From contig NZ_SNZW01000011.1 in the NCBI RefSeq assembly GCF_004364175.1, forward strand, positions 186,001 through 250,000: DNA of 64,000 nt. The letters run 5' to 3'. How positions within the stretch are numbered: the first letter of the stretch is position 1; every line of letters starts with the position of its first letter. The position numbers and the translations under genes were made by a program. The notes under the pieces are model-generated. The model ran no database searches and was not told the DNA's origin. It saw only the letters and a program-made list of their open reading frames with translations. The DNA comes from Maribacter caenipelagi. GTDB lineage: Bacteria > Bacteroidota > Bacteroidia > Flavobacteriales > Flavobacteriaceae. Shown here piece by piece: positions 1 through 64,000 of this stretch.

Positions 1-39
1 ATAACAAATTATAAATCGTAATTTCGTTTGAAATCATCA

Positions 40-1722
40 ATGGGAAAAGCAATTACAACAACTAGAGCGCAAGAGTCTACAAACGCAATAGAACGCATGT
101 ATATTACTATGCGCCATCTTTTTAATAGAGGTTTTTATAAACCAAACGGCGTTTCTGGTGAAGCATTAAAAAATGCATTACTACAATTAAGACCAGAAAT
201 ATATGGTTCTGTAGCAGAAGAGAAAGCGGAGCTAAACGGACTTATTTATGTTTTAGAAAGATTGCCAGAAGGTATAGAACAATGCTCATTTATTAATCTA
301 ACTTCTGACGAGGGATATGGAATTTCTCATATAGACCCAATAGTACCACCAAAAAGAAGAAGAAACTGCTACCGTATAGACGATGAGCAGATGAATATTG
401 AGATAACCAGAGGACGTTCAGACATTTATGATATTCTTACGCACCTTACATTTTTATTTATTGAATCTGAAAAAATATGTAAGCGTGTTTTAATTACGGA
501 TACAGAAAAAACCATAAGAGATTGGACAAAACTTGAAGCTGCTGTTCAAAAAGAGGAATTAACCCAGGCTGAGCGAGAAATTGCACTTATTCATACAGCA
601 AATATATTAGGTAGGTCTTTTGAAGAAATTTTAGAAGTATATAAGAAGTTCAGTACCGAAAGTAATCCAGATAGATTTCTGAATGTTATTTATTGGTTAG
701 GTAAGTTAGCCTTAGACGAAGAAATCTCAGGCGAAAAAAGAGCGGTTACATTTAGTGCTTTGCTCAGAGAACGATTAGGGCATCACATTCACGGAGAACG
801 TTGGGCAAATAACATTAAGGAGGTTTTAACCAAAAACAACCTAATGCATAGACCAATTCATATTATCTCTGCAAACATGCATAGTGTTATGAATTCATTA
901 TTTGCAAAAGCGGCTTTAAAAACTGAATTTCCGAATACAGATTCATTAGAAATTTTTGAAGCACTTAGTAGTTCTGGTAATGCGGCACTAAGGAAGAAAG
1001 TTACGGACTTGGCTGAAAAGAATGGTATGATCATTATGGATGATACCTCTGGCACCAATATAGATGTACAGATATTTGATACTGCTAAAATTAAAATCAA
1101 CAATTGCTCGTATGAATTTTCTGAGGAAGATGTTGATAAAAAACCTGTTATATTTGTAATGGATTACGCATTCGGCGAGCAGGCTTATGAAACGATTGAT
1201 GAATTGTTGAAACCTTACACTACAAAAAAGAACAATGTGTCTTTAATAAATGTTGATTCTGTTTCCATAATGGGGAAAGCGGGTATTTTGGAAGGTGGAA
1301 AAGGAGATTTAATGATTCCTTCTGCACATATTTTTGAAGGAACAGCAGACAATTATCCGTTTAAAAATGAATTGTGTGCCAAAGACTTTGAAGGTTATGG
1401 TTTAAAGGTTTTTGAAGGAACTATGGTAACGGTTTTAGGAACCTCACTTCAGAATAAGGACATTTTAAAATTCTTTCACAAATCAACTTGGAATGTAATT
1501 GGATTAGAGATGGAAGGTGTGCATTATCAGAAAGCAATTCAGTCGGCCTCTAAAATAAGAAAGAGTATAGGTGAAGATGTTAAAGTGCGTTATGCATATT
1601 ATGCTTCAGATAACCCGTTAGAAACAGGAAGTACATTGGCATCAGGTGGATTAGGTACTACAGGAGTAAAACCTACATACTTAATTACTGATAAAATTTT
1701 AAAGCAAATATTTACTACATAA
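40..1722 (+). CDS. DUF6909-like conserved protein with nucleoside phosphorylase-like C-terminus
   Basis: This is a protein of about 560 residues. I recognise it from memory as the flavobacterial DUF6909 type, whose function is unknown. The reading frame opens at a TTG at 28, but the ATG at 40 (MGKAITTTRAQES) is the better start. The N-terminal half is soluble and mostly helical, with a basic 'PPKRRRNCYRID' stretch near residue 105. The last ~170 residues recall purine nucleoside phosphorylases and nucleosidases: a 'GDLMIP' segment, then 'GLEMEG', then 'YYASDNP'. In that superfamily an [ED]MEG/A motif and a later acidic/Asn-containing loop bind the nucleoside. This similarity is an inference from motifs. 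The gene abuts the Wzz-like gene (stop at 1720-1722, next ATG at 1723), so it is probably co-transcribed with the polysaccharide locus. Confidence 0.7.
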   Translation: MGKAITTTRAQESTNAIERMYITMRHLFNRGFYKPNGVSGEALKNALLQLRPEIYGSVAEEKAELNGLIYVLERLPEGIEQCSFINLTSDEGYGISHIDPIVPPKRRRNCYRIDDEQMNIEITRGRSDIYDILTHLTFLFIESEKICKRVLITDTEKTIRDWTKLEAAVQKEELTQAEREIALIHTANILGRSFEEILEVYKKFSTESNPDRFLNVIYWLGKLALDEEISGEKRAVTFSALLRERLGHHIHGERWANNIKEVLTKNNLMHRPIHIISANMHSVMNSLFAKAALKTEFPNTDSLEIFEALSSSGNAALRKKVTDLAEKNGMIIMDDTSGTNIDVQIFDTAKIKINNCSYEFSEEDVDKKPVIFVMDYAFGEQAYETIDELLKPYTTKKNNVSLINVDSVSIMGKAGILEGGKGDLMIPSAHIFEGTADNYPFKNELCAKDFEGYGLKVFEGTMVTVLGTSLQNKDILKFFHKSTWNVIGLEMEGVHYQKAIQSASKIRKSIGEDVKVRYAYYASDNPLETGSTLASGGLGTTGVKPTYLITDKILKQIFTT

Positions 1723-2718
1723 ATGGCAAGCAATCAAACACCATCTACACAAACCAATTCTGATGAAATTGATTTGGGGCAATTATTTCAATTAATAGGA
1801 AGGGGCTTCAATGCTATTTTTCGTTGGATTTTAAGAGTTTTTCTGTATCTAAAGAAGAACATGCTTTTACTTATTGGTCTTGTCGTTGTAGGACTAGCAA
1901 TAGGTTATGGTTTAAATAAAATTATATCAAAAAAGTATAAAACCGAGGTGATTGTAAAACCTCAAATTGAAAGTAAAAACTACTTGTATGATGTTGTAAA
2001 TGAATTAAAATCTAATATAGGGTCAAGGGACACAATGTTTTTTAAGTCCATAGGTATAGAGAATATTGATTTTAATGGTTTAAATATTGAAATCTCTAGA
2101 GTTGCCGAAGTAGGAAACTCAGAGAGTGATCTTAAATATTTAGAATTACTTCAAAGTTTTGAAAATACCGATGCCATAGCAGATATTGTTAGGGCAGAAT
2201 TACAGAATAAGAGCTCGTTTAATCATAGAATTACTTTCTATTATAAGGATACAGCTTTCGGTAAACAATTTGCAGAACAAGTATTGAATTATATCAATAC
2301 TAACGCATATTTCAACGGCCTTTTAGAGGTTTATAAAAGTAATGCAGCAGCTAGGATAAAGGAGGATGAAAAATTATTGGTGCAAGTTGATCAAATTATT
2401 ACTAATTATACAAAGGGATTAGCAAATAATGGGAGTTCTTCTTCAAATGATAAAATTGTTTTAGACAATCAAGAGCAAGTCAATATAGCTGATATTTTTG
2501 AATATAAAACAGGATTAATTAGAGATATTGAAACTAAGAAACTAGAATTGGAAGAACGTAAAGAACCGGTCAGTATAATTAATTTAGGGCAACCTCAAGT
2601 TGAACAAAAGTCGTTTTTTGGTAAAAGCATAGTGTTGATTCCTTTAATTTTTGTTTCGGTTTTCTTTATTTTGTCAGCGGTGGTTTATTTAAATAGAAAA
2701 GCAAAATCTATAGCGTAG
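1723..2718 (+). CDS. Wzz-like chain-length determinant / polysaccharide co-polymerase
   Basis: This is a 331-residue inner-membrane protein with the Wzz/PCP topology. A cytoplasmic N-terminus is followed by a first membrane helix at about residues 47-66, then a periplasmic region of ~230 residues rich in predicted helix, then a second helix at about 302-323 just after a Pro-containing 'INLGQPQVEQKS' segment. There is no cytoplasmic tyrosine-kinase domain, so this is the short PCP-1 layout and not a Wzc fusion. Family members set the modal length of polymers made by Wzy. It starts directly on the stop codon of the upstream gene and is followed after 3 nt by rfbB, so it opens the visible polysaccharide biosynthesis operon. 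Confidence 0.8.
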   Translation: MASNQTPSTQTNSDEIDLGQLFQLIGRGFNAIFRWILRVFLYLKKNMLLLIGLVVVGLAIGYGLNKIISKKYKTEVIVKPQIESKNYLYDVVNELKSNIGSRDTMFFKSIGIENIDFNGLNIEISRVAEVGNSESDLKYLELLQSFENTDAIADIVRAELQNKSSFNHRITFYYKDTAFGKQFAEQVLNYINTNAYFNGLLEVYKSNAAARIKEDEKLLVQVDQIITNYTKGLANNGSSSSNDKIVLDNQEQVNIADIFEYKTGLIRDIETKKLELEERKEPVSIINLGQPQVEQKSFFGKSIVLIPLIFVSVFFILSAVVYLNRKAKSIA

Positions 2719-2721
2719 TTT

Positions 2722-3726
2722 ATGTTGGACCACCATTCTAATAATACTATACTAATTACTGGTGGCGCTGGCTTTATAGGGAGTAATTTTATCCCTTATT
2801 TTTTAGAGCAACACCCTAATATTGATGTGGTTAATTTGGATCTGTTAACTTATGCAGGTGATTTAACTAACCTTAGAGAAGTTGAGGGCCATCCAAACTA
2901 TACATTTATAAAAGGAGATATATGCGATAAACTTTTGGTTAAGCATTTATTTAAGGAGTATAACATTAGTGGGGTTATAAATTTTGCAGCTGAATCTCAT
3001 GTAGATAACTCCATTAGTTCACCAGGTCAATTTATAAAAACTAATATTGAGGGAACTTTTAACCTGTTAGAAATAGCTAGAATTTTATGGAACGGGAAAA
3101 ATAATAGATTCCATCATATTTCGACTGATGAGGTTTACGGCTCGTTAGGAAAAGACGGTTACTTTACAGAGAGGTCTAACTACCAACCTAACAGTCCTTA
3201 TAGCGCTTCTAAAGCTTCTTCAGACTTTTTAGTTAGAAGCTATCACCATACATATGGCATGAATGTGGTAACCAGCAATTGCTCTAATAATTACGGGCCA
3301 AAACAACATGATGAAAAGTTGATTCCTACAATTATAAGATCAGCCATTAAGGGAGTAAAGATTCCAATATATGGTAATGGTAAAAATGTTAGGGATTGGT
3401 TATTTGTTAAGGATCATTGTATTGGTGTTGATACGATATATAACCATGGTAAAGCAGGAGAAACATACCTTTTAGGAGGTAATAATGAATATGATAACTT
3501 GACAATTGCGTTTAAAATATGCGATATTTTGGACGTTAAGCGTTCCAAAATTAAAGGGAATTATAAAGATCAAATAGAATTTGTAGAAGATCGCTTAGGT
3601 CATGATTTTAGGTATGCAATTGATGCTTCTAAAATTTCAAAGGAATTAGGATGGAAAGCTTCAGAATATTTTGATTCAGGACTAGATAAGACCATTGATT
3701 GGTATTTAAATAAATATCAACTTTAA
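2722..3726 (+). CDS. rfbB: dTDP-glucose 4,6-dehydratase
   Basis: This 334-residue extended SDR enzyme converts dTDP-D-glucose to dTDP-4-keto-6-deoxy-D-glucose, the second step of dTDP-L-rhamnose synthesis. The N-terminal NAD-binding glycine motif GGAGFIGSN lies at about residues 14-22. The catalytic set is visible: T135-D136-E137 in 'STDEVYG' and Y160/K164 in 'YSASK'. Length and motifs are typical of RmlB. It belongs to an rfbB-A-C-D run with gaps of 4 nt or overlaps, indicating one transcript. Cytoplasmic. Confidence 0.96.
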
Positions 3727-3730
3727 TACT

Positions 3731-4591
3731 ATGAAAGGAATTATTCTTGCAGGAGGAACAGGTTCTCGTTTATGGCCTTTGACAAAGGCTTTAAGTAAGC
3801 AACTCATGCCTATTTATGACAAACCAATGATTTATTACCCATTGTCTACTTTGATGACAACCGGTATACGTGAGATTTTAATTATTACTACTCCAGAAGA
3901 TTTACCTTTATTTAAAAAACTACTTTCAGATGGAAGTCAATTAGGATGTAAATTTGAATATGCCGTACAATCGCAACCCAAAGGATTAGCGGAAGCATTT
4001 ATAATTGGAAAAAAATTTATTGGAAAAAGTAAAGTCGCATTAATTCTTGGCGACAACATATTTTATGGAAACGGCTTGGAGAAATTGCTAAAGGAAAATG
4101 ATAATCCTGATGGTGGTATAGTTTATGGGTATCATGTAAATAACCCAAAAAGATATGGTGTGGTTGAATTCGATAATACGGGGAAGGTTATTTCAATTGT
4201 TGAAAAACCTGAAAAACCTAAATCCAATTATGCAATACCAGGGATTTACTTTTATGATAATGAAGTAATAGAAATTGCCGAAAATATTAAGCCAAGTGGT
4301 AGAGGTGAATTAGAAATTACAGATGTGAATATTTCTTATTTACAACTAGAAAAGTTAAAAGTCAGTGTTTTAGATAAGGGTATCGCATGGTTAGATACAG
4401 GTACGTTTAGTTCTTTAATGCAAGCATCGCAGTTTGTTCAGGTAATAGAGGAAAGACAAGGTCTTAAAATCGGTTGCATTGAAGAAGTCGCTTACACACA
4501 GGGTTTTATTGATGCAAATCAATTGGAAAAATTGGCAAAGCCTTTATTAAAAAGTGGTTATGGGGAGTATTTAATGAATTTGATGAAATGA
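3731..4591 (+). CDS. rfbA: glucose-1-phosphate thymidylyltransferase
   Basis: This 286-residue enzyme makes dTDP-glucose from dTTP and glucose-1-phosphate, the first step of the dTDP-L-rhamnose pathway. The nucleotide-binding signature '[11 protein letters not shown]' lies at residues 8-18 and is followed by '[16 protein letters not shown]'. The metal-binding 'LGDNIFYG' loop and 'EKPEKPKS' are also present. Its length matches the RmlA family. The stop overlaps the start of rfbC by 4 nt (ATGA), indicating translational coupling. Confidence 0.97.
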
Positions 4592-5133
4592 AAATAACCG
4601 AAACAAAACTAAAAGGTTGCTTAATTCTGGAACCTCAAGTTTTTGAAGACCACAGAGGTGTTTTTTTTGAAGTCTTTAAAAAAAGGGAATTGGAGGACTT
4701 TTTGGGGTATAAAATTGACTTTGTACAGGAGAATACATCTATTTCTAAGAAAGGAGTTTTAAGGGGGTTGCATTTTCAGATTGGTGAGGGTGCACAAGCA
4801 AAATTGGTCTCTGTACAAAAGGGAGAGGTAGTTGATGTCATTGTTGATATTAGACCGGATAGTAAAACTTTCGGTGAACATATTAAAGTAACCTTGTCTG
4901 ATAAAAACCACAAAAGCATTTTTATACCAAAAGGTATGGCACATGGGTTTTTATCAATTACCAATGAAGTTATATTTAATTATTTTTGTGATAACTATTA
5001 CAATCCTAAAATGGAGTCTGGAATTTTATATAATGATTGTGATTTGGACATAGATTGGGATTTTCCTTTATCAGAATTAATAATTTCAGAGAAAGATTTG
5101 ATTTTACCAAGCTTCAAAGAATTGATAAAATGA
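4588..5133 (+). CDS. rfbC: dTDP-4-dehydrorhamnose 3,5-epimerase
   Basis: This 181-residue cupin-fold epimerase is the third enzyme of dTDP-L-rhamnose synthesis. The catalytic His is in 'LRGLHFQ' (H62). The substrate-binding part '[15 protein letters not shown]' and the Tyr-rich '[10 protein letters not shown]' segment with the general-acid Tyr are present. The length is normal. It overlaps rfbA at the 5' end and rfbD at the 3' end, both by ATGA-type 4-nt overlaps, so the three are tightly coupled. Confidence 0.95.
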
Positions 5134-5900
5134 AGAAGGTTTTGGTTACGGGGGCAAATGGGCAGTTAGGGCAATGTTTACAGAAAACAGCTCCGCTTTA
5201 TAAAAACTTGGAATTCGCTTTCAAAAATTCTAAAGAACTAGATATTACAGATGTTTTATCAATTAAAAAAACCTTTGACCTGGTTGATTTTGATTATTGT
5301 ATTAATTGTGCAGCATATACTGATGTAGAACAAGCCGAAAAAACACCAGATATAGCTTTTAAGGTTAATGCAGAAGGTGTCAAAAATCTTGCTTTAGCTT
5401 GTAAAAAACGTAAAGTTGGTCTAATTCATATTTCTACGGATTATGTTTTTGATGGTGAAAAGAATGAGCCATATACCACCGATGATATACCGAACCCCAT
5501 AAATGAATACGGAAGATCTAAATTAATGGGCGAGAAATATATCCAAGAGTCAATGGTTGACTATATTATCATAAGAACTTCTTGGTTGTATTCTGAGTTT
5601 GGTAAGAATTTTTATACTACAATTTTAGAAAAGGCTAAAGCAGGGGAAAATCTTGCTGTAACAGACAATCAGATTGGCTGTCCTACAAATGCCAATAATT
5701 TGGCATTGATCATAGTAGAAAAGTTAGCCCAGAATAATAACTTTGGTATTGAAAACTTTACAGATGGATATTCCTGTACATGGTTTGATTTTGCCAAAAA
5801 AATACTTCTAGAAAATAATTTAACTAATAAAGTCCAACTTGAGAAAGTTAAGAATTATCGTACTTTTGCGACAAGGCCTAAGTATAGCGTTTTAAAATAA
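5130..5900 (+). CDS. rfbD: dTDP-4-dehydrorhamnose reductase, C-terminally short
   Basis: This SDR reductase catalyses the last step to dTDP-L-rhamnose. I chose the ATG at 5130 ([15 protein letters not shown]) because it overlaps the rfbC stop by 4 nt and begins at the canonical Rossmann strand; the frame extends further upstream without homology. Catalytic Y127 and K131 are in 'NEYGRSK', and 'STDYVFDG' is present. The protein is 256 residues, whereas family members are usually about 280-300. It stops straight after the conserved 'RPKYSVLK' segment, so the terminal helix of ~30 residues is missing. wecB begins 4 nt after the stop, so the tail is not encoded in another frame nearby. The core fold and active site look intact; activity is uncertain. 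Confidence 0.9.
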   Translation: MKKVLVTGANGQLGQCLQKTAPLYKNLEFAFKNSKELDITDVLSIKKTFDLVDFDYCINCAAYTDVEQAEKTPDIAFKVNAEGVKNLALACKKRKVGLIHISTDYVFDGEKNEPYTTDDIPNPINEYGRSKLMGEKYIQESMVDYIIIRTSWLYSEFGKNFYTTILEKAKAGENLAVTDNQIGCPTNANNLALIIVEKLAQNNNFGIENFTDGYSCTWFDFAKKILLENNLTNKVQLEKVKNYRTFATRPKYSVLK

Positions 5901-5904
5901 AATT

Positions 5905-7038
5905 ATGCAAATAAAGAATCTAATAATATTTGGCACTAGGCCAGAGGCTATTAAAATGGCACCATTAGTAAAGGAATTTCAAAAACATTCTGATAAATTT
6001 GAAACTAAAGTTTGTATTACTGCACAACATAGAGAAATGCTAGATCAAGTTTTAGATTTTTTTGAAATTAAGCCAGATTTTGATTTAGATTTAATGAAGC
6101 CAAATCAAAACCTTTATCAATTGACTGCGGATATAATCACTAATTTGAAACCCGTTTTAGATGATTTTAGACCAGACTATGTATATGTTCATGGCGATAC
6201 TACGACTACTATGGCATCTAGTTTAGCTGCCTTTTATTCAGGCGCTAAGATTTGTCATGTTGAGGCTGGATTAAGAACATTTAATCTAAAGTCTCCTTTT
6301 CCAGAAGAAATGAATAGAAGTGTAACTGGTGTAATTAGTAATTTACATTTTGCCCCTACCTCTAACTCTAAGAACAACTTACTGAAGGAAAATAAAGTAG
6401 AGAGCGATATTATTGTAACCGGTAATACAGTAATAGATGCATTATTGTTTAGTGTTAAAAAGGTAAACAGTGATGAATTTGTAGATTCTGAAGTACTTCG
6501 TTTAAAACCATTTTTGGATGATTCAAAAAGGTTAATTTTAGTAACTGGTCATAGAAGAGAGAACCATGGACAAGGTTTTATTAATATTTGTAAGGCTTTA
6601 AAGCAAATTGCCTTGGAAAATCCTAATGTGCAGATAGTATACCCTGTGCATTTAAACCCAAATGTACAAAAGCCAGTATACGATTTATTGGCTAACATCG
6701 AAAATATAATACTAATAGACCCGCTTTCTTACCCTGCCTTTGTATGGCTAATGGAGAAGTCATATTTGATAATTACGGATAGTGGCGGTGTTCAAGAAGA
6801 AGCACCTAGTTTAGGAAAACCGGTATTGGTTATGAGGGATACTACAGAAAGACCAGAAGCAGTAGATGCAGGAACAGTACTTTTGGTGGGTACCAATACG
6901 GATAAAATTATACAAGAGACTACAAAACTGTTAGGTGATGAAAAGATTTATGGACATATGGGAAAATTACATAACCCTTATGGCGATGGACTTGCATGTA
7001 AAACTATTGTGCAACACATTTCTAGTTTGAATAAATAG
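5905..7038 (+). CDS. wecB: UDP-N-acetylglucosamine 2-epimerase (non-hydrolysing)
   Basis: This 377-residue enzyme interconverts UDP-GlcNAc and UDP-ManNAc. It shows the family signatures 'FGTRPEAIKMAPL' at the N-terminus, 'VHGDTTTTMA', 'HVEAGLRTF', 'TGHRREN' and 'ITDSGGVQEEAP'. The length is typical. It starts 4 nt after the truncated rfbD. With wecC downstream it supplies UDP-ManNAcA for the polymer. Cytoplasmic. Confidence 0.96.
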   Translation: MQIKNLIIFGTRPEAIKMAPLVKEFQKHSDKFETKVCITAQHREMLDQVLDFFEIKPDFDLDLMKPNQNLYQLTADIITNLKPVLDDFRPDYVYVHGDTTTTMASSLAAFYSGAKICHVEAGLRTFNLKSPFPEEMNRSVTGVISNLHFAPTSNSKNNLLKENKVESDIIVTGNTVIDALLFSVKKVNSDEFVDSEVLRLKPFLDDSKRLILVTGHRRENHGQGFINICKALKQIALENPNVQIVYPVHLNPNVQKPVYDLLANIENIILIDPLSYPAFVWLMEKSYLIITDSGGVQEEAPSLGKPVLVMRDTTERPEAVDAGTVLLVGTNTDKIIQETTKLLGDEKIYGHMGKLHNPYGDGLACKTIVQHISSLNK

Positions 7039-7072
7039 TTATTATCAACTTGTCATACAAATAATTTATACG

Positions 7073-7094
7073 GTCTTAACTAGTAGGTTAAGAC
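7073..7094. other. perfect 8-bp inverted repeat between wecB and wecC
   Basis: The arms GTCTTAAC (7073-7080) and GTTAAGAC (7087-7094) pair perfectly around a 6-nt loop. There is no T-run after it, so it is a poor terminator. It could be an mRNA hairpin or a protein-binding palindrome in the 79-bp wecB-wecC gap, the only sizeable gap between 2.7 and 8.3 kb. Confidence 0.4.
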
Positions 7095-7117
7095 TATTAA
7101 CATTTAAATAAATTACA

Positions 7118-8329
7118 ATGAGTAAACCTGAAGTAGTAATGATTGGCTTAGGCTATATTGGTTTGCCAACAGCAGCTTTAATCGCTCAGAATAACACTTA
7201 TGTACATGGGGTAGATATTAACCCAAAAATTGTGGATATTATCAATGCAGGAAAGATTCATATTGTAGAGCCTGAATTAGATACCGCTGTTGCTAAGGCA
7301 GTCAAAGAAGGTTATTTAGAAGCCGCGACATTACCTGTTGAAGCCAACACTTATTTAATAGTTGTACCAACACCGTTTAAAGATAAAAATGAACCGGATA
7401 TTTCATTTGTTGAAGCGGCGACTATGGCTATTTTACCACTTTTAAAAGAAGATGATTTATATATTATAGAATCTACTTCACCTATTGGTACAACAGAAAA
7501 AATGAGTGAGCTCATTTATAGCAAACGCCCAGAGTTGGAAGATAAGATTAATATTGCATATTGTCCTGAACGTGTATTGCCTGGGAATGTAATGTATGAA
7601 TTAGTTAATAACGATAGAGTAATTGGTGGAATCAATGAAAAATCCACAGAAAAAGCTGTTGCCTTTTATTCGCAGTTTATTAAAGGGGATTTACACAAAA
7701 CAAATGCTAGAACTGCAGAAATGTGTAAGCTAGTTGAAAATTCTTCAAGAGATGTTCAAATAGCCTTTGCTAATGAATTGTCTTTAATTTGTGACAAAGC
7801 AGGCATAAATGTATGGGAATTAATTCATTTAGCGAATAAACACCCTAGAGTTAATATACTCAATCCTGGATGTGGTGTTGGCGGACATTGTATAGCTGTT
7901 GATCCTTATTTTATAGTTGCAGACTACCCTATGGAATCTAAAATTATAGGTACTGCTCGTGAGATAAACAACTATAAATCGTTTTGGTGTGCAGAAAAAG
8001 TTCAAACAGCGAAATTACAGTTTGAGTTAAAATATGGTCGTAAACCAAGCATTGCATTAATGGGGCTTGCGTTTAAGCCAAACATAGACGATTTAAGAGA
8101 ATCTCCCGCAAAATATATCGTACAAAAAGTATTACAGAACGCTAATAATGAAGAATACTTTATTGTAGAGCCAAATATTTCTGAACACAAAGTTTTTAAG
8201 TTAACGGATTATAAAGATGCTGTAAAAAAAGCGGATATAATTGCATTTTTTGTAGCACATAAGGAATTTAAGAATTTAGAGATAAATAATGAAAAAGTAG
8301 TTCTAGATTTTTGTGGTATAATAAAATAG
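7118..8329 (+). CDS. wecC: UDP-N-acetyl-D-mannosamine dehydrogenase
   Basis: This is a 403-residue UDP-sugar 6-dehydrogenase of the UDP-Glc/GDP-Man dehydrogenase family. The NAD site 'GLGYIGLPTAAL' lies at residues 10-21, and the catalytic Cys is C258 in 'GCGVGGHCIAVDPYF'. 'MGLAFKPNIDDLRESPA' is the conserved C-terminal domain entry. The pairing with wecB points to oxidation of UDP-ManNAc to UDP-ManNAcA; a different UDP-HexNAc substrate cannot be excluded from sequence alone. Confidence 0.92.
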   Translation: MSKPEVVMIGLGYIGLPTAALIAQNNTYVHGVDINPKIVDIINAGKIHIVEPELDTAVAKAVKEGYLEAATLPVEANTYLIVVPTPFKDKNEPDISFVEAATMAILPLLKEDDLYIIESTSPIGTTEKMSELIYSKRPELEDKINIAYCPERVLPGNVMYELVNNDRVIGGINEKSTEKAVAFYSQFIKGDLHKTNARTAEMCKLVENSSRDVQIAFANELSLICDKAGINVWELIHLANKHPRVNILNPGCGVGGHCIAVDPYFIVADYPMESKIIGTAREINNYKSFWCAEKVQTAKLQFELKYGRKPSIALMGLAFKPNIDDLRESPAKYIVQKVLQNANNEEYFIVEPNISEHKVFKLTDYKDAVKKADIIAFFVAHKEFKNLEINNEKVVLDFCGIIK

Positions 8330-8342
8330 CAACTTTGAAATA

Positions 8343-9761
8343 ATGAAGAATTTTTATAATTATATTGTTATATCTGGGGCTCTTTTGTTGCTATGTGCCA
8401 GTTGTGGTGTCAAACCTGATTTCGACAAGCCAAAAAGTAAACATGATATACCAATATTTCCATTTACTAATTCGAATATTGAGAAGTATGATAAATTTGT
8501 TTTTGATAGGAATCATGTGCCTTTATTGCTATATAAAGATTCATTAATATATTATCCAGTTCAATATACTCAGGTAGCATTACATTACTATTCTAATTAT
8601 AGTAAGACTAAAAGTGAGAGAATAAAGAATTTATTTCTTCAACAAGCATCATATATAAAAGAATCCTTAGTTGTTAAAGATGAGTTTGGAGTCTGGGAAT
8701 GCAAAACTTTAATTTCGCCGTATGATCTAGAGGCGCCCTGGGCCTCTTCTATGGCACAATCATTTGGTATAGGGGTCATGTTACAGGCGTATAGCTTAAC
8801 CAAGGATAAATCTTATCTTTTTGCGGCTAAACAGGCACTTAATTCGTATGAAGTCTTAATAAAGGACGGAGGTATTAAAAGCATTTGGGATGGTTATGTT
8901 CATTATGAGGAATATGCCGATTCTACTTCTCATGTTTTAAATGGATATATCTTTTCTCTTGGGGGTCTTTATTATTATTACCAACTTACAGGAAGTAAGC
9001 AAGCTTTAAGTTTATTTGAGCAAGGTATTGAATCGTTATCGGTTAAACTAAAAGATTATGACGCTGGGTTTACTTCATTTTATAGTTTAATAACTCACAC
9101 AGGCCAGTATCCCTATGATTCTGCAAACGGAACTCGACCAGATCATTACCATGAACTGGTTGTCCAACAATTGGCGACACTTTATGTTTGGACAGGAAAT
9201 AGAATTTTTTATGAATATGCATATAAATTCTACCAACAAGATTTAGGAGGTTTCCATGATAATGAAACTCCAAATAAATTCAAGTCAATTTCTGCCTCCA
9301 AAAGTATAATTGCGAGTACACATGGACCGGATAATTTATTGAATCCTAATTGGACATATGGTAATTATTGGAGTACAAATAAATTTCCAACTGAATTAGT
9401 TATAGATTTAGGAGCTCGTAAAAAGAATATTAAAAAGTTGGTTCTATATGGTTTATCAGAAGAAACACTTCCTAAAGAATTCAAAATTTATATAAAGAAT
9501 AATAACATTTGGGATTTAGCAAATACAAGCCAAGATATTTTGAGAACTCACGATACAAAATTCAAAACTCGGCATCATAAAACTTTAGTTAGGGAATATG
9601 ATTTATTTGGCATATTTGAAGGAGATAAAATCAAAATTGTTTTTACCGTACCTAACTCACAAACAGTAGCTTTACGGAATATTAATATTTTTTTTGACCA
9701 AAGAGAAGAGTTTAAAAAGTTGGTTAATAAAATTGTTTCAAGTCAAGAGGATAAAGAGTAA
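8343..9761 (+). CDS. lipoprotein with D-glucuronyl C5-epimerase-like domain
   Basis: This is a 472-residue secreted lipoprotein. The signal peptide ends in lipobox 'LCASC' (Cys21). Residues ~115-300 resemble the C-terminal catalytic domain of heparan/alginate-type glucuronyl C5-epimerases (C5-epim_C). Visible counterparts are 'SMAQSFGIGVMLQAY' (136-150), 'HVLNGYIFSLGGLY' (197-210), 'FYSL' (246-249) and 'DHYHELVVQQL' (267-277); the Tyr residues in the last two blocks fall where the eukaryotic enzymes have essential tyrosines. Residues ~310-460 look like a discoidin/F5-8C-type beta-sandwich ('ELVIDLGARK', 'LVLYGLSEETLPKEFKIYI'). In a locus that makes UDP-ManNAcA and UDP-xylose, the probable role is to invert C5 of a uronic acid in the polymer at the cell surface. 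Substrate is inferred; a non-catalytic binding role is the alternative. Confidence 0.75.
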   Translation: MKNFYNYIVISGALLLLCASCGVKPDFDKPKSKHDIPIFPFTNSNIEKYDKFVFDRNHVPLLLYKDSLIYYPVQYTQVALHYYSNYSKTKSERIKNLFLQQASYIKESLVVKDEFGVWECKTLISPYDLEAPWASSMAQSFGIGVMLQAYSLTKDKSYLFAAKQALNSYEVLIKDGGIKSIWDGYVHYEEYADSTSHVLNGYIFSLGGLYYYYQLTGSKQALSLFEQGIESLSVKLKDYDAGFTSFYSLITHTGQYPYDSANGTRPDHYHELVVQQLATLYVWTGNRIFYEYAYKFYQQDLGGFHDNETPNKFKSISASKSIIASTHGPDNLLNPNWTYGNYWSTNKFPTELVIDLGARKKNIKKLVLYGLSEETLPKEFKIYIKNNNIWDLANTSQDILRTHDTKFKTRHHKTLVREYDLFGIFEGDKIKIVFTVPNSQTVALRNINIFFDQREEFKKLVNKIVSSQEDKE

Positions 9762-10027
9762 TCAAGTAGAATGTTTCACATAATACTTTACAATGCTGTA
9801 GAAGAAAATTGGATTATAGGGTATACTTTAAATAAAAGCATATTTAAAAGACTGTTTATATTTTCTTAACGTGGAGCAAGAACTAAGGATTAGATAAGAG
9901 ACAATTTAATTCATGTTGACGAAATTGAGAAAATTAGGTACTGTGCCAATTAAGTTAGATATAAACCAAAAACATGAGGTAAAACCCAAATATTTTTAAG
10001 AAAACAACCAAAACATTTTTAAATAAT
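9762..10027. other. 266-bp gap, AT-rich, no supported gene
   Basis: Only very short open frames occur here (for example a 32-codon frame from the ATG at 9771 and a 28-codon frame from the ATG near 9914); neither resembles a family I know. The stretch interrupts an otherwise gene-dense operon and could be a gene remnant or the leader of wzx. Confidence 0.4.
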
Positions 10028-11368
10028 ATGAAAAGTAAAGGACTGTTAAGTTCAAAATTATTCAGAAATATATCTTGGTTATTTTTTGATAAAATTTTTA
10101 GAATGATATACGGCATATTTGTCAGTATCGTTTTGGCTAGATATTTAGGTCCTGAAGATTTTGGTAATTTAAATTTTTCTATTGCATTTGTTTATGTTTT
10201 CTTGGTTATATCTAATCTTGGACTTGAATCTGTTCTAGTAAGGGAAATTACCTTACAACCTAAGAAAAGGCAAGAGCTAATTTCTACATCAATCTTTTTA
10301 AGAGGAGGTGTCGCTCTAGCGCTTTATTTTATCTGTGTGCTTCTTGCAAAGATGTACCACCCAGACATTAATACCACATTACTGATTACGATTATTGCAA
10401 CACAGATTATTTTTCAAATAACAGATGTGTTCTTTACCGTTTTCATGGCAGAAGTAAACTCTAAATATGTGGTTATAGCTAAAAATATTGGTTTTTTAAT
10501 CTCCGGTCTGGTAAAATTATTATTTGTCTATATCAATTTAAGTTTAAAATGGTTCGCTGTAGCTACTGCGTTGGAATTTTTGGTTTGTTTGATATTAATA
10601 ATTTGGTTTATCAATAAGAAAACGGATATTGTTATAAAGTTTAAATATTTTAATTTTTACATTGCCAAAGAGTTATTAAAAAGTTCTTACCCTTTAATCA
10701 TTTCAGGTGTTTTTTATGTTATTTATACTAAATTAGATCAGGTTATGCTTGGTTATCTTTCTACTCAGGCTGAAGTAGGATATTATGCAGTAGCTACCAA
10801 GTTTTCAGAGGTATGGTATTTTATTCCAGTTGCGATCGTTAATTCATTTTATCCCGAATTAATAAAAAAACATAAAGAAGATAAAAATGGGTTTAACAAA
10901 CTGATAGGGAATTTAATGTTAGTTTTGGCCAGCTTTGCTCTAGTTTTAACCATTTTTTTTACTTTTTTTTCAGAATATTTGATTACAAAATTGTACGGGG
11001 CAGAATACTCTGTTTCTGGAGAAATTCTGACCATTCATATTTGGTCTTGTTTAATTGTTTTTACCGCTGTGGTTAGTGGGTCTTGGTTTGTTATTAATAA
11101 GTTAGAAAAATATTCTTTTTATAGGACTGGTACTGGTGCATTGTTTAATATTGTTTTAAACTTTATTTTAATACCAATTTATGGTGGTTTTGGCGCGGCA
11201 ATAGCCACCTTATTGGCCAAAATATTGGCATCTTATTTAATGAACGGAATGTTTACTAAAACAAGAAGTATATTTTGGCATCAAACCAACGCATATTTTA
11301 ATGTGCTGAAAATTTATCCTATAATTGGGGCAACCAAACAAATGCTATATGAGATTAGAAGAAATTAA
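10028..11368 (+). CDS. Wzx-type flippase
   Basis: This is a 446-residue polytopic membrane protein with about 12-14 hydrophobic helices. It opens with a typical Wzx/MATE-superfamily N-terminus ('ILARYLGPEDFGNLNFS'-like: 'VLARYLGPEDFGNLNF'). It flips undecaprenyl-PP-linked repeat units across the inner membrane. It carries the mid-protein motif 'KLDQVMLGYLSTQAEVGYYA' in its seventh helix region, typical of the family. The 3' end overlaps the pyruvyltransferase start at 11349 by 20 nt, so the two are translationally linked. Confidence 0.92.
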   Translation: MKSKGLLSSKLFRNISWLFFDKIFRMIYGIFVSIVLARYLGPEDFGNLNFSIAFVYVFLVISNLGLESVLVREITLQPKKRQELISTSIFLRGGVALALYFICVLLAKMYHPDINTTLLITIIATQIIFQITDVFFTVFMAEVNSKYVVIAKNIGFLISGLVKLLFVYINLSLKWFAVATALEFLVCLILIIWFINKKTDIVIKFKYFNFYIAKELLKSSYPLIISGVFYVIYTKLDQVMLGYLSTQAEVGYYAVATKFSEVWYFIPVAIVNSFYPELIKKHKEDKNGFNKLIGNLMLVLASFALVLTIFFTFFSEYLITKLYGAEYSVSGEILTIHIWSCLIVFTAVVSGSWFVINKLEKYSFYRTGTGALFNIVLNFILIPIYGGFGAAIATLLAKILASYLMNGMFTKTRSIFWHQTNAYFNVLKIYPIIGATKQMLYEIRRN

Positions 11369-12326
11369 ACTTGATATTGAATCCCAATTATCAAAAATTA
11401 TTACAGAAGATTACGTTCTTTATGATATTCCAAATCATAAAAATATTGGCGATCAATTAATTTATCAAGGGGAATTGGATTTTTTAAAAACGTTACCTTA
11501 TAAATGTTGTGATTATTCTAGTGTTACTTTTAATTTTTCAAGAAAAATTCAGCCAAACACTATATTGCTTCATGGAGGCGGAAACTTCGGTGATTTATAT
11601 CCATTACATCAGAATTTTAGAGAAAAAACTATTAAGAATAATCCAGATAAGAAAATAGTAATTTTTTCTCAGACTGTACATTTTGAGAGCAAAAAGGAAT
11701 TGGAAAGAAGTGCAAAGGTTTTTAATGCTCATAGGAATGTTACCTTATGTGCTAGAGATACGGTATCATTTGATATTTTGAGAAAGCATTTTATAAATTG
11801 TAAGGTCATACTGCTTTCAGATATGGCACTTTGTTCTTCTTATAGCAAATCAAAGAAGCCCAAGTATGAAGTGTTAATTATGAAACGAAAAGATATTGAA
11901 TTGGGTGGAATAAATGTTTTAAAAAATTCATATGGCTATCCGGAAATTGATTGGCCAACTTATGAAGAATCAATGGTAGAATCAATTGTGTCGTTTTATG
12001 TTAAGTTGAACAATAAATTTTCTAAGCTTTATTTTAGAAGTGTTCAAAAGAACAGTGTTTTTGGACTTTTACCTATTCGTAACAAGGACTCTTATATTAA
12101 ACAGGGAATAGACTTTTTATCTGATTATAAATTTGTAATATCAACTAGGCTGCATGGTCATATATTATGTTTGCTTTTAGGTATTCCTTCAGTAATTATT
12201 AATAATAGTTATGGAAAAAATAAAAGATTTTATAATAGTTGGTTAAAAAATGTTGATAATTCTTATTACGCGGAAACCATTGAAGAAGGAATAGAATTAT
12301 ACAGGAACTTTCAAAATGAAAAATAA
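11349..12326 (+). CDS. polysaccharide pyruvyltransferase family protein
   Basis: A 325-residue protein of the CsaB/ExoV/WcaK-type pyruvyltransferase family (PF04230 type), which transfers a pyruvate ketal from PEP to a sugar. I prefer the ATG at 11349 (MRLEEIKLDIES) over the TTG at 11325. Family motifs visible are 'NIGDQLI' (32-38), 'HGGGNFGDLY' (75-84) and a C-terminal 'STRLHGHILCLLLGIP' carrying the conserved R-x-H. The end overlaps the next gene by 11 nt. Pyruvylation would add negative charge to the polymer; the acceptor sugar is unknown. Confidence 0.88.
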   Translation: MRLEEIKLDIESQLSKIITEDYVLYDIPNHKNIGDQLIYQGELDFLKTLPYKCCDYSSVTFNFSRKIQPNTILLHGGGNFGDLYPLHQNFREKTIKNNPDKKIVIFSQTVHFESKKELERSAKVFNAHRNVTLCARDTVSFDILRKHFINCKVILLSDMALCSSYSKSKKPKYEVLIMKRKDIELGGINVLKNSYGYPEIDWPTYEESMVESIVSFYVKLNNKFSKLYFRSVQKNSVFGLLPIRNKDSYIKQGIDFLSDYKFVISTRLHGHILCLLLGIPSVIINNSYGKNKRFYNSWLKNVDNSYYAETIEEGIELYRNFQNEK

Positions 12327-13287
12327 TCAAATCTCTATATCCATAATTGTTCCAGTTTACAATGTAGAAAGTTATTTAGAAAAATGTTTTAACTCTGTAT
12401 TATCCCAGAAATTTACGAAATGGGAAATGATTGTGGTTAACGACTGTTCACCAGATAATAGTCAAAATATTATTGATGAATATGCCTTAAAAGATTCAAG
12501 AATAATTTCTATTATTAATGAGCAAAACAAAGGTCTTGGAGGAGCTAGGAACATTGGGTTAAAATATTGCAAGGGGCAATATATAATGTTTTTGGATAGT
12601 GATGATTTTATTTCCGACAATAGCGTGTTAGAACAACTATACTCTCAAGGCTTAGCCTATGATTTAGATGTTCTGGACAGCCGTTACAACATGTTAGAAA
12701 ACGACAGTGTTAAAGCCATATTGCCTAATAAATTTAAGATGTTAAATGAGAAGTCTTATACAGGAAAGGAATATTTGGACTTAGTTTCTATAATGCCTAT
12801 TGTTGCTTGGAACAAACTTTACAAGCGTACATTTATTGAAAAGCACAACATTACTTTTAAAGAACGTAAGTATGAGGACATTTGCTTTACTTTAGAGTGT
12901 TTGTTTAAAGCTAATAAAATACAAAATACAGAGGTTATATTTTATAATTATATAGTTAGGCCTGGTTCTATTATGACTTCTAAACCCAACAAGTCTTCAA
13001 TTGAAGATGCTTGGAGTTTATGTAAAGATTTGGAATCATTGTACCTTAATTTAAATAGAAATTCACAAATTGAAAAAAGTTTCTTTTATTCATTTGTGAG
13101 TATTTCAAAATTATTAAGTGGTTATGATAATGAAGAACATAAGTCAGAAATAATTTCAAAATTAAAACGTATACACAGAAAATACAGACTCCAAATTTTG
13201 AGCGCTAATAAATTGGGAGTAAAACAAAAAATTTTGTTGTATCTGTCTCCTCAACTAATGAGCTTTGTTCTAAATAAAGTGAAATAA
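12316..13287 (+). CDS. family 2 glycosyltransferase
   Basis: A 323-residue cytoplasmic GT-A fold glycosyltransferase. The N-terminal 'ISIIVPVYNVESYLEKC' is the classic GT2 opening, with nucleotide-binding 'VNDCSPDN' (N42-D43) and the metal-binding 'FLDSDD' (residues 93-97 hold DSDD). 'NKGLGGARNIGL' is also diagnostic. A helical C-terminal tail follows. It adds one sugar to the lipid-linked repeat; donor and linkage cannot be read from sequence. Confidence 0.92.
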   Translation: MKNNQISISIIVPVYNVESYLEKCFNSVLSQKFTKWEMIVVNDCSPDNSQNIIDEYALKDSRIISIINEQNKGLGGARNIGLKYCKGQYIMFLDSDDFISDNSVLEQLYSQGLAYDLDVLDSRYNMLENDSVKAILPNKFKMLNEKSYTGKEYLDLVSIMPIVAWNKLYKRTFIEKHNITFKERKYEDICFTLECLFKANKIQNTEVIFYNYIVRPGSIMTSKPNKSSIEDAWSLCKDLESLYLNLNRNSQIEKSFFYSFVSISKLLSGYDNEEHKSEIISKLKRIHRKYRLQILSANKLGVKQKILLYLSPQLMSFVLNKVK

Positions 13288-13299
13288 ATAATAACCGTA

Positions 13300-14439
13300 A
13301 TGAAAGTAGCTTTCTTAACATCTAGATATCCAGGTAAAGATAATCCATACAATCATATGTTCGTTCATATGAGATGTGTAGAAATGATTAAACAAGGGTA
13401 TGAGGTTAGTGTATATGTGCCTTCTAAAATATTCAATACATATGTTTTTGAAGGCGTTGAAGTCATTCAAATGCCTTCTAAGGAATTAAATAAGGAACTT
13501 CATCAATATAATGTTCTCTATTTACATCTATTAAACATTTATCCTTTCACTAAAGAAAACGGGTGGCCTATTTATAAGTATATCTTAAAGAACAATCTAT
13601 CATTCGTAATGTATATCCATGGTAATGATGTTCAAAAATATGGATCAAGAATGTTTGAATTTCGTTTTAACCATACAGAACTGCTAAAATGGGTTAAAAG
13701 AGACACTATTACTATTCCTAGAATAAAACGTTTTGTAACTAAAACAAAGAAAAAAAGTAATGTCGCTTTTATTTTTCCATCTGTATGGATGAAGGAAGAT
13801 ATGGAACATAATTTACAATTAAAGGTTGAAAACAACTTCCACATAATACCCAACGGTATTAACACTAAATTGCTTAGCTTCCATAAGCTATATAAAAATA
13901 GGTATAAATTGGTAACTCTGAGACCTTTGTCAAGTAAAAAATATGCTGTAGATATTGCAATTGATATTATGAAATATTTACCAGAGAAATATACGCTGGA
14001 AATTTTTGGTAAAGGTCAATATGAAAAATCTTATAGAGATTTAATTAAGGCTAATGGTCTTAAAGAAAGGGTAAACATAAAAAATAATTTTATAGAAAGA
14101 AGCGAGCTTAATAATTTTTTTACGCAATATGGAATTATGTTAGCGCCAACTAGAATGGACGCCCAAGGGGTGAGCATGTGTGAAGCTATGTCCTCAGGTT
14201 TATTAACAGTTAGTAGTGACAATACGGCAATACCAGAGTTTATTACTCATTTAGAAAATGGAATTATAGGTAAAGAACCCAAAAAAATTGCTGAGGAGAT
14301 TATCAGGGTTGTAAATAATGAGGAAAGATATAATCAAATAGTTTTAAAAGGAAGGGAATCAATGGAGGCAATTGACATAAATAAAACTGTTTCAAAAGAA
14401 CTTGAAGTTTTAAAAAAAGTATCTTCAATAAATGGATAA
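13300..14439 (+). CDS. family 4 glycosyltransferase
   Basis: A 379-residue GT-B fold transferase. The C-terminal domain carries the retaining GT4 signature 'GVSMCEAMSSGLLTVSSD', with the Glu-x7-Glu type arrangement following in 'NTAIPEFI'. 'LRPLSSKKYAVDIAI' begins the nucleotide-sugar domain. The N-terminal acceptor domain starts 'KVAFLTSRYPGKDNPYNHMF'. The stop overlaps the next ATG (14432), so it is coupled to the polymerase gene. Confidence 0.9.
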   Translation: MKVAFLTSRYPGKDNPYNHMFVHMRCVEMIKQGYEVSVYVPSKIFNTYVFEGVEVIQMPSKELNKELHQYNVLYLHLLNIYPFTKENGWPIYKYILKNNLSFVMYIHGNDVQKYGSRMFEFRFNHTELLKWVKRDTITIPRIKRFVTKTKKKSNVAFIFPSVWMKEDMEHNLQLKVENNFHIIPNGINTKLLSFHKLYKNRYKLVTLRPLSSKKYAVDIAIDIMKYLPEKYTLEIFGKGQYEKSYRDLIKANGLKERVNIKNNFIERSELNNFFTQYGIMLAPTRMDAQGVSMCEAMSSGLLTVSSDNTAIPEFITHLENGIIGKEPKKIAEEIIRVVNNEERYNQIVLKGRESMEAIDINKTVSKELEVLKKVSSING

Positions 14440-15664
14440 AAAGCTAACTTTTGAGAGGCTAATAATTTGGCTCATGTTCGCTTTAATCCCCATAGATATG
14501 CTCCATGGTTTTTTATTGCATAGCGGGGTAATTTTACCTTTATCTGTAGGTCAATTATTTAAATTACTATTACTAGGTTCATTATTACTAAGTTTTATAA
14601 CTGAAAAAAATCGTTTGGTAATATGTTTTTTACTTTTTTTACTATTATTTATCCCTTCATTAATTCAAGTGTTTTTTCAATTAAAAATTGATTTTTTATT
14701 TAAGGATTTTATTAAAATATCTAGGTATTTAATGCCGATTATAGCTTATTTATTCTTTAAGAAAATTACGTGTAAAGGGAAGAAAGGTGACATGAACTTA
14801 ATATTTAAGTTGGTTCAATTTTCTTATGCTGTATTCTCATTTAATATATTATTAAAGTATATCGGTTTAGGATATGCTATGTATCCAAATGGTGATATTG
14901 GTAGTAAGGGTTTTTTTTTTGCGGGTAATGAGACTTCAGCTTTATTAATTATTTTAAGTGCAATAATTGGATTTAATATTGCTCAAAAAGGCAAAAATTT
15001 AAAATATTCTTTATTCTTTATTTTTAATTTATTTATTGGTCTTACTATTAGTTCCAAGACTGGTACGCTAGGTGTTTTGCTGGTCTTTCTATTAATCCCT
15101 GTTAAAAAGTTTAAGTTTAAGATTAGACTTAAATATTTAAAAAGAGTAATTATCTCCGTTTTGGTTATATTACCTATTGTAATTATTTCAACTTGGAAAT
15201 TCATAGTTGCATCACCTGTATTTAAAAGGTTGGATTATTTTTGGAAAGAACTAGATTTCCTAACTTTTATATTTTCTAATCGTAACAATTTTTTCAAAAG
15301 TGCTTGGCAAGTTTATTTAGAAGAGTATAATATATTGGAAAAGTTCTTTGGGGTGGGCCAAACCACCTATGAGCTTTTAAATGGAAACTCTATAGTGGAG
15401 ATAGATATAGCAGATATATTCTTTTCTTATGGTATAATTGGTTTGTCGCTGTTTATTTTTTTAATGATCTTTGGTTATTATCAAGCTAAGAAGCTAAGGG
15501 TTACAAATAATTACCCTTATGCCGGTCTAGTAATATTAATGTTGTTTGTATTATTTGGTATTTCAACAATTGCAGGACACGTTTATAGTTCTGGTATGTC
15601 AGCTGTTTTTATAGGACTTTTATTTAGTTTAATGTTTTATAAAAAGAACTTAAATGTTATCTAG
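14432..15664 (+). CDS. O-antigen polymerase-like membrane protein (Wzy candidate)
   Basis: A 410-residue polytopic protein with roughly 11-12 hydrophobic helices and a larger extracytoplasmic loop in the second half (residues ~270-325, 'RLDYFWKELDF' through 'FFGVGQTTYELLNG'). The loop has the 'R..xW....G.G..' character of Wzy/WaaL proteins. The high codon AT content is typical of polymerases. It overlaps the following similar gene by 11 nt. One of the two is presumably the polymerase of this Wzy-dependent locus; sequence does not say which. Confidence 0.75.
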   Translation: MDKKLTFERLIIWLMFALIPIDMLHGFLLHSGVILPLSVGQLFKLLLLGSLLLSFITEKNRLVICFLLFLLLFIPSLIQVFFQLKIDFLFKDFIKISRYLMPIIAYLFFKKITCKGKKGDMNLIFKLVQFSYAVFSFNILLKYIGLGYAMYPNGDIGSKGFFFAGNETSALLIILSAIIGFNIAQKGKNLKYSLFFIFNLFIGLTISSKTGTLGVLLVFLLIPVKKFKFKIRLKYLKRVIISVLVILPIVIISTWKFIVASPVFKRLDYFWKELDFLTFIFSNRNNFFKSAWQVYLEEYNILEKFFGVGQTTYELLNGNSIVEIDIADIFFSYGIIGLSLFIFLMIFGYYQAKKLRVTNNYPYAGLVILMLFVLFGISTIAGHVYSSGMSAVFIGLLFSLMFYKKNLNVI

Positions 15665-16913
15665 AATAATTCTGTTTTCAGTAATGATTTTTGGGTTTCT
15701 TTTGCCAATTTCTACTAAGTACAGCAATGCAGCTTTAATTTTATTTTATACACTATCTATATTCTATTCAATTTCTTATGGTTTTAAATTTAAGGATGTT
15801 AAATTCCGCTTTGTAAAAGGATCTACTTTGTTATTGTTTGCTCCTGCCTTAATAAGTATCTTAACGTTTAATGATATAGAAGCAGATTTTCAGATAATTA
15901 GTAGGCGAATTACTTTTTTAATTTCTCCAATTGTTTTTTTACTATTACCCAATAGTATTATTGAAAAAATTAAATTTAAGTCTTTATTTGGTTTAATTAT
16001 AGGGTGTTTAACTACATCACTCTATCTCATTTATAAAGTTTTAATTAAATATTACCACTCTAAAAATGGTTTTGTAATTGATAAGGATTTATTCAATTAC
16101 TATCATACCAATGTACATTTTATGTCAGATATAGACATACATCCTTCATATTTTGGAATGTTTATTTTGCTTTCCCTATTTGCTTTATGGTTTTTAAAAC
16201 CTATAAAGAATCATTGGTTCGTTAGTGCTACATATATGATTTTTGGTTTAGCTGTACTTTTTATTAATTCTAGAATAATCATCGTTTTTACAGTGGTTTT
16301 TATGGTATTTATAGGATATTCAATGTTAAAGAGCTACATAAAATCATTCAAACATGTTTTTGTAATAGTATTGGTAGGAATAGCCATTTTTGGAAGTTTA
16401 TTTTTTTTCTTAAAAAACACGTATCTATCCCAGCGGTTTTCAAAAGAATTGGCTTGGGAATTATCTAATGAAATTGGTACAAAGTATAACAGTAAAAATT
16501 ATGGTGATTCTAGAGTTGCGAGATGGCGCTTAGCTATAGAACTAATTAAGGACAAACCATTTTTTGGTTATGGCGTTAGTAAGGAAACAATAATATTGAA
16601 AAATGCTTTTTTAGAAAACAATATGGCGACATCCGCTAAATTGCAGTATAATGCACATAATCAGTTTATTACAACATCTTTGGAAAGTGGAATTATAGGC
16701 TTACTTATATTATTATATTTCTTCACGTATAATTTATGTATCGCTTTTACTAAGCACGACTCACTGTTTCTATTTTATATTATAAGTATTCTATCAATAT
16801 GTTTAATAGAAAGTTACTTTAAACGAAATGCGGGTATTACCTTTGTGTCATTCTTTACAACACTATTATTGCTTTATAACCAACAAAATGAAACCATTAC
16901 CAAAAGTAGTTGA
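15654..16913 (+). CDS. O-antigen ligase/polymerase family membrane protein
   Basis: A 419-residue polytopic protein of the Wzy_C/WaaL type. After several hydrophobic helices it has the characteristic extracytoplasmic segment 'DSRVARWRLAIELIKDKPFFGYG' region (about residues 283-305; W-rich with the G-x-G turn) and a later 'AHNQFI' (H is the conserved His of ligases, near residue 336). These match the WaaL-type periplasmic loop better than the preceding gene does, so this may be the ligase or a second polymerase. It overlaps both neighbours, indicating tight co-expression. Confidence 0.78.
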   Translation: MLSRIILFSVMIFGFLLPISTKYSNAALILFYTLSIFYSISYGFKFKDVKFRFVKGSTLLLFAPALISILTFNDIEADFQIISRRITFLISPIVFLLLPNSIIEKIKFKSLFGLIIGCLTTSLYLIYKVLIKYYHSKNGFVIDKDLFNYYHTNVHFMSDIDIHPSYFGMFILLSLFALWFLKPIKNHWFVSATYMIFGLAVLFINSRIIIVFTVVFMVFIGYSMLKSYIKSFKHVFVIVLVGIAIFGSLFFFLKNTYLSQRFSKELAWELSNEIGTKYNSKNYGDSRVARWRLAIELIKDKPFFGYGVSKETIILKNAFLENNMATSAKLQYNAHNQFITTSLESGIIGLLILLYFFTYNLCIAFTKHDSLFLFYIISILSICLIESYFKRNAGITFVSFFTTLLLLYNQQNETITKSS

Positions 16914-17637
16914 TATCTTAAGTAGTCGAATTCATAATTTAACTATGAAAGAAACACTTAACATTGTTGAGAATAATATTGAAGATGGTAAGCAAATACA
17001 TCATGTGGTGGTCAATGCGGGCAAAATTGTTGCTATGCAGGATGATTTACAGTTGAGAAAAAGTGTAAATGAAAGTGATTTAATTAATGCTGATGGCCAG
17101 GCGGTTGTATGGGCCTCTAAATTTTTAGGTAAGCCGTTAAAAGAAAGGGTTGCCGGTATAGATTTAATGAATAACTTGGTAGAAATGGCGTTCCGTAAGA
17201 AGTATAAAATATTTTTCTTCGGAGCTAAAGAAGATGTAGTTAAGACTGTTGTAGACAAACTTTCGTTAAAATATTCTCCTAATATTGTGGCAGGTTATAG
17301 AAATGGATATTTTAAAAAAGAAGACGAACAATTAGTTGCCCAAGAGATTGCCAATAGTGGTGCGCATATATTGTTTGTAGCTATAAGTTCCCCTACGAAA
17401 GAAAATTTTCTTTACGAAAACAAGGCTTTATTGAACAAGGTTAATTTTGTAATGGGTGTAGGAGGTAGTTTTGATGTAGTTGCTGGTAAGGTTAAAAGAG
17501 CTCCTCTGTGGATGCAGAAAAACGGTTTAGAATGGTTTTATAGGCTTATTCAGGAACCTAAAAGGATGTGGAAACGCTATTTATTAGGAAATTTTAATTT
17601 TATGTACTTAGTATTTAAGGAGAAGTTTGGATTTTAA
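16888..17637 (+). CDS. WecG/TagA/CpsF family glycosyltransferase
   Basis: A 249-residue transferase of the family that adds ManNAcA (WecG) or ManNAc (TagA) to a lipid-linked GlcNAc. I chose the ATG at 16888 (MKPLPKVVDILSS) over an upstream in-frame ATG lying deep in the previous gene. Visible motifs are 'NADGQAVVWASK' with the catalytic Asp at about residue 69, 'ERVAGIDL' (86-93) and C-terminal 'LEWFYRLIQEPKRMWKRYL'. It fits the wecB/wecC genes of the same locus, so ManNAcA is the most likely donor sugar. Confidence 0.9.
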   Translation: MKPLPKVVDILSSRIHNLTMKETLNIVENNIEDGKQIHHVVVNAGKIVAMQDDLQLRKSVNESDLINADGQAVVWASKFLGKPLKERVAGIDLMNNLVEMAFRKKYKIFFFGAKEDVVKTVVDKLSLKYSPNIVAGYRNGYFKKEDEQLVAQEIANSGAHILFVAISSPTKENFLYENKALLNKVNFVMGVGGSFDVVAGKVKRAPLWMQKNGLEWFYRLIQEPKRMWKRYLLGNFNFMYLVFKEKFGF

Positions 17638-17665
17638 TATCTTCGTTAAGTTTTACTATAATATA

Positions 17666-19018
17666 ATGCTCTTTAAACAAGGTAGATTTTCTGGCTTCAT
17701 TACACCTTTATCCTATATTTTGGATTTATTGGTAATAAATTTGTGTGCGAACTTTTTACCTATAAATTTTCAAAACCCTTATTTATTTCATTTTTATATT
17801 TCTTTTACTTGGGTAGTACTTTCTTTTAAGAATGATTTTTATGTTATACACAGGTATTCAAAAGCGGTGGTTCTTTTTAGAAAATTATTTACACAATTCG
17901 TTTTCTTTTTTTTAATCCTTTATGCTTTTATAGGGTTTTTTAAACAACCTTTAATGAGCCGTTTGGCATTAGGTCAATACTTCATTCTAGTATTTATTGG
18001 GATAAGTTTTTTAAAGATATTAAATTTTTTCCTTTTACATAAATATAGAGAAAGGGTAAAGGGGAATCTTAGAAATGTTGTTGTTATTGGTAGAAGTAAG
18101 AAGTCTAATCAACTTATTGAGGTATTTAAAGAAAGGAGAGAATTTGGGTTCAATTTTGTAGCACAATTTGGTCCTAAGGACCGTGATTTTGAACTTTTGA
18201 AAAGTTTTCAATTTATTGCTAATAACAATATAGATGAAATCTATTGTTCTGTTTCTGAATTGAAGAATGAAGAATTATCAGCGTTCATTAATTTTGCAGA
18301 TAATAATTTAAAAACACTTAAATTTTTACCTGACAATAAGAATATTTTTTCAAAGAAATTAAAGTTTGAATATTATGATTATTTACCAATACTATCATTA
18401 AGAGACATTCCCCTGCATAATGCCTTAAATGCTATTCTTAAACGGTCATTTGATATTATATTTTCTTTGATTGTAATTTTTGGAATACTTATTTGGTTGG
18501 GACCATTATTGGCGCTTATTATTTCTTTAGAATCTAAAGGTCCTGTTTTTTTTATACAGAAACGAACTGGGTTTGATAACAATGAATTTCAGTGCTTTAA
18601 ATTTAGGTCAATGGCGGTCAATGAATCCTCAGATTTCATGCAGGCAGGTAAAAATGATATGAGGGTTACTAAAATAGGTCGTTTTATTCGAAAGACCAGT
18701 ATTGATGAATTACCTCAATTTTATAATGTGCTTTTCGGAAATATGTCAGTTGTAGGACCCAGGCCACATATGCTTAAACATACTAATGAATATGCAAATA
18801 GGGTAGATAAATATATGCTTAGGCATTTTGTGAAGCCAGGAATAACTGGTTTGGCGCAGGTGCGAGGTTATAGGGGGGAAATTGAAAAAGACAGCGATAT
18901 TCAGAACAGAATAAAATTTGATATTTTTTATGTTGAAAACTGGTCCTTTTTTTTAGATTTAAAAATTATCGTGGAAACAATTGTAAATGCCTTTAAAGGA
19001 GAAGAAAAAGCCTACTAG
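17666..19018 (+). CDS. polyprenyl sugar-phosphate transferase (WcaJ/WbaP type)
   Basis: About 450 residues from the ATG at 17666 ([11 protein letters not shown]); a TTG at 17627 would lengthen it without support. Four N-terminal membrane helices precede a Rossmann-like middle ('[17 protein letters not shown]') and a re-entrant helix. The C-terminal ~200 residues are the catalytic bacterial sugar transferase domain: '[10 protein letters not shown]', '[10 protein letters not shown]', 'CFKFRSM', '[14 protein letters not shown]' and 'VVGPRPHM'. It starts the repeat unit by moving a sugar-1-phosphate onto undecaprenyl phosphate in the inner membrane. The start overlaps the end of the preceding gene region closely but not within it. 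Confidence 0.93.
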
Positions 19019-19025
19019 AATTATT

Positions 19026-20003
19026 ATGAAAAAAATATTAATTACAGGTGCTGCAGGTTTTTTAGGTTCTCACTTATGCGATAGGTTTATTGCTGAAGGA
19101 TTTCACGTTATTGGAATGGATAATTTGATTACTGGTGACCTGAATAACATTGCTTATTTGTTTCCATTAGAACATTTTGAATTTCATCATCATGATGTAA
19201 CTAAATTTGTGCATGTTTCTGGAAAGCTTGATTACATTTTGCACTTTGCCTCTCCCGCAAGTCCTATTGATTACTTAAAGATTCCTATAAAAACTTTAAA
19301 AGTGGGTTCGCTTGGTACACTGAACTTATTAGGTTTGGCAAAAGAAAAGGGTGCTAGAATTTTAGTAGCTTCTACTTCCGAAGTTTATGGTGATCCATTA
19401 GTTCACCCTCAAAATGAGGAATATTTTGGTAACGTTAACCCTATAGGTCCTCGTGGGGTTTATGACGAAGCTAAACGCTTTATGGAGTCGATTACAATGG
19501 CGTATCATAGACATCATGGACTAGATACTCGTATCGTTCGTATTTTTAACACCTATGGTCCTAGAATGCGTTTAAATGATGGTAGAGTTGTACCTGCTTT
19601 TATGGGTCAAGCGTTACGTGGAGAAGATTTAACCGTTTTTGGAGATGGGTCTCAGAGTAGATCATTCTGCTATATTGATGATCAGGTTGAAGGAATATAC
19701 CGATTATTATTTAGCGATTATACAAATCCTGTTAATATTGGGAATCCGCATGAAACTACTATTAAAGAATTCGCAGAAGAGATAATAGCTTTGACGGGGA
19801 CCAAACAAAAAATAATTTATAAACCGTTACCTCAAGATGATCCTACTCAGCGGCAACCCGATATTACCAAAGCAAAAGAAATTCTAGGTTGGGAACCAAA
19901 GGTACACAGGACAGAAGGATTAAAAATCGTATACGATTATTTCAAATCATTGTCACCAGAGGACTTACAAAAGAAAGAGCATAGAAATTTTTCTACTAAA
20001 TAA
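19026..20003 (+). CDS. UDP-glucuronate decarboxylase (UDP-xylose synthase)
   Basis: A 325-residue extended SDR. From ATG 19026 it begins [19 protein letters not shown], with the NAD motif at residues 8-14. It has the UXS hallmarks '[11 protein letters not shown]', S118-E119 in 'STSEVYGD', Y146/K150 in 'YDEAK', '[10 protein letters not shown]' and 'GSQSRSFCY'. It makes UDP-xylose from UDP-GlcA; a UDP-glucose dehydrogenase to supply UDP-GlcA is not in this window. It is the last gene of the polysaccharide run. Confidence 0.9.
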
Positions 20004-20023
20004 TATTTTTAAAAAGCAAAATG

Positions 20024-20031
20024 TATTTTTG
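20024..20031 (+). promoter_or_regulatory. Bacteroidota -7 box candidate for purD
   Basis: TATTTTTG matches the TAnnTTTG -7 consensus of the Bacteroidota housekeeping sigma factor and ends 14 nt before the purD ATG (20046). A clear TTG at -33 is not seen. Confidence 0.45.
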
Positions 20032-20045
20032 CCAAAATTCGAAGA

Positions 20046-21317
20046 ATGAACATTTTAATACTAGGATCAGGAGGTCGCGAGCATACCTTTGCTTGGAAAT
20101 TGGCACAGAGTAATAAACTATCAAAACTTTTTGTGGCACCGGGTAATGCGGGGACTGAACAAATAGCTACAAACATACCAATTGGTGTAAATGATTTTGA
20201 AGCTATTAAAAAATTAGTTTTAAAAGAGAATGTTCAGCTTGTAATGGTTGGTCCTGAAGATCCTTTAGTAAACGGAATTCATGATTTTTTTCTTAACGAT
20301 GATGATTTAAAAAACGTCGCTGTTATAGGTCCCGAAAAATTAGCGGCTACCTTAGAAGGTAGTAAAGAGTTTGCGAAGGAATTTATGATGAGACATCGTA
20401 TACCTACCGCTCAGTATAAAAGCTTTACTTCTGAAACAGTTGAAGATGGATTTAAGTTCTTAGAACAATTAAATCCGCCCTATGTTTTAAAAGCCGATGG
20501 TCTTGCTGCTGGTAAAGGTGTTGTAATTTTAAATGAGCTTGATGAAGCTAAGAAAGAACTAAAGTCTATGTTAGTAGACAAAAAATTTGGTTCTGCTAGT
20601 GCTACCGTGGTTATAGAAGAGTTTCTTGACGGAATTGAATTAAGTGTATTTGTTCTTACAGATGGTGATTCTTATAAAGTGCTACCTACTGCAAAAGACT
20701 ATAAAAGAATAGGTGAGGGTGATACGGGACTCAATACAGGGGGTATGGGCGCTATTTCACCGGTTCCTTTTGCTGATAAGACTTTTATGGATAAGATAGA
20801 GCAGCGAATTGTAAAACCTACGGTAGAAGGGCTTAAAAAGGACAATATGCCTTATAAAGGATTTATCTTCATCGGACTTATAAAAGTTGGTGATGATCCT
20901 AAGGTCATTGAATATAACGTTAGAATGGGTGATCCTGAAACTGAAGTTGTTTTACCACGTATTCAGAATGACATGGTAGAATTACTTGATGCAGTGGCGA
21001 AACAAAAATTATCGGAAATAGATTTACAGTTAGATGAAAGAACAGCTACTACTGTTATGACCGTTTCTGGTGGTTATCCTGGGTCGTACGAGAAAGGAAA
21101 AGAAATCACGGGCATAGATGCCATATCTGAATCTTTAGTATTCCACGCAGGTACAACGTTTAAAGATGGTAAAGTAGTTACTAACGGAGGTAGGGTAATG
21201 GCGATTACGTCTTTTGGTACTGATTTTAAATCGGCACTTGCGCAATCGTATAAGAATGTAGAGAAGCTTTCCTTTGAGGGAATGAATTATAGAAAAGATC
21301 TAGGTTTCGATCTTTAA
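20046..21317 (+). CDS. purD: phosphoribosylamine-glycine ligase
   Basis: A 423-residue ATP-grasp enzyme of de novo purine synthesis: it ligates glycine to 5-phosphoribosylamine to give GAR. The N-terminal 'ILGSGGREHTFAWKL' is diagnostic. The ATP-grasp segments 'VLKADGLAAGKGVVI' and 'DTGLNTGGMGAISPVP' and the metal-binding 'VIEYNVRMGDPETEVV' are all intact. The length is normal for the family. It has its own promoter candidate and is closed by a strong hairpin terminator at 21323-21363. Confidence 0.97.
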   Translation: MNILILGSGGREHTFAWKLAQSNKLSKLFVAPGNAGTEQIATNIPIGVNDFEAIKKLVLKENVQLVMVGPEDPLVNGIHDFFLNDDDLKNVAVIGPEKLAATLEGSKEFAKEFMMRHRIPTAQYKSFTSETVEDGFKFLEQLNPPYVLKADGLAAGKGVVILNELDEAKKELKSMLVDKKFGSASATVVIEEFLDGIELSVFVLTDGDSYKVLPTAKDYKRIGEGDTGLNTGGMGAISPVPFADKTFMDKIEQRIVKPTVEGLKKDNMPYKGFIFIGLIKVGDDPKVIEYNVRMGDPETEVVLPRIQNDMVELLDAVAKQKLSEIDLQLDERTATTVMTVSGGYPGSYEKGKEITGIDAISESLVFHAGTTFKDGKVVTNGGRVMAITSFGTDFKSALAQSYKNVEKLSFEGMNYRKDLGFDL

Positions 21318-21322
21318 TCAAT

Positions 21323-21363
21323 AATCTCCTATCAGTTTTAAGAATAAAAACTGATAGGAGATT
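21323..21363. terminator. bidirectional hairpin terminator between purD and the DUF6341-like gene
   Basis: Perfect 17-bp arms (21323-21339 and 21347-21363) close a 7-nt loop in the 56-bp gap between two convergent genes. The A/T-rich ends of the stem (AATCTCC ... GGAGATT) provide weak U-tracts in both directions. Confidence 0.75.
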
Positions 21364-21373
21364 TAATTTGATA

Positions 21374-21595
21374 TTATAAGTAAGAATGAGAAGTGCTTGA
21401 AGTGTCTTCTTCTCCTTTATCGTTATATTTCTTCAATTCCAGCATCCAATACACAAATGCTACCGAACCGATTAACATAAATATCCAGTTTAAGATATTT
21501 GCCAAGGCCCAACTATCTGTAAAACGTAAAAAATCTAACGGTGCAAATAGTACATTTACGAACAAATCTGCGATACCTTCAAAAAATGATTTCAT
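21374..21595 (-). CDS. small membrane protein, DUF6341-like
   Basis: A 73-residue protein with an amphipathic N-terminus ('MKSFFEGIADLFVNVLFAPL') and one clear membrane helix ('IFMLIGSVAFVYWMLEL', about residues 38-54), then a charged tail. I recognise the pattern from memory as a flavobacterial DUF6341 protein of unknown function. It is divergent from the DUF6427-like gene, with 40 bp between the two starts. Confidence 0.75.
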   Translation of the reverse strand: MKSFFEGIADLFVNVLFAPLDFLRFTDSWALANILNWIFMLIGSVAFVYWMLELKKYNDKGEEDTSSTSHSYL

Positions 21596-21635
21596 CTTAT
21601 TACTATATTTACCAGCAAAAATATAAAAAGCTTAG

Positions 21636-22565
21636 ATGATTTCAAGCATTTTTGAGAAAACAAAACCGGTGAATTTCATCATTATTCTGGTTTTTTTGTT
21701 TCTTTTCTACTGGTCAGTGCAATTTTACCTATTTGATTTATCGATGAGCAATTTAGAAATTGCCCCGGCAATCGGTATTTTGACCATCTTATTATTTAGT
21801 GTTTTTATTGTTGACTTCATTGTAAAGCGTAACAAACTCACCGGCACAAATTCTTTTGCCATTTTATTTTTTACGCTACTGTTTGTGGTATTCCCAGAGA
21901 CCTTAGGTGATAATAATGCCATTCTTACTAGTTTTTTTCTATTACTCGCCATGAGGCGGTTACTAAGCATTAAGTCTCTAAAGAATATTAAACTTAAGAT
22001 TTTTGATGCCGGACTATGGATCTGCATTTCAAGTGTCTTTTATGAATGGGCTTTGCTTTATTTATTATTAGTTTTTGCTGCAATATATATTTATGACCCT
22101 AAGAATATAAGAAACTGGCTTGTTATCTTGTCGGTAGCTTCTTGTTTTTTTATGATACTGTACGGTATATTAGTTTTGCTTGGCAAGCCTGGTTTTATTC
22201 AAGAACATTATGATTTTGCAATAAACTATGACGCTATATTTCCTATTAAATGGTGGACTAGCTTAAAAATGACATTGTATGCTTTGTTTAATATGGCTCT
22301 TGCTTTTTCAGCTTTTGTTCACTTAAGCAAGTCGGGTGTTGGTAAGGTTATAGTTATGAGGCTAATTGCATTTTCTTTTATAATTGGTTTAGTGGTAAAT
22401 GTATTGGTTACCTCAGAAAATAATAATGCCGTTGTAATTACCTTTTTTCCTTCAGTAATATTTGTGGTCAACTATCTACAATCTATAAAGAAACCTAAGT
22501 TTTTAGAATTAATTCTAGTTTCTAGTATTTTAATACCCATCATAGTTTTTGTTGTGAAACTTTAG
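21636..22565 (+). CDS. polytopic membrane protein, DUF6427-like
   Basis: A 309-residue inner-membrane protein with about 8-9 hydrophobic helices and few loops. It opens 'MISSIFEKTKPVNFIIILV', the start pattern I associate with DUF6427, a flavobacterial family of unknown function often placed beside purD and DUF6341. No catalytic motif is visible. Confidence 0.7.
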   Translation: MISSIFEKTKPVNFIIILVFLFLFYWSVQFYLFDLSMSNLEIAPAIGILTILLFSVFIVDFIVKRNKLTGTNSFAILFFTLLFVVFPETLGDNNAILTSFFLLLAMRRLLSIKSLKNIKLKIFDAGLWICISSVFYEWALLYLLLVFAAIYIYDPKNIRNWLVILSVASCFFMILYGILVLLGKPGFIQEHYDFAINYDAIFPIKWWTSLKMTLYALFNMALAFSAFVHLSKSGVGKVIVMRLIAFSFIIGLVVNVLVTSENNNAVVITFFPSVIFVVNYLQSIKKPKFLELILVSSILIPIIVFVVKL

Positions 22566-22582
22566 GTTTATCCTTTAAACTT

Positions 22583-22590
22583 TATCTTTG
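22583..22590 (+). promoter_or_regulatory. -7 box candidate for the DUF4254 gene
   Basis: TATCTTTG fits TAnnTTTG and lies 14 nt upstream of the ATG at 22605, the same spacing as the purD box. No convincing -33 TTG was found at the expected distance. Confidence 0.45.
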
Positions 22591-22604
22591 TAAAAAAGGC
22601 TCTT

Positions 22605-23207
22605 ATGTTTAGCGAATTCGCATTTAAAATATTTAATACTAGTATTGAAAAATATCACATAGAGGATGATGTGTATCAAAGTTTTCATAACCCGTATTCG
22701 AAAGAGGATATCGAGCATTTGTTATATCGCAAAAACTGGATTGATACCGTTCAATGGCACTATGAAGATATTATTAGAAATCCGGATATAAATCCTGATG
22801 ATGCTTTGGTTTTAAAGCGAAAAATTGATGCCAGTAATCAAGATAGAACCGACTTGGTAGAGTTCATTGATAGTTACTTTCTAAATAAATACCAATCGGT
22901 AGATGTTAAGTCTGACGCTACTATTAATACCGAGAGTCCCGCTTGGGCAATTGACCGCTTGTCTATTTTAGCCTTAAAAATTTATCATATGAATGAAGAG
23001 GCTACTAGGGTAGATGCTTCTTTAGCGCATAGAGAAAAATGTCAAGTTAAATTAGAAATCTTGCTTGAACAAAAAAACGACCTTTCTTTAGCTATTGACC
23101 AATTACTTACTGATATTGAAAGCGGTACAAAGTATATGAAGGTATATAAGCAAATGAAAATGTATAATGATGAGGAACTAAACCCCATCCTTCGTGGCAA
23201 TAAATAA
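22605..23207 (+). CDS. DUF4254-like protein
   Basis: A 200-residue soluble, highly helical and acidic protein with 'LLYRKNWIDTVQWHYEDIIRNP', 'KRKIDASNQDRTDLVE' and 'WAIDRLSILALKIYHM'. These are the conserved stretches I know from DUF4254, a family of unknown function repeatedly found next to LPS heptosyltransferases. The stop overlaps the start of the downstream GT9 gene, so the two are translationally coupled and probably serve LPS core assembly together (inference from context). Confidence 0.8.
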   Translation: MFSEFAFKIFNTSIEKYHIEDDVYQSFHNPYSKEDIEHLLYRKNWIDTVQWHYEDIIRNPDINPDDALVLKRKIDASNQDRTDLVEFIDSYFLNKYQSVDVKSDATINTESPAWAIDRLSILALKIYHMNEEATRVDASLAHREKCQVKLEILLEQKNDLSLAIDQLLTDIESGTKYMKVYKQMKMYNDEELNPILRGNK

Positions 23208-24246
23208 AAACAAGCATATTCTGGTCATACGACTTTCCGCAATGGGAGATGTCGCTATGACTGTTCCGGTTATTTTAGGGGTTTTAAAAAAATATCCTCA
23301 CCTTAAAATTACGGTTTTAACAAAAGCCTTTACTGCGCCAATTTTTGAAAATATCCCAAATGTCTCCGTTTTTAAAGTCGATGTAAAAGGAAAGCATAAA
23401 GGTATTTTGGGTCTTTGGAAATTATACAAAGAATTAAAGGCGTTTCAGATTGATGCAGTTGCAGATTTGCATAATGTTCTACGTAGTTCTATTCTAAAAC
23501 AGTTTTTTAAATTTTCTACCATTCCATTCATTCAAGTGGATAAGGGAAGGACAGCTAAGAAAGCTTTAATAAATCCGAATCGAACATCTTTTAAACCTTT
23601 ACCAACTACTTTTGAACGCTATGCAGACGTTTTTGATGCGTTAGGGTATGCTATTGCAATACATGAGATGGAAACCTTGTCTAAAAAGTCTATTCCCGAA
23701 AAAGCTTTGAGTTTAAAAAATAGTAATGATAGGCTTCTAATCGGTATAGCTCCTTTTGCAGCTTTTAGTGGAAAAATGTATCCGCAACCTTTGATGGAAG
23801 AGGTATTAAGTACATTGAATTCATCCAATAAATATCAGATTATATTATTTGGTGGCGGAAAAAAAGAAATAGAGGTTTTGGCAAAATGGGAAACTCAGTT
23901 TAACAATTGCTATAATGCAGCTGGAAAATTATTATTCCCAGATGAATTAAGCTTAATATCCAACCTTAATTTAATGTTGGCGATGGATAGTGGAAATGCG
24001 CATTTAGCCGCTATGTTTGGTGTGCCAACCGTAACAATTTGGGGTGTAACACATCCGTATGCTGGATTTTCACCTTTTAATCAGCCAGCGGGTAATGCTC
24101 TTTTATCCGATAGAGAAAAATACCCTGCGATACCAACTTCCATTTATGGGAATAAGTATCCCGTTGGTTATGAAAATGTAATGGAAACCATATTACCAGC
24201 AACTATCGTTCAGAAAATAAGTGAAATTTCAAGCACCTCGGTTTAA
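23194..24246 (+). CDS. family 9 glycosyltransferase (LPS heptosyltransferase type)
   Basis: A 350-residue GT-B transferase starting at a GTG (23194) that overlaps the preceding gene by 14 nt; no ATG is available before the first conserved motif 'VIRLSAMGDVAMTVPVI'. The C-terminal ADP-heptose-type binding region reads 'MDSGNAHLAAMFGVPTVTIWG', and 'PFAAFSGKMYPQPL' is the linker typical of the family. The likely role is transfer of a heptose or related sugar to the LPS core at the inner membrane. It overlaps the convergent tetR-like gene by 4 nt. Confidence 0.9.
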   Translation: MAINKNKHILVIRLSAMGDVAMTVPVILGVLKKYPHLKITVLTKAFTAPIFENIPNVSVFKVDVKGKHKGILGLWKLYKELKAFQIDAVADLHNVLRSSILKQFFKFSTIPFIQVDKGRTAKKALINPNRTSFKPLPTTFERYADVFDALGYAIAIHEMETLSKKSIPEKALSLKNSNDRLLIGIAPFAAFSGKMYPQPLMEEVLSTLNSSNKYQIILFGGGKKEIEVLAKWETQFNNCYNAAGKLLFPDELSLISNLNLMLAMDSGNAHLAAMFGVPTVTIWGVTHPYAGFSPFNQPAGNALLSDREKYPAIPTSIYGNKYPVGYENVMETILPATIVQKISEISSTSV

Positions 24247-24860
24247 GAATTAACGGGCTTAGCTTCGATACTTTTAAAATATTGACGTAGCTGAGACATA
24301 AATCTATATTTCTTAGAAGCAGGTGCTGCACTTGTCATTAAGGTTCTTACCCCGAAATAAGAGCTCATTAGAAATGTAGCCGAAGCTTCACAATCTACAT
24401 GACGGTCTAAATAACCATTGAATTTTCCTTTTTGTAATGCTGTAATTAAGTTTACTTCCCAAACGGTAACAATCTCATTTAAGTGGCGCATAATAACTTC
24501 ATTTTTACCATTGAATTCAGTTAGGAAATTACTTAGTATACAACCGTAGTCCATTTCATTATGTACTGCAGTTTCCATAGCATTGTCAAAACACTTTGTA
24601 ATTAATGTAATTGGATTGTCATGCCCTTCAATAGGTTCTATTAAAGTGCTATAGATTTTACGTGCCAATAAATTTTGAATGATTTGAATGAAGAAGTCTT
24701 CTTTAGAATCGAAATGATAGTAAAAAGCCCCTTTAGAAAGTTCTAGTTTTTTAAGAATATCATCAACACTAGTATCGTAATACCCTTGGGCATAAAATAA
24801 TTCTAATCCGGTGGTCTGTAAACGTTGCATGGTTGCCATGCGCTTAAGGCTCTTGTTCAT
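24243..24860 (-). CDS. TetR/AcrR family transcriptional regulator
   Basis: A 205-residue repressor-type protein. The HTH spans about residues 8-55 ('TTGLELFYAQGYYDTSVDDILKKL' region with 'GAFYYHFDSKEDFF' as the end of the DNA-binding domain). The C-terminal ligand domain is helical, with 'CILSNFLTEF' and 'SYFGVRTLM', as in the TetR_C groups around NemR-like proteins. A GACC-N4-GGTC palindrome lies 24-35 nt upstream of its start, so autoregulation is likely. It is convergent with the GT9 gene and separated from the arsS operon by a terminator. Confidence 0.9.
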   Translation of the reverse strand: MNKSLKRMATMQRLQTTGLELFYAQGYYDTSVDDILKKLELSKGAFYYHFDSKEDFFIQIIQNLLARKIYSTLIEPIEGHDNPITLITKCFDNAMETAVHNEMDYGCILSNFLTEFNGKNEVIMRHLNEIVTVWEVNLITALQKGKFNGYLDRHVDCEASATFLMSSYFGVRTLMTSAAPASKKYRFMSQLRQYFKSIEAKPVNS

Positions 24861-24879
24861 AATATAAAAATTTGGGTAA

Positions 24880-24900
24880 AACTGACCATGTGGTCTTTTT
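24880..24900. promoter_or_regulatory. TetR-type operator candidate
   Basis: The core GACCATGTGGTC (24884-24895) has GACC/GGTC arms around a 4-nt centre, flanked by AAACT on the left and T-rich sequence on the right. It lies in the leader of the tetR-like gene. The GACC-N4-GGTC form is like operators of NemR-type TetR proteins (from memory). A right half-site (GGTCAGTTTT) recurs near 25018. Confidence 0.5.
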
Positions 24901-25069
24901 ATAGAACGTCATACGGTTAAACAACCTTAGAATTTATAGATTAGGTGCATTTTTTTTCGATAAACGGTCATTTTATCGGTGTAGAACACTCTTTTTGTAG
25001 CTGTTAACAAACTAAGTGGTCAGTTTTGAAATCGAAATAATTAGTTGATTTAGAGTAGAATGTAGTATT

Positions 25070-25109
25070 CTAGAAAAAAAAACCGTTTGATAGTTTACAT
25101 CAAACGGTT
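25070..25109 (-). terminator. intrinsic terminator of the arsS operon
   Basis: Perfect 11-bp arms AACCGTTTGAT (25081-25091) and ATCAAACGGTT (25099-25109) enclose a 7-nt loop. On the minus strand the stem is followed by a run of about eight or more T (complement of 25073-25080), so it terminates transcripts coming leftward from 25133. Confidence 0.85.
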
Positions 25110-25132
25110 GTTAAAATTCATCCTTAATTGCA

Positions 25133-26188
25133 TTACGCAACAGTACCCTGGCAGCTACTACCGGCACCTGCCGTGCAGCCATAACAATGCTGTGAGATGA
25201 TGATGTTTCTATCGTTCAACAAATCTTCGTTATAATCTTTAATATGTTTCACCTTACTAGCTACTTTCAAATCTAGCATTTGGTTAAAATCACAATCATA
25301 TAACCAACCGTCCCAACTAATGGAAATGGTATTGGTACACATAACGTTTGCCACTGCAGACGGATTATATGCCTCTACCAGCGCATACATATAATCTTCA
25401 TAATTCTCAGATGCTATCAAATAGTCCAAGAATCGCGCAATAGGTAAATTGGTAATGGCAAAAAGATTGTGAAATTGAATATCAAAATCTTCTTTAAGCG
25501 CTTTTTTGAAATCTTTTTCCATTGCGGCTTGATCACCTGGTAAATACGCTCCTGATGGATTATATACTAAATCCAATCTTAGATTGCTACCAGGCATACC
25601 GTAACCTCTTTCGTTTAATTCTTGTAATGCTTTAATCGATTTATCGAAAACTCCGTCACCTCTTTGCTTATCGGTTTTACCACGCGTGTAGTGTGGCATT
25701 GATGAGATTACATGAACGTTATGTTTTTTAAAGAAATCTGGTAAATGGTGATATTTTTTATTGGCTCTAATGATAGTAAGGTTAGAACGAACGATAAAGT
25801 CTTTAATTCCTGCTTTTGCCGCTTCCTCAACAAACCACTCAAAATCAGGATTCATTTCTGGTGCTCCACCAGTTAAATCTAATGTATGTGCTCCTGTATT
25901 TTTAATGACATCTAAACACTGTTTCATCGTTTCACGGGTCATAATTTCCTTACGATCCGGACCAGCATCTACATGGCAATGCTCACAAACTTGGTTACAC
26001 ATGTAACCGACATTAATTTGCAAGATCTCTAGCTTTTTAGGACGCAAAGGAAAATGACCTATTTCGGAAATTTTATCTTTAAAGTAAGGAAGCTCTCCAT
26101 CAGCAAATATGCCTCCGTTCAATATTTCTAACTGCTTATTGGAAACTGCTAAATCGTTTCCTTTTGCTTTTAATGATTTTGTAGCCAT
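25133..26188 (-). CDS. arsS: ArsS-type radical SAM protein
   Basis: A 351-residue radical SAM enzyme. The [4Fe-4S] cluster motif CNQVCEHC has cysteines at 64, 68 and 71, followed by 'DLTGGAPEMNP', the glycine-rich SAM loop of the family. The C-terminus ends in a Cys-rich tail with 'CYGCTAGAGSSC' (about residues 335-346), a hallmark of the ArsS family (TIGR04167 from memory). ArsS is reported to attach the 5'-deoxyadenosyl group of SAM to dimethylated arsenic, a step to arsenosugars. It is the promoter-distal gene of the 25-34 kb operon, 212 bp after the fusion gene. Substrate is inferred from family and neighbours. Confidence 0.85.
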   Translation of the reverse strand: MATKSLKAKGNDLAVSNKQLEILNGGIFADGELPYFKDKISEIGHFPLRPKKLEILQINVGYMCNQVCEHCHVDAGPDRKEIMTRETMKQCLDVIKNTGAHTLDLTGGAPEMNPDFEWFVEEAAKAGIKDFIVRSNLTIIRANKKYHHLPDFFKKHNVHVISSMPHYTRGKTDKQRGDGVFDKSIKALQELNERGYGMPGSNLRLDLVYNPSGAYLPGDQAAMEKDFKKALKEDFDIQFHNLFAITNLPIARFLDYLIASENYEDYMYALVEAYNPSAVANVMCTNTISISWDGWLYDCDFNQMLDLKVASKVKHIKDYNEDLLNDRNIIISQHCYGCTAGAGSSCQGTVA

Positions 26189-26194
26189 TTTTTA

Positions 26195-26398
26195 GTTGTT
26201 CGTTGTTCGTTGTTCGTTGTTGGCATTTTGTACAAATGCATTAAACTCTAACTTCACAACATTTAATTTCTTTTTTTTACATGGATATTCATATTGAATA
26301 TTCTATTTGCAATATTTTTTAAACCAGCTTTAATTTCACTGTATTGATTGTTGAAGAAGGCTGTTACGAACAACCATCAACGAACAACCAACAACGAA
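26195..26398. repeat. pair of inverted heptamer arrays (TTCGTTG) flanking 142 bp
   Basis: At 26195-26223 three exact TTCGTTG copies plus partial units run head to tail. At 26366-26398 the opposite orientation carries five degenerate units of the same heptamer (for example CAACGAA, CAACCAA). The 142 bp between them hold no credible gene. Everything lies in the gap between the fusion gene (start of the array just after its stop) and arsS. The layout resembles the heptamer-built terminal repeats of the element at 53997-54385. Confidence 0.8.
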
Positions 26399-26400
26399 AT

Positions 26401-27606
26401 TTACATTGACAATTTATTATACTTATTCATCATTTGTACACCATGAACCAATGTTGCTCCACTTTCAATTGCAGCCCCAACATGTACAGCCTCCATCATT
26501 TCTTCTTTTGTTATTCCCTTTTGTAATCCGTCTTTGGTATATGCATCAATACAATACGGACACTTTACCACATGCGAAACTGCTAATGCAATTAGAGATT
26601 TCTCTCTAGCACTTAGTGCACCTTCTTCGAAAACCTTACCATAATAATCGAAAAATTTGGTTCCAAGCTCTTCGCTCCACTCTGTAATTTTTCCGAATTT
26701 TCGTAAATCTGCTGGGTCGTAATACGTATTTGCCATCTTTTTCTGAGTTTTAGTTTGTATTGTATTTTTTTGTTCTTGATTAAAATAAATCGGAATTCCC
26801 TGACCCATTTTTTCCAGTTCAGGAAGTATTTCCATATTGTCCCAAATACCAGAGGTAAGCGTATCGCCGTATGCTTCGGGTAAATGGTTTTTGTACATTA
26901 ATTTTTGTGCGGTTTCGGCATCGTATTCAAAAGAATGATGAGTATAAATTACTTCGCCATTTATAATATCTAACATCATATACCAGACCCTAGGTGTGCC
27001 ATCATTTGCCGGCATACCAATAACTCCAGGATTAAGCCACACCTTTTCTTTTATAGTTTGATGAAATGGCAAGCCACAATGCCCCGCAATAATGATATCA
27101 CTTTTAGTCTCTTGAAAACAACGTTCTTTACTTTCAGTGGCGTTAGATTTAAATATGAATTCTGAAGTGTTACCATAGTTTCCATGGACTACTGTTACTT
27201 TCTTATTGCCATAATCAAAGCTTATGTATTCAGGAATGTTTTTCATAGAATCTAAAGATTCTTTGGATAAACGACCTTTAGTATATGGAAACCACATTTT
27301 TGAAAAATCGTCGCAACGGCTTCCGCTTTTAAAATCGCATCCACAATCTTCGCTATCGCTTGCTAATTGTAATTCTACATTGCCTGCTATGCCCAACGCT
27401 CCCCATTTTTGAAATAGTTGTACGGTTTCTTCAGGTTGTGCACAATAACCGGTAATATCACCGGTACTAATACAGTTTTCGGGTTTAATTCCCTCTTCTT
27501 CAGCAATAGAAATCAATTTTTCTAAAGCTTGTAGATTACTATACACACCACCGAAAAGCAACAGCTTTCCGCATTTGGTACCAATATGTTTTATTTCTTT
27601 ATCCAT
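26401..27606 (-). CDS. metallophosphoesterase-like / AhpD-like (CxxC) fusion protein
   Basis: About 401 residues from the ATG at 27606 (MDKEIKHIG); an ATG at 27648 would overlap the symporter gene by 58 nt and is less likely. Residues ~10-270 follow a calcineurin-type phosphoesterase fold: 'STGDITGY', 'GIAGNVE', 'VVHGNYG', 'NPGVIGMP'. The first metal motif reads 'FGGVYSNLQAL' in place of D-x-H-G-N, and the last reads 'GHCGLP' in place of GHTH, so key metal ligands are missing. The last ~110 residues (from 'MANTYYDPADLRKF') are a carboxymuconolactone decarboxylase/AhpD-like domain with redox CPYC and a following His. This second part matches what I know as the arsenosugar-associated peroxidase-like family (TIGR04169). 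The start overlaps the symporter gene end by 16 nt. Confidence 0.85.
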   Translation of the reverse strand: MDKEIKHIGTKCGKLLLFGGVYSNLQALEKLISIAEEEGIKPENCISTGDITGYCAQPEETVQLFQKWGALGIAGNVELQLASDSEDCGCDFKSGSRCDDFSKMWFPYTKGRLSKESLDSMKNIPEYISFDYGNKKVTVVHGNYGNTSEFIFKSNATESKERCFQETKSDIIIAGHCGLPFHQTIKEKVWLNPGVIGMPANDGTPRVWYMMLDIINGEVIYTHHSFEYDAETAQKLMYKNHLPEAYGDTLTSGIWDNMEILPELEKMGQGIPIYFNQEQKNTIQTKTQKKMANTYYDPADLRKFGKITEWSEELGTKFFDYYGKVFEEGALSAREKSLIALAVSHVVKCPYCIDAYTKDGLQKGITKEEMMEAVHVGAAIESGATLVHGVQMMNKYNKLSM

Positions 27607-28931
27607 GTAGGTATTATATAAACGAATAGGCAACATAAAATGCCCCAAAAATTAATCCAAAGTAAATTGGCATACTTACCAGTTGTAAATATTAAATCAT
27701 CTGGAAACCAGTTAAATATTAAAAGGAAACCAAAAAGTAATCCTATAAAAACACTCAGGTGAAAGCTCACTTTTGATGCATTGTCTTTCCAAAAAAGAAA
27801 AACTGGAGTTAAACCGATGACCATAGTTCCACTAATGGTCGTTGCCGATAGAATTTCGGCATCTAAAAAAACTGGCACGGTACCCAAAACAGCGATTACC
27901 ACCATAGACCAACGACCAAATTTTAAAGTGTTTCCCAGGTTTAGATCAAGTGCCAGTAATTTTGAAAATGATGAAAATGTAGAATCTAATGTGGATGCTG
28001 CGGATGTGATCATGATGAAGTTGATGACCAGTAAAAACAATGTTCCAAAAGCCTTACCAACTTGAACAGCTGCTTGACCCTGCATGCCTTGAGATTGGGC
28101 ATAAACACCAATAATGCTAAATAAAATGATACAAGTAGCACCAAGAACACTTGCCCATAAAAAACTCTTTAATGTAACCTTGGGACTACTGATAAAACCC
28201 CTGTCTGTTAATACCGGGTCATGAAAGGGATAACTGAAGGATTGTAGCAAGGCAGCAAACAATAAATTTAGTCCGGTTTCAAAAGACCAAACCCCAGAAT
28301 TAAGTACTTCTGTAGTATCTATTGCATTGTCATTTCCGAAAATAGTGAACAATATTACCGCTAAAAGAACAGAAAATAATCCCATTTGGACAACATCGGT
28401 AAAAATTGAGCTGCTCATACCTCCTTTTAGAACATACGATAATGTGAGTCCGGTAAATACTAAAATGGACCAGTAATACGGGCTTGTACCCATATCACCA
28501 AAGTATGAGCCAATAACCATGGTATTGCTCCAGACTTCATTGAACAAACGGAAAGCGATGAGAATTGAAAATATGGTAACTGCAGATTTACCAAATTTAG
28601 AAGATAAGAAATGATGAATACTGGTGTATTTGCCATGTAGTCTCATCTTATAAATTACAACGCCTGCCACAGCAAAGGATAGGTAATATCCTGCATATGC
28701 CACGCCACCAACAATACCGAAGTCCAATCCTAAATTTGCGGCATTGGTGATGCTTTTGGCGAATATCCAAGAGATAATCAAACTACCCATCAACATAAAA
28801 GTGTTTGGGGCTTTCTTTTTTTGGACAGCCTTAAAAAACTGATTGGTATCTTTTGCCCACGGGGAAAGGAAAAACAACACCAAACTTGATGCTATCACTA
28901 ATCCCCATTGCCAAATTTGTACTTCAGTCAT
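27591..28931 (-). CDS. sodium/solute symporter (SSS family)
   Basis: A 446-residue inner-membrane transporter with about 12-13 hydrophobic helices. SSS features are 'GYYLSFAVAGVVIYKMRLHG', 'YVLKGGMSSSIFTDVVQMGLF' (the conserved G-G-x-x-x-v-x-T-D-x-x-Q block) and 'ITSAASTLDSTFSSFS' (the Na2-site Ser/Thr region). The substrate is unknown. Its position between SusCD and arsenosugar-type enzymes suggests it carries the same small solute across the inner membrane. Its end overlaps the fusion gene start. Confidence 0.88.
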   Translation of the reverse strand: MTEVQIWQWGLVIASSLVLFFLSPWAKDTNQFFKAVQKKKAPNTFMLMGSLIISWIFAKSITNAANLGLDFGIVGGVAYAGYYLSFAVAGVVIYKMRLHGKYTSIHHFLSSKFGKSAVTIFSILIAFRLFNEVWSNTMVIGSYFGDMGTSPYYWSILVFTGLTLSYVLKGGMSSSIFTDVVQMGLFSVLLAVILFTIFGNDNAIDTTEVLNSGVWSFETGLNLLFAALLQSFSYPFHDPVLTDRGFISSPKVTLKSFLWASVLGATCIILFSIIGVYAQSQGMQGQAAVQVGKAFGTLFLLVINFIMITSAASTLDSTFSSFSKLLALDLNLGNTLKFGRWSMVVIAVLGTVPVFLDAEILSATTISGTMVIGLTPVFLFWKDNASKVSFHLSVFIGLLFGFLLIFNWFPDDLIFTTGKYANLLWINFWGILCCLFVYIIPTWIKK

Positions 28932-28945
28932 AAATTTATTTTTAT

Positions 28946-28990
28946 TCCTAACTCCTAACTCCTAACTCCTAACTCCTAACTCCTAACTCC
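28946..28990. repeat. tandem heptamer array (TCCTAAC)6.4
   Basis: Six perfect head-to-tail copies of TCCTAAC plus three further bases fill most of the 60-bp gap between the SusD stop and the symporter start. The exact identity of the units suggests recent expansion. It lies between an outer-membrane and an inner-membrane transport gene of one operon. Confidence 0.9.
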
Positions 28991-28991
28991 T

Positions 28992-30416
28992 TTACTCATC
29001 CCACCAAACTGCAACATTTATACTATTGCCGTCAGTGTTGTTTGAAGCTTCGGTATAATTGGCATTATTTAAAGCTTCTTCCTCAGCAGGATAGGGCATA
29101 CGTACCGGAATCAAATCATTGTTCAAACTAGCTGAAATTGTTTTCAATTCCGGAAAACCTGTTCTTCTATACTCTATCCAACCTTCATAGCCGTTTATGG
29201 AATTTGCGATCCATTTTTGTGTGATGATATTTTCTAAAGGATCCCCGTTGGTCAACGCAGCATCAGCTGTTAGATAATCATCAGGAAGTGCTACCTGCCA
29301 ATATTCAAAAGCGTGTGTTACTCCGGTATTGTAAAGGGTTTCCGTGTCGGCGGAAATAAGTCCTTTTTGAGTGGCTTCTGCTAACAAAAAGTGAGTTTCC
29401 ATACTTGTCATGAAATTTGCGTCTAATAGCCCTGTATTCTCTCTGAAAATAGTGCCCAATAAAGAGTAATCAGCTAACGATACTCCCGCAGAAGCATCGA
29501 TTCCATTTAATAGTCCGTTATAACCGCCATCAGTGCTATTGGCAAAAGGTTGGTATAAGCGTGCAAAACGTGGGTCGTTTAAATTGGTCAAAATATCATC
29601 CATCGTTTCAGAAAGCACATAATTATTAAAATCACCTACTCTAAGTTGTGCCAACCTAAAACTATTTGGTTCGCCATCGGTAAAGTTGAAAATGGCGTTT
29701 TTACTGTTTTCATCTATAAAATTGCCTTCGGCAACCAAGGTTTGTAATTGCGGTGCCACTTCAACCTTATCGGAAACTCGCATTAGATATTTAATTTTCA
29801 AGGAATTTGCAAAACGTATCCATCCGTCTAAATCACCATTAAAGAGAATGTCTCCCTCTAAAGCTATGGTACCTGAATAATTCTGAATGGCTAAAATTCC
29901 TTTATCAAGATTGTCAAATATTCCTCCTGCATCCATATAAATTGACTCCTGTGTGTCATAGGACGGAGTAACAGTTTCTGTATCTCCTTGAAATGCTTTT
30001 GAATATGGAACATCACCGAATAAATCTGTTAAACCAGCTGCCATACACGCTTTCATAATTCTTGCTGGGCCTTCATAAACGGTATATGCAGTATTCTCTT
30101 GAGATAAATTCAAAATAATTTCATTGTCGCGTAAATTCTGATAGAATATAGGCCATGGGTTTCCACCTAATTGCGGAGATTTTAAATCGTGACGATCAAA
30201 AAGATTAAAATCTAGTGCTGTGCTATATTGACCTAAAAGATTTCCTGCAGTAAAACCTTCATATGACATTTGTTCCCCATAGTCATAAATTACCTGTCTT
30301 AACAAAAGACTAGGTTGTACGGTAACGGGATCGTTGGTGTTTGTATTAATTTCCTCAAAATCTTTTGTACAGCCAATGACCAACAATAAGATTAAAATGC
30401 TATATATATGTTTCAT
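28992..30416 (-). CDS. SusD/RagB-like outer-membrane lipoprotein
   Basis: A 474-residue lipoprotein with lipobox 'VIGC' (Cys16) and an N-terminal segment 'KDFEEINTNTNDPVTVQPSLLL', typical of the SusD-like_2 subgroup. 'TAGNLLGQYST' and the TPR-like helices through 'MKACMAAGLTDLFGDVPYS' are also characteristic. It sits on the outer leaflet and forms the lid of the SusC channel encoded 10 nt upstream. The binding residues for a particular ligand cannot be read from sequence. Confidence 0.92.
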   Translation of the reverse strand: MKHIYSILILLLVIGCTKDFEEINTNTNDPVTVQPSLLLRQVIYDYGEQMSYEGFTAGNLLGQYSTALDFNLFDRHDLKSPQLGGNPWPIFYQNLRDNEIILNLSQENTAYTVYEGPARIMKACMAAGLTDLFGDVPYSKAFQGDTETVTPSYDTQESIYMDAGGIFDNLDKGILAIQNYSGTIALEGDILFNGDLDGWIRFANSLKIKYLMRVSDKVEVAPQLQTLVAEGNFIDENSKNAIFNFTDGEPNSFRLAQLRVGDFNNYVLSETMDDILTNLNDPRFARLYQPFANSTDGGYNGLLNGIDASAGVSLADYSLLGTIFRENTGLLDANFMTSMETHFLLAEATQKGLISADTETLYNTGVTHAFEYWQVALPDDYLTADAALTNGDPLENIITQKWIANSINGYEGWIEYRRTGFPELKTISASLNNDLIPVRMPYPAEEEALNNANYTEASNNTDGNSINVAVWWDE

Positions 30417-30426
30417 CTTTTCTTTC

Positions 30427-33400
30427 TTAAAAATTAAATCCGGCTTTAAAACCTATACTTCTTGTTGTGGCATATGACATATCTTCAACACCGCTAATAA
30501 AGCCTTGCCCTTGTACTGCCAATTGCTCGGGGTCAAAATGTGGATTCTCTGTTATAGCAAATAAGTTCTTTCCTATCAATGATAAACTCAACGTAGCATC
30601 TTGGTTAAACAGACTAAGATTATCAAACGTATAACCAACGGATACTTGACGTAGCTTCAAAAAGGAAGCGTCATAGGTATTGTTTTCCTCATGGTTTCTG
30701 TCATAAAATTGGCGGTAATAACTTTCTGCCGTTACAGCAAGGGTATTTGGTGTATATACAGGATTATCAGTAGTGCCTGTATTTACAACGCCTTCCGGTA
30801 CAATTCCCCCTTCTGGTCTAAAAGCCGTTTCTGCTAACTGACCACCAACATTACCTAATGCCCTTGTTCTAGAAACTATGATACCACCTTGTCGCCAATC
30901 GAAAAGGAAACCCATATTCCAATTTTTATAATTGAATTGATTGTTGAATCCCAACATAAAATCGGGATTGTAATTTCCTAATTTTTGCAGTTCGTTATCG
31001 GGTATGTATCTGCCCTCATCCGTTAAGATAAAATCACCATTTTCATTCTTTAGATATCCGGTACCGTACAAATCACCAACGCGACCGCCTTCTTCCGCCT
31101 GTAAAAATACCGTTTGGTTTTGGCTGTCGTAAATTCTAGAGTATGCCAATGTTAATCGACCTTCTTCTTGTGGTAGACTTTCTACAGTAGCTCTATTGGT
31201 GCTAAAATTTAAGGTGCTGTTCCATTTAAAATCCTGATTTATTACGGGGGAAATTCCTAATATAATTTCTAGTCCTTTTGAACGAACCTCTCCGCCATTT
31301 ACGACCTGTTGCGTATACCCAGATGAAATACCTATTGGCAATGAAATAATTTGATCTTTAGTTAAAGCATTGTAATAAGAAACATCTAACCGTAGTTGAT
31401 CGTTAAAAAAACGAATATCAGCACCAACTTCAAAAGAAGATGTTTGCTCAGGCTGCAGATCTGCATTCGCAATGGTATTTGAATTACTAAATGTTGGTTG
31501 CCCATTAAAAGGAGTTTGTGCTACAAAAGCTCCTGTAGTTTGATAGGGATCAGTGTCATTACCTACTTGTGCCCAACTTGCTCTAAGTTTTGCGAAGGAA
31601 ATAACCTGAGGTAAATTCACCGTGTTGGATAAAATAAAGCTACTAGAGACAGATGGATAAAAGAAAGAGGTATTATCTACAGAAAACGGAGTTGCCAATG
31701 CACTAGACCAATCATTTCTACCTGTAATATCTAAAAACAAGTAATCTTTATAGCCCAACTTGGCCAGACCATATATACTGTTTATTCTTTTGTTCGATTC
31801 AAATTCAAAAACTTCTATGGGCGAGGCTGCATTCGATAATCTAAAAATACCCGGTTGTGCCAAACTCGTGGTCTGTGATTGTGAGGTAAACGCTTTTTGG
31901 TCCAATCGGTTTACACCTAAAGAAACATCGACTTTAAAATTATTAAACCTATTGGTATAATTTATAAGAAAATCTGTATTTACTTCTCTATAAAAAACAT
32001 CGTGTTCTGCATAGCCACCATTTGCAAACCTGTTAGAGCTATAGGCTCTGCGCAATTGGCGTAGTTCACTAGAATAATCCATTCCGGTACGGATAGACGC
32101 TGTTATATGATCTGAAATATCATAGCTTGCCGAAATATTACCGAAAATACGATCTCTATTGAACGAATTTCTGTTTTCATTAAGAATGAAATACGGATTA
32201 TCAAAAAAGGTATAGTTGTACGAGTATTGTTGTATACCCTCTAAGCCTGGTTGCCAGTAATTTTTTAGATTCTCAATGTTCAGCGAGCGTGGTCCCCAAG
32301 CAACCAAAGAATAGTTTGCATTCTCTGAACCATAACCGTTAGAGGGTCTATTGTCCGATCCGGAATTGATATAACTAATGGATGAATTGATGCGTAATTT
32401 ATCAATCGGTTGAAAATTTAGTCGTGCGCTAATCGTTTGGCGGTCTAGGTCAACACCCGGTATTATAGATTCGCTTCGTAAATCTGTAAAGGAGAGACGG
32501 TAACTACCTGTATCAAATCCGTTAGATATTGCAATGTTATTAATAAATGTAGTACCCGTTTCGTAGAAATTCTTAAGGTTGTCTGGGTTTGATTTGAATT
32601 CCGTGGGAGTAATGGCTATACCGTTATAAAGAGCAGTGTCTCCACCACGTACTACCGTACCATCTGGCAAGGTAACCGGACTATCATACTGAGGAATTAA
32701 ATTGCCAACATCTAAACGTGGTCCCCAACTATAGGTAATCAAATCATTTGTTCCACCACCTAATCCGTCCACAAAAGCAAACTCACCAGAATTTCCTTGT
32801 CCGTATTCATTCTGAAAATCGGGTAATTGAAACGCTGAATCCACAAAAAAGCTGGTATTGTAACTAACGCCTAATCCTTTTGAATTTTTTCCGCTTTTGG
32901 TTTCAATAATGATAACTCCGTTAGATGCTCTAGTACCGTAAAGGGCGGCTGCACTTGGTCCTTTTAAAACAGAAACTTCAGCAATATCATCTGGATTTAC
33001 CTCCATGGCACCGTTTCCAAAATCTATTTCTTGAAATCCGGCAGCGGCTTCATTGGTAAAATTGAAGACCGAATTATTATTGATTGGAACGCCGTCCACA
33101 ATAAACAATGGATTATTATTAGAGAAAGAAGCTTCACCACGAATGGTAATTTTAGAGGAAGACCCTACTCCGGTAGCACCTTGGTTTATAGTAACACCAG
33201 CAAGCTTACCCGATAGGTTATCAAGAAAATTAACAGATTTTACTTCGGTAACTCCTTTTGCGTCTAAGCTTTGTACAACATAGCCTAATTCTTTTGTTTC
33301 CCGCTTTAAGCCTAATGCGGTCAGTACCACTTCATCCAATATTTCAGAAGAGTCGTTTAGAGTAACATTGATTGTGTTTCGATTATTAATTGATATTACT

Positions 33401-33630
33401 TGTGTTTCATATCCTAATACGGAAAATTCAATAGCACCTGAAAGATCAGGGGCATTTATAGTATATATACCATCTACATTGGTGGTAGATCCGGTCAAAG
33501 TACCGGATAATACAATGTTTACGTACGGTATGGTATTTCCATAGGTATCAGTAACGGTACCTGTAATTGTTTCTTGAGCATTGACTATGTTCATAATAAA
33601 CAACGTCAACACCAGTAATAAGTGTTTCAT
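30427..33630 (-). CDS. SusC/RagA-type TonB-dependent outer-membrane transporter
   Basis: A 1067-residue TonB-dependent receptor. A signal peptide ending at 'NAQE' is followed by a carboxypeptidase-regulatory-like domain (about 20-95, 'ITGTVTDTYGNTIPYVNI'). Next come the SusC plug with 'VTALGLKRETKELGY', 'GVTINQGATGVGSSSKITIRG' and 'NNNPLFIVDGVPI', and a beta-barrel ending in the aromatic C-terminus 'RSIGFKAGFNF'. It forms a SusCD pair with the next gene. There is no SusE/F, sulfatase or glycoside hydrolase nearby, so this is not a conventional glycan-use locus. A 7-bp palindrome (TATCCAA/TTGGATA, 33657-33673) lies just upstream. Confidence 0.95.
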   Translation of the reverse strand: MKHLLLVLTLFIMNIVNAQETITGTVTDTYGNTIPYVNIVLSGTLTGSTTNVDGIYTINAPDLSGAIEFSVLGYETQVISINNRNTINVTLNDSSEILDEVVLTALGLKRETKELGYVVQSLDAKGVTEVKSVNFLDNLSGKLAGVTINQGATGVGSSSKITIRGEASFSNNNPLFIVDGVPINNNSVFNFTNEAAAGFQEIDFGNGAMEVNPDDIAEVSVLKGPSAAALYGTRASNGVIIIETKSGKNSKGLGVSYNTSFFVDSAFQLPDFQNEYGQGNSGEFAFVDGLGGGTNDLITYSWGPRLDVGNLIPQYDSPVTLPDGTVVRGGDTALYNGIAITPTEFKSNPDNLKNFYETGTTFINNIAISNGFDTGSYRLSFTDLRSESIIPGVDLDRQTISARLNFQPIDKLRINSSISYINSGSDNRPSNGYGSENANYSLVAWGPRSLNIENLKNYWQPGLEGIQQYSYNYTFFDNPYFILNENRNSFNRDRIFGNISASYDISDHITASIRTGMDYSSELRQLRRAYSSNRFANGGYAEHDVFYREVNTDFLINYTNRFNNFKVDVSLGVNRLDQKAFTSQSQTTSLAQPGIFRLSNAASPIEVFEFESNKRINSIYGLAKLGYKDYLFLDITGRNDWSSALATPFSVDNTSFFYPSVSSSFILSNTVNLPQVISFAKLRASWAQVGNDTDPYQTTGAFVAQTPFNGQPTFSNSNTIANADLQPEQTSSFEVGADIRFFNDQLRLDVSYYNALTKDQIISLPIGISSGYTQQVVNGGEVRSKGLEIILGISPVINQDFKWNSTLNFSTNRATVESLPQEEGRLTLAYSRIYDSQNQTVFLQAEEGGRVGDLYGTGYLKNENGDFILTDEGRYIPDNELQKLGNYNPDFMLGFNNQFNYKNWNMGFLFDWRQGGIIVSRTRALGNVGGQLAETAFRPEGGIVPEGVVNTGTTDNPVYTPNTLAVTAESYYRQFYDRNHEENNTYDASFLKLRQVSVGYTFDNLSLFNQDATLSLSLIGKNLFAITENPHFDPEQLAVQGQGFISGVEDMSYATTRSIGFKAGFNF

Positions 33631-33682
33631 ATTTAGCTTTGGACTGAGGTTTCACTTATCCAACTATTGGATAAAGGGGGAT

Positions 33683-34417
33683 CTAGATAAATGAAACTGC
33701 AGGAGAGCCTTTGTTGAAAGGAAAACTGTTTGGGTATGAAGATGAGAAGTTCTGGTTAGTATAGTATAAACCTCTTTTTCTTTTTATTAGTTGTGCTATC
33801 AACAAAAACAGGGTTGGTGATAGGCCTTCTGAAAACGATAATATGGATTGTAAATCTCTTTCGTTATCCAAATCCTGTAAAACAGGTAATTTTATTAATT
33901 CAGACGATTCTGCATGTAACCACAATGAAATTTGATGGTATAAGCTGAAGCGTTGCCAAGGTAAATTTTGAAATTCTGCAACATTAAAATTAGATTTCTG
34001 TAACCCTAATAGGTAAAATCCACCATCTTTTGACGGACCAATTACGGTCTTACCCTTTGCCAATTGCTCGGCCGCAAGTTTAAGTTGTTGGGTTTTTAAA
34101 TGCGGAGTATCGTTACCTATGGCAATAATACTTGTAAAACCATTATTGAATACAGAAGCTATGGCATTGGTAAATCGTTGCCCAAAACTCGATCCTATTT
34201 GATCATCATCAGAAATATGAAAAACGGGTAAACCGGAGTTCTTAGCTTTTTGGAGTGTGCTTTTTGTTAGCTCACTGAATAAACGTTCACCTTTGGCAAT
34301 ACGCTTATTGACCAAATCTTCCTTAGCGGAATTGGCAAATACCAGTATAGCAGTAGTACCTTGTGAATTCAATTTAATTTTCTTTCTCGTTGTTAAACTT
34401 ACGTAAAAATATGACAA
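33683..34417 (-). CDS. DUF2064 family transferase (arsenosugar-type glycosyltransferase)
   Basis: About 244 residues in a GT-A/nucleotidyl-transferase-like fold. 'AIGNDTPHLKTQQL' and 'VIGPSKDGGFYLLGL' are the diagnostic blocks of DUF2064/TIGR04282, a family named in databases as arsenosugar biosynthesis glycosyltransferase (from memory). The open frame starts at a TTG (34417); no ATG exists, and a TTG at 34372 gives a start closer to the conserved 'AILVFA' strand, so the true start is uncertain. The C-terminus has a ~50-residue extension rich in Ser/Asn/Phe. It is the first gene of the minus-strand operon leading into SusC (52-bp gap). Confidence 0.8.
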   Translation of the reverse strand: MSYFYVSLTTRKKIKLNSQGTTAILVFANSAKEDLVNKRIAKGERLFSELTKSTLQKAKNSGLPVFHISDDDQIGSSFGQRFTNAIASVFNNGFTSIIAIGNDTPHLKTQQLKLAAEQLAKGKTVIGPSKDGGFYLLGLQKSNFNVAEFQNLPWQRFSLYHQISLWLHAESSELIKLPVLQDLDNERDLQSILSFSEGLSPTLFLLIAQLIKRKRGLYYTNQNFSSSYPNSFPFNKGSPAVSFI

Positions 34418-34745
34418 AGGTTTTTTAACAATACATAAATTGTATTAATAAAAGATAAGTATTGCCTTACTTTAAGTCAAATTGTCAGTTTTAGACTATG
34501 CAGTTTGTTTTACCAAATCGTTTTTGGTAATATCTTGGGCATTAGCCTATAAACAAGTTATAAAATCTGATAATCTGCATAATTTATATGCTTATTCTCA
34601 TGTAATTTTAAGGTTACAGACCGCTTAGTCTAAAAAATCCCTTAAAATTTCAACAAGTTTTAATTTTTTTTTAGCATTGACAGGTATATACATGGTATAG
34701 CTATTGCTGCTTGGACATCAGAAGAATCATAAAAATAATATACAT
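34418..34745. other. 328-bp divergent control region (DUF2064 operon / degP)
   Basis: Very AT-rich with no credible gene. It holds a perfect 8-bp inverted repeat TTACCAAA/TTTGGTAA with a 5-nt spacer at 34510-34530, a good operator shape. A TTGACA near 34677 is followed at a Bacteroidota-like distance by a TATAGC/TAGCTATTG stretch that could be the degP promoter. It must also carry the promoter of the minus-strand arsenosugar-type operon. Confidence 0.5.
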
Positions 34746-36260
34746 ATGAAATCAGACACAAAAACCAGAAGCGCTTGGAAGGTCTACTTCTTTTCAGCGG
34801 TTATTGCCCTTGCAGTAAGTTACGGGGTACTACATTTTAACAAACAAGAGGTAAAAGTATCTAGCGGAGTAACCGTAGTAGAATCTGTTCCTGGAGCACA
34901 AGCTTTATACACGAAGGATAATGAAGGTAACATTAAGCCTTTAGATTTTACCGAAACCTCTGAAAAAGTTTTAGATGCCGTTGTACATATTAAATCGACC
35001 CAAACAGGGTCATCTTATCAAAATCAAGGTGCACGCGAATTGCCAGACCCTTTCAAAGAGTTTTTTGGCGATATGTTTAAGGGGCAATCTCCACAAGGTT
35101 CTTCATCTAGACCTAGGGTAGGTACAGGTTCGGGTGTTATCATTAATGACAAAGGTTACATTGTAACGAATAACCACGTTATCGATAATGCAGATGAGGT
35201 TGAGGTTACTTTATACAACAACCAATCGTACAAGGCGACAGTTATTGGTACTGACCCAACTACAGATTTAGCATTATTACAGATAAAGGCAGATAACTTA
35301 AAAACGATGTCTTTGGTAAATTCCGATGATGTTGAAGTTGGCGAATGGGTATTGGCAGTTGGTAATCCGTTGGGTTTGAACTCTACGGTTACTGCAGGTA
35401 TCGTAAGTGCAAAGGCAAGAAGTATACATATTAACTCAGATAAGTTTGCGGTAGAAAGTTTTATACAGACCGATGCGGCCATAAATCCAGGTAATAGTGG
35501 GGGAGCGTTGGTTAATCTTGATGGTAATTTGGTGGGAATCAACACAGCCATTGCCAGTACAACTGGTACTTACACCGGATACGGATTTGCAGTGCCAAGT
35601 AATATTGTTACCAAAGTAGTTGAAGATTTACTAAAATTCGGAAATGTACAACGCGGTATGTTAGGTGTAACCATTAGAACTATGGATAGTAACCTTGCCA
35701 AAGAAAAAGATGTTGACTTTACCAAAGGTGTTTGGGTAGAGCAAGTTGGTGAAGAAAGTGGCGCTGACTTGGCGGGGATGGAATCTGGCGATATTATCGT
35801 TAGTGTAAATGGAAAAGAAACCGCTACGTCACCTAGACTTCAAGAAATTATTGCCGGTAAAAGACCTGGTGACAAAGTTGCTATTATTATCAATAGAAAT
35901 GGTAAAGAAAAAGAATTGGAAGTAGAACTTCATAATTCTCAAGGTGGAACCAACATAATCAAAAAGGAAGAAAAAGAAGTTTTTAACCTTTTAGGTGCCG
36001 ATTTTGAGAATGTAAATAAAGAAATCGCCAAAAAGTTCGGATTGGATGGCGGAGTTCAAGTAACCAAATTATATCCTGGTAAGATTAAGAGTGAAACACA
36101 AATGCGGGCAGGTTTTATTATTACGCATATTGATGGTAAACACGTAAAGGATGTTGATGATGTTGCTACTATTTTAGAAAACAAAAAAGGCGGAGTGATG
36201 TTAGAAGGAATTTATGAAGATGGCACAAAAAATTATTATGCCTTCGGATTGGATTCATAG
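34746..36260 (+). CDS. DegP/HtrA-type periplasmic serine protease
   Basis: A 504-residue protein from the ATG at 34746 (MKSDTKTRSAWKVYF); the frame continues upstream to 34704 without homology. One N-terminal membrane/signal segment (about 10-30) precedes a chymotrypsin-fold domain with catalytic triad H144 ('TNNHVID'), D174 ('TDLALLQ') and S251 ('NPGNSGGAL'). Two PDZ domains follow ('GMLGVTIRTMD' onward and the last ~90 residues). Its role is degradation or refolding of damaged envelope proteins. It has its own terminator at 36282-36320. Confidence 0.96.
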   Translation: MKSDTKTRSAWKVYFFSAVIALAVSYGVLHFNKQEVKVSSGVTVVESVPGAQALYTKDNEGNIKPLDFTETSEKVLDAVVHIKSTQTGSSYQNQGARELPDPFKEFFGDMFKGQSPQGSSSRPRVGTGSGVIINDKGYIVTNNHVIDNADEVEVTLYNNQSYKATVIGTDPTTDLALLQIKADNLKTMSLVNSDDVEVGEWVLAVGNPLGLNSTVTAGIVSAKARSIHINSDKFAVESFIQTDAAINPGNSGGALVNLDGNLVGINTAIASTTGTYTGYGFAVPSNIVTKVVEDLLKFGNVQRGMLGVTIRTMDSNLAKEKDVDFTKGVWVEQVGEESGADLAGMESGDIIVSVNGKETATSPRLQEIIAGKRPGDKVAIIINRNGKEKELEVELHNSQGGTNIIKKEEKEVFNLLGADFENVNKEIAKKFGLDGGVQVTKLYPGKIKSETQMRAGFIITHIDGKHVKDVDDVATILENKKGGVMLEGIYEDGTKNYYAFGLDS

Positions 36261-36281
36261 TCCGCATTAATGATTAATTTT

Positions 36282-36320
36282 ATGCCGAGCGAATAATAAT
36301 ATTGGCTCGGCATTTTTTTT
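36282..36320 (+). terminator. intrinsic terminator of the degP-like gene
   Basis: Perfect 9-bp arms ATGCCGAGC (36282-36290) and GCTCGGCAT (36305-36313) are followed by eight or nine T. It starts 22 nt after the protease stop and ends 19 nt before the patatin gene. Confidence 0.9.
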
Positions 36321-36338
36321 GAAATTAATTCTAGATAG

Positions 36339-37112
36339 ATGCAATTAGGTTCTAAGTCCATAGGTTTAGTGCTTTCAGGTGGGGGCATAAGAGGCATGGC
36401 ACATATTGGTGTTATAAAGGCAATGCAAGAATTTGGTCTTGAGGCAAAGGTGGTATCCGGAAGCAGTATTGGTGCTTTGGTAGGTGCGTTGTACGCGGCA
36501 GATAAACCTGTTGTTGACATGCTCAAGTTTTTTAAGGAAACTCCGCTTTTTAAATACAATTACTTTGCTGTTGCCAAACCCGGTTTATTGAATAGCGAGA
36601 GTTATATATCTTCCTTTAAACAGTATTTTCCAGATGATAGTTTTGAGGCTTTAAATAGAGAGCTTCACGTAGTCGCTACTAATTTGCAAAAAGGCGAAGA
36701 GCTTTTTATTGATAAAGGAGAACTGATTAAACCCTTATTGGCTTCTGCCGCATTACCACCCGTTTTTAGTCCGGTAGAGTATAATGGTGAATTATATGCC
36801 GATGGCGGAATCATGAATAATTTTCCTTCAGAGCCGGTTTTGTCTAGGGTAGAGTATGTAATAGGTAGTAATGTTTCAGTGGTTTCTCAATTAGAGAAAA
36901 AACATTTGAACAATTCTTTTCAATTGACAGGCAGAGTAACAGGATTGATGATTTACGCCATAAACAGACAAAAAATCAACAACTGTCATCTTATTCTAGA
37001 ATCAAAAGAGCTGGAACATATTGGTTTGTTGGATAGACGAGGAATTGAAAAAGCCTATGCCATTGGTTATGAAGCTGCAGTCAGAAAATTCAAAGAGGTC
37101 TTTTCAGAATAA
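36339..37112 (+). CDS. patatin-like phospholipase
   Basis: A 257-residue patatin domain protein without a signal peptide (RssA/YlbK-like size). It has the oxyanion loop 'SGGGIRGMAHIG' (13-24), the nucleophile elbow GSSIG with catalytic S43, and the Asp of the Ser-Asp dyad D155 in 'YADGGIMNN'. It should hydrolyse acyl esters of phospholipids, in or at the cytoplasm. Its stop lies 9 nt from the end of the convergent SLC13 gene. Confidence 0.93.
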   Translation: MQLGSKSIGLVLSGGGIRGMAHIGVIKAMQEFGLEAKVVSGSSIGALVGALYAADKPVVDMLKFFKETPLFKYNYFAVAKPGLLNSESYISSFKQYFPDDSFEALNRELHVVATNLQKGEELFIDKGELIKPLLASAALPPVFSPVEYNGELYADGGIMNNFPSEPVLSRVEYVIGSNVSVVSQLEKKHLNNSFQLTGRVTGLMIYAINRQKINNCHLILESKELEHIGLLDRRGIEKAYAIGYEAAVRKFKEVFSE

Positions 37113-37121
37113 TTCAGTTAG

Positions 37122-38969
37122 CTATAGCATGGCACTTAAAAGCAAGGTACCAACTATCCATAATACCAATGATATTACTCCGCCAATTACAAGAAAGTGT
37201 TTAAACTTATAGATTCCCATGCTGTAAATAAGGGCGTTTGTTTGATAGCCTAACGGAGTAAAGAAGCTAAAATTTGCTGCGAACATCACACAAAGAATAA
37301 ATGGTTTAGGGTCAAGATTTAATCCGCTGGCAAGTGAAATACCTATTGGGGCCATGATAATAGCTGTAGCGTTGTTAGATACTACACTACTTAAAATCAT
37401 GGTAGTTAAAAACAACAATCCTATAATAAATAAAGGTTGCTGACCTGACATTAAAGCTAATAATTCTTCCGTAATCCAAGTGTCTGCCTTGGCATTACTC
37501 ATCGCAATACCTAACGGTATCATACCTGCTAATAAGAATATAATTTGCCAGTTTATCTTTTCATAAATGCGATTTAGCTCTACACACTTAAATAGAAGCA
37601 TTGCTAAAGTTCCTGTAATTACACTGGTCATAACCTCAAAAACTCCCGTTGCTGCCATGGTAATCGTGGCAATAAGAATTAGAATCGATAGATTTCTTTT
37701 AAACGGAGTAGCCGGTGTACGCCCTTCATATTGATTAAGCACCGCTAGATTATTACTGTTTTCAAAGTTTGAAACGTATTCGGGCTTTGTTTGTATTAAT
37801 AGTCGGTCACCAACATGTAGTTTGGTAAATTCATGGTTACTTTGATGTAATCGGTTTCGAAGAATGCGTAGCTTCTTTCGTTTATTGACCGCAAGCGGAA
37901 TAGCTCTTGGAATCAACATGGTTTTTAATTCTGTCAAATTTTTACCTAAAAAGCGGGAGCCTGGTAAAAGCAATAATTCCAGTAGTAGATTTTCATCTGT
38001 ATTTTCAGAGTCCTCCTTATCCTTTTTATCGGAATCTGCTACTTTTTTAATTTGAGTAGTTTTTGTGGATGTAAAATGGTCTTTTTCTTCCTGTTCTAAC
38101 TCAAAATAGCCTTCACCTCGCATTTTTTGAAGGTTTTCTAGGCTGCAATGCAACAGAATTACATCATTTGGTTTAATCAACAAATCGTGATTCAATAAAT
38201 TTTGGTCGTAACCATAGCGGGTTAAGCGAAGTACGGTAATATCAGTTTCCTTGAACATAAAACTTTCCCCTATGGGCTTGTCAACTAATGGTGATTCTTC
38301 CTCAACCGTTAATGTCAAAAGATAACGATCAAGGTCATAATTATCAGAAAGCTCACCTGTGTTTTTTGGTAAAAACCGATAGAAAAGAGCAATTATACCT
38401 ATAGAAATGACCAAAAAAGTGCCTCCCATGAGCGAAAATTCAAAAAAACCGAGTTTTTCGCCTGTGTATCTAGCAGCGATATTACTGACCAATAAGTTGG
38501 TTGAAGTTCCCATTAAGGTACAACTGCCGCCTAAAATACTGGCGAAAGAAATGGGCAATAATAATTTACCCGGAGGCAGCTGATACTTTTCTCGTAGTTC
38601 TGCAACAATTTTTATAAATACGATGACTACGGCAGTAGAACTGACAAAGGCAGAAATACTACCAGCAATAAGCATTATAGCAACAGTTGCTAAAACTACG
38701 GGCCAGTTCTTTAAGATTTTTAATCCCTTTGCTAAGTAGGTTATAGCACCATTTTCTTCTAAGCCGATTGCTAAAATCATCAAGCATAAAATAGTGATGA
38801 CCGCTTTGTTAGAAAATCCGCTGACTGCCTCTTCTGGTGAAACGAGTCCTGTCAATAATAAGGCAGCAATAATACAGAAGGATATTTTATCCATCGGAAA
38901 AATCTCAAACGCAAACAATATTATTACAGCCGCGATGATGATAAATACACCAATGATTTCGATGGTCAT
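37122..38969 (-). CDS. SLC13/DASS family permease with TrkA-C domains
   Basis: A 615-residue inner-membrane protein. Hydrophobic helices cover residues ~1-200 and ~410-615. The middle holds two RCK/TrkA-C-like soluble domains ('ESFMFKETDITVLRLTRYG', 'NDVILLHC', 'LPGSRFLGKNLTEL', 'VGDRLLIQ'), split by a charged linker (KKDKEDSENTDEN). The 'SNNATAIIMAPIGISLA' and 'STSTNLLVSN'-like 'MGTSTNLLVSNI' blocks are the paired SNT/ion-binding motifs of the family. Transport of a dicarboxylate, sulfate or similar anion is likely; the substrate cannot be fixed. Confidence 0.92.
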   Translation of the reverse strand: MTIEIIGVFIIIAAVIILFAFEIFPMDKISFCIIAALLLTGLVSPEEAVSGFSNKAVITILCLMILAIGLEENGAITYLAKGLKILKNWPVVLATVAIMLIAGSISAFVSSTAVVIVFIKIVAELREKYQLPPGKLLLPISFASILGGSCTLMGTSTNLLVSNIAARYTGEKLGFFEFSLMGGTFLVISIGIIALFYRFLPKNTGELSDNYDLDRYLLTLTVEEESPLVDKPIGESFMFKETDITVLRLTRYGYDQNLLNHDLLIKPNDVILLHCSLENLQKMRGEGYFELEQEEKDHFTSTKTTQIKKVADSDKKDKEDSENTDENLLLELLLLPGSRFLGKNLTELKTMLIPRAIPLAVNKRKKLRILRNRLHQSNHEFTKLHVGDRLLIQTKPEYVSNFENSNNLAVLNQYEGRTPATPFKRNLSILILIATITMAATGVFEVMTSVITGTLAMLLFKCVELNRIYEKINWQIIFLLAGMIPLGIAMSNAKADTWITEELLALMSGQQPLFIIGLLFLTTMILSSVVSNNATAIIMAPIGISLASGLNLDPKPFILCVMFAANFSFFTPLGYQTNALIYSMGIYKFKHFLVIGGVISLVLWIVGTLLLSAML

Positions 38970-39077
38970 ATCTAATGAGAATTGAAAATGTTATCAAAGA
39001 TATTTCAACGCCCAAATTGGGATGACTCAATCGAATATATTTTAGCTTTTAATGAATAAACATATGGAAAAGAAAAA

Positions 39078-39157
39078 ACGTCATTACGAATGAAGTGTAG
39101 TAATCTGCTGAATAGATGTGCCTATTGGTTAGATTGCTTCGTACCTCGCAATGACGT
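39078..39157. repeat. 80-bp palindromic interspersed repeat
   Basis: The outer arms begin ACGTCATTACGAATGAAG (39078) and end CCTCGCAATGACGT (39157), giving an imperfect inverted repeat of about 28 bp per side. The pattern 'cgtcattgcgag ... ctcgcaatgacg' is a widespread Bacteroidota REP-like intergenic palindrome as I remember it. It lies in the 217-bp gap between two minus-strand genes and could act as a terminator or RNA stabiliser for the reductase transcript. Confidence 0.75.
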
Positions 39158-39186
39158 TCTTTAAGATTTAGTTTTGCCTCAGGGGC

Positions 39187-40236
39187 TTACACATCATCAT
39201 AATCTACCTTAATAGTAGGTGTAGTTGGGTGTGCTTGGCAGGTTAGAATAAATCCGTCTGCGATTTCTTTATCGGTCAAAATTTGGTTCATAACCATTTC
39301 AGCTTTTCCTTCTGTTACCTTGGCAATACAGCTACTGCATACTCCGCCTTGGCAAGAATAAGGTGCATCAATATTTTCCTTTAAAACAGCATCGAGTATC
39401 ATGGTTTTCTTGTCCATCGTAAACTGAAATTCCTCATCGTCAACAAGAACGGTAACCGCAGTTTGACCATCTGCTTGTATAGGTAATTCCTCTTTTATTT
39501 CAGTAGGCGTAAAAAGCTCGAAATGGATTTTATCCTTTTCTACTTCATTCTCGATTAAAGTATCTTGAACCAAACGGATCATCTCTTCTGGTCCGCATAA
39601 ATAATATCCGTCGAAATCAACATCCTTATGCTTGTTCAACAAGGCATAATTTACCGTTGAGGTGTCTATTCTACCAAATAAAGCCTTGTCTTCACGGGTT
39701 TGGCTATTGGTGAAGTACACAAAAAACCGATTGGCATATTCTAGTTCTAATTTTACTAAATCGGTATAGAACATGGTCTCTTCGTAAGATTTGTTACCGT
39801 AAACCAAAACAAATTTGTTCTTAGGGTTACTATCCAAAACCGATTTTACGATACTCATAATTGGTGTAATACCGCTACCTGCAGCAAAAGCGGCAATGTT
39901 CTGTACTTCTTTGGTCGTATTGAATACGAAACGACCTTCTGGTTCCATTACCTCTAAGGTATCGCCTACCTTTAATTCTGAGTTGGCGTAATTGGAGAAT
40001 CCGCCATTATCTACTTTTTTGATGCCGATGGTAATGCCATCTTTTTCAGGTGATGAACTAATGGAGTATGCTCTTCTAAGTTCTTTTCCCTTAATCTCTT
40101 TTTTAATGGTGATATACTGACCCGCCGTAAAGGTGAAAGTCTGTGCCAATTCTTTCGGAATTGAAAACGTAACGGCAACAGAGGTTGGCGTTAATTTCTT
40201 GATATGTTTTACCGTTAATGGGTGAAAATGCGACAT
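39187..40236 (-). CDS. ferredoxin-NADP reductase-like / 2Fe-2S oxidoreductase (PaaE type)
   Basis: A 349-residue electron-transfer protein with three parts. An FAD-binding domain comes first ('RRAYSISSSP'), then an NAD(P)-binding domain ('GSGITPIMSIVKSVL', 'YLCGPEEMI'), then a plant-type ferredoxin domain with cysteines in 'CQGGVCSSC' and a fourth in 'ILTCQAHP'. This order is that of PaaE, HmpX-like and monooxygenase reductases. No oxygenase subunits are adjacent, so the partner is unknown. A Crp/Fnr-like palindrome and a -7 box lie upstream. Confidence 0.92.
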   Translation of the reverse strand: MSHFHPLTVKHIKKLTPTSVAVTFSIPKELAQTFTFTAGQYITIKKEIKGKELRRAYSISSSPEKDGITIGIKKVDNGGFSNYANSELKVGDTLEVMEPEGRFVFNTTKEVQNIAAFAAGSGITPIMSIVKSVLDSNPKNKFVLVYGNKSYEETMFYTDLVKLELEYANRFFVYFTNSQTREDKALFGRIDTSTVNYALLNKHKDVDFDGYYLCGPEEMIRLVQDTLIENEVEKDKIHFELFTPTEIKEELPIQADGQTAVTVLVDDEEFQFTMDKKTMILDAVLKENIDAPYSCQGGVCSSCIAKVTEGKAEMVMNQILTDKEIADGFILTCQAHPTTPTIKVDYDDV

Positions 40237-40261
40237 ATGTTCGTTTCTTTAAATCGATTTA

Positions 40262-40269
40262 CAAAATTA
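40262..40269 (-). promoter_or_regulatory. -7 box candidate for the iron-sulfur reductase
   Basis: On the minus strand this reads TAATTTTG, an exact TAnnTTTG match, 25 nt upstream of the ATG whose first base is at 40236. Confidence 0.45.
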
Positions 40270-40290
40270 AGCATGCTTTTGCGATATCAT

Positions 40291-40304
40291 ATGACATTTG
40301 TCAA
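40291..40304 (-). promoter_or_regulatory. Crp/Fnr-family binding-site candidate
   Basis: The minus strand reads TTGACAAATGTCAT, one base off the symmetric TTGAC-N4-GTCAA. It lies about 20-30 nt upstream of the -7 box, where an activator of the reductase gene would bind. Confidence 0.35.
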
Positions 40305-40346
40305 AAAAGTCTAACGGTCAATGGCTTTTACAGCGTTTTTCTCACA

Positions 40347-40484
40347 TTAAATAATCCTTAATTTATCTTTTTTGAAAAAAAGTTCTAAAAAATGTCCCTA
40401 ATTTGATTTTGGTATCCTCATTGGGTAAATAAAAAAAACTTAGAGTAGGTTATTTTTAAATACTAAAATAGTTAAATCCTAATT
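40347..40484 (+). promoter_or_regulatory. upstream repeat copy A with ECF-type promoter candidate
   Basis: This stretch is repeated at 41036-41168. The first 35 nt are identical in both copies. A TGTCCC (40393-40398) is followed after 17 nt by CCTC (40416-40419), placed 66 nt before the ATG of the small membrane protein. TGTCNN/CGTC is the kind of -35/-10 pair I recall for ECF42 sigma factors. An alternative is a housekeeping promoter through the conserved CCTAATTTG. Confidence 0.6.
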
Positions 40485-40730
40485 ATGAAATTTTTCAAAG
40501 CTATTGGTTTACTGATTTTGGGGTTGATAATGATTTATTTTTCACTAAAAAAAACAAAATATGATAAAGAGTTTGATGACGATTTGTCTAAAAATCTAAA
40601 GGATGAGTTAAAATTTTATGGTGCGACGGTTAATTTTAAGCTACTCTTATTTGGCATGTTTTCGCTGTTGATTGGAATTATATTTCTTTTATCGGAACTG
40701 GAGCTGATTGATATTTCTATCTCCGAATAG
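40485..40730 (+). CDS. small two-helix membrane protein, unknown function
   Basis: An 81-residue protein with two hydrophobic helices (about residues 5-21 and 51-70) separated by a charged loop ('KKTKYDKEFDDDLSKNLKDE'). I do not recognise a family. Its upstream region is a direct copy of that of the YCII/sigma operon, which suggests it is expressed under the same control. Confidence 0.75.
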   Translation: MKFFKAIGLLILGLIMIYFSLKKTKYDKEFDDDLSKNLKDELKFYGATVNFKLLLFGMFSLLIGIIFLLSELELIDISISE

Positions 40731-41035
40731 CCCCCGCTAGCGCAGGTCTTTGACGAGTGCTGTGCCAAGAAAGTACAGGTTTAATAAATTAATATAATAT
40801 CTACACTGGTGCTCGTTTGCAAGAGGCTCCATACTAGATAGAGGAATATTATTAAACCCCATACTGCCAATAATATAAGTAAAACCTAGCGTGAGTTTTT
40901 AACTCGTGCCGTAACAGTAACCACAAGAGCAAAAAGAGCTACAAAAATTAATTTATAGTGGTTGCTCAATTCGAACTGTCAAGCTATTATTAAATATTAG
41001 TGGTAGTGGAGGATGGTAACAGAAGTTATTTCAGT
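40731..41035. other. 305-bp region without a supported gene
   Basis: No open frame longer than a few dozen codons. It contains scattered direct/inverted short words (GCTCGT, CGAGTGCTGT, CTCGTGCC) of the sort seen in degraded repetitive DNA, and several AT-rich stretches. I see no RNA gene that I can support. Confidence 0.4.
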
Positions 41036-41168
41036 TTAAATAATCCTTAATTTATCTTTTTTGAAAAAAAACATATGAAAATTGTCCCTAATTTGATTTC
41101 GGTTACGTCATGAGGTAAACAAAAAGAACTTAGAGCGAGTTCTATGTAAAAATTAAAACGATTAAATT
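41036..41168 (+). promoter_or_regulatory. upstream repeat copy B with ECF-type promoter candidate
   Basis: Second copy of the repeat at 40347-40484. TGTCCC (41083-41088) is followed after 17 nt by CGTC (41106-41109), 60 nt before the YCII gene ATG. The -35-like word, the spacer core TAATTTGATTT and the spacing are conserved between the copies while the leader diverges, as expected for a working promoter. An ECF42-like sigma factor is encoded in the operon it drives. Confidence 0.6.
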
Positions 41169-41519
41169 ATGAAAGATTTTATGATGATTTTCATTGGTGC
41201 AGATTACCAAGAATTAGGTTTATCGCCAGAGCAGTTGCAAGAACGTATGGGAAAATGGTTCGCTTGGAACGAAAAAATGCAAAAACAAGGTATCGTAAAA
41301 GCTGGTGATGCATTGGTTCCAAATGTAAAAAGAGTATCTGGACCTAACCGTACCGTAACCGATGCCCCGTTGATTGAAGGTAAAGAATTAATTGGAGGGT
41401 ACTATATTGTACAAGCAGAGAATGCCGATGCCGTTGTAAAAATTGCAGGAGATTACCCGGATTACGATTTAGATGGCACCGTAGAAATTAGGGAAGTAAT
41501 GGTATTTGACCAACAATAA
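41169..41519 (+). CDS. YCII-related (DGPF) domain protein
   Basis: A 116-residue ferredoxin-like-fold protein with the pattern of YCII/DGPF proteins: 'MKDFMMIFIGADY' at the start, 'MGKWFAWNEKMQKQGIVKAGDAL' in the middle, 'GPNRTVTDAPLIEGKELIGGYYIV' and 'TVEIREVMVF' at the end. These proteins are regularly encoded next to ECF42 sigma factors. The function is unknown; a conserved His/Asp pair in other members suggests an enzyme. It is followed after 3 nt by the sigma gene. Confidence 0.88.
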   Translation: MKDFMMIFIGADYQELGLSPEQLQERMGKWFAWNEKMQKQGIVKAGDALVPNVKRVSGPNRTVTDAPLIEGKELIGGYYIVQAENADAVVKIAGDYPDYDLDGTVEIREVMVFDQQ

Positions 41520-41522
41520 TAT

Positions 41523-42761
41523 ATGGAACATAAAGTAGTAGACCATCTTTTTAGACATCATTACGGGAAGATGGTCGCTATTTTAATCCGTTTTTTCGGC
41601 TTATCTCATATAGAAACTATTGAAGATGCGGTACAGGATACCTTTATTAAAGCAACTTCTCAATGGCGAACCCAAATTCCCGATAATCCAGAAGCTTGGC
41701 TGAATAGGGTTGCCAAAAACAGAACAATTGATATTCTAAGAAGTATACAAGCCGAAAAGAATAGAAATCTTGCTATTAACACAGGTGCATCTTCGCTACA
41801 GATTGATGAACTTTTTTTAGACCATGAAGTAGCCGATAGTCAATTACGAATGATTTTCGTTGCATGTCACCCAAGTTTAAACCCTAGCGAACAAATAGCC
41901 TTTGCACTTAAAACAATTTCAGGTTTTAGCATTAAAGAAATAGCTGCGGCATTGTTGACCAAGGAAGAAACTATTTCCAAACGACTGACTCGGGCAAAGA
42001 AAACAATTATAGAAAGGGATATTCAGTTTCAGTACCCAAATCCAGAAGCAATTCATAATCGTATGGAGCGGGTCATGAAAGTCATTTATTTGACATTTAA
42101 TGAGGGGTTTCATTCTACCAATCAAGACAAATTGATTAAGGAAGATTTGTGTGGCGAAGCTATTCGCCTTTGTCAATTACTTTTAAAAAAGGAACAATTT
42201 AGAAGTGGCAGTTTATATGTGCTTTTTGCATTGCTGTGTTTTCATATGTCACGACTGGAAAGTAAAATTTCGTCTAATAATCAATTGGTTAATTTGAAAA
42301 ACCAAAACCGTACCAAATGGTATTTTCCACTGATAAAAATGGGGAATAGCGCAATGCACAAAGCCATGGATTACGATGATAGTTCGGTGTATCATTAAGA
42401 AGCTGCTATAGCCTCTGAACATTTAAATGCAAAAACATTTAAAGATACCAACTGGAGAAAGATTTCTTATTGGTATGAACAGTTGCATATGTTTGAACCT
42501 AACATGTTTACATTGTTAAATCATGCAACAGTTTGTCTTCAACTAAACGATTTAGCGAAAACATATCAAATACTAAAAAGCATTGATGTTGCTGAACTTG
42601 GTCAAAGGGGCTATCTATATTATGGTTGTTTTGCGGAATATTATCTGAAAAAAGGTGAGAAAGATTTGGCAATTTCATTTTTGGATAAAGCACTGCTGGA
42701 AACTTCGAATAAATTGGAGCGGGAGTTTTTGATGAAGAAGCGGGAGGTTATGAATGGTTGA
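41523..42761 (+). pseudogene. ECF42-type sigma factor interrupted by an in-frame TAA
   Basis: The frame from ATG 41523 runs 291 codons to a TAA at 42396-42398. It then continues in the same frame to 42761 with no further stop. The first part holds sigma regions 2 and 4 ('EDAVQDTFIKATSQWR', 'AWLNRVAKNRTIDILR', 'GFSIKEIAAALLTKEETISKRL') and the 'YLTFNEGFHST' segment of ECF42 proteins. The part after the stop ('EAAIASEH', 'WYEQLHMFEPNMF', then TPR-like helices) is their normal C-terminal domain. In relatives the junction reads Y-x-L-x-A-A-I-A, so TTA to TAA is the probable change. Without the stop the protein would be 412 residues. It is either a nonsense allele or a sequencing error. Confidence 0.85.
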
Positions 42762-42873
42762 TTTTCACCAATTATATATTAAGGTATAAACAAAGAGATT
42801 AGATAATTTTATAATTGTTTGTAACAAACTCAAGATTTTTCTTACTTATATTCCAAATACTAAAACCAACCGA

Positions 42874-44343
42874 ATGTTTAAACGCTTTGCTTCCTTACAA
42901 TGGAAATCTTTTTTTAGGTCTTCTAACCTTGGTAAAAGTTTAGGGATAAAAATAGTAATGGGTTTTTTTGCGGTTTATATGTTGATATCGCTTGCCGTAT
43001 CTGGTGGGGGTATGTACTTTCTACTGCGCAAAATTTTCCCAGATCAAAACCCAATATGGATCGTTAGTCAATATTTTATTTACTGGATTCTAATGGAATT
43101 AATGCTCAGGTATTTTATGCAAAAACTACCGGTAATGGACATTAAGCCTTTTTTGACCACACCGGTGAAGAAAAGTACCATAGCACATTATATATTAGGT
43201 AGATCTGCGGCATCTATTTATAATTTATTGACCTTATTTTTTATTGTTCCCTTCGCTATTGTTCTTTTATTCAATGATTACCCTGTATTGAATGTATTAT
43301 TATGGGTTGTTGCAATAAAGGCAATTGTTCTTAGTATTAATTATATAAACCTTTTGGTCAATAAAAATGACAAGGTTCTTATTGCTATTGTAAGCTTACT
43401 CGTTTTGGGCTATGGATTAGATTATTTTGGGGTGTTTTCTATTAAGGAATTTTTTGCGCCCGTTTTTCATGCACTTTATGCATATCCCATAGCAGTATTG
43501 ATACCCGTTGCTCTAGCCTTGCTCATGTATTATATAAACTATACATATTTAAAAGATAAAATTTACCTAGATGCAAAACTCAAAGCGAAATCGGTAGAGG
43601 CAAATACCTCAGATTTAGCTTGGACGAAACGTTTTGGTGAAATGGGCTCTTTCTTACAACTTGATCTTAAAATGATATGGCGTAATAAAAGAACCAAGTC
43701 TCAAGTATATATTTCCTTGCTATTTGTTTTTTACGGCTTAGTGTTTTACACCCAAGATATATATAGTAGTATGATGCCTATGAAAGCTTTTGTCGGCATA
43801 TTTATGACTGGTATTTTCTTAAGTAATTTCGGTCAGTTTATTCCCGCTTGGGATAGTAGTTACTATAGTATGATGATGTCGCAAAATATACCCATGCGCA
43901 AGTATTTGGAGTCTAAAGTTTCTTTAATTACGGTGAGTATAGTGGCTATGTTTTTATTGACTATACCTTATGTTTACTTTGGTTGGGATGCCTTGGCAAT
44001 CAATTTTGGCTGTGCCTTATATAATTTAGGAGTAAATATACCGGTCATTTTATATTTCGGTTCTTTCAACAAGAAAAGGATTGAATTAGATCAGAGTCCG
44101 TTCGGTAATATGCAAGGTGCAAGTGCCACTCAATTTCTAGTAATGCTTCCTGTATTAGTTGTTCCTATTATTATATTTTCCATCTTTTATTACATTTTTA
44201 ATTTAGAAGTGGCAGTAGGTGTACTTTCAGTTTTAGGAATTATCGGTTTTGCCATGAAGAATTATCTATTTGGTTTAATTACGGAACAATACAAGAAAAA
44301 GAAATACGGAATGATTGCGGGCTTTAAAGAGAAAGCGAGTTAG
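42874..44343 (+). CDS. DUF5687-like membrane protein (ABC exporter permease)
   Basis: A 489-residue inner-membrane protein with about 11-12 hydrophobic helices. The N-terminus 'MFKRFASLQWKSFFRSSNLG' and 'PFLTTPVKKSTIAHYILG' are the parts I recognise from DUF5687. It lies 55 nt upstream of an ATP-binding subunit gene and is very probably its membrane partner. The substrate is unknown. Confidence 0.82.
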   Translation: MFKRFASLQWKSFFRSSNLGKSLGIKIVMGFFAVYMLISLAVSGGGMYFLLRKIFPDQNPIWIVSQYFIYWILMELMLRYFMQKLPVMDIKPFLTTPVKKSTIAHYILGRSAASIYNLLTLFFIVPFAIVLLFNDYPVLNVLLWVVAIKAIVLSINYINLLVNKNDKVLIAIVSLLVLGYGLDYFGVFSIKEFFAPVFHALYAYPIAVLIPVALALLMYYINYTYLKDKIYLDAKLKAKSVEANTSDLAWTKRFGEMGSFLQLDLKMIWRNKRTKSQVYISLLFVFYGLVFYTQDIYSSMMPMKAFVGIFMTGIFLSNFGQFIPAWDSSYYSMMMSQNIPMRKYLESKVSLITVSIVAMFLLTIPYVYFGWDALAINFGCALYNLGVNIPVILYFGSFNKKRIELDQSPFGNMQGASATQFLVMLPVLVVPIIIFSIFYYIFNLEVAVGVLSVLGIIGFAMKNYLFGLITEQYKKKKYGMIAGFKEKAS

Positions 44344-44398
44344 TCTTTATCTATTTATCACATTACAATTCATCCAAAAAATATAGAACAACAAGATT

Positions 44399-45118
44399 AT
44401 GATTACAATAGAAAATTTATCCAAAATTTACGGCGCACATAAAGTATTGAATATAGAATCTTTAAATATTCCAACAGGACAAAGTTTCGGTTTGGTTGGT
44501 AATAATGGGGCAGGTAAAACAACGCTTTTTAGTTTGTTGCTTGACCTAATTCAGCCAACTACAGGTCATATTATTAATAACGAAGTTCAAGTAAACACCA
44601 GTGAAAATTGGAAACCGTTTACATCATCTTTTATAGATGAAACTTTTTTGATCGGGTATTTGACTCCCGAAGAGTATTTTTACTTCATTGGTGACCTTCG
44701 CGGCCAAAACAAAGCTGATGTTGATGCGCTTTTAGCACAGTATCAAGATTTCTTTCACGGTGAAATTTTGGGTCAGAAAAAGTACTTGAGAGATTTGTCT
44801 AAAGGGAATCAAAAAAAAGCTGGTATTGTAGCTTCGTTTATTGGTAATCCAAAAGTGGTAATTTTAGATGAACCTTTTGCAAACCTAGATCCAACGACTC
44901 AAATTCGATTAAAGCAAATAATTAAAGAACTAGCGGAACAAAAAGACGTAACAGTTTTAGTTTCTAGTCACGATTTAATTCATGTAACCGAAGTATGTGA
45001 GCGTATTGTGGTGTTAAACAAAGGCGAGGTGGTAAGAGATATTGAAACTTCTACCGAAACTTTAAAAGAATTAGAAGTGTTCTTTGGTTCAGATAATGCT
45101 GAGGTAATTGTGGAATAA
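44399..45118 (+). CDS. ABC transporter ATP-binding protein
   Basis: A 239-residue nucleotide-binding subunit. Walker A is 'GNNGAGKTT' (about residues 35-43), the signature is 'LSKGNQKKAG', and Walker B is 'VVILDEPFANLDP', with the switch His in 'VSSHDL'. The C-terminal tail ('EVVRDIETSTETLKELEVFF') is the usual extra helix of Bacteroidota ABC-2-type ATPases. It pairs with the DUF5687-like permease. Confidence 0.94.
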   Translation: MITIENLSKIYGAHKVLNIESLNIPTGQSFGLVGNNGAGKTTLFSLLLDLIQPTTGHIINNEVQVNTSENWKPFTSSFIDETFLIGYLTPEEYFYFIGDLRGQNKADVDALLAQYQDFFHGEILGQKKYLRDLSKGNQKKAGIVASFIGNPKVVILDEPFANLDPTTQIRLKQIIKELAEQKDVTVLVSSHDLIHVTEVCERIVVLNKGEVVRDIETSTETLKELEVFFGSDNAEVIVE

Positions 45119-45147
45119 TCTATATTTTAGACACATATACTAGTTAA

Positions 45148-45852
45148 ATGACTTCTGATTTAAATTCGTTAATTGATTATTATCAATGGGAAATTATTAG
45201 AATACAGGCTCAAATCGATGAAAATCTAGAAATGCATTTTTACAACGAGATTGAGTTTGATATAGTTGCTTTACGCGACTTGAAAAATGAGTTGGATGCT
45301 ATATTAACATTGCAAGATTCAAGGTACCCGAAGATTACAAGAGTAAAAGATCGAATTGAATATTATAAAACAAAGATTACGGAACAGGGAAAATCAAGTG
45401 ACTTCAAAGATGTCTATGAGATTCGAATTCGTGAAGTTGAAAAGGAATTGGAAGCATTATTACATGTAAAAAATAAGTCAATTTCGTTTGAAACTCAATA
45501 TGTAGATGATGCTTTGTATAAATTATATTCAAAAGAGATTGTTGCTTTCAATTTATACCTCATAGAAAATAAGCAAACTTACTTAAATCTAAATTTGGCA
45601 GATACTAATGATATAAGAATTACTGTTTATCTTGAGAATAAGAATGATTATTCATGGTACAGAAAATACTCTTTAATTAAAGATTTAAAACTTTATGATT
45701 TAGAAGGTGGAGGAATGTATTTGACAAGGAGAATTTATAACTCAAATACCTTATTAGAAATTAAAGAGCTTCTATCAAGAATCGTAATAGCAATTAAGAG
45801 TGTCGGTCATGTTAAGAATGAAATCTATTTAGAACTCATCGAAAATAAGTAA
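45148..45852 (+). CDS. hypothetical protein, coiled-coil N-terminus
   Basis: A 234-residue soluble protein with no signal peptide or membrane helix. The first ~115 residues are charged and helical with heptad-like Leu/Ile spacing ('LNSLIDYYQWEIIRIQAQID', 'YKTKITEQGKSSDFKDVYEI'). The second half is Tyr- and Asn-rich ('YSWYRKYSLIKDLKLYDLEG', 'LTRRIYNSNTLLEIKEL'). I do not recognise the family. The codon use is AT-richer than its neighbours and it is alone after the ABC pair, so it may be acquired; a hairpin at 45880 closes it. Confidence 0.65.
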   Translation: MTSDLNSLIDYYQWEIIRIQAQIDENLEMHFYNEIEFDIVALRDLKNELDAILTLQDSRYPKITRVKDRIEYYKTKITEQGKSSDFKDVYEIRIREVEKELEALLHVKNKSISFETQYVDDALYKLYSKEIVAFNLYLIENKQTYLNLNLADTNDIRITVYLENKNDYSWYRKYSLIKDLKLYDLEGGGMYLTRRIYNSNTLLEIKELLSRIVIAIKSVGHVKNEIYLELIENK

Positions 45853-45879
45853 TTATCAAAATTTTATAGTAATATTAAT

Positions 45880-45904
45880 AAAACTGACCGTTAGGTCGGT
45901 TTTT
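45880..45904 (+). terminator. hairpin after the 45148 gene (terminator, or TetR-type operator)
   Basis: AAAACTGACC (45880-45889) and GGTCGGTTTT (45894-45903) pair over 10 bp (one G-T) around GTTA, ending in a T-run, so it fits a terminator 28 nt after the stop. The core GACC-N4-GGTC with AAACT on the left is the same as the operator candidate at 24880, so it could instead bind the TetR-like regulator. The next 240 bp up to 46147 show no gene. Confidence 0.55.
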
Positions 45905-46147
45905 CAATAGTACACCTTTACTGTAAGGTTAATAAAAGTCGATAAAGAAATCGTTGATCAGATTAACTGCAATAAAATGATGAAATCTTGATCATTTTAT
46001 GTCAAAACAAACTACTCAGTCTGTTATAAAAGTATCTTCCAGCTTGTTTCCATTATAATCATTCAAAAATAAATATGTAGTTTACCGATGAACGGTATAA
46101 TAATCTGGTTGTTTTTAAGTTAAACATACATACGTAGATCAACTATT

Positions 46148-48703
46148 TTGAATCTTAGAAACAAACTCATTTTATCCGGTGTTTTGGCGAGTATGCTATT
46201 TAATGCATGTTCTGTCAAGAAAGACAAGTTCGTAAACCGTAATTGGCACGCGCTCAATACCAAGTACAATACCTTGTATAATGGTAACATTGCCTTTGAC
46301 CTGGGGCGAGAAACTTTGAACGATACTTATCAAGATGACTATTTTGAAGTGTTGCCAATAGAACGTTTAGAAGTTAGTGGCGAAATAAAACTAGATTCAG
46401 AAGACAACAACCCTAATTTCCTTATTGCGGAAGAAAAAGCGACCAAGGCTATTCAACGCCATAGTATGGATATTAAGGATGAAGAGCGTAATCCGCAAAT
46501 TGATGAAGCTTTTCTTCTTTTAGGTAAAGCCCGTTATTTTGACGAACGCTACATTCCTGCACTAGAATCCTTTAATTACATTCTTAACAAATACTCTGAA
46601 AGCGACAAGCTTAATGAAGCCAGTATTTGGAGAGAAAAGGTAAACATAAGACTAGAAAACGATGACCTCGCCATAAAAAATTTAAAACGCTTAATGAAGT
46701 ACGAGCGTTTAAAAGACCAAGAATATGCCGATGCTAGAGCTATGTTGGCACAAGCATATATCAACTTAAATGCTCCTGATACTGCAGTGCAAAATCTTAA
46801 GGTTGCATCGCACTACACCAAGAAAAATCCTGAAAAAGGAAGATATTACTATATCATTGGTCAGTTGTACAATCAGATGGGTTTTAAGGATAGTGCTAAT
46901 TATGCTTTTGATAAGGTAATTGAACTGAACAGAAAGTCTCCAAGAGTTTACATGATCAATGCGGAGATTGAAAAACTAAAGAATACCAAAGTAACTAGTG
47001 AGAATAAAGAAGAGGTACTGGAGTATTTGACCAAATTAGAGTTGAACAGAGAGAATAGACCATTTTTAGATGGTATTTATAGACAATTGGCAGAGTTTCA
47101 TTTAGAGCAGGAATCTGATAGTTTGGCTTTGGTTTATTTTAATAAATCGCTTCGCGCTTCGCAAAACAAGCCAAAGTTGAATGCACTCAACTACGAGAAT
47201 TTAGCGGAATACAATTTTGATGAAAGCGTTTATAAACCGGCCGGCGCATATTATGATAGCGTACTGACCAACCTTAACGAGAACACCAAAAAATTTCGTG
47301 CTATCAAAAAGAAGCGCGATAATTTAGAAGATGTTATTAAATACGAAGACATTGTACAATATTCCGATAGTGTAATTACGGTATTTGAAATGCCAAAAGA
47401 AGAGCAGTTGGCATATTTTGGTAAACATATAGAAGAATTACAAAAGGCTAAAGAAGCAGCACAGAAAAAAGAAAAGCAAAGAATTACAGATGGCTTTGCT
47501 GCATTTAGTAATAGTAAAGGAGGTAAAGAGAATAAAGGTAAATTCTATTTCTATAACATTACCAGTTTAGGCTATGGTCAAAATGATTTTAAGAATCGTT
47601 GGGGCAATAGAGAGCTCACGGATGACTGGCGTTGGTCAGACAAATCAGTCATCAATGCTGAAAATGTTGCATTGCAAAATGCAACGGGTGTAAATGATAG
47701 TTTAAGTGTAGTCAGTGAAGACGAGAAATTCTCTTTAGATTATTACATGAATCGTTTACCTACAGATGTTGCCATTATCGATAGCCTAAAGACAGAACGT
47801 AATTTTGCGAACTATCAATTAGGACTTATCTATAAGGAGAAATTCAACGAGAACTTGTTGGCAGCAGAGAAGCTTGAAAATGTATTGGCATCAAACGCCG
47901 AAGAACGATTGATTCTACCTTCAAAATATAACTTGTACAAAATTTACGAAGAAGTTGGTAGTCCGTTGAAAGAGACCATGAAGGCAGATATTATTGCCAA
48001 CCATGCAGATTCTAGATACGCTGAAATATTGTTGAATCCGCAAGCGGTATTGGCAGATAGTTCTGATAGTCCAGAGAAGCGCTATGAGAGCCTATTCAAA
48101 CAATATAAAGAACAACAATATTTACAAGTAATAACAGGGGCAGAGCAAAACATCAATAGGTTTACCGGCGATCCAATTGTTCCGAAATTTGAGATGTTAA
48201 AGGCAAATGCCATTGGAAGGCTGCAAGGTTTTGAACCTTTTAAAGAAGCATTGAATTATGTGGCGTTGACATATCCTAATAATCCAGAGGGTAAAAAGGC
48301 TGAACAGATGATTGCAGAGCAGCTTCCGAAGTTAGAACAAAAAGAGTTTTCACCAGAGACAGACTCTAAAGGAACATCGAACTGGAAAGTAGTTTTCCCG
48401 TTTAAAAGAAGTAATACAGATGAAGCGTTAAAATTGATGGAATTGTTAGAGCAGTCTATCATAGACCTTAGATATAAAAATATAGTTTCTAGAGATATTT
48501 ATAACCTAGAAGATCAATTTGTAGTAGTACACGGATTTAAATCTAAGGATTTTGCCCTTGGGTATGCCGAGCTACTAAAAAACAATAAGGATTACCTCGT
48601 TGCTGATGAGAATTTTGTAGTTTTATCGGAGAACTATAAGATTGTACAAGTACACAAGAATATAATCGAATATAGAAATACGCTTTTAACCCCAAAACCG
48701 TGA
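46148..48703 (+). CDS. SprE/PorW-like gliding and type IX secretion lipoprotein
   Basis: An 851-residue lipoprotein from a TTG start (46148); no ATG precedes the lipobox, which lies at 'LFNAC' (Cys21). 'WHALNTKYNTLYNGNIAFDLG' follows and is the characteristic N-terminal block of SprE/PorW. TPR-like helical repeats extend over residues ~100-360, a coiled-coil-like 'KAKEAAQKKEKQR' lies near 440, and more repeats follow to the end. SprE/PorW is needed for gliding and type IX secretion in Flavobacterium and Porphyromonas. It heads a row with bactofilin and atp genes. Confidence 0.82.
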   Translation: MNLRNKLILSGVLASMLFNACSVKKDKFVNRNWHALNTKYNTLYNGNIAFDLGRETLNDTYQDDYFEVLPIERLEVSGEIKLDSEDNNPNFLIAEEKATKAIQRHSMDIKDEERNPQIDEAFLLLGKARYFDERYIPALESFNYILNKYSESDKLNEASIWREKVNIRLENDDLAIKNLKRLMKYERLKDQEYADARAMLAQAYINLNAPDTAVQNLKVASHYTKKNPEKGRYYYIIGQLYNQMGFKDSANYAFDKVIELNRKSPRVYMINAEIEKLKNTKVTSENKEEVLEYLTKLELNRENRPFLDGIYRQLAEFHLEQESDSLALVYFNKSLRASQNKPKLNALNYENLAEYNFDESVYKPAGAYYDSVLTNLNENTKKFRAIKKKRDNLEDVIKYEDIVQYSDSVITVFEMPKEEQLAYFGKHIEELQKAKEAAQKKEKQRITDGFAAFSNSKGGKENKGKFYFYNITSLGYGQNDFKNRWGNRELTDDWRWSDKSVINAENVALQNATGVNDSLSVVSEDEKFSLDYYMNRLPTDVAIIDSLKTERNFANYQLGLIYKEKFNENLLAAEKLENVLASNAEERLILPSKYNLYKIYEEVGSPLKETMKADIIANHADSRYAEILLNPQAVLADSSDSPEKRYESLFKQYKEQQYLQVITGAEQNINRFTGDPIVPKFEMLKANAIGRLQGFEPFKEALNYVALTYPNNPEGKKAEQMIAEQLPKLEQKEFSPETDSKGTSNWKVVFPFKRSNTDEALKLMELLEQSIIDLRYKNIVSRDIYNLEDQFVVVHGFKSKDFALGYAELLKNNKDYLVADENFVVLSENYKIVQVHKNIIEYRNTLLTPKP

Positions 48704-48706
48704 ACA

Positions 48707-49120
48707 ATGTTTTCAGACAAACAAAAACCTAGAGCTATGAATGAAATAGGAGGTCAACCTAACAGAATAGAAAAGAACACCAAAATTAAAGGAGATATCA
48801 TATCTGAAGCAGATTTTCGTATAGATGGTAAGCTAGACGGCAATGTAAAAACTTCTGGTAAAGTGGTCATTGGTAAAGATGGCTACATTCATGGTAAAGT
48901 AGAATGCGTAAACGCAGATATAGAAGGTAGCTTCAATGGCGAACTTTTAGTGTCTGACCTATTATCTTTAAAATCTTCTGCAGTTATAGAAGGTACGGTA
49001 TCTGTAAATAAACTGGCTGTTGAGCCGGGCGCTACTTTTAACGCTTCTTGTTCTATGGGCGGCGGTAAAGGTACTGCAGGTTTAAAATCTTCTAACAATG
49101 GAGCCGCAAAAGCCTCGTAA
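48707..49120 (+). CDS. bactofilin (polymer-forming cytoskeletal protein)
   Basis: A 137-residue bactofilin. The beta-helix core has repeated turns 'NTKIKGDIISEADFRIDGKL', 'VKTSGKVVIGKDGYIHGKVE', 'NADIEGSFNGELLVSD' and 'LLSLKSSAVIEGTVSVNKL', spaced about 17-20 residues. A disordered Gly/Ser-rich tail ends it. Bactofilins polymerise without nucleotides on the inner face of the membrane. The end overlaps the start of the atpZ-like gene by 23 nt. Confidence 0.93.
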   Translation: MFSDKQKPRAMNEIGGQPNRIEKNTKIKGDIISEADFRIDGKLDGNVKTSGKVVIGKDGYIHGKVECVNADIEGSFNGELLVSDLLSLKSSAVIEGTVSVNKLAVEPGATFNASCSMGGGKGTAGLKSSNNGAAKAS

Positions 49121-49325
49121 TGACAATTCTGAACTTTTAAGAAATGCCGCAAGTTTATCTGGTGTTGCCATACAAATGGGTGTCACTATATTCTTGGGCA
49201 ATCTCTTAGGGGAGTGGTTAGATCAAAAATTTGAAAAAACGTTTTTAGAGGACATATTTACATTACTTGCTGTATTTTTGTCCATCTATTTAGTCATAAA
49301 GAAAGTTATGGCGCTAAATAAATAA
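49098..49325 (+). CDS. AtpZ/AtpI-family protein
   Basis: A 75-residue protein with two membrane helices ('LSGVAIQMGVTIFLGNLLGEWLD' and 'IFTLLAVFLSIYLVI'), the size and pattern of AtpZ/AtpI, which help ATP synthase assembly and are thought to carry Mg2+/Ca2+. It starts at the ATG 49098 inside the bactofilin gene and lies in the row leading to atpB. Confidence 0.85.
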   Translation: MEPQKPRNDNSELLRNAASLSGVAIQMGVTIFLGNLLGEWLDQKFEKTFLEDIFTLLAVFLSIYLVIKKVMALNK

Positions 49326-49328
49326 ACG

Positions 49329-49721
49329 TTGCTAAAAAATATAATTTTATATATAGTCGTGTTCACTGTTGTGGGCGCGACTTCTTATTTTCTGCAAAAT
49401 CTTACTTTATTAGATCCGCCAACTTATTTTGGTCCGCTTTTGGTCAAGGCATACACTTTTCACTTCGTGTTCTCTCTTGTGTTGGTCATCATTTTCTTAA
49501 TTGCCTCAAAAAACAATTCTTTTTTTGATCAGCTGGGTTTTATGTATATGGGTGTACTGGTTTTTAAGATTACAATTTTTGCGGCACTGTTCTATCCTTA
49601 CCTTTTGGGTGAACTGATTATGCCTCAAATATATAGGGGTGCGCTGCTTATACCGGTGATTATTTTTTTGTTTCTAGAAGTGTTTTTTATTTCCAAAATT
49701 ATGCGCAAAAAAAGACTCTAA
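49329..49721 (+). CDS. membrane protein, DUF6168-like, atp-operon associated
   Basis: A 130-residue protein with four hydrophobic helices (about 3-21, 45-62, 74-92, 105-122) starting at TTG 49329, 3 nt after the atpZ-like stop. The place between atpZ and atpB is where other bacteria keep atpI/atpR-type genes. I associate this one with DUF6168 from memory; function unknown. Confidence 0.65.
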   Translation: MLKNIILYIVVFTVVGATSYFLQNLTLLDPPTYFGPLLVKAYTFHFVFSLVLVIIFLIASKNNSFFDQLGFMYMGVLVFKITIFAALFYPYLLGELIMPQIYRGALLIPVIIFLFLEVFFISKIMRKKRL

Positions 49722-49763
49722 ATTTTAAAGCTGTAAAATTGGGTAGATTATGCAATAATTAAC

Positions 49764-49771
49764 TACTTTTG
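49764..49771 (+). promoter_or_regulatory. promoter candidate of the atp operon
   Basis: TACTTTTG fits TAnnTTTG and lies 40 nt upstream of the atpB ATG. A TTG at 49739-49741 stands 22 nt before it, close to the usual -33/-7 spacing. Confidence 0.5.
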
Positions 49772-49811
49772 CGCAAAATTTCTAGGAGCTAAATTTTTTG
49801 ATAAAGAACTA

Positions 49812-50990
49812 ATGATGCAAGTTTCAAATACGATTAAAACCTTATTACAACTTCTAATACTTTGTTTTTCATTGCAAAGTTTCGCTATATCTGATACTGA
49901 GCCAGAAGGAGCGGTAAGTGGTAAGGAACAGGTAGATGCCTATATTTTACATCACCTTAAAGATTCTCATGATTTTCATTTGTTCTCTTACACTAGTGAT
50001 TCAGGAGAAAGAAAGCATGTTGGGTTTCCACTTCCCGTAATTCTTTGGTCAAGCAATGGTTTGGCAACTTTTATGTCATCAGAATTTCACCATGATGATA
50101 ATGGACAAGTTGTAGTTGAAAAAAACGGTTCTAAGTTTGTTAAACTTCACAGTAAAATATATGAATTAGATGCTGGCGCTTCTTCAGTGAATTTTGATGA
50201 AGAGCACCATGCCACAAATGCACATAAGGTTTTAGATTTTTCTATTACTAAAAGTGTTGTTGGGGTGTTATTGGTTGGTTTGCTAATGTTGTTGGCCTTT
50301 TCTTCACTTGCAAAGCAATATGGAAAGAAAAAAATACCTACTGGTTTTGGTAGAGTGTTAGAGCCATTGGTGCTTTATGTAAGGGATGAGATTGCAAGAC
50401 CTAATATTGGCGAAAAACATTATAGAAAATTTACAGGATATCTCTTAACGGTTTTCTTTTTTATCTGGGTGTTGAACTTATTAGGGCTTACACCGTTCGG
50501 ATTTAATGTTACTGGGCAAATAGCGGTAACAGCTTGTTTGGCAATTTTCACTTTAATCATTTATACAGTTAGTGGAAATAAAGACTACTGGATGCACATT
50601 TTATGGATGCCAGGTGTACCTGTATTCGTGAAACCTATTTTGGCTATTATAGAATTAGCTGGTGCATTTATCATTAAACCATTTTCATTGTTAGTGCGTT
50701 TATTCGCAAACATATCTGCAGGTCACATTGTAGTAATGAGCTTAATTGCAATTATGTTTACATTAAAAGAGAGTTTAGGAGTAGCAGGTGCTACAGGCCT
50801 CTCATTGGTATTATCATTTTTCATTACGCTTATTGAGGTTTTAGTTGCCTTTTTACAAGCATATATTTTTACTGCGCTTTCAGCCTTGTTTATAGGCATG
50901 GCAGTTGCAGAACATGACCATGATCATGAACATGACGAGGCGGGTCACGAAGTAGCCGATACAGAAGATGTAAGAGCGGACTTCATTTAA
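49812..50990 (+). CDS. atpB: F0F1 ATP synthase subunit a
   Basis: A 392-residue membrane subunit of the proton channel. It has the long Bacteroidota-type N-terminus: a signal-like segment (to about residue 28) and a ~100-residue extracytoplasmic part before the first core helix. The essential Arg is in 'LLVRLFANISAGHIVV', and 'LVAFLQAYIFTALSALF' is the last core helix. The C-terminus is His/Asp/Glu-rich ('EHDHDHEHDEAGHE'), an unusual possible metal-binding tail. Confidence 0.95.
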   Translation: MMQVSNTIKTLLQLLILCFSLQSFAISDTEPEGAVSGKEQVDAYILHHLKDSHDFHLFSYTSDSGERKHVGFPLPVILWSSNGLATFMSSEFHHDDNGQVVVEKNGSKFVKLHSKIYELDAGASSVNFDEEHHATNAHKVLDFSITKSVVGVLLVGLLMLLAFSSLAKQYGKKKIPTGFGRVLEPLVLYVRDEIARPNIGEKHYRKFTGYLLTVFFFIWVLNLLGLTPFGFNVTGQIAVTACLAIFTLIIYTVSGNKDYWMHILWMPGVPVFVKPILAIIELAGAFIIKPFSLLVRLFANISAGHIVVMSLIAIMFTLKESLGVAGATGLSLVLSFFITLIEVLVAFLQAYIFTALSALFIGMAVAEHDHDHEHDEAGHEVADTEDVRADFI

Positions 50991-51010
50991 TAAGAGTTTT
51001 TTTAATTTAA

Positions 51011-51223
<213 letters not shown>

Positions 51224-51241
51224 GAACGTGAAAACCCAAAG

Positions 51242-51280
51242 ACATCTTCCTGTAACGGTTGGTTACAGGAAATGTTTTTT
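51242..51280 (+). terminator. intra-operon hairpin between atpE and atpF
   Basis: Perfect 10-bp arms TTCCTGTAAC (51247-51256) and GTTACAGGAA (51262-51271), extended by ACAT/ATGT outside, are followed by six T. It has the form of an intrinsic terminator but sits inside the operon, 32 nt before atpF. Confidence 0.75.
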
Positions 51281-51311
51281 ATTTATTGATTTAGATTTAA
51301 AAGATTAGGAT

Positions 51312-51812
51312 ATGGAAGTTTTATTGAACGATTTTTCACCAGGTTTGTTTGTTGTTCAAACAATATTATTATTAGCATTAATTTTCTTAATGGTAAAATT
51401 TGCTTGGAAACCAATTTTGAATTCTTTGAATGAAAGAGAAGCTGGTATAGAAGAAGCATTGGCTGCTGCCGATAAAGCACGCACAGATATGCAGAACTTA
51501 CAAGCTGATAATGAGAAGATGCTTCAAGAAGCACGTGCTGAACGTGAGGGTATGTTGAAAGAAGCACGCGAAATCAAAGAAAAAATGATTTCTGACTCTA
51601 AAGAGCAAGCTAAGCTAGAAGGCGACAAAATGTTGAAGCAGGCACAAGCTGCAATCGAAAGCGAGAAAAAAGCTGCTGTTGCTGATATTAAAAGTCAGGT
51701 TGCAGAATTGTCTGTAGCTATTGCAGAAAAAGTTCTAAAAGAAGATTTATCTAGTAATGACAAGCAATTGAAATTGGTAGATACAATGTTGAGCGATATA
51801 AAACTTAACTAA
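51312..51812 (+). CDS. atpF: F0F1 ATP synthase subunit b
   Basis: A 166-residue peripheral-stalk subunit. One N-terminal membrane helix (about residues 11-29, 'LFVVQTILLLALIFLMVKFAW') is followed by the standard 'KPILNSLNEREAGIEEALAA' and a long alanine/glutamate-rich coiled coil. The length is typical. It is 9 nt from atpH. Confidence 0.95.
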   Translation: MEVLLNDFSPGLFVVQTILLLALIFLMVKFAWKPILNSLNEREAGIEEALAAADKARTDMQNLQADNEKMLQEARAEREGMLKEAREIKEKMISDSKEQAKLEGDKMLKQAQAAIESEKKAAVADIKSQVAELSVAIAEKVLKEDLSSNDKQLKLVDTMLSDIKLN

Positions 51813-51820
51813 AAGAAATA

Positions 51821-52360
51821 ATGAGCGAATCTAGAGCTGCATTACGTTACGCAAAGGCAATATTGGATATGGCCAAGGAAAACAAAGCCTTGGATGCTGT
51901 TGAGAAAGATATGCGTTCAATCGCCGCTACAATTTCAGGTAGTAAAGAACTTAGAGATGTACTGGCTAGTCCGGTTGTTTCTGGTTCCATGAAAAAGAAT
52001 GCCTTACTTGAAATTTTCAAGGGTAGTCATTCTATTACAGAAGGTGCTATTAATATGTTGGTAGACAACAAACGTTTAGCTATGCTGAATGAAGTTGCCT
52101 TAAAATATATTATTATTAATGAGCAATTAAAAGGTAAAGATGTAGCGTATGTTACAACTGCTGTACCTTTAGATGCTACAATGGAGAAGAAAATATTAAA
52201 GAAGGTTACTGAACTTACCGGTAATGAAGTTACCATTGAAAGTAAGGTTGACGAAAGTATTATTGGTGGTTTCATCTTAAGAGTTGGAGATTTACAATAT
52301 GATGCTAGCGTAAGTAACAAGCTTAACAATTTAAAAAGAGAATTTTCAAATAGTCTATAA
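51821..52360 (+). CDS. atpH: F0F1 ATP synthase subunit delta
   Basis: A 179-residue OSCP/delta subunit linking the peripheral stalk to F1. The N-terminus 'ESRAALRYAKAILDMAKE' and the C-terminal 'VDESIIGGFILRVGDLQYDASV' are the family signatures. Order B-E-F-H-A-G is that of the bacterial operon. Confidence 0.95.
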   Translation: MSESRAALRYAKAILDMAKENKALDAVEKDMRSIAATISGSKELRDVLASPVVSGSMKKNALLEIFKGSHSITEGAINMLVDNKRLAMLNEVALKYIIINEQLKGKDVAYVTTAVPLDATMEKKILKKVTELTGNEVTIESKVDESIIGGFILRVGDLQYDASVSNKLNNLKREFSNSL

Positions 52361-52420
52361 TAACTATATAAGGCTTCGGATGGTTACATTCATTGCCTAA
52401 TATCTTATATCTAATTAAAA

Positions 52421-53998
52421 ATGGCAGGAGTAAAAGCCGCTGAAGTATCAGCAATTTTAAAGAAACAATTATCAGGATTTGATGCTACCGCTACTTTAGA
52501 CGAAGTAGGTACTGTATTAACTGTAGGTGATGGTATCGCAAGAATCTACGGATTAGCTAATGCTCAATACGGAGAATTAGTTGAGTTCGAAGGCGGACTT
52601 GAAGGTATCGTTCTTAACCTTGAGGAAGACAACGTTGGTGTGGTTCTTTTAGGACCTTCCAAATCAGTTGGTGAGGGTGATACCGTAAAACGTACACAAC
52701 GTATTGCTTCTGTAAAAGTTGGTGAAGGTATTGTTGGTCGTGTAGTGGATACTTTAGGTAACCCTATCGATGGTAAAGGACCTATTGCCGGTGATACTTA
52801 TGAGATGCCATTAGAGCGTAAAGCTCCAGGGGTAATCTATAGAGAGCCTGTAACTGAGCCAATGCAATCTGGTATTAAAGCAATTGATGCGATGATCCCA
52901 GTTGGTAGAGGTCAAAGAGAGCTTGTTATTGGTGACCGTCAAACTGGTAAGACTACAGTTTGTATCGATACCATTCTAAACCAAAAAGAATTTTATGATG
53001 CTGGTGAGCCTGTTTACTGTATCTATGTTGCCATAGGTCAGAAAGCATCTACTGTTGCCGGTATCGCACAGGTATTGGAAGATAAAGGAGCAATGGCATA
53101 TACTACTATCGTAGCTGCAAATGCATCTGATCCAGCGCCAATGCAAGTATATGCACCATTTACTGGAGCATCTATTGGAGAATATTTCCGTGATACAGGT
53201 CGTCCTGCATTAATTATATATGATGATTTATCTAAACAAGCGGTTGCATATCGTGAGGTGTCTCTTTTATTAAGAAGACCACCGGGACGTGAGGCTTACC
53301 CAGGTGATGTTTTCTACCTACATTCTAGATTATTAGAGCGTGCAGCAAAAGTTATCAATGATGATGATATCGCAAAAGAAATGAATGATTTGCCAGAGGT
53401 ATTAAAGCCTATGGTAAAAGGTGGTGGTTCTTTAACGGCTTTACCAATTATAGAAACACAAGCGGGTGACGTTTCTGCTTATATTCCAACCAACGTAATT
53501 TCTATTACTGACGGACAGATATTTTTAGAGCAAGATTTATTCAACCAAGGTGTAAGACCGGCAATTAACGTAGGTATTTCTGTATCTCGTGTTGGTGGTA
53601 ACGCTCAGATTAAATCAATGAAGAAAGTTTCAGGTACGTTGAAACTGGATCAAGCACAGTTCCGTGAATTGGAAGCTTTTGCTAAATTTGGTTCAGATTT
53701 AGATGCAGCAACATTGAACGTTATTGAAAAAGGACGTAGAAACGTTGAAATATTAAAGCAAGCACAAAACGATCCTTATACTGTTGAAGATCAGGTTGCA
53801 ATTATCTATGCTGGTTCTAAGAACTTGTTAAGAGATGTGCCTGTTGAGAAAGTAAAAGAATTCGAACGTGATTACTTAGAGTTTTTGAACGCTAAGCACA
53901 GAGGTGTTCTTGATACATTGAAGTCTGGTAAACTAACCGATGAGGTTACAGATACATTGACTTCTGTTTGTAAAGAGCTTTCAGCAAAATATAAATAA
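52421..53998 (+). CDS. atpA: F0F1 ATP synthase subunit alpha
   Basis: A 525-residue non-catalytic nucleotide-binding subunit. Walker A is 'GDRQTGKT', with '[20 protein letters not shown]' and the arginine-finger region '[21 protein letters not shown]'. Full length. The TAA stop overlaps the first two bases of an inserted element with terminal inverted repeats. Confidence 0.98.
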
Positions 53999-54385
53999 GT
54001 TAAAAGTGCGGAGTGATGAGTTATGAGTAAATTGAATGAAAGTCCTATTAGGATAAAAAGTTTTGATTTTGCTTGTAATATCGTTTTGTACTGTGATACT
54101 TTAAAAGGAAATAAAGATTTTGAGCTTGCCTCTCAATTGTTAAGAAGCGGAACTAGTATTGGAGCTAATACTAGAGAAGCGCAACGAGGGGTTAGTAAAA
54201 AAGATTTTAAAAATAAGTTTGGAATTGCTCTAAAGGAGGCAGACGAGACAATGTATTGGTTAGATATATTGGAAGCAACTGGAAGAAATGTACCAAAGGA
54301 TATGAAAATTAAATGCGAAGAGTTAATTAGAATTTTAGTTTCAATTATTAAAAACTCATAACTCTTCATTCATAACTTTTAACTT
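53997..54385 (+). mobile_element. IVS-like element with 32-bp terminal inverted repeats between atpA and atpG
   Basis: The left end (53997-54028) and the inverted right end (54354-54385) have the same length, need no gap and match at 27 of 32 positions. Shared blocks are ACTCATAACTC and ACTTTTAACTT. The repeats are built from heptamers (AACTCAT, AACTCTT, CATTCAT, AACTTTT). The start codon of the enclosed gene lies in the left repeat and its stop codon in the right one, so the element is just the gene plus its ends. It fills the atpA-atpG gap: the left end overlaps the atpA stop and the right end stops 6 nt before atpG. In mRNA the ends would form a long stem, as do the ends of 23S rRNA intervening sequences that carry the same protein family. 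Confidence 0.75.
54023..54361 (+). CDS. four-helix bundle protein (23S rRNA IVS / Avd-like family)
   Basis: A 112-residue helical protein with 'SFDFACNIVLYCDTL', 'ELASQLLRSGTSIGANTREA' and 'KKDFKNKFGIALKEADETMY' and 'WLDIL'. These are the hallmarks of the four-helix-bundle family found in 23S rRNA intervening sequences and, more distantly, the Avd accessory protein of diversity-generating retroelements. Family members form barrel-like pentamers that bind nucleic acid; the exact role outside DGRs is unknown. It has no relation to ATP synthase and lies inside an element with terminal inverted repeats. No reverse transcriptase or template/variable repeats are nearby. Confidence 0.92.
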   Translation: MSKLNESPIRIKSFDFACNIVLYCDTLKGNKDFELASQLLRSGTSIGANTREAQRGVSKKDFKNKFGIALKEADETMYWLDILEATGRNVPKDMKIKCEELIRILVSIIKNS

Positions 54386-54391
54386 GAACAA

Positions 54392-55255
54392 ATGGCAAAT
54401 TTAAAGGAAATACGTAATAGGATTTCATCGGTTTCATCAACGATGCAGATTACCAGTGCCATGAAAATGGTATCTGCTGCGAAATTGAAAAAGGCGCAAG
54501 ATGCTATTACGGCTATGAGACCTTATGCCGATAAGCTAACTGAACTATTACAAAACTTAAGTGCAAGTTTAGAAGGTGATTCTGGAAGTGTTTATGCCGA
54601 TAATCGTGTTGTGAACAAGGTTTTAGTGGTTTCAGTTACATCTAATAGAGGTCTTTGTGGAGCTTTTAATACCAATATTTTAAAGCAATCGGTAAATCTA
54701 GCAGATAATGTTTACGCTGGTAAATCAGTTGATTTTATTGCTGTTGGTAAAAAGGCAAATGACTATTTAGGAAAACGTTTTAATGTTATCGCTAATCACA
54801 GTGGTGTTTATGATGACTTAACTTTTGATAATGTCGCTGATATTGCTGAGAGTTTAATGGAACTTTTTACTGCTGGTACATATGACCGTATTGAAATTGT
54901 GTATAACAAATTCAAAAACGCGGCAACTCAAATTGTAATGACAGAGCAATTTTTACCTATTGTTCCATTAGAGGAAGCTGAAGTAACTGCAAGTGCAGAT
55001 TATACTTTTGAACCTACGAAATTAGAAATCATTGAACAATTGATTCCTAAATCTTTGAAAACACAATTGTACAAAGGTATAAGAGATTCATTTGCTAGTG
55101 AGCACGGTGCTCGTATGACTGCCATGCACAAAGCAACAGATAACGCAACAGAAATGCGTGATCAATTGAAATTAACATACAATAAAGCAAGACAAGCAGC
55201 TATTACTAACGAGATATTAGAAATCGTTGGTGGTGCAGAAGCATTGAATAATTAA
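54392..55255 (+). CDS. atpG: F0F1 ATP synthase subunit gamma
   Basis: A 287-residue rotor subunit with the conserved ends 'LKEIRNRISSVSSTMQITSAMKMV' (split by the family's coiled coil) and 'MHKATDNATEMRDQLKLTYNKARQAAIT' near the C-terminus, both unbroken here. The ATG is 6 nt after the inserted element. atpD and atpC do not follow; in Bacteroidota they often form a separate operon. Confidence 0.97.
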   Translation: MANLKEIRNRISSVSSTMQITSAMKMVSAAKLKKAQDAITAMRPYADKLTELLQNLSASLEGDSGSVYADNRVVNKVLVVSVTSNRGLCGAFNTNILKQSVNLADNVYAGKSVDFIAVGKKANDYLGKRFNVIANHSGVYDDLTFDNVADIAESLMELFTAGTYDRIEIVYNKFKNAATQIVMTEQFLPIVPLEEAEVTASADYTFEPTKLEIIEQLIPKSLKTQLYKGIRDSFASEHGARMTAMHKATDNATEMRDQLKLTYNKARQAAITNEILEIVGGAEALNN

Positions 55256-55320
55256 TTCAACTTTATAATTGATGGCTAACGCATGTGAAGTCATTTATAG
55301 CTTGAAAATATAATGAGTTG

Positions 55321-55349
55321 AAAACCCCACCTTAAAGTGGGGTTTTTAC
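55321..55349 (+). terminator. intrinsic terminator of the atp operon
   Basis: Arms AAAACCCCAC (55321-55330) and GTGGGGTTTT (55337-55346) pair perfectly over 10 bp around CTTAAA and run into T. It lies 66 nt after the atpG stop. Confidence 0.92.
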
Positions 55350-55395
55350 TTTTAAAGCTATTAGATTCCCTTTTTTATCCGACTTTTGTCTAGAC

Positions 55396-56616
55396 ATGAA
55401 ATCGAGCAAAACCGCATTACTTTTTATTTTCATTACTATTTTAGTTGATGTGATCGGTATTGGCATCATTCTTCCTATTATTCCTGATTTGATTATGGAG
55501 TTAACGGGTGAAGGTAATCACATGGCAATAATCTACGGAATGTGGTTGACGACCGCTTTTGCCGGAATGCAGTTTTTGTTTTCTCCTGTGTTAGGCGAAA
55601 TATCCGATAGATTTGGTAGAAGACCTATATTACTTTTAGCACTTTTAGGCTTAAGTATAGATTACTTGATTCACGCTTGGGCACCAACAATCACTTGGTT
55701 GTTTCTTGGGCGTTTTTTAGCAGGAATTACAGGCGCTAGTTTTACCGTAGCATCAGCATATATAGCTGATGTAAGTACCAAAGAAAATAAAGCGAAGAAC
55801 TTTGGGTTAATCGGTGCCGCTTTCGGAATCGGATTTATTATCGGTCCTGGTATTGGAGGGTTTTTCGGTGAGATCAATATTCGACTTCCATTTTACATAG
55901 CTGCAGGCTTAACATTTGCTAACTTCCTTTTTGGATATTTCTTTGTGCCTGAATCTTTAACACCAGAGAATAGAAGACAGATTAATTTTTCTAAAATGAT
56001 TCCAGGTGTTTCTTTGTTCGCATTGAGAAACTATAAAGGTATCCTGTTATTGATATCCGCTTTTTTCTTGGCTAATCTTGCCGGTCAGGCGCTTCCATCT
56101 ACATGGTCATATTATGGTATTGAGCGATATGATTGGACTCCGAAACAAATAGGATTGTCGCTAATGGTCGTAGGCTTATTAGTTGCAATCGTACAAGGGT
56201 TTTTAGTGGGAAAGATTGTAAAGAAGTTTGGAAAGCGTAAAGTAATTACATTCGGTTTTTTGTTATGGACGGTTGGTATGTTCCTGTTTTCATTCGCCAA
56301 AGAACCGTGGATGCTATATGCGTTCTTAATTCCATATGCATTAGGCGGTATTGCAGGTCCTACGGTCCAAGGCGTAATTTCTAACCAAGTATCTGAAAAG
56401 GAGCAGGGAATTTTACAGGGATCGATTACTGGTCTAGTTAGTATTACTGCTATACTTGGACAATTCATCTTTGCGCCTGTATTTTATTATTTTATACGTC
56501 CTGAAGCGTCTATTTACTTTCCTGGCGCTCCATATGCGTTGGCAGCAGTATTTCTCTTAGCAGCATTTATTTTGGCTTCTATGGCTATAAATAGAATGAA
56601 TGTAGAGCCGGAATAA
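55396..56616 (+). CDS. MFS transporter (TetA-like subgroup)
   Basis: A 406-residue transporter with 12 hydrophobic helices. MFS motif A reads 'GEISDRFGRRPILL' and motif C-like 'GAAFGIGFIIGPGIGGFFG' follows helix 5, as in the TetA/drug:H+ antiporter group. Many Bacteroidota have chromosomal members with no known resistance role, so the substrate is not assigned. It stands alone between a terminator and the next gene. Confidence 0.88.
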   Translation: MKSSKTALLFIFITILVDVIGIGIILPIIPDLIMELTGEGNHMAIIYGMWLTTAFAGMQFLFSPVLGEISDRFGRRPILLLALLGLSIDYLIHAWAPTITWLFLGRFLAGITGASFTVASAYIADVSTKENKAKNFGLIGAAFGIGFIIGPGIGGFFGEINIRLPFYIAAGLTFANFLFGYFFVPESLTPENRRQINFSKMIPGVSLFALRNYKGILLLISAFFLANLAGQALPSTWSYYGIERYDWTPKQIGLSLMVVGLLVAIVQGFLVGKIVKKFGKRKVITFGFLLWTVGMFLFSFAKEPWMLYAFLIPYALGGIAGPTVQGVISNQVSEKEQGILQGSITGLVSITAILGQFIFAPVFYYFIRPEASIYFPGAPYALAAVFLLAAFILASMAINRMNVEPE

Positions 56617-56691
56617 TATCTTTTTTCAATTTAGGATGTAACATTATTTAATTTTTGAATCTAAAGAGCGAACAAAACAAAAACTCTTACG

Positions 56692-57534
56692 ATGAAAACT
56701 ATTAAAAATTTACTTTTCGGATTGCTTATTTTTTCGGCATTTTCAATAACTGCACAACACAACTCTTTTGAAGTGGAAGTTACTGGCAAAGGTGAACCAA
56801 TACTACTATTTCCAGGGTTTACTTGTACTGGTGAAGTATGGGACGCTACAGTATTGGAACTATCAAAAGGTTATGAATGTCACGTATTTACTTTTGCCGG
56901 TTTCGGTAATGTTCCTGCTATTGAAAAACCATGGCTACCAAAGATTAAAGAAAGTGTTATTAAATACATTTTAGAAAATAAATTGGAAAACGCTATTTTG
57001 TTGGGGCACAGTCTAGGTGGTGCATTGGCGCTTTGGATGGCTACAGAAAGTGAAACATACAAAGAGCTGATTATAGTAGATGCTTTGCCCTCAACAGGAG
57101 CATTAATGATGCCCGATTATAAAAGTGAATACATGTTGTATGATTCTCCATCTAATAAACAACTATTAGCTATGAACGATACCGATTTTGAAGCTATGAT
57201 TGTTCAAATGGCTAGTGGTATGACCAAAGAAAAGTCAAATCAACAGAAAATTCAAAATTGGATGATTCAGGCAGATAGAGAGACCTATGTCTATGGGTAT
57301 ACAGATTTATTAAAGTTAGATTTACGTGAAGATTTGGCTAAGATAAATTCACCGGTGACTATTTTGGCGGCTACAGAACCTTATGGTTTAGAAATGGCGA
57401 AATCCACTTATGACCTACAGTATAAAGCGCTTGCAGAATACACCATTGAATTTGCAAATGGCTCATCACATTTTATCATGTATGATCAATCACAGTGGTT
57501 TATAGAGAATCTTAAAAATGCGTTGAAGAACTAA
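56692..57534 (+). CDS. secreted alpha/beta hydrolase
   Basis: A 280-residue protein with a signal peptide (cleavage after 'SITAQ', about residue 22) and an alpha/beta-hydrolase fold. The nucleophile elbow is GHSLGG (S near residue 106), an oxyanion strand reads 'LLFPGFTCTGEVWD', the acid is probably in 'ILAATEPYG', and the His is in 'GSSHFIMYD'. The substrate is unknown. Its stop overlaps the sigma factor ATG by one base (TAATG), so it is co-translated with a regulatory pair. Confidence 0.88.
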   Translation: MKTIKNLLFGLLIFSAFSITAQHNSFEVEVTGKGEPILLFPGFTCTGEVWDATVLELSKGYECHVFTFAGFGNVPAIEKPWLPKIKESVIKYILENKLENAILLGHSLGGALALWMATESETYKELIIVDALPSTGALMMPDYKSEYMLYDSPSNKQLLAMNDTDFEAMIVQMASGMTKEKSNQQKIQNWMIQADRETYVYGYTDLLKLDLREDLAKINSPVTILAATEPYGLEMAKSTYDLQYKALAEYTIEFANGSSHFIMYDQSQWFIENLKNALKN

Positions 57535-58028
57535 TGAGCTCTAAAGAAATCACATATCAGAAGATCTATGAGGAAAACTACCCAAAGGTAATGCGATTAT
57601 GCATGGGTTATACCGCAGGTAACGAGTCTCTTGCTAAAGATCTGGTACAGGAAACTTTTATAAAAATTTGGCAGAATTTAGACGGTTTTAGAAATGAAAG
57701 CAAAATAGGCACTTGGATTTATCGTATTTGTGTGAATACCTGTTTAGCTGAAATACGGCGGGAGCGTAAAAAGGAGAGGGAGCTTCAAATTGATAATCTG
57801 CAGATAAGTGACAGCAGTGACAGCCCTGCTGAGAAAGAAGATATGTTAGTGCAATTATATAAGTGCATAAATAAACTAAGCAGCACTAATAAAGCAATTA
57901 TATTATTGGAATTGGAAGGCTTGCCCCAACTAGAGATTTCAGAAATAATCGGGATAAAATATGAAGCTGTCCGAACTAGAATTTATAGAATAAAACAACA
58001 ACTTACAAAATGTGTAAACGATGAATAA
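57534..58028 (+). CDS. ECF-type RNA polymerase sigma factor
   Basis: A 164-residue sigma-70 family protein with region 2 ('ESLAKDLVQETFIKIWQNLDGFR', 'TWIYRICVNTCLAEIRRERK', split in the usual way) and region 4 ('LEGLPQLEISEIIGIKYEAVRTRIYR'). It lacks any extra domain. The downstream membrane protein overlaps its end by 8 nt and is a likely anti-sigma partner. Confidence 0.93.
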   Translation: MSSKEITYQKIYEENYPKVMRLCMGYTAGNESLAKDLVQETFIKIWQNLDGFRNESKIGTWIYRICVNTCLAEIRRERKKERELQIDNLQISDSSDSPAEKEDMLVQLYKCINKLSSTNKAIILLELEGLPQLEISEIIGIKYEAVRTRIYRIKQQLTKCVNDE

Positions 58029-58596
58029 TTTTGAAGATTTACAAAATAAATGGCAGAACCAATCGGGAGTTTCTGCAACCGAAGATGGATTTCAAGCACT
58101 TTTAAAAAATGTAAAATCCATAGAACAAAAACAAAGAACAGGAAATATAGTTTTAACCCTTACTATAGTTATACTAGTTTCTTTTCTGATATATGTTTCA
58201 GGATACAAGAGCACTAAATTTATGCTCGGTATCGGGTTAATGATTGGTAGTTTAGTGGTTAGAATTGCTATTGAATTATTTAGTTTGAAGAGGCTGCGTA
58301 CCATAAAATTTAGTAAAGATGCAAATACCTTTACTGATGATTTAATTACCTATTATTCCTTTAGAAAGTATACTCATTACATAATTACACCTTTAGCTCT
58401 TGTAGTTTATACCGTTGGGTTTATAATATTATTGCCATTGTTTGAAGCTTCGTTATCACATGGGTTTTATATCTATATTCTATTTTCGTCAGTGACTTTT
58501 TTATTAGTGTTTTCTATATTTTTATACAAAGAGGTAAAGAGTGAACTATTTAAATTGAAACAATTACAAAGGGACGACGAGGCTATTAATTTGTGA
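58021..58596 (+). CDS. membrane protein, probable partner of the ECF sigma factor
   Basis: A 191-residue protein with a ~38-residue soluble N-terminus ('FEDLQNKWQNQ') and four hydrophobic helices (about 41-60, 66-88, 119-140, 148-169). The soluble N-terminus before the first helix and the gene overlap with the sigma factor fit an anti-sigma factor, but I see no ZAS or FecR motif, so this is context only. Confidence 0.7.
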   Translation: MNNFEDLQNKWQNQSGVSATEDGFQALLKNVKSIEQKQRTGNIVLTLTIVILVSFLIYVSGYKSTKFMLGIGLMIGSLVVRIAIELFSLKRLRTIKFSKDANTFTDDLITYYSFRKYTHYIITPLALVVYTVGFIILLPLFEASLSHGFYIYILFSSVTFLLVFSIFLYKEVKSELFKLKQLQRDDEAINL

Positions 58597-58620
58597 TAGC
58601 CATGTTAAATGACTTATTAA

Positions 58621-58659
58621 ACCCATATTACTTATTATCTTTATAAGAATAATATGGGT
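58621..58659. other. long inverted repeat between the sigma unit and the next gene
   Basis: ACCCATATTA (58621-58630) pairs perfectly with TAATATGGGT (58650-58659), and the inner CTTAT/ATAAG continues the stem. It starts 24 nt after the membrane protein gene and overlaps an ATG at 58654, so the start of the lipoprotein is more probably the ATG at 58663. No T-run follows. Confidence 0.6.
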
Positions 58660-58662
58660 CTA

Positions 58663-59103
58663 ATGAAATATATACTTAGTTGTTTTCTACTTATCTGTCT
58701 TTGTTTAACCAGTTGCACCTCGCAGAAAAAACTACAAACGGAAATTCCGTTCGAAATTGGTAAAGCTATTAGCCAACAGTATGTGGGCGGACGAGAAGAA
58801 AGCGGTTCTGGTACTGAATTGAGAATTCCGGTGTCACTACTCAATACTTCTGACATAGAAATTAAAGAGGTTTACTTTCGTGGTAAGAAAGTAAAAGCGC
58901 TTGTAAACACTGTAGATAATGAAGAGATGATTATTGTTAGAATACCTAACAACAGCCCTGAATCATCTGAAACATCAGATTTAAAATTAAATACAGATGA
59001 GGCGGTTATCAGTTATAATGAAAATGGAGAAATGAAATATGCTAAAGTAAATGGCATAAAACAAAAGCAACCATTAATTTATAAGGGCGCACCCAAAAAC
59101 TAA
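58663..59103 (+). CDS. lipoprotein, unknown function
   Basis: About 146 residues from the ATG at 58663 (MKYILSCFLL), chosen because the ATG at 58654 lies inside a hairpin. Lipobox 'LTSC' (Cys15) is clear. The mature part is a likely beta-rich domain ('ELRIPVSLLNTSDIEIKEVYF', 'EEMIIVRIPNNS') of unknown family. It is short and without neighbours in the same operon; the flippase gene has its own -7 box overlapping this stop. Confidence 0.75.
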   Translation: MKYILSCFLLICLCLTSCTSQKKLQTEIPFEIGKAISQQYVGGREESGSGTELRIPVSLLNTSDIEIKEVYFRGKKVKALVNTVDNEEMIIVRIPNNSPESSETSDLKLNTDEAVISYNENGEMKYAKVNGIKQKQPLIYKGAPKN

Positions 59104-59108
59104 CTTTG
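59101..59108 (+). promoter_or_regulatory. -7 box candidate for the flippase-dut-EnvC row
   Basis: TAACTTTG fits TAnnTTTG exactly, overlaps the lipoprotein stop codon, and lies 46 nt before the TTG start at 59155. Confidence 0.4.
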
Positions 59109-59154
59109 TAACTAGGCTTTTAATAGGTACTTTTATCGCCTGAATGTATAGTGC

Positions 59155-60612
59155 TTGAATCCACTCAAAAAACTTTTTAAACAAACAGCAATCTATGGCT
59201 TGGCAACTGTCTTGCCAAGGATGCTTAACGTCATATTAGTACCAATTTATACAGGTGTTATGCTACCTGGTGCATATGGGCAAGTGGTGGTGATTTATGC
59301 CTATTTTGCCATTTTCAATATCTTTTTGGCTTATGGCATGGAAACCGCATTTTTTAGGTTTTATAAGGATTCTGAGAATAAGAAAAAAGTTGTTTCTACT
59401 TCTTTATTGTCCATATTAGGGTCTACAATGATATTTATGATCATTGGATTGTTATTTAAGTCATCACTATCGCAATTTCTGGAAATATCTATTGAATATA
59501 TAGGATATGTTTTTTGGATTTTAGCTCTAGATGCATTGGTTATAATTCCTTTTGCATGGTTAAGGGCTAATGAAAGACCTATGCGTTTTGCCATTATTAA
59601 ACTTATTAGTGTGGTATTGAACTTAGGGCTTAACTTCTTCTTTCTAATTTTGCTGCCAAAATTAGCGATAGACAATGAAGGTTTTCTTGCTTCTATCTAT
59701 AAAGCGGATTATGAGATTTTATATATATTAATCTCTAACCTTGCTTCAAGTGCTGTTACCCTTTTGCTAATGTTAAGGGTGTATCTTAGAAGACCTTATG
59801 TCTTTGATATTGATATTTGGAAGCGTATGATAAAATATGCCATGCCAGTAATGATTGCGGGTATTGCATTTACCGTAAATGAAGTATTAGATAAAATTTT
59901 GCTAGAGAAAATTTTACCTGTTGAAATAGCTAGTGAAGAAGTTGGTAAGTATGGAGCTTGCGTAAAGTTGGCTGTGTTCATGACATTATTTATTACTGCA
60001 TTTAGAATGGGGATCGAACCTTTCTTTTTTAGTCATTCAGATACAAAAAATCCGCAGAAAGCATATGCCCAAATAACAAATTACTTTGTAGTGTTAGGGA
60101 GTATCATACTTTTAGCGGTAGTTGTTTTTTCTGATGTATTAAAGGTTCTTTTTGTACGTAACGAAGCGTATTGGGAAGCTATGTCCGTAGTGCCAATAAT
60201 TTTATTGGCAGCCTTCTTCTTGGGTATTTACCATAACTTATCCGTTTGGTACAAAGTTACCGACCGTACAAAATTCGGAGCATATATTTCAATGATCGGT
60301 GCCGTGTTGACCATAGTCGTCAATCTTATTTTTATTCCGTATTTTGGGTATATGGCATCTGCCGTTGCTACTCTGTTAGCTTATGGCACGATGATGTTGC
60401 TTTCATTCTATTTCGGGCGCATGTATTATCCTATTCCGTATAACTTCAGAAAAATTATATTTTATTTAGTAATATCCATCTTGTTTTCTATCCTTTCATT
60501 TTACATTTTTGATAGAAACCTTTTTGTTGGAATATCGCTATTAATTCTGTTCTTGGGCTTGGTATATAAACTAGAGTTTGAGAATCTTAAAAAACTATAT
60601 GTAAACAGATGA
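59155..60612 (+). CDS. polysaccharide/lipid flippase of the MATE/MVF superfamily
   Basis: A 485-residue polytopic protein with about 14 hydrophobic helices. It starts at a TTG ('[20 protein letters not shown]' follows), the usual N-terminus of these flavobacterial flippases. '[15 protein letters not shown]' and '[11 protein letters not shown]' are its conserved parts. It presumably flips a lipid-linked saccharide; the substrate is unknown. The stop overlaps the dut start by 4 nt. Confidence 0.88.
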
Positions 60613-61043
60613 ACATAAAAATCATTAATAAATCGAATCACGACTTACCGCATTATGAAACAAGTGCTTCTGCTGGTATGGACTTAAGAGCAAACCTTAC
60701 AGAAGCTGTTACTTTGCAACCATTAGCCAGGGCTATTATACCAACTGGTCTTTTCATCGAGTTACCTGTAGGTATAGAAGCTCAGGTGCGACCCAGAAGT
60801 GGTCTTGCCGCTAAAAAAGGTGTAACCGTACTAAATGCTCCTGGCACAATTGATGCTGATTATAGAGGTGAAGTGGGAGTTATATTGATAAATCTTGGTA
60901 ACGAAGATTTTGTTGTCGAAAACGGGGAACGTATTGCACAAATGGTCATTGCTAAGCATGAACGTGCGGAGTGGAACCTTGTCGATAACCTATCTGAAAC
61001 CTTAAGAGGCGATGGCGGATTTGGTAGTACTGGCGTAAAGTAA
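60609..61043 (+). CDS. dut: dUTP diphosphatase
   Basis: A 144-residue trimeric dUTPase with all five motifs: 'AGMDLRAN' (I), '[12 protein letters not shown]' (II), '[17 protein letters not shown]' (III, catalytic Asp), 'GERIAQMVI' (IV) and '[10 protein letters not shown]' (V). It hydrolyses dUTP to dUMP and keeps uracil out of DNA. Confidence 0.97.
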
Positions 61044-61059
61044 TTTCTATATAATTGTT

Positions 61060-62001
61060 ATGAAAAAATTGATTTTTTTGGGCTTGCTTGTCGGTGTTTG
61101 TAATACGCCATTGCAGTCTTATGCACAAGAAAATCAAGAATTGGATGTAGAACAAAGTGCTGAAGTATTTCTAGAAGAATACTCAGATACTTTTCAAGAA
61201 AATTTTTTCGAGGGATTAAAGCAAATGGGAATAAGAAATTATGACCGTGCGATTACCTACTTTTTAGAATGTAAACGCCTACAGCCACAAAATACGGTAG
61301 TCACTTTTGAGCTTGCTAAGTTTCATTTGTATGACAAGCAATTTATACTCGCTCAAGAATATGCTTTAGAAGCATTGAGCGGTGAACCAGAGAATTATTG
61401 GTACGCTGAAACCCTAGTTAATGTTGTTGACGCTAGAAAATCTGCACTAGAAGAGGTGAAAACAGAATTACCTTGGAACAATATTGAGCTAAGGGGTAAT
61501 TTGGCAGAAATCTATTTTATAAATGCAGATTATGTTACTGCAAAGTCTGTTTTAAAAGGAATTAAAACATCTAAGAAACAAAAATATTTAGAGCAGAAAA
61601 TTAACGACTCGATTGCGAAACAAGAAAAGGTAGTAGTGCCTGTAGCAAATGTAGAGAGAACGGAATCTTCTGAAGATTTAAATAACGTAGAAGGGTATAA
61701 GTTAAAAATTGAGAAGTTGCTTACTTCTGGTGCTGACAATAATGTCTTGCTAGGTATAACCGAAGAGGCAATGGAGCGTTTCCCTTCTCAACCTTATTTC
61801 TATTATGCCAACGGAGCCGCTTTGAATACAGCGCTGAAATATAAAGACGCTATAGCTATTCTAGAGACGGCATTAGATTATATTATTGATGATGCTCCTT
61901 TAGAAAATGCTTGTTATAAAGAATTGGCAAATGCATATACCGCGACCAATAATACGTCTAAAGCAAATATGTACCTTAGTAAAATTAAATCAGAATTTTA
62001 A
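61060..62001 (+). CDS. TPR-repeat exported protein
   Basis: A 313-residue protein with a signal peptide (to about 'SYAQEN', residue 22) and TPR-like helices at ~45-130 ('FFEGLKQMGIRNYDRAITYF', 'TVVTFELAKFHLYDKQFILA') and again at ~205-300 ('YYANGAALNTALKYKDAIAI'). It lies before the DUF4292 lipoprotein gene, with the stop overlapping its start by 1 nt. This row (flippase, dut, TPR, DUF4292, EnvC) recurs in flavobacteria as I remember it. Confidence 0.82.
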   Translation: MKKLIFLGLLVGVCNTPLQSYAQENQELDVEQSAEVFLEEYSDTFQENFFEGLKQMGIRNYDRAITYFLECKRLQPQNTVVTFELAKFHLYDKQFILAQEYALEALSGEPENYWYAETLVNVVDARKSALEEVKTELPWNNIELRGNLAEIYFINADYVTAKSVLKGIKTSKKQKYLEQKINDSIAKQEKVVVPVANVERTESSEDLNNVEGYKLKIEKLLTSGADNNVLLGITEEAMERFPSQPYFYYANGAALNTALKYKDAIAILETALDYIIDDAPLENACYKELANAYTATNNTSKANMYLSKIKSEF

Positions 62002-62786
62002 TGACGAAGTTTTTGAATATGATGAAGATAAAATATGCTTTACTGATGGTCACGATAGTTTTTATGGCGTCTTGTAAGAGTACGAAGGTAATTTCTGGAG
62101 GTACTGTGGACGCAAAATTATCGTCTAAATCGGTCATCAAAGCGCATTACCAAAATGAAGCAGGTTTTAAAACATTGGCTGGTAGGGTAAAAATAAATTA
62201 TTCTGATGGCGAATCTTCTCAAGGTGTTTCTGTGAGCTTGAGAATGGAGAAAGATAAAGCCATTTGGATGAGTGCTCCACTTGGTATTGTTAAAGCCTAT
62301 ATTACTCCTGATAGAGTGTCATTTTACAACAAACTGGAAAATGAATATTTTGATGGCGATTTTTCATATTTAAGTGATTTGTTAGGTACCGAAGTAGATT
62401 TTTCAATTTTGCAAAATTTGCTGACAGGTCAGGCTATTGTAGATTTACGCCTAGAGAAATATGATATTGGAATTTCTGAAGATAACTACAGGCTCACGCC
62501 AAAACAGCAGGGAGTATTATATAAAACCCTATTTCAAGTGGAGCCTAAAAACTATAAAATGGCTATGCAGCAACTTTCTCAACCATTGGAGAAACGTTTG
62601 CTAGAGATTGTCTATAAAAACTATCAGAGCATAGATAAAGAAGTTTTGCCCAATGAAATTATAGTTAGGGCAATTAGTAAAGAGAAGGTAAATAACATAG
62701 ACCTTGAATTTAAAAGTTTGGAGTTGAACGGAACAGTAAATTTTCCATATTCGATACCTAAAGGATTTAATGCAATAGAGCTTTAA
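62001..62786 (+). CDS. DUF4292-like lipoprotein
   Basis: A 261-residue outer-membrane-type lipoprotein: lipobox 'MASC' (Cys25), 'FKTLAGRVKINYSDGESSQG' and 'LEKDKAIWMSAPLGIVKAYIT'-like 'KDKAIWMSAPLGIVKAYI' in the first third. These resemble LolB-like beta-sheet proteins; DUF4292 is the family I assign from memory. It is upstream of an EnvC-like gene. Confidence 0.82.
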   Translation: MTKFLNMMKIKYALLMVTIVFMASCKSTKVISGGTVDAKLSSKSVIKAHYQNEAGFKTLAGRVKINYSDGESSQGVSVSLRMEKDKAIWMSAPLGIVKAYITPDRVSFYNKLENEYFDGDFSYLSDLLGTEVDFSILQNLLTGQAIVDLRLEKYDIGISEDNYRLTPKQQGVLYKTLFQVEPKNYKMAMQQLSQPLEKRLLEIVYKNYQSIDKEVLPNEIIVRAISKEKVNNIDLEFKSLELNGTVNFPYSIPKGFNAIEL

Positions 62787-62790
62787 ACAG

Positions 62791-64000
62791 ATGTTGTTCA
62801 AATTTAAATACGGTCTTTTTCTTTTAGTGCTGTTCACTACGGCATCTGCTTTTACGCAGACTAGTGAGCAAAAAGCTTTAGAGGAAAAACGTGAGCAACT
62901 TCAATCAGAAATACGCGATATCAACCGATTGCTTTTTGCCGAAAAAAAGGAAAAAGGTAATGTCTTGGATCAGATGGAAGCATTGGACAAAAAGATTACC
63001 GTACGGCAACAACTTATTCGCGTTACCAATCAACAATCTAACCTGTTGAACAGACAGATCAATACCAACATTAGAAACATTGGTAAGCTAAAGACCGAAT
63101 TGCAAGAGGTGAAAGATGAGTATGCCAAAATGATTCAGAAATCATATCAGAACAAATCAAAGCAAAATAGATTAATGTTCTTGTTGTCTTCAGAAAGCTT
63201 CTTTCAGGCATTTAAAAGGCTTCAGTACATGAAGCAATATACAGACTATAGAAAAGAGCAGGGAGCTCAAATATTAACTAAGACAGAAGAGCTTTCTCGC
63301 TTAAATTCTGACTTGAACGAAGAGCGAAAGGTAAAAGAAGTTTTATTGGCTCAAAACAAAAAGGCGAAAGACCAGTTGTTTGGTGAAATTCAGACTCAAA
63401 AAGCTTTATTAGGTACTATTCGTAAGAATGAGAGTAAATATGCCAGTGCTATTGAAACGAAGAAAAAAGAATCTAGAAAAATAGATCAGCAGATTGAAAA
63501 ATTGATAAGAAGTGCCATTGCGGCCTCTAATAAGAAAACGGCAAGTACTACTAAAAATTCAAGTAAGTTCGTGTTAACTCCCGAAGCAACCGTTATTGCA
63601 AATAACTTTTCTGCCAATAAGGGTAAATTGATTTGGCCAGTAGAAAAGGGGATAAAGAGTCAGGGATTCGGAGTGTATGCCGATCCGGTTTACCCGGGGA
63701 TAAAGCACCAAAGTAACGGCGTTATCATTGCAACTGACGAAGGTTCTAAAGCGCGTGCCATTTTTGAAGGTGAAGTAATCGCTATTTTGGCAGTACCCGG
63801 CGGTAATAAAGGTGTTCAAATTAAACATGGTAACTTCATTAGCACCTATTATAATCTTTCTGAGTTATATGTCAAAAAAGGAGATAAAGTAGCCAGTAAG
63901 GAAGAACTTGGTATTGTGTACACCAATAAAAACAATGGACAGACCCGATTAAAATTTTATTTATATCAAGATACATCTCGTCTTAACCCAGAAGAGTGGG
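62791..64000 (+). CDS. EnvC-like murein hydrolase activator (3' end outside the window)
   Basis: The frame is open from ATG 62791 to the window edge, so the C-terminus is missing. A signal peptide (to about 'SAFTQT') is followed by a long coiled coil (residues ~25-250, 'KRLQYMKQYTDYRKEQGAQI' region) and then an M23/LytM domain from about residue 280. In that domain the first zinc motif reads 'GIKHQSNGVIIAT' (the usual D is replaced) and the last reads 'TYYNLSEL' (the usual H of Y-x-H-L is replaced by N). This is the non-catalytic EnvC pattern, so it would activate amidases at division. Confidence 0.9.
   Translation, partial: MLFKFKYGLFLLVLFTTASAFTQTSEQKALEEKREQLQSEIRDINRLLFAEKKEKGNVLDQMEALDKKITVRQQLIRVTNQQSNLLNRQINTNIRNIGKLKTELQEVKDEYAKMIQKSYQNKSKQNRLMFLLSSESFFQAFKRLQYMKQYTDYRKEQGAQILTKTEELSRLNSDLNEERKVKEVLLAQNKKAKDQLFGEIQTQKALLGTIRKNESKYASAIETKKKESRKIDQQIEKLIRSAIAASNKKTASTTKNSSKFVLTPEATVIANNFSANKGKLIWPVEKGIKSQGFGVYADPVYPGIKHQSNGVIIATDEGSKARAIFEGEVIAILAVPGGNKGVQIKHGNFISTYYNLSELYVKKGDKVASKEELGIVYTNKNNGQTRLKFYLYQDTSRLNPEEW

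Follow-up and report, generated by a model that had tools for sequence, protein, structure and literature searches.

Among described systems, the intervening sequence (IVS) of Coxiella burnetii 23S rRNA is an insert of about 430 nt with a 28-bp stem of complementary ends and one S23p ORF, just 5′ of which stand tandem GACAGAT heptamers, and its cutting by RNase III has been demonstrated in vitro, as given in the sections of PMC4990558 on which we draw. The protein family concerned (PF05635, here IVP) is also reported from rRNA inserts of CPR bacteria in the cited part of PMC11270868, and a gene of this family lies between cmr3 and cmr2 of Pleurocapsa, where the relevant section of PMC3936711 lists it under CRISPR-Cas-associated functions. 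Avd of diversity-generating retroelements is PF05635-like in sequence and structure, according to passages of PMC10053308. Heptamers have been described separately: an excerpt of PMC3488679 reports that degenerate heptanucleotides in P6b of the cyanobacterial tRNA-Leu intron pair into a hairpin with a variable number of units, and one of PMC4679880 that direct repeats of the TAACTGA heptamer occur in Beggiatoaceae, Cyanobacteria and Bacteroidetes, mostly 5′ of start codons. Among the papers listed in searches of mainly open-access journal literature, none links non-rRNA IVP genes to heptamer ends or to a general habit of occupying operon junctions.

Here we analyze an IVP unit in a 64,000-nt stretch of the Maribacter caenipelagi genome (G000), referred to below as the window. 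The unit lies between two genes that, from their sequence, we take to be atpA and atpG, and it is made up as follows.

52421 to 53998, plus strand: atpA, the host gene 5′ of the unit (ORF list); its stop codon shares 2 nt with the left arm
53997 to 54028, plus strand: left arm, 32 nt of degenerate heptamers; pairs with the right arm at 27 of 32 positions and contains the IVP start codon
54023 to 54361, plus strand: IVP gene, coding for a PF05635/TIGR02436 four helix bundle protein of 112 aa (ORF and profile matches)
54354 to 54385, plus strand: right arm, AACTCAT-AACTCTT-CATTCAT-AACTTTT-AACTT; contains the IVP stop codon
54392 to 55255, plus strand: atpG, the host gene 3′ of the unit (ORF list)

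The sequence-only reading had described 32-nt inverted ends matching at 27 of 32 positions, enclosing one gene that starts in the left arm and stops in the right, in a unit that overlaps the atpA stop codon and ends 6 nt before atpG; a repeat search, a recount and the ORF list bear out each of these statements at exactly the positions given. The arms are 84 % complementary and 325 nt apart, and in the whole 64-kb window the next best pair of 32-mers at the same spacing matches at no more than 22 of 32 positions. When the RNA of positions 53985-54395 is folded, the minimum free energy structure pairs the two arms with each other at −100.8 kcal/mol, compared with −72.8 ± 4.6 for 100 dinucleotide shuffles (z −6.0). 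Each arm is a tandem series of the heptamer AACTCAT and degenerate variants of it, inverted between left and right, and neither arm is a fixed terminal repeat. The IVP is the sole plus-strand ORF of at least 60 aa in the unit. Its assignment to the four-helix-bundle family of rRNA IVSs is confirmed by matches to PF05635 (E 9e-20, 71.3 bits against a cut-off of 33.8) and TIGR02436 (E 1e-26, 93 bits against a cut-off of 24); its computed pI is 9.0, and its relatives of solved structure are 2RLD (E 7e-36) and 2GSC (E 3e-4), with five chains each.

The unit thus has complementary ends enclosing an IVP ORF, the IVS-like anatomy that the earlier reading had proposed, and it shares with the Coxiella insert, as described in the sections of PMC4990558 cited, a protein of the same family, complementary ends around one ORF, and heptamers. 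It differs in lying outside any rRNA gene, in an intercistronic position where the host transcript would be an operon mRNA, and in that its cutting by RNase III is something we infer. It resembles the cmr3-cmr2 case of Pleurocapsa in sitting between neighboring operon genes; unlike the CRISPR-Cas association drawn in PMC3936711, in the cited section of which heptamer arms go unmentioned, our survey points to placement between cistrons as a general habit. Like the P6b heptamers, the atp arms would form a hairpin in the transcript; the P6b hairpin, however, is inside a tRNA-Leu intron, and the passages of PMC3488679 used here mention no IVP ORF. The TAACTGA arrays are likewise intergenic heptamers with an overlapping range of host groups, but they are direct repeats, and the text of PMC4679880 uses neither the term S23 nor the term four helix.

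We consider the atp unit to be, probably, a relative of the 23S rRNA IVS that resides between cistrons and is tolerated because, through the RNA stem of its ends, it can be excised from a polycistronic mRNA or insulated within it. The unit is codirectional with the atp genes and presumably lies within one polycistronic transcript, where the arms would form a stem of some 30 bp that encloses the IVP cistron. Cleavage of this stem by RNase III or another double-strand RNase could then separate the atpA and atpG messages and release that of the IVP, a step suggested by the anatomy and by the in vitro result on the Coxiella insert. Its site between a stop and a start codon would make the unit cheap for the host, and it may be kept as a passenger or because it uncouples the expression of atpA and atpG, two options on which conflicting hints come from the selection acting on the protein and from its loss in most congeners. 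More speculatively, the basic IVP might bind the heptamer stem, as RNA or as DNA.

The unit is a long-term occupant of the atp junction, with repeated loss. An IVP lies between atpA and atpG in 15 of the best 80 of 560 loci confirmed among GTDB candidates, in carriers that include Flagellimonas, Croceitalea, Maribacter, Aequorivita, Salinimicrobium, Kordia and Crocinitomicaceae, and in six of 20 IVP-rich genomes of the family, one of which (G039) is the Salinimicrobium catena genome of locus L078 and is counted once. Together with G000 and its congener G011 this amounts to at least 22 genomes in Flavobacteriaceae and Crocinitomicaceae. In a tree of 115 IVPs (including the best 80 of 560), 22 atp rows from 21 genomes fall on one side of a branch with an SH-aLRT of 84, the tree being a quick one with few columns, hence of modest support, and excluding the two-piece gene of L295. 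Purifying selection acts on the atp-site IVP: of 18 pairs, 15 give a dN/dS of 0.035-0.138, dS being saturated in three and high in some others. The gene is apparently broken in L077, L105 and L295. Arm sequences vary among species, AACTCAT-like in most and AATTCAT in Kordia, and 13 of the 15 atp-site units from the best 80 of 560 pass the inverted-repeat test described below (L070 and L073 fail), so that the arms mostly keep pairing despite sequence change.

Within the genus, atpG was located in 35 of 36 genomes and the preceding sequence was readable in 34, of which two (G000 and G011) have an IVP at the junction; in its place most congeners have a heptamer hairpin that contains no ORF. These two are non-sisters in a tree of atpA-atpG DNA, and their dS is 0.19 for the IVP, against 0.85 for atpG and 0.61 for the last 60 codons of atpA. 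The similar stretch takes in roughly two thirds of the unit, on its 3′ side, and reaches 60-120 nt into atpG (about 1200-1600 of L031), an island that fits homologous recombination between species. By eye, the junctions of G002 and G008 look like deletion remnants of an IVP unit.

Heptamer ends are not peculiar to the atp site. We assembled 108 IVP loci, comprising 28 non-atp loci of the same genus and the best 80 of the 560 candidates, a choice that weights the sample to Bacteroidota; the profile used for the collection scan was built from six IVPs, an alignment of 12 being too diverse. Scored against 200 mononucleotide shuffles, the inverted repeat reaches p ≤ 0.005 at 89 of the 108 loci (87 on a rerun) and fails at 19, while p ≤ 0.05 is reached at 96; an excess of matches at lag 7 is found in one or both arms of 66 loci at p ≤ 0.01, and 43 loci show it in both arms at p ≤ 0.05. 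The controls were 214 small codirectional genes taken from 98 stretches of the same family; four of them have such an inverted repeat (p ≤ 0.005), and the lag-7 excess appears in at least one arm of six and in both arms of two. Beside IVPs the frequency of lag-7 matches is 0.40-0.45, with further peaks at lags 14 and 21 on either side of the ORF in all three groups, compared with 0.26-0.27 in the flanks and 0.28-0.31 in shuffles. Counted by distinct site, the majority of loci have the inverted repeat at 36 of 47 sites, and the best period of 46 sites is 7 at 35, 8 at seven, 6 at two and another value at two; all of these figures include the best 80 of 560. Heptamer ends are the usual anatomy of the IVP family in this sample. 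A code by which related IVPs carry related heptamers is unsupported across the 47 sites, including those of the best 80 of 560 (Mantel rho 0.03, 687 of 2000 permutations being as high); in contrast, at single sites two IVP types mostly bring two repeat types.

The sequence-only reading was also right that such units reside in protein operons. IVP genes are codirectional with both neighbors at 101 of 107 loci (a set including the best 80 of 560), against a background, from the same crude ORF caller, of 1016 of 1547 genes overall and, among small genes, 214 of 308. At least 12 sites are common to two or more loci, several of them across genera: atpA-atpG, ruvC-hemW, an RND-type gene before an outer membrane efflux gene, two junctions in histidine genes, the junction before a recJ-type gene, mvaD-GHMP kinase, hmgA-hppD, two CoA-transferase subunits and others, and metH-metH also houses units. 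Ten flanking proteins were scanned with Pfam and agree with these names; the names of hppD, of the RND gene and of the second CoA-transferase subunit are assignments by eye. Of the 35 single-locus IVP sites in the set with the best 80 of 560, 20 were scanned and none of these lies in rRNA, and the tie to the rRNA IVS thus rests on protein family, end anatomy and the literature. IVP inserts occur within many bacterial operons, between their genes, and so beyond the rRNA genes from which the family was originally described.

The arms could instead be an RNA hairpin with a function of its own between two cistrons of the atp operon, and the IVP an ordinary small gene in its loop. Thirty congeneric atpA-atpG junctions without the ORF were examined for this signal (G003 and G026 stand outside the set), and hairpin and lag-7 excess are both present at p ≤ 0.01 in 17 and at least one of them in 22, while at the separate atpD-atpC junction the heptamer periodicity is significant (p ≤ 0.01) in 44 of 52 cases and a hairpin in 15, with many repeat types. 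Neither sign is seen, however, in eight of the 30, among them the junctions of G020, G022 and G033, whose spacers are short by eye, and heptamer arms occur at most of the 47 unrelated IVP sites (including the best 80 of 560), set against four of 214 controls. We judge a dedicated atp hairpin with an ordinary small gene in its loop to be unlikely. As to the IVS-like reading, 17 aligned ORF-less atp hairpins have 19 predicted pairs in common, and changes on both sides at four of these speak for it, while their absence from most of the 19 speaks against it. Hairpins of other types occupy the atp junction in G027, L266, L288, L290, L294 and L299 (by eye), and this occurrence of unrelated hairpins, a further point against the IVS-like reading, suggests that a hairpin may be tolerated there and not selected. 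In L288, L294, L299 and G027 (L053) the junction has a palindrome family of the form CTCCCC...GGGGAG...TTAGG, and that of G026 (L039) has a lipoprotein-like gene of about 190 aa between atpA and a heptamer hairpin 5′ of atpG.

Two further sites offer replicates of the IVS-like unit. At ruvC-hemW, nine of 30 junctions hold an IVP 73-100 % like that of L004, with AATTAGC-type repeats, 14 hold one 25-34 % like it, mostly with CAGT-type repeats (G003 differs), and seven have no IVP and a junction of 11-70 nt; across L366-L395, then, a single site is taken by one or the other of two dissimilar IVP types within one genus, mostly along with a different repeat. At metH-metH, nine of 30 junctions carry an IVP 79-100 % like that of G000, with AACGAAC repeats, eight carry one 53-61 % like it, mostly with CCAACAA repeats, and 13 have none, eight of these being short, clean junctions of 35-41 nt. 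In the IVP-free metH junctions of G005, G011, G014, G019 and G026, heptamers and apparently the last IVP codons remain, and we read these five as scars of IVP loss. From the two repeat types and the metH scars, arms and ORF seem to come as one unit, lost by deletion, and the unlike IVPs with unlike repeats at one site suggest that whole units colonize junctions elsewhere. In the G000 unit at metH (L256, C9:92609-92920; loci of this junction also include L396-L425), the downstream MetH has its first residues encoded, in frame, by the right heptamer arm, and its start codon shares bases with the stop codon of the IVP gene.

That the 389-bp unit is a transposon-like element with 32-bp terminal inverted repeats, recently jumped into the atp operon, would account for its compactness and inverted ends, for up to 15 IVP genes per genome within the family, for the two unlike IVPs that occupy ruvC-hemW and metH in different species, mostly with repeat types of their own, for unit-free junctions of 11-41 nt and for the recurrence of its heptamer in an ORF-less atpD-atpC hairpin. 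Unit-free short junctions do exist at atp, ruvC-hemW and metH, in relatives too distant to define a target duplication. Several observations speak against such a jump: the atp IVP occurs in at least 22 genomes on one side of a branch; the unit's sole plus-strand ORF of at least 60 aa is the IVP; its ends are heptamer arrays that differ by species and site and so share no terminus; and the G000-G011 island extends into atpG, as homologous recombination leaves it, and not to the ends of the unit. Nor did further copies, a search for which the sequence-only reading had suggested, appear: a protein search of G000 has a single match, the atp-site IVP itself, and the second PF05635 gene, located at the metH site by a Pfam model search, is distant and has different repeats. 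With one copy in the genome, purifying selection, confinement to one branch side and the island into atpG, recent transposition of the atp copy is largely refuted, and a transposon-like origin of this kind appears quite improbable. Of the mobile IVS-type element in the earlier reading, family, anatomy and protein-operon setting therefore stand, and a recent move does not. The opposite picture, in which all relatives keep the gene between diverged or missing end repeats and other copies do not occur, agrees with the data in part: two of 34 congeneric junctions hold the gene, the end repeats diverge in sequence but mostly keep their pairing, and the heptamer of the unit recurs at another place of G000, in the ORF-less hairpin at atpD-atpC.

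Heptamers without an IVP are found within the window at two places.

26189 to 26400, no strand assigned: GTTGTTC / ACGAACA, a pair of heptamers in inverted orientation that encloses no IVP gene and lies between two genes both read on the minus strand
28946 to 28991, no strand assigned: perfect direct heptamer array, TCCTAAC repeated 6.6 times, without an ORF, between two codirectional minus-strand genes

The heptamer of the first is that of the second IVP of G000, at metH, and the TCCTAAC array recurs in G000 at C5:181484, C6:12908 and C6:17403. Arrays of the AACTC heptamer (up to two mismatches) occur at five further places of G000, reversed control patterns having 0 and 1 matches, and one of the five is an AACTCAT hairpin without ORF between atpD and atpC (C6:219512-219572; about 7504-7585 of L234). 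At the same junction, G007 (L316) lacks one heptamer in each arm relative to L307, a symmetrical change that speaks for the IVS-like reading. Strict period-7 arrays number 0 in 20-kb stretches of 20 IVP-negative genomes and seven (in six genomes) in 20 IVP-rich ones, or four (in four genomes) after removal of atp-site IVP arms; with a looser threshold the counts are 2 and 11, the latter falling to 5 after arm removal. Within the genus, two of 36 genomes lack PF05635, G020 and G033, which are near relatives and so represent one event; their atpA-atpG junctions are short and free of hairpins, and 400 kb of G033 hold no period-7 array, compared with three in G008 and four in G000. IVP-negative genomes thus have fewer strict arrays, on evidence that becomes thin once the IVPs' own arms are removed. 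At atpD-atpC, the IVP-negative G020, G033, G063, G081 and G103 pass the hairpin or the lag-7 test (G063 both), which argues that an IVP in the same genome is unnecessary for such a junction to persist, and at atpA-atpG the junctions of two further genomes without an IVP (L272, L281) contain, by eye, a hairpin of heptamers. The IVP as cause of the heptamer arrays in its own genome was rejected, because the counts shrink without IVP arms and IVP-negative genomes keep heptamer junctions.

It is very improbable that the IVP at atpA-atpG acts in trans, co-regulating the atpD-atpC operon through the AACTCAT hairpin, since matching heptamers at the two atp loci are true of few genomes (G000, G011, Flagellimonas pacifica L068, Kordia L076 as AATTCAT, and partially G066) and false of more, the types differing by eye in L066, L067, L070, L073, L075, G038, G121 and G039, being ambiguous by eye in L069 and G143, and AACTCAT standing at atpD-atpC without an atp IVP in G031, G007, G013, G063 and G107. 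A self-splicing intron was rejected, Rfam having no match at the gathering score in positions 51000-57000 and hence none to a group I or II intron model. A reverse transcriptase partner, with which Avd works according to the passages of PMC10053308 cited, was likewise rejected: both neighbors of the unit are atp genes and no reverse transcriptase adjoins it, both RVT_1 matches of G000 fall on other contigs (C4 and C5) than the unit (C1), and PF00078 has no match in six of 12 genomes tried, five of which have IVPs, among them G039, G007 and G008 with many.

Extending the IVS-like reading of the atp unit beyond this site, we put forward, as a tentative proposal more doubtful than not, that IVP units constitute a widespread class of RNA-tolerated mobile elements living mainly in operon gaps, with the rRNA IVS as one niche, renewable heptamer arrays as ends, and ORF-less offspring or relics, to which the so far unexplained heptamer repeats and hairpins found in Bacteroidota and Cyanobacteria would belong. 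If so, a family known for decades from rRNA oddities would gain a general habitat in operon junctions, inverted heptamer arrays would be its diagnostic anatomy, and the cutting or insulating of polycistronic mRNA its testable function. The same proposal could account for the presence of IVP genes in operons, those of cas genes included, to which they have no functional connection, and would offer an origin for the heptamer repeats separately described in cyanobacteria and sulfur bacteria.

Two minor observations concern the wider distribution of these features. In two Verrucomicrobiota loci (L090 and L109) an IVP lies between codirectional genes, 5′ of a gene that is aminotransferase-like by eye, with a significant inverted repeat, which by its arrangement is the same habit outside Bacteroidota. 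Contig C1 of G000 starts within a CAATTAG heptamer array (positions 1-99 of L216), and draft assemblies may break at arrays of this kind.
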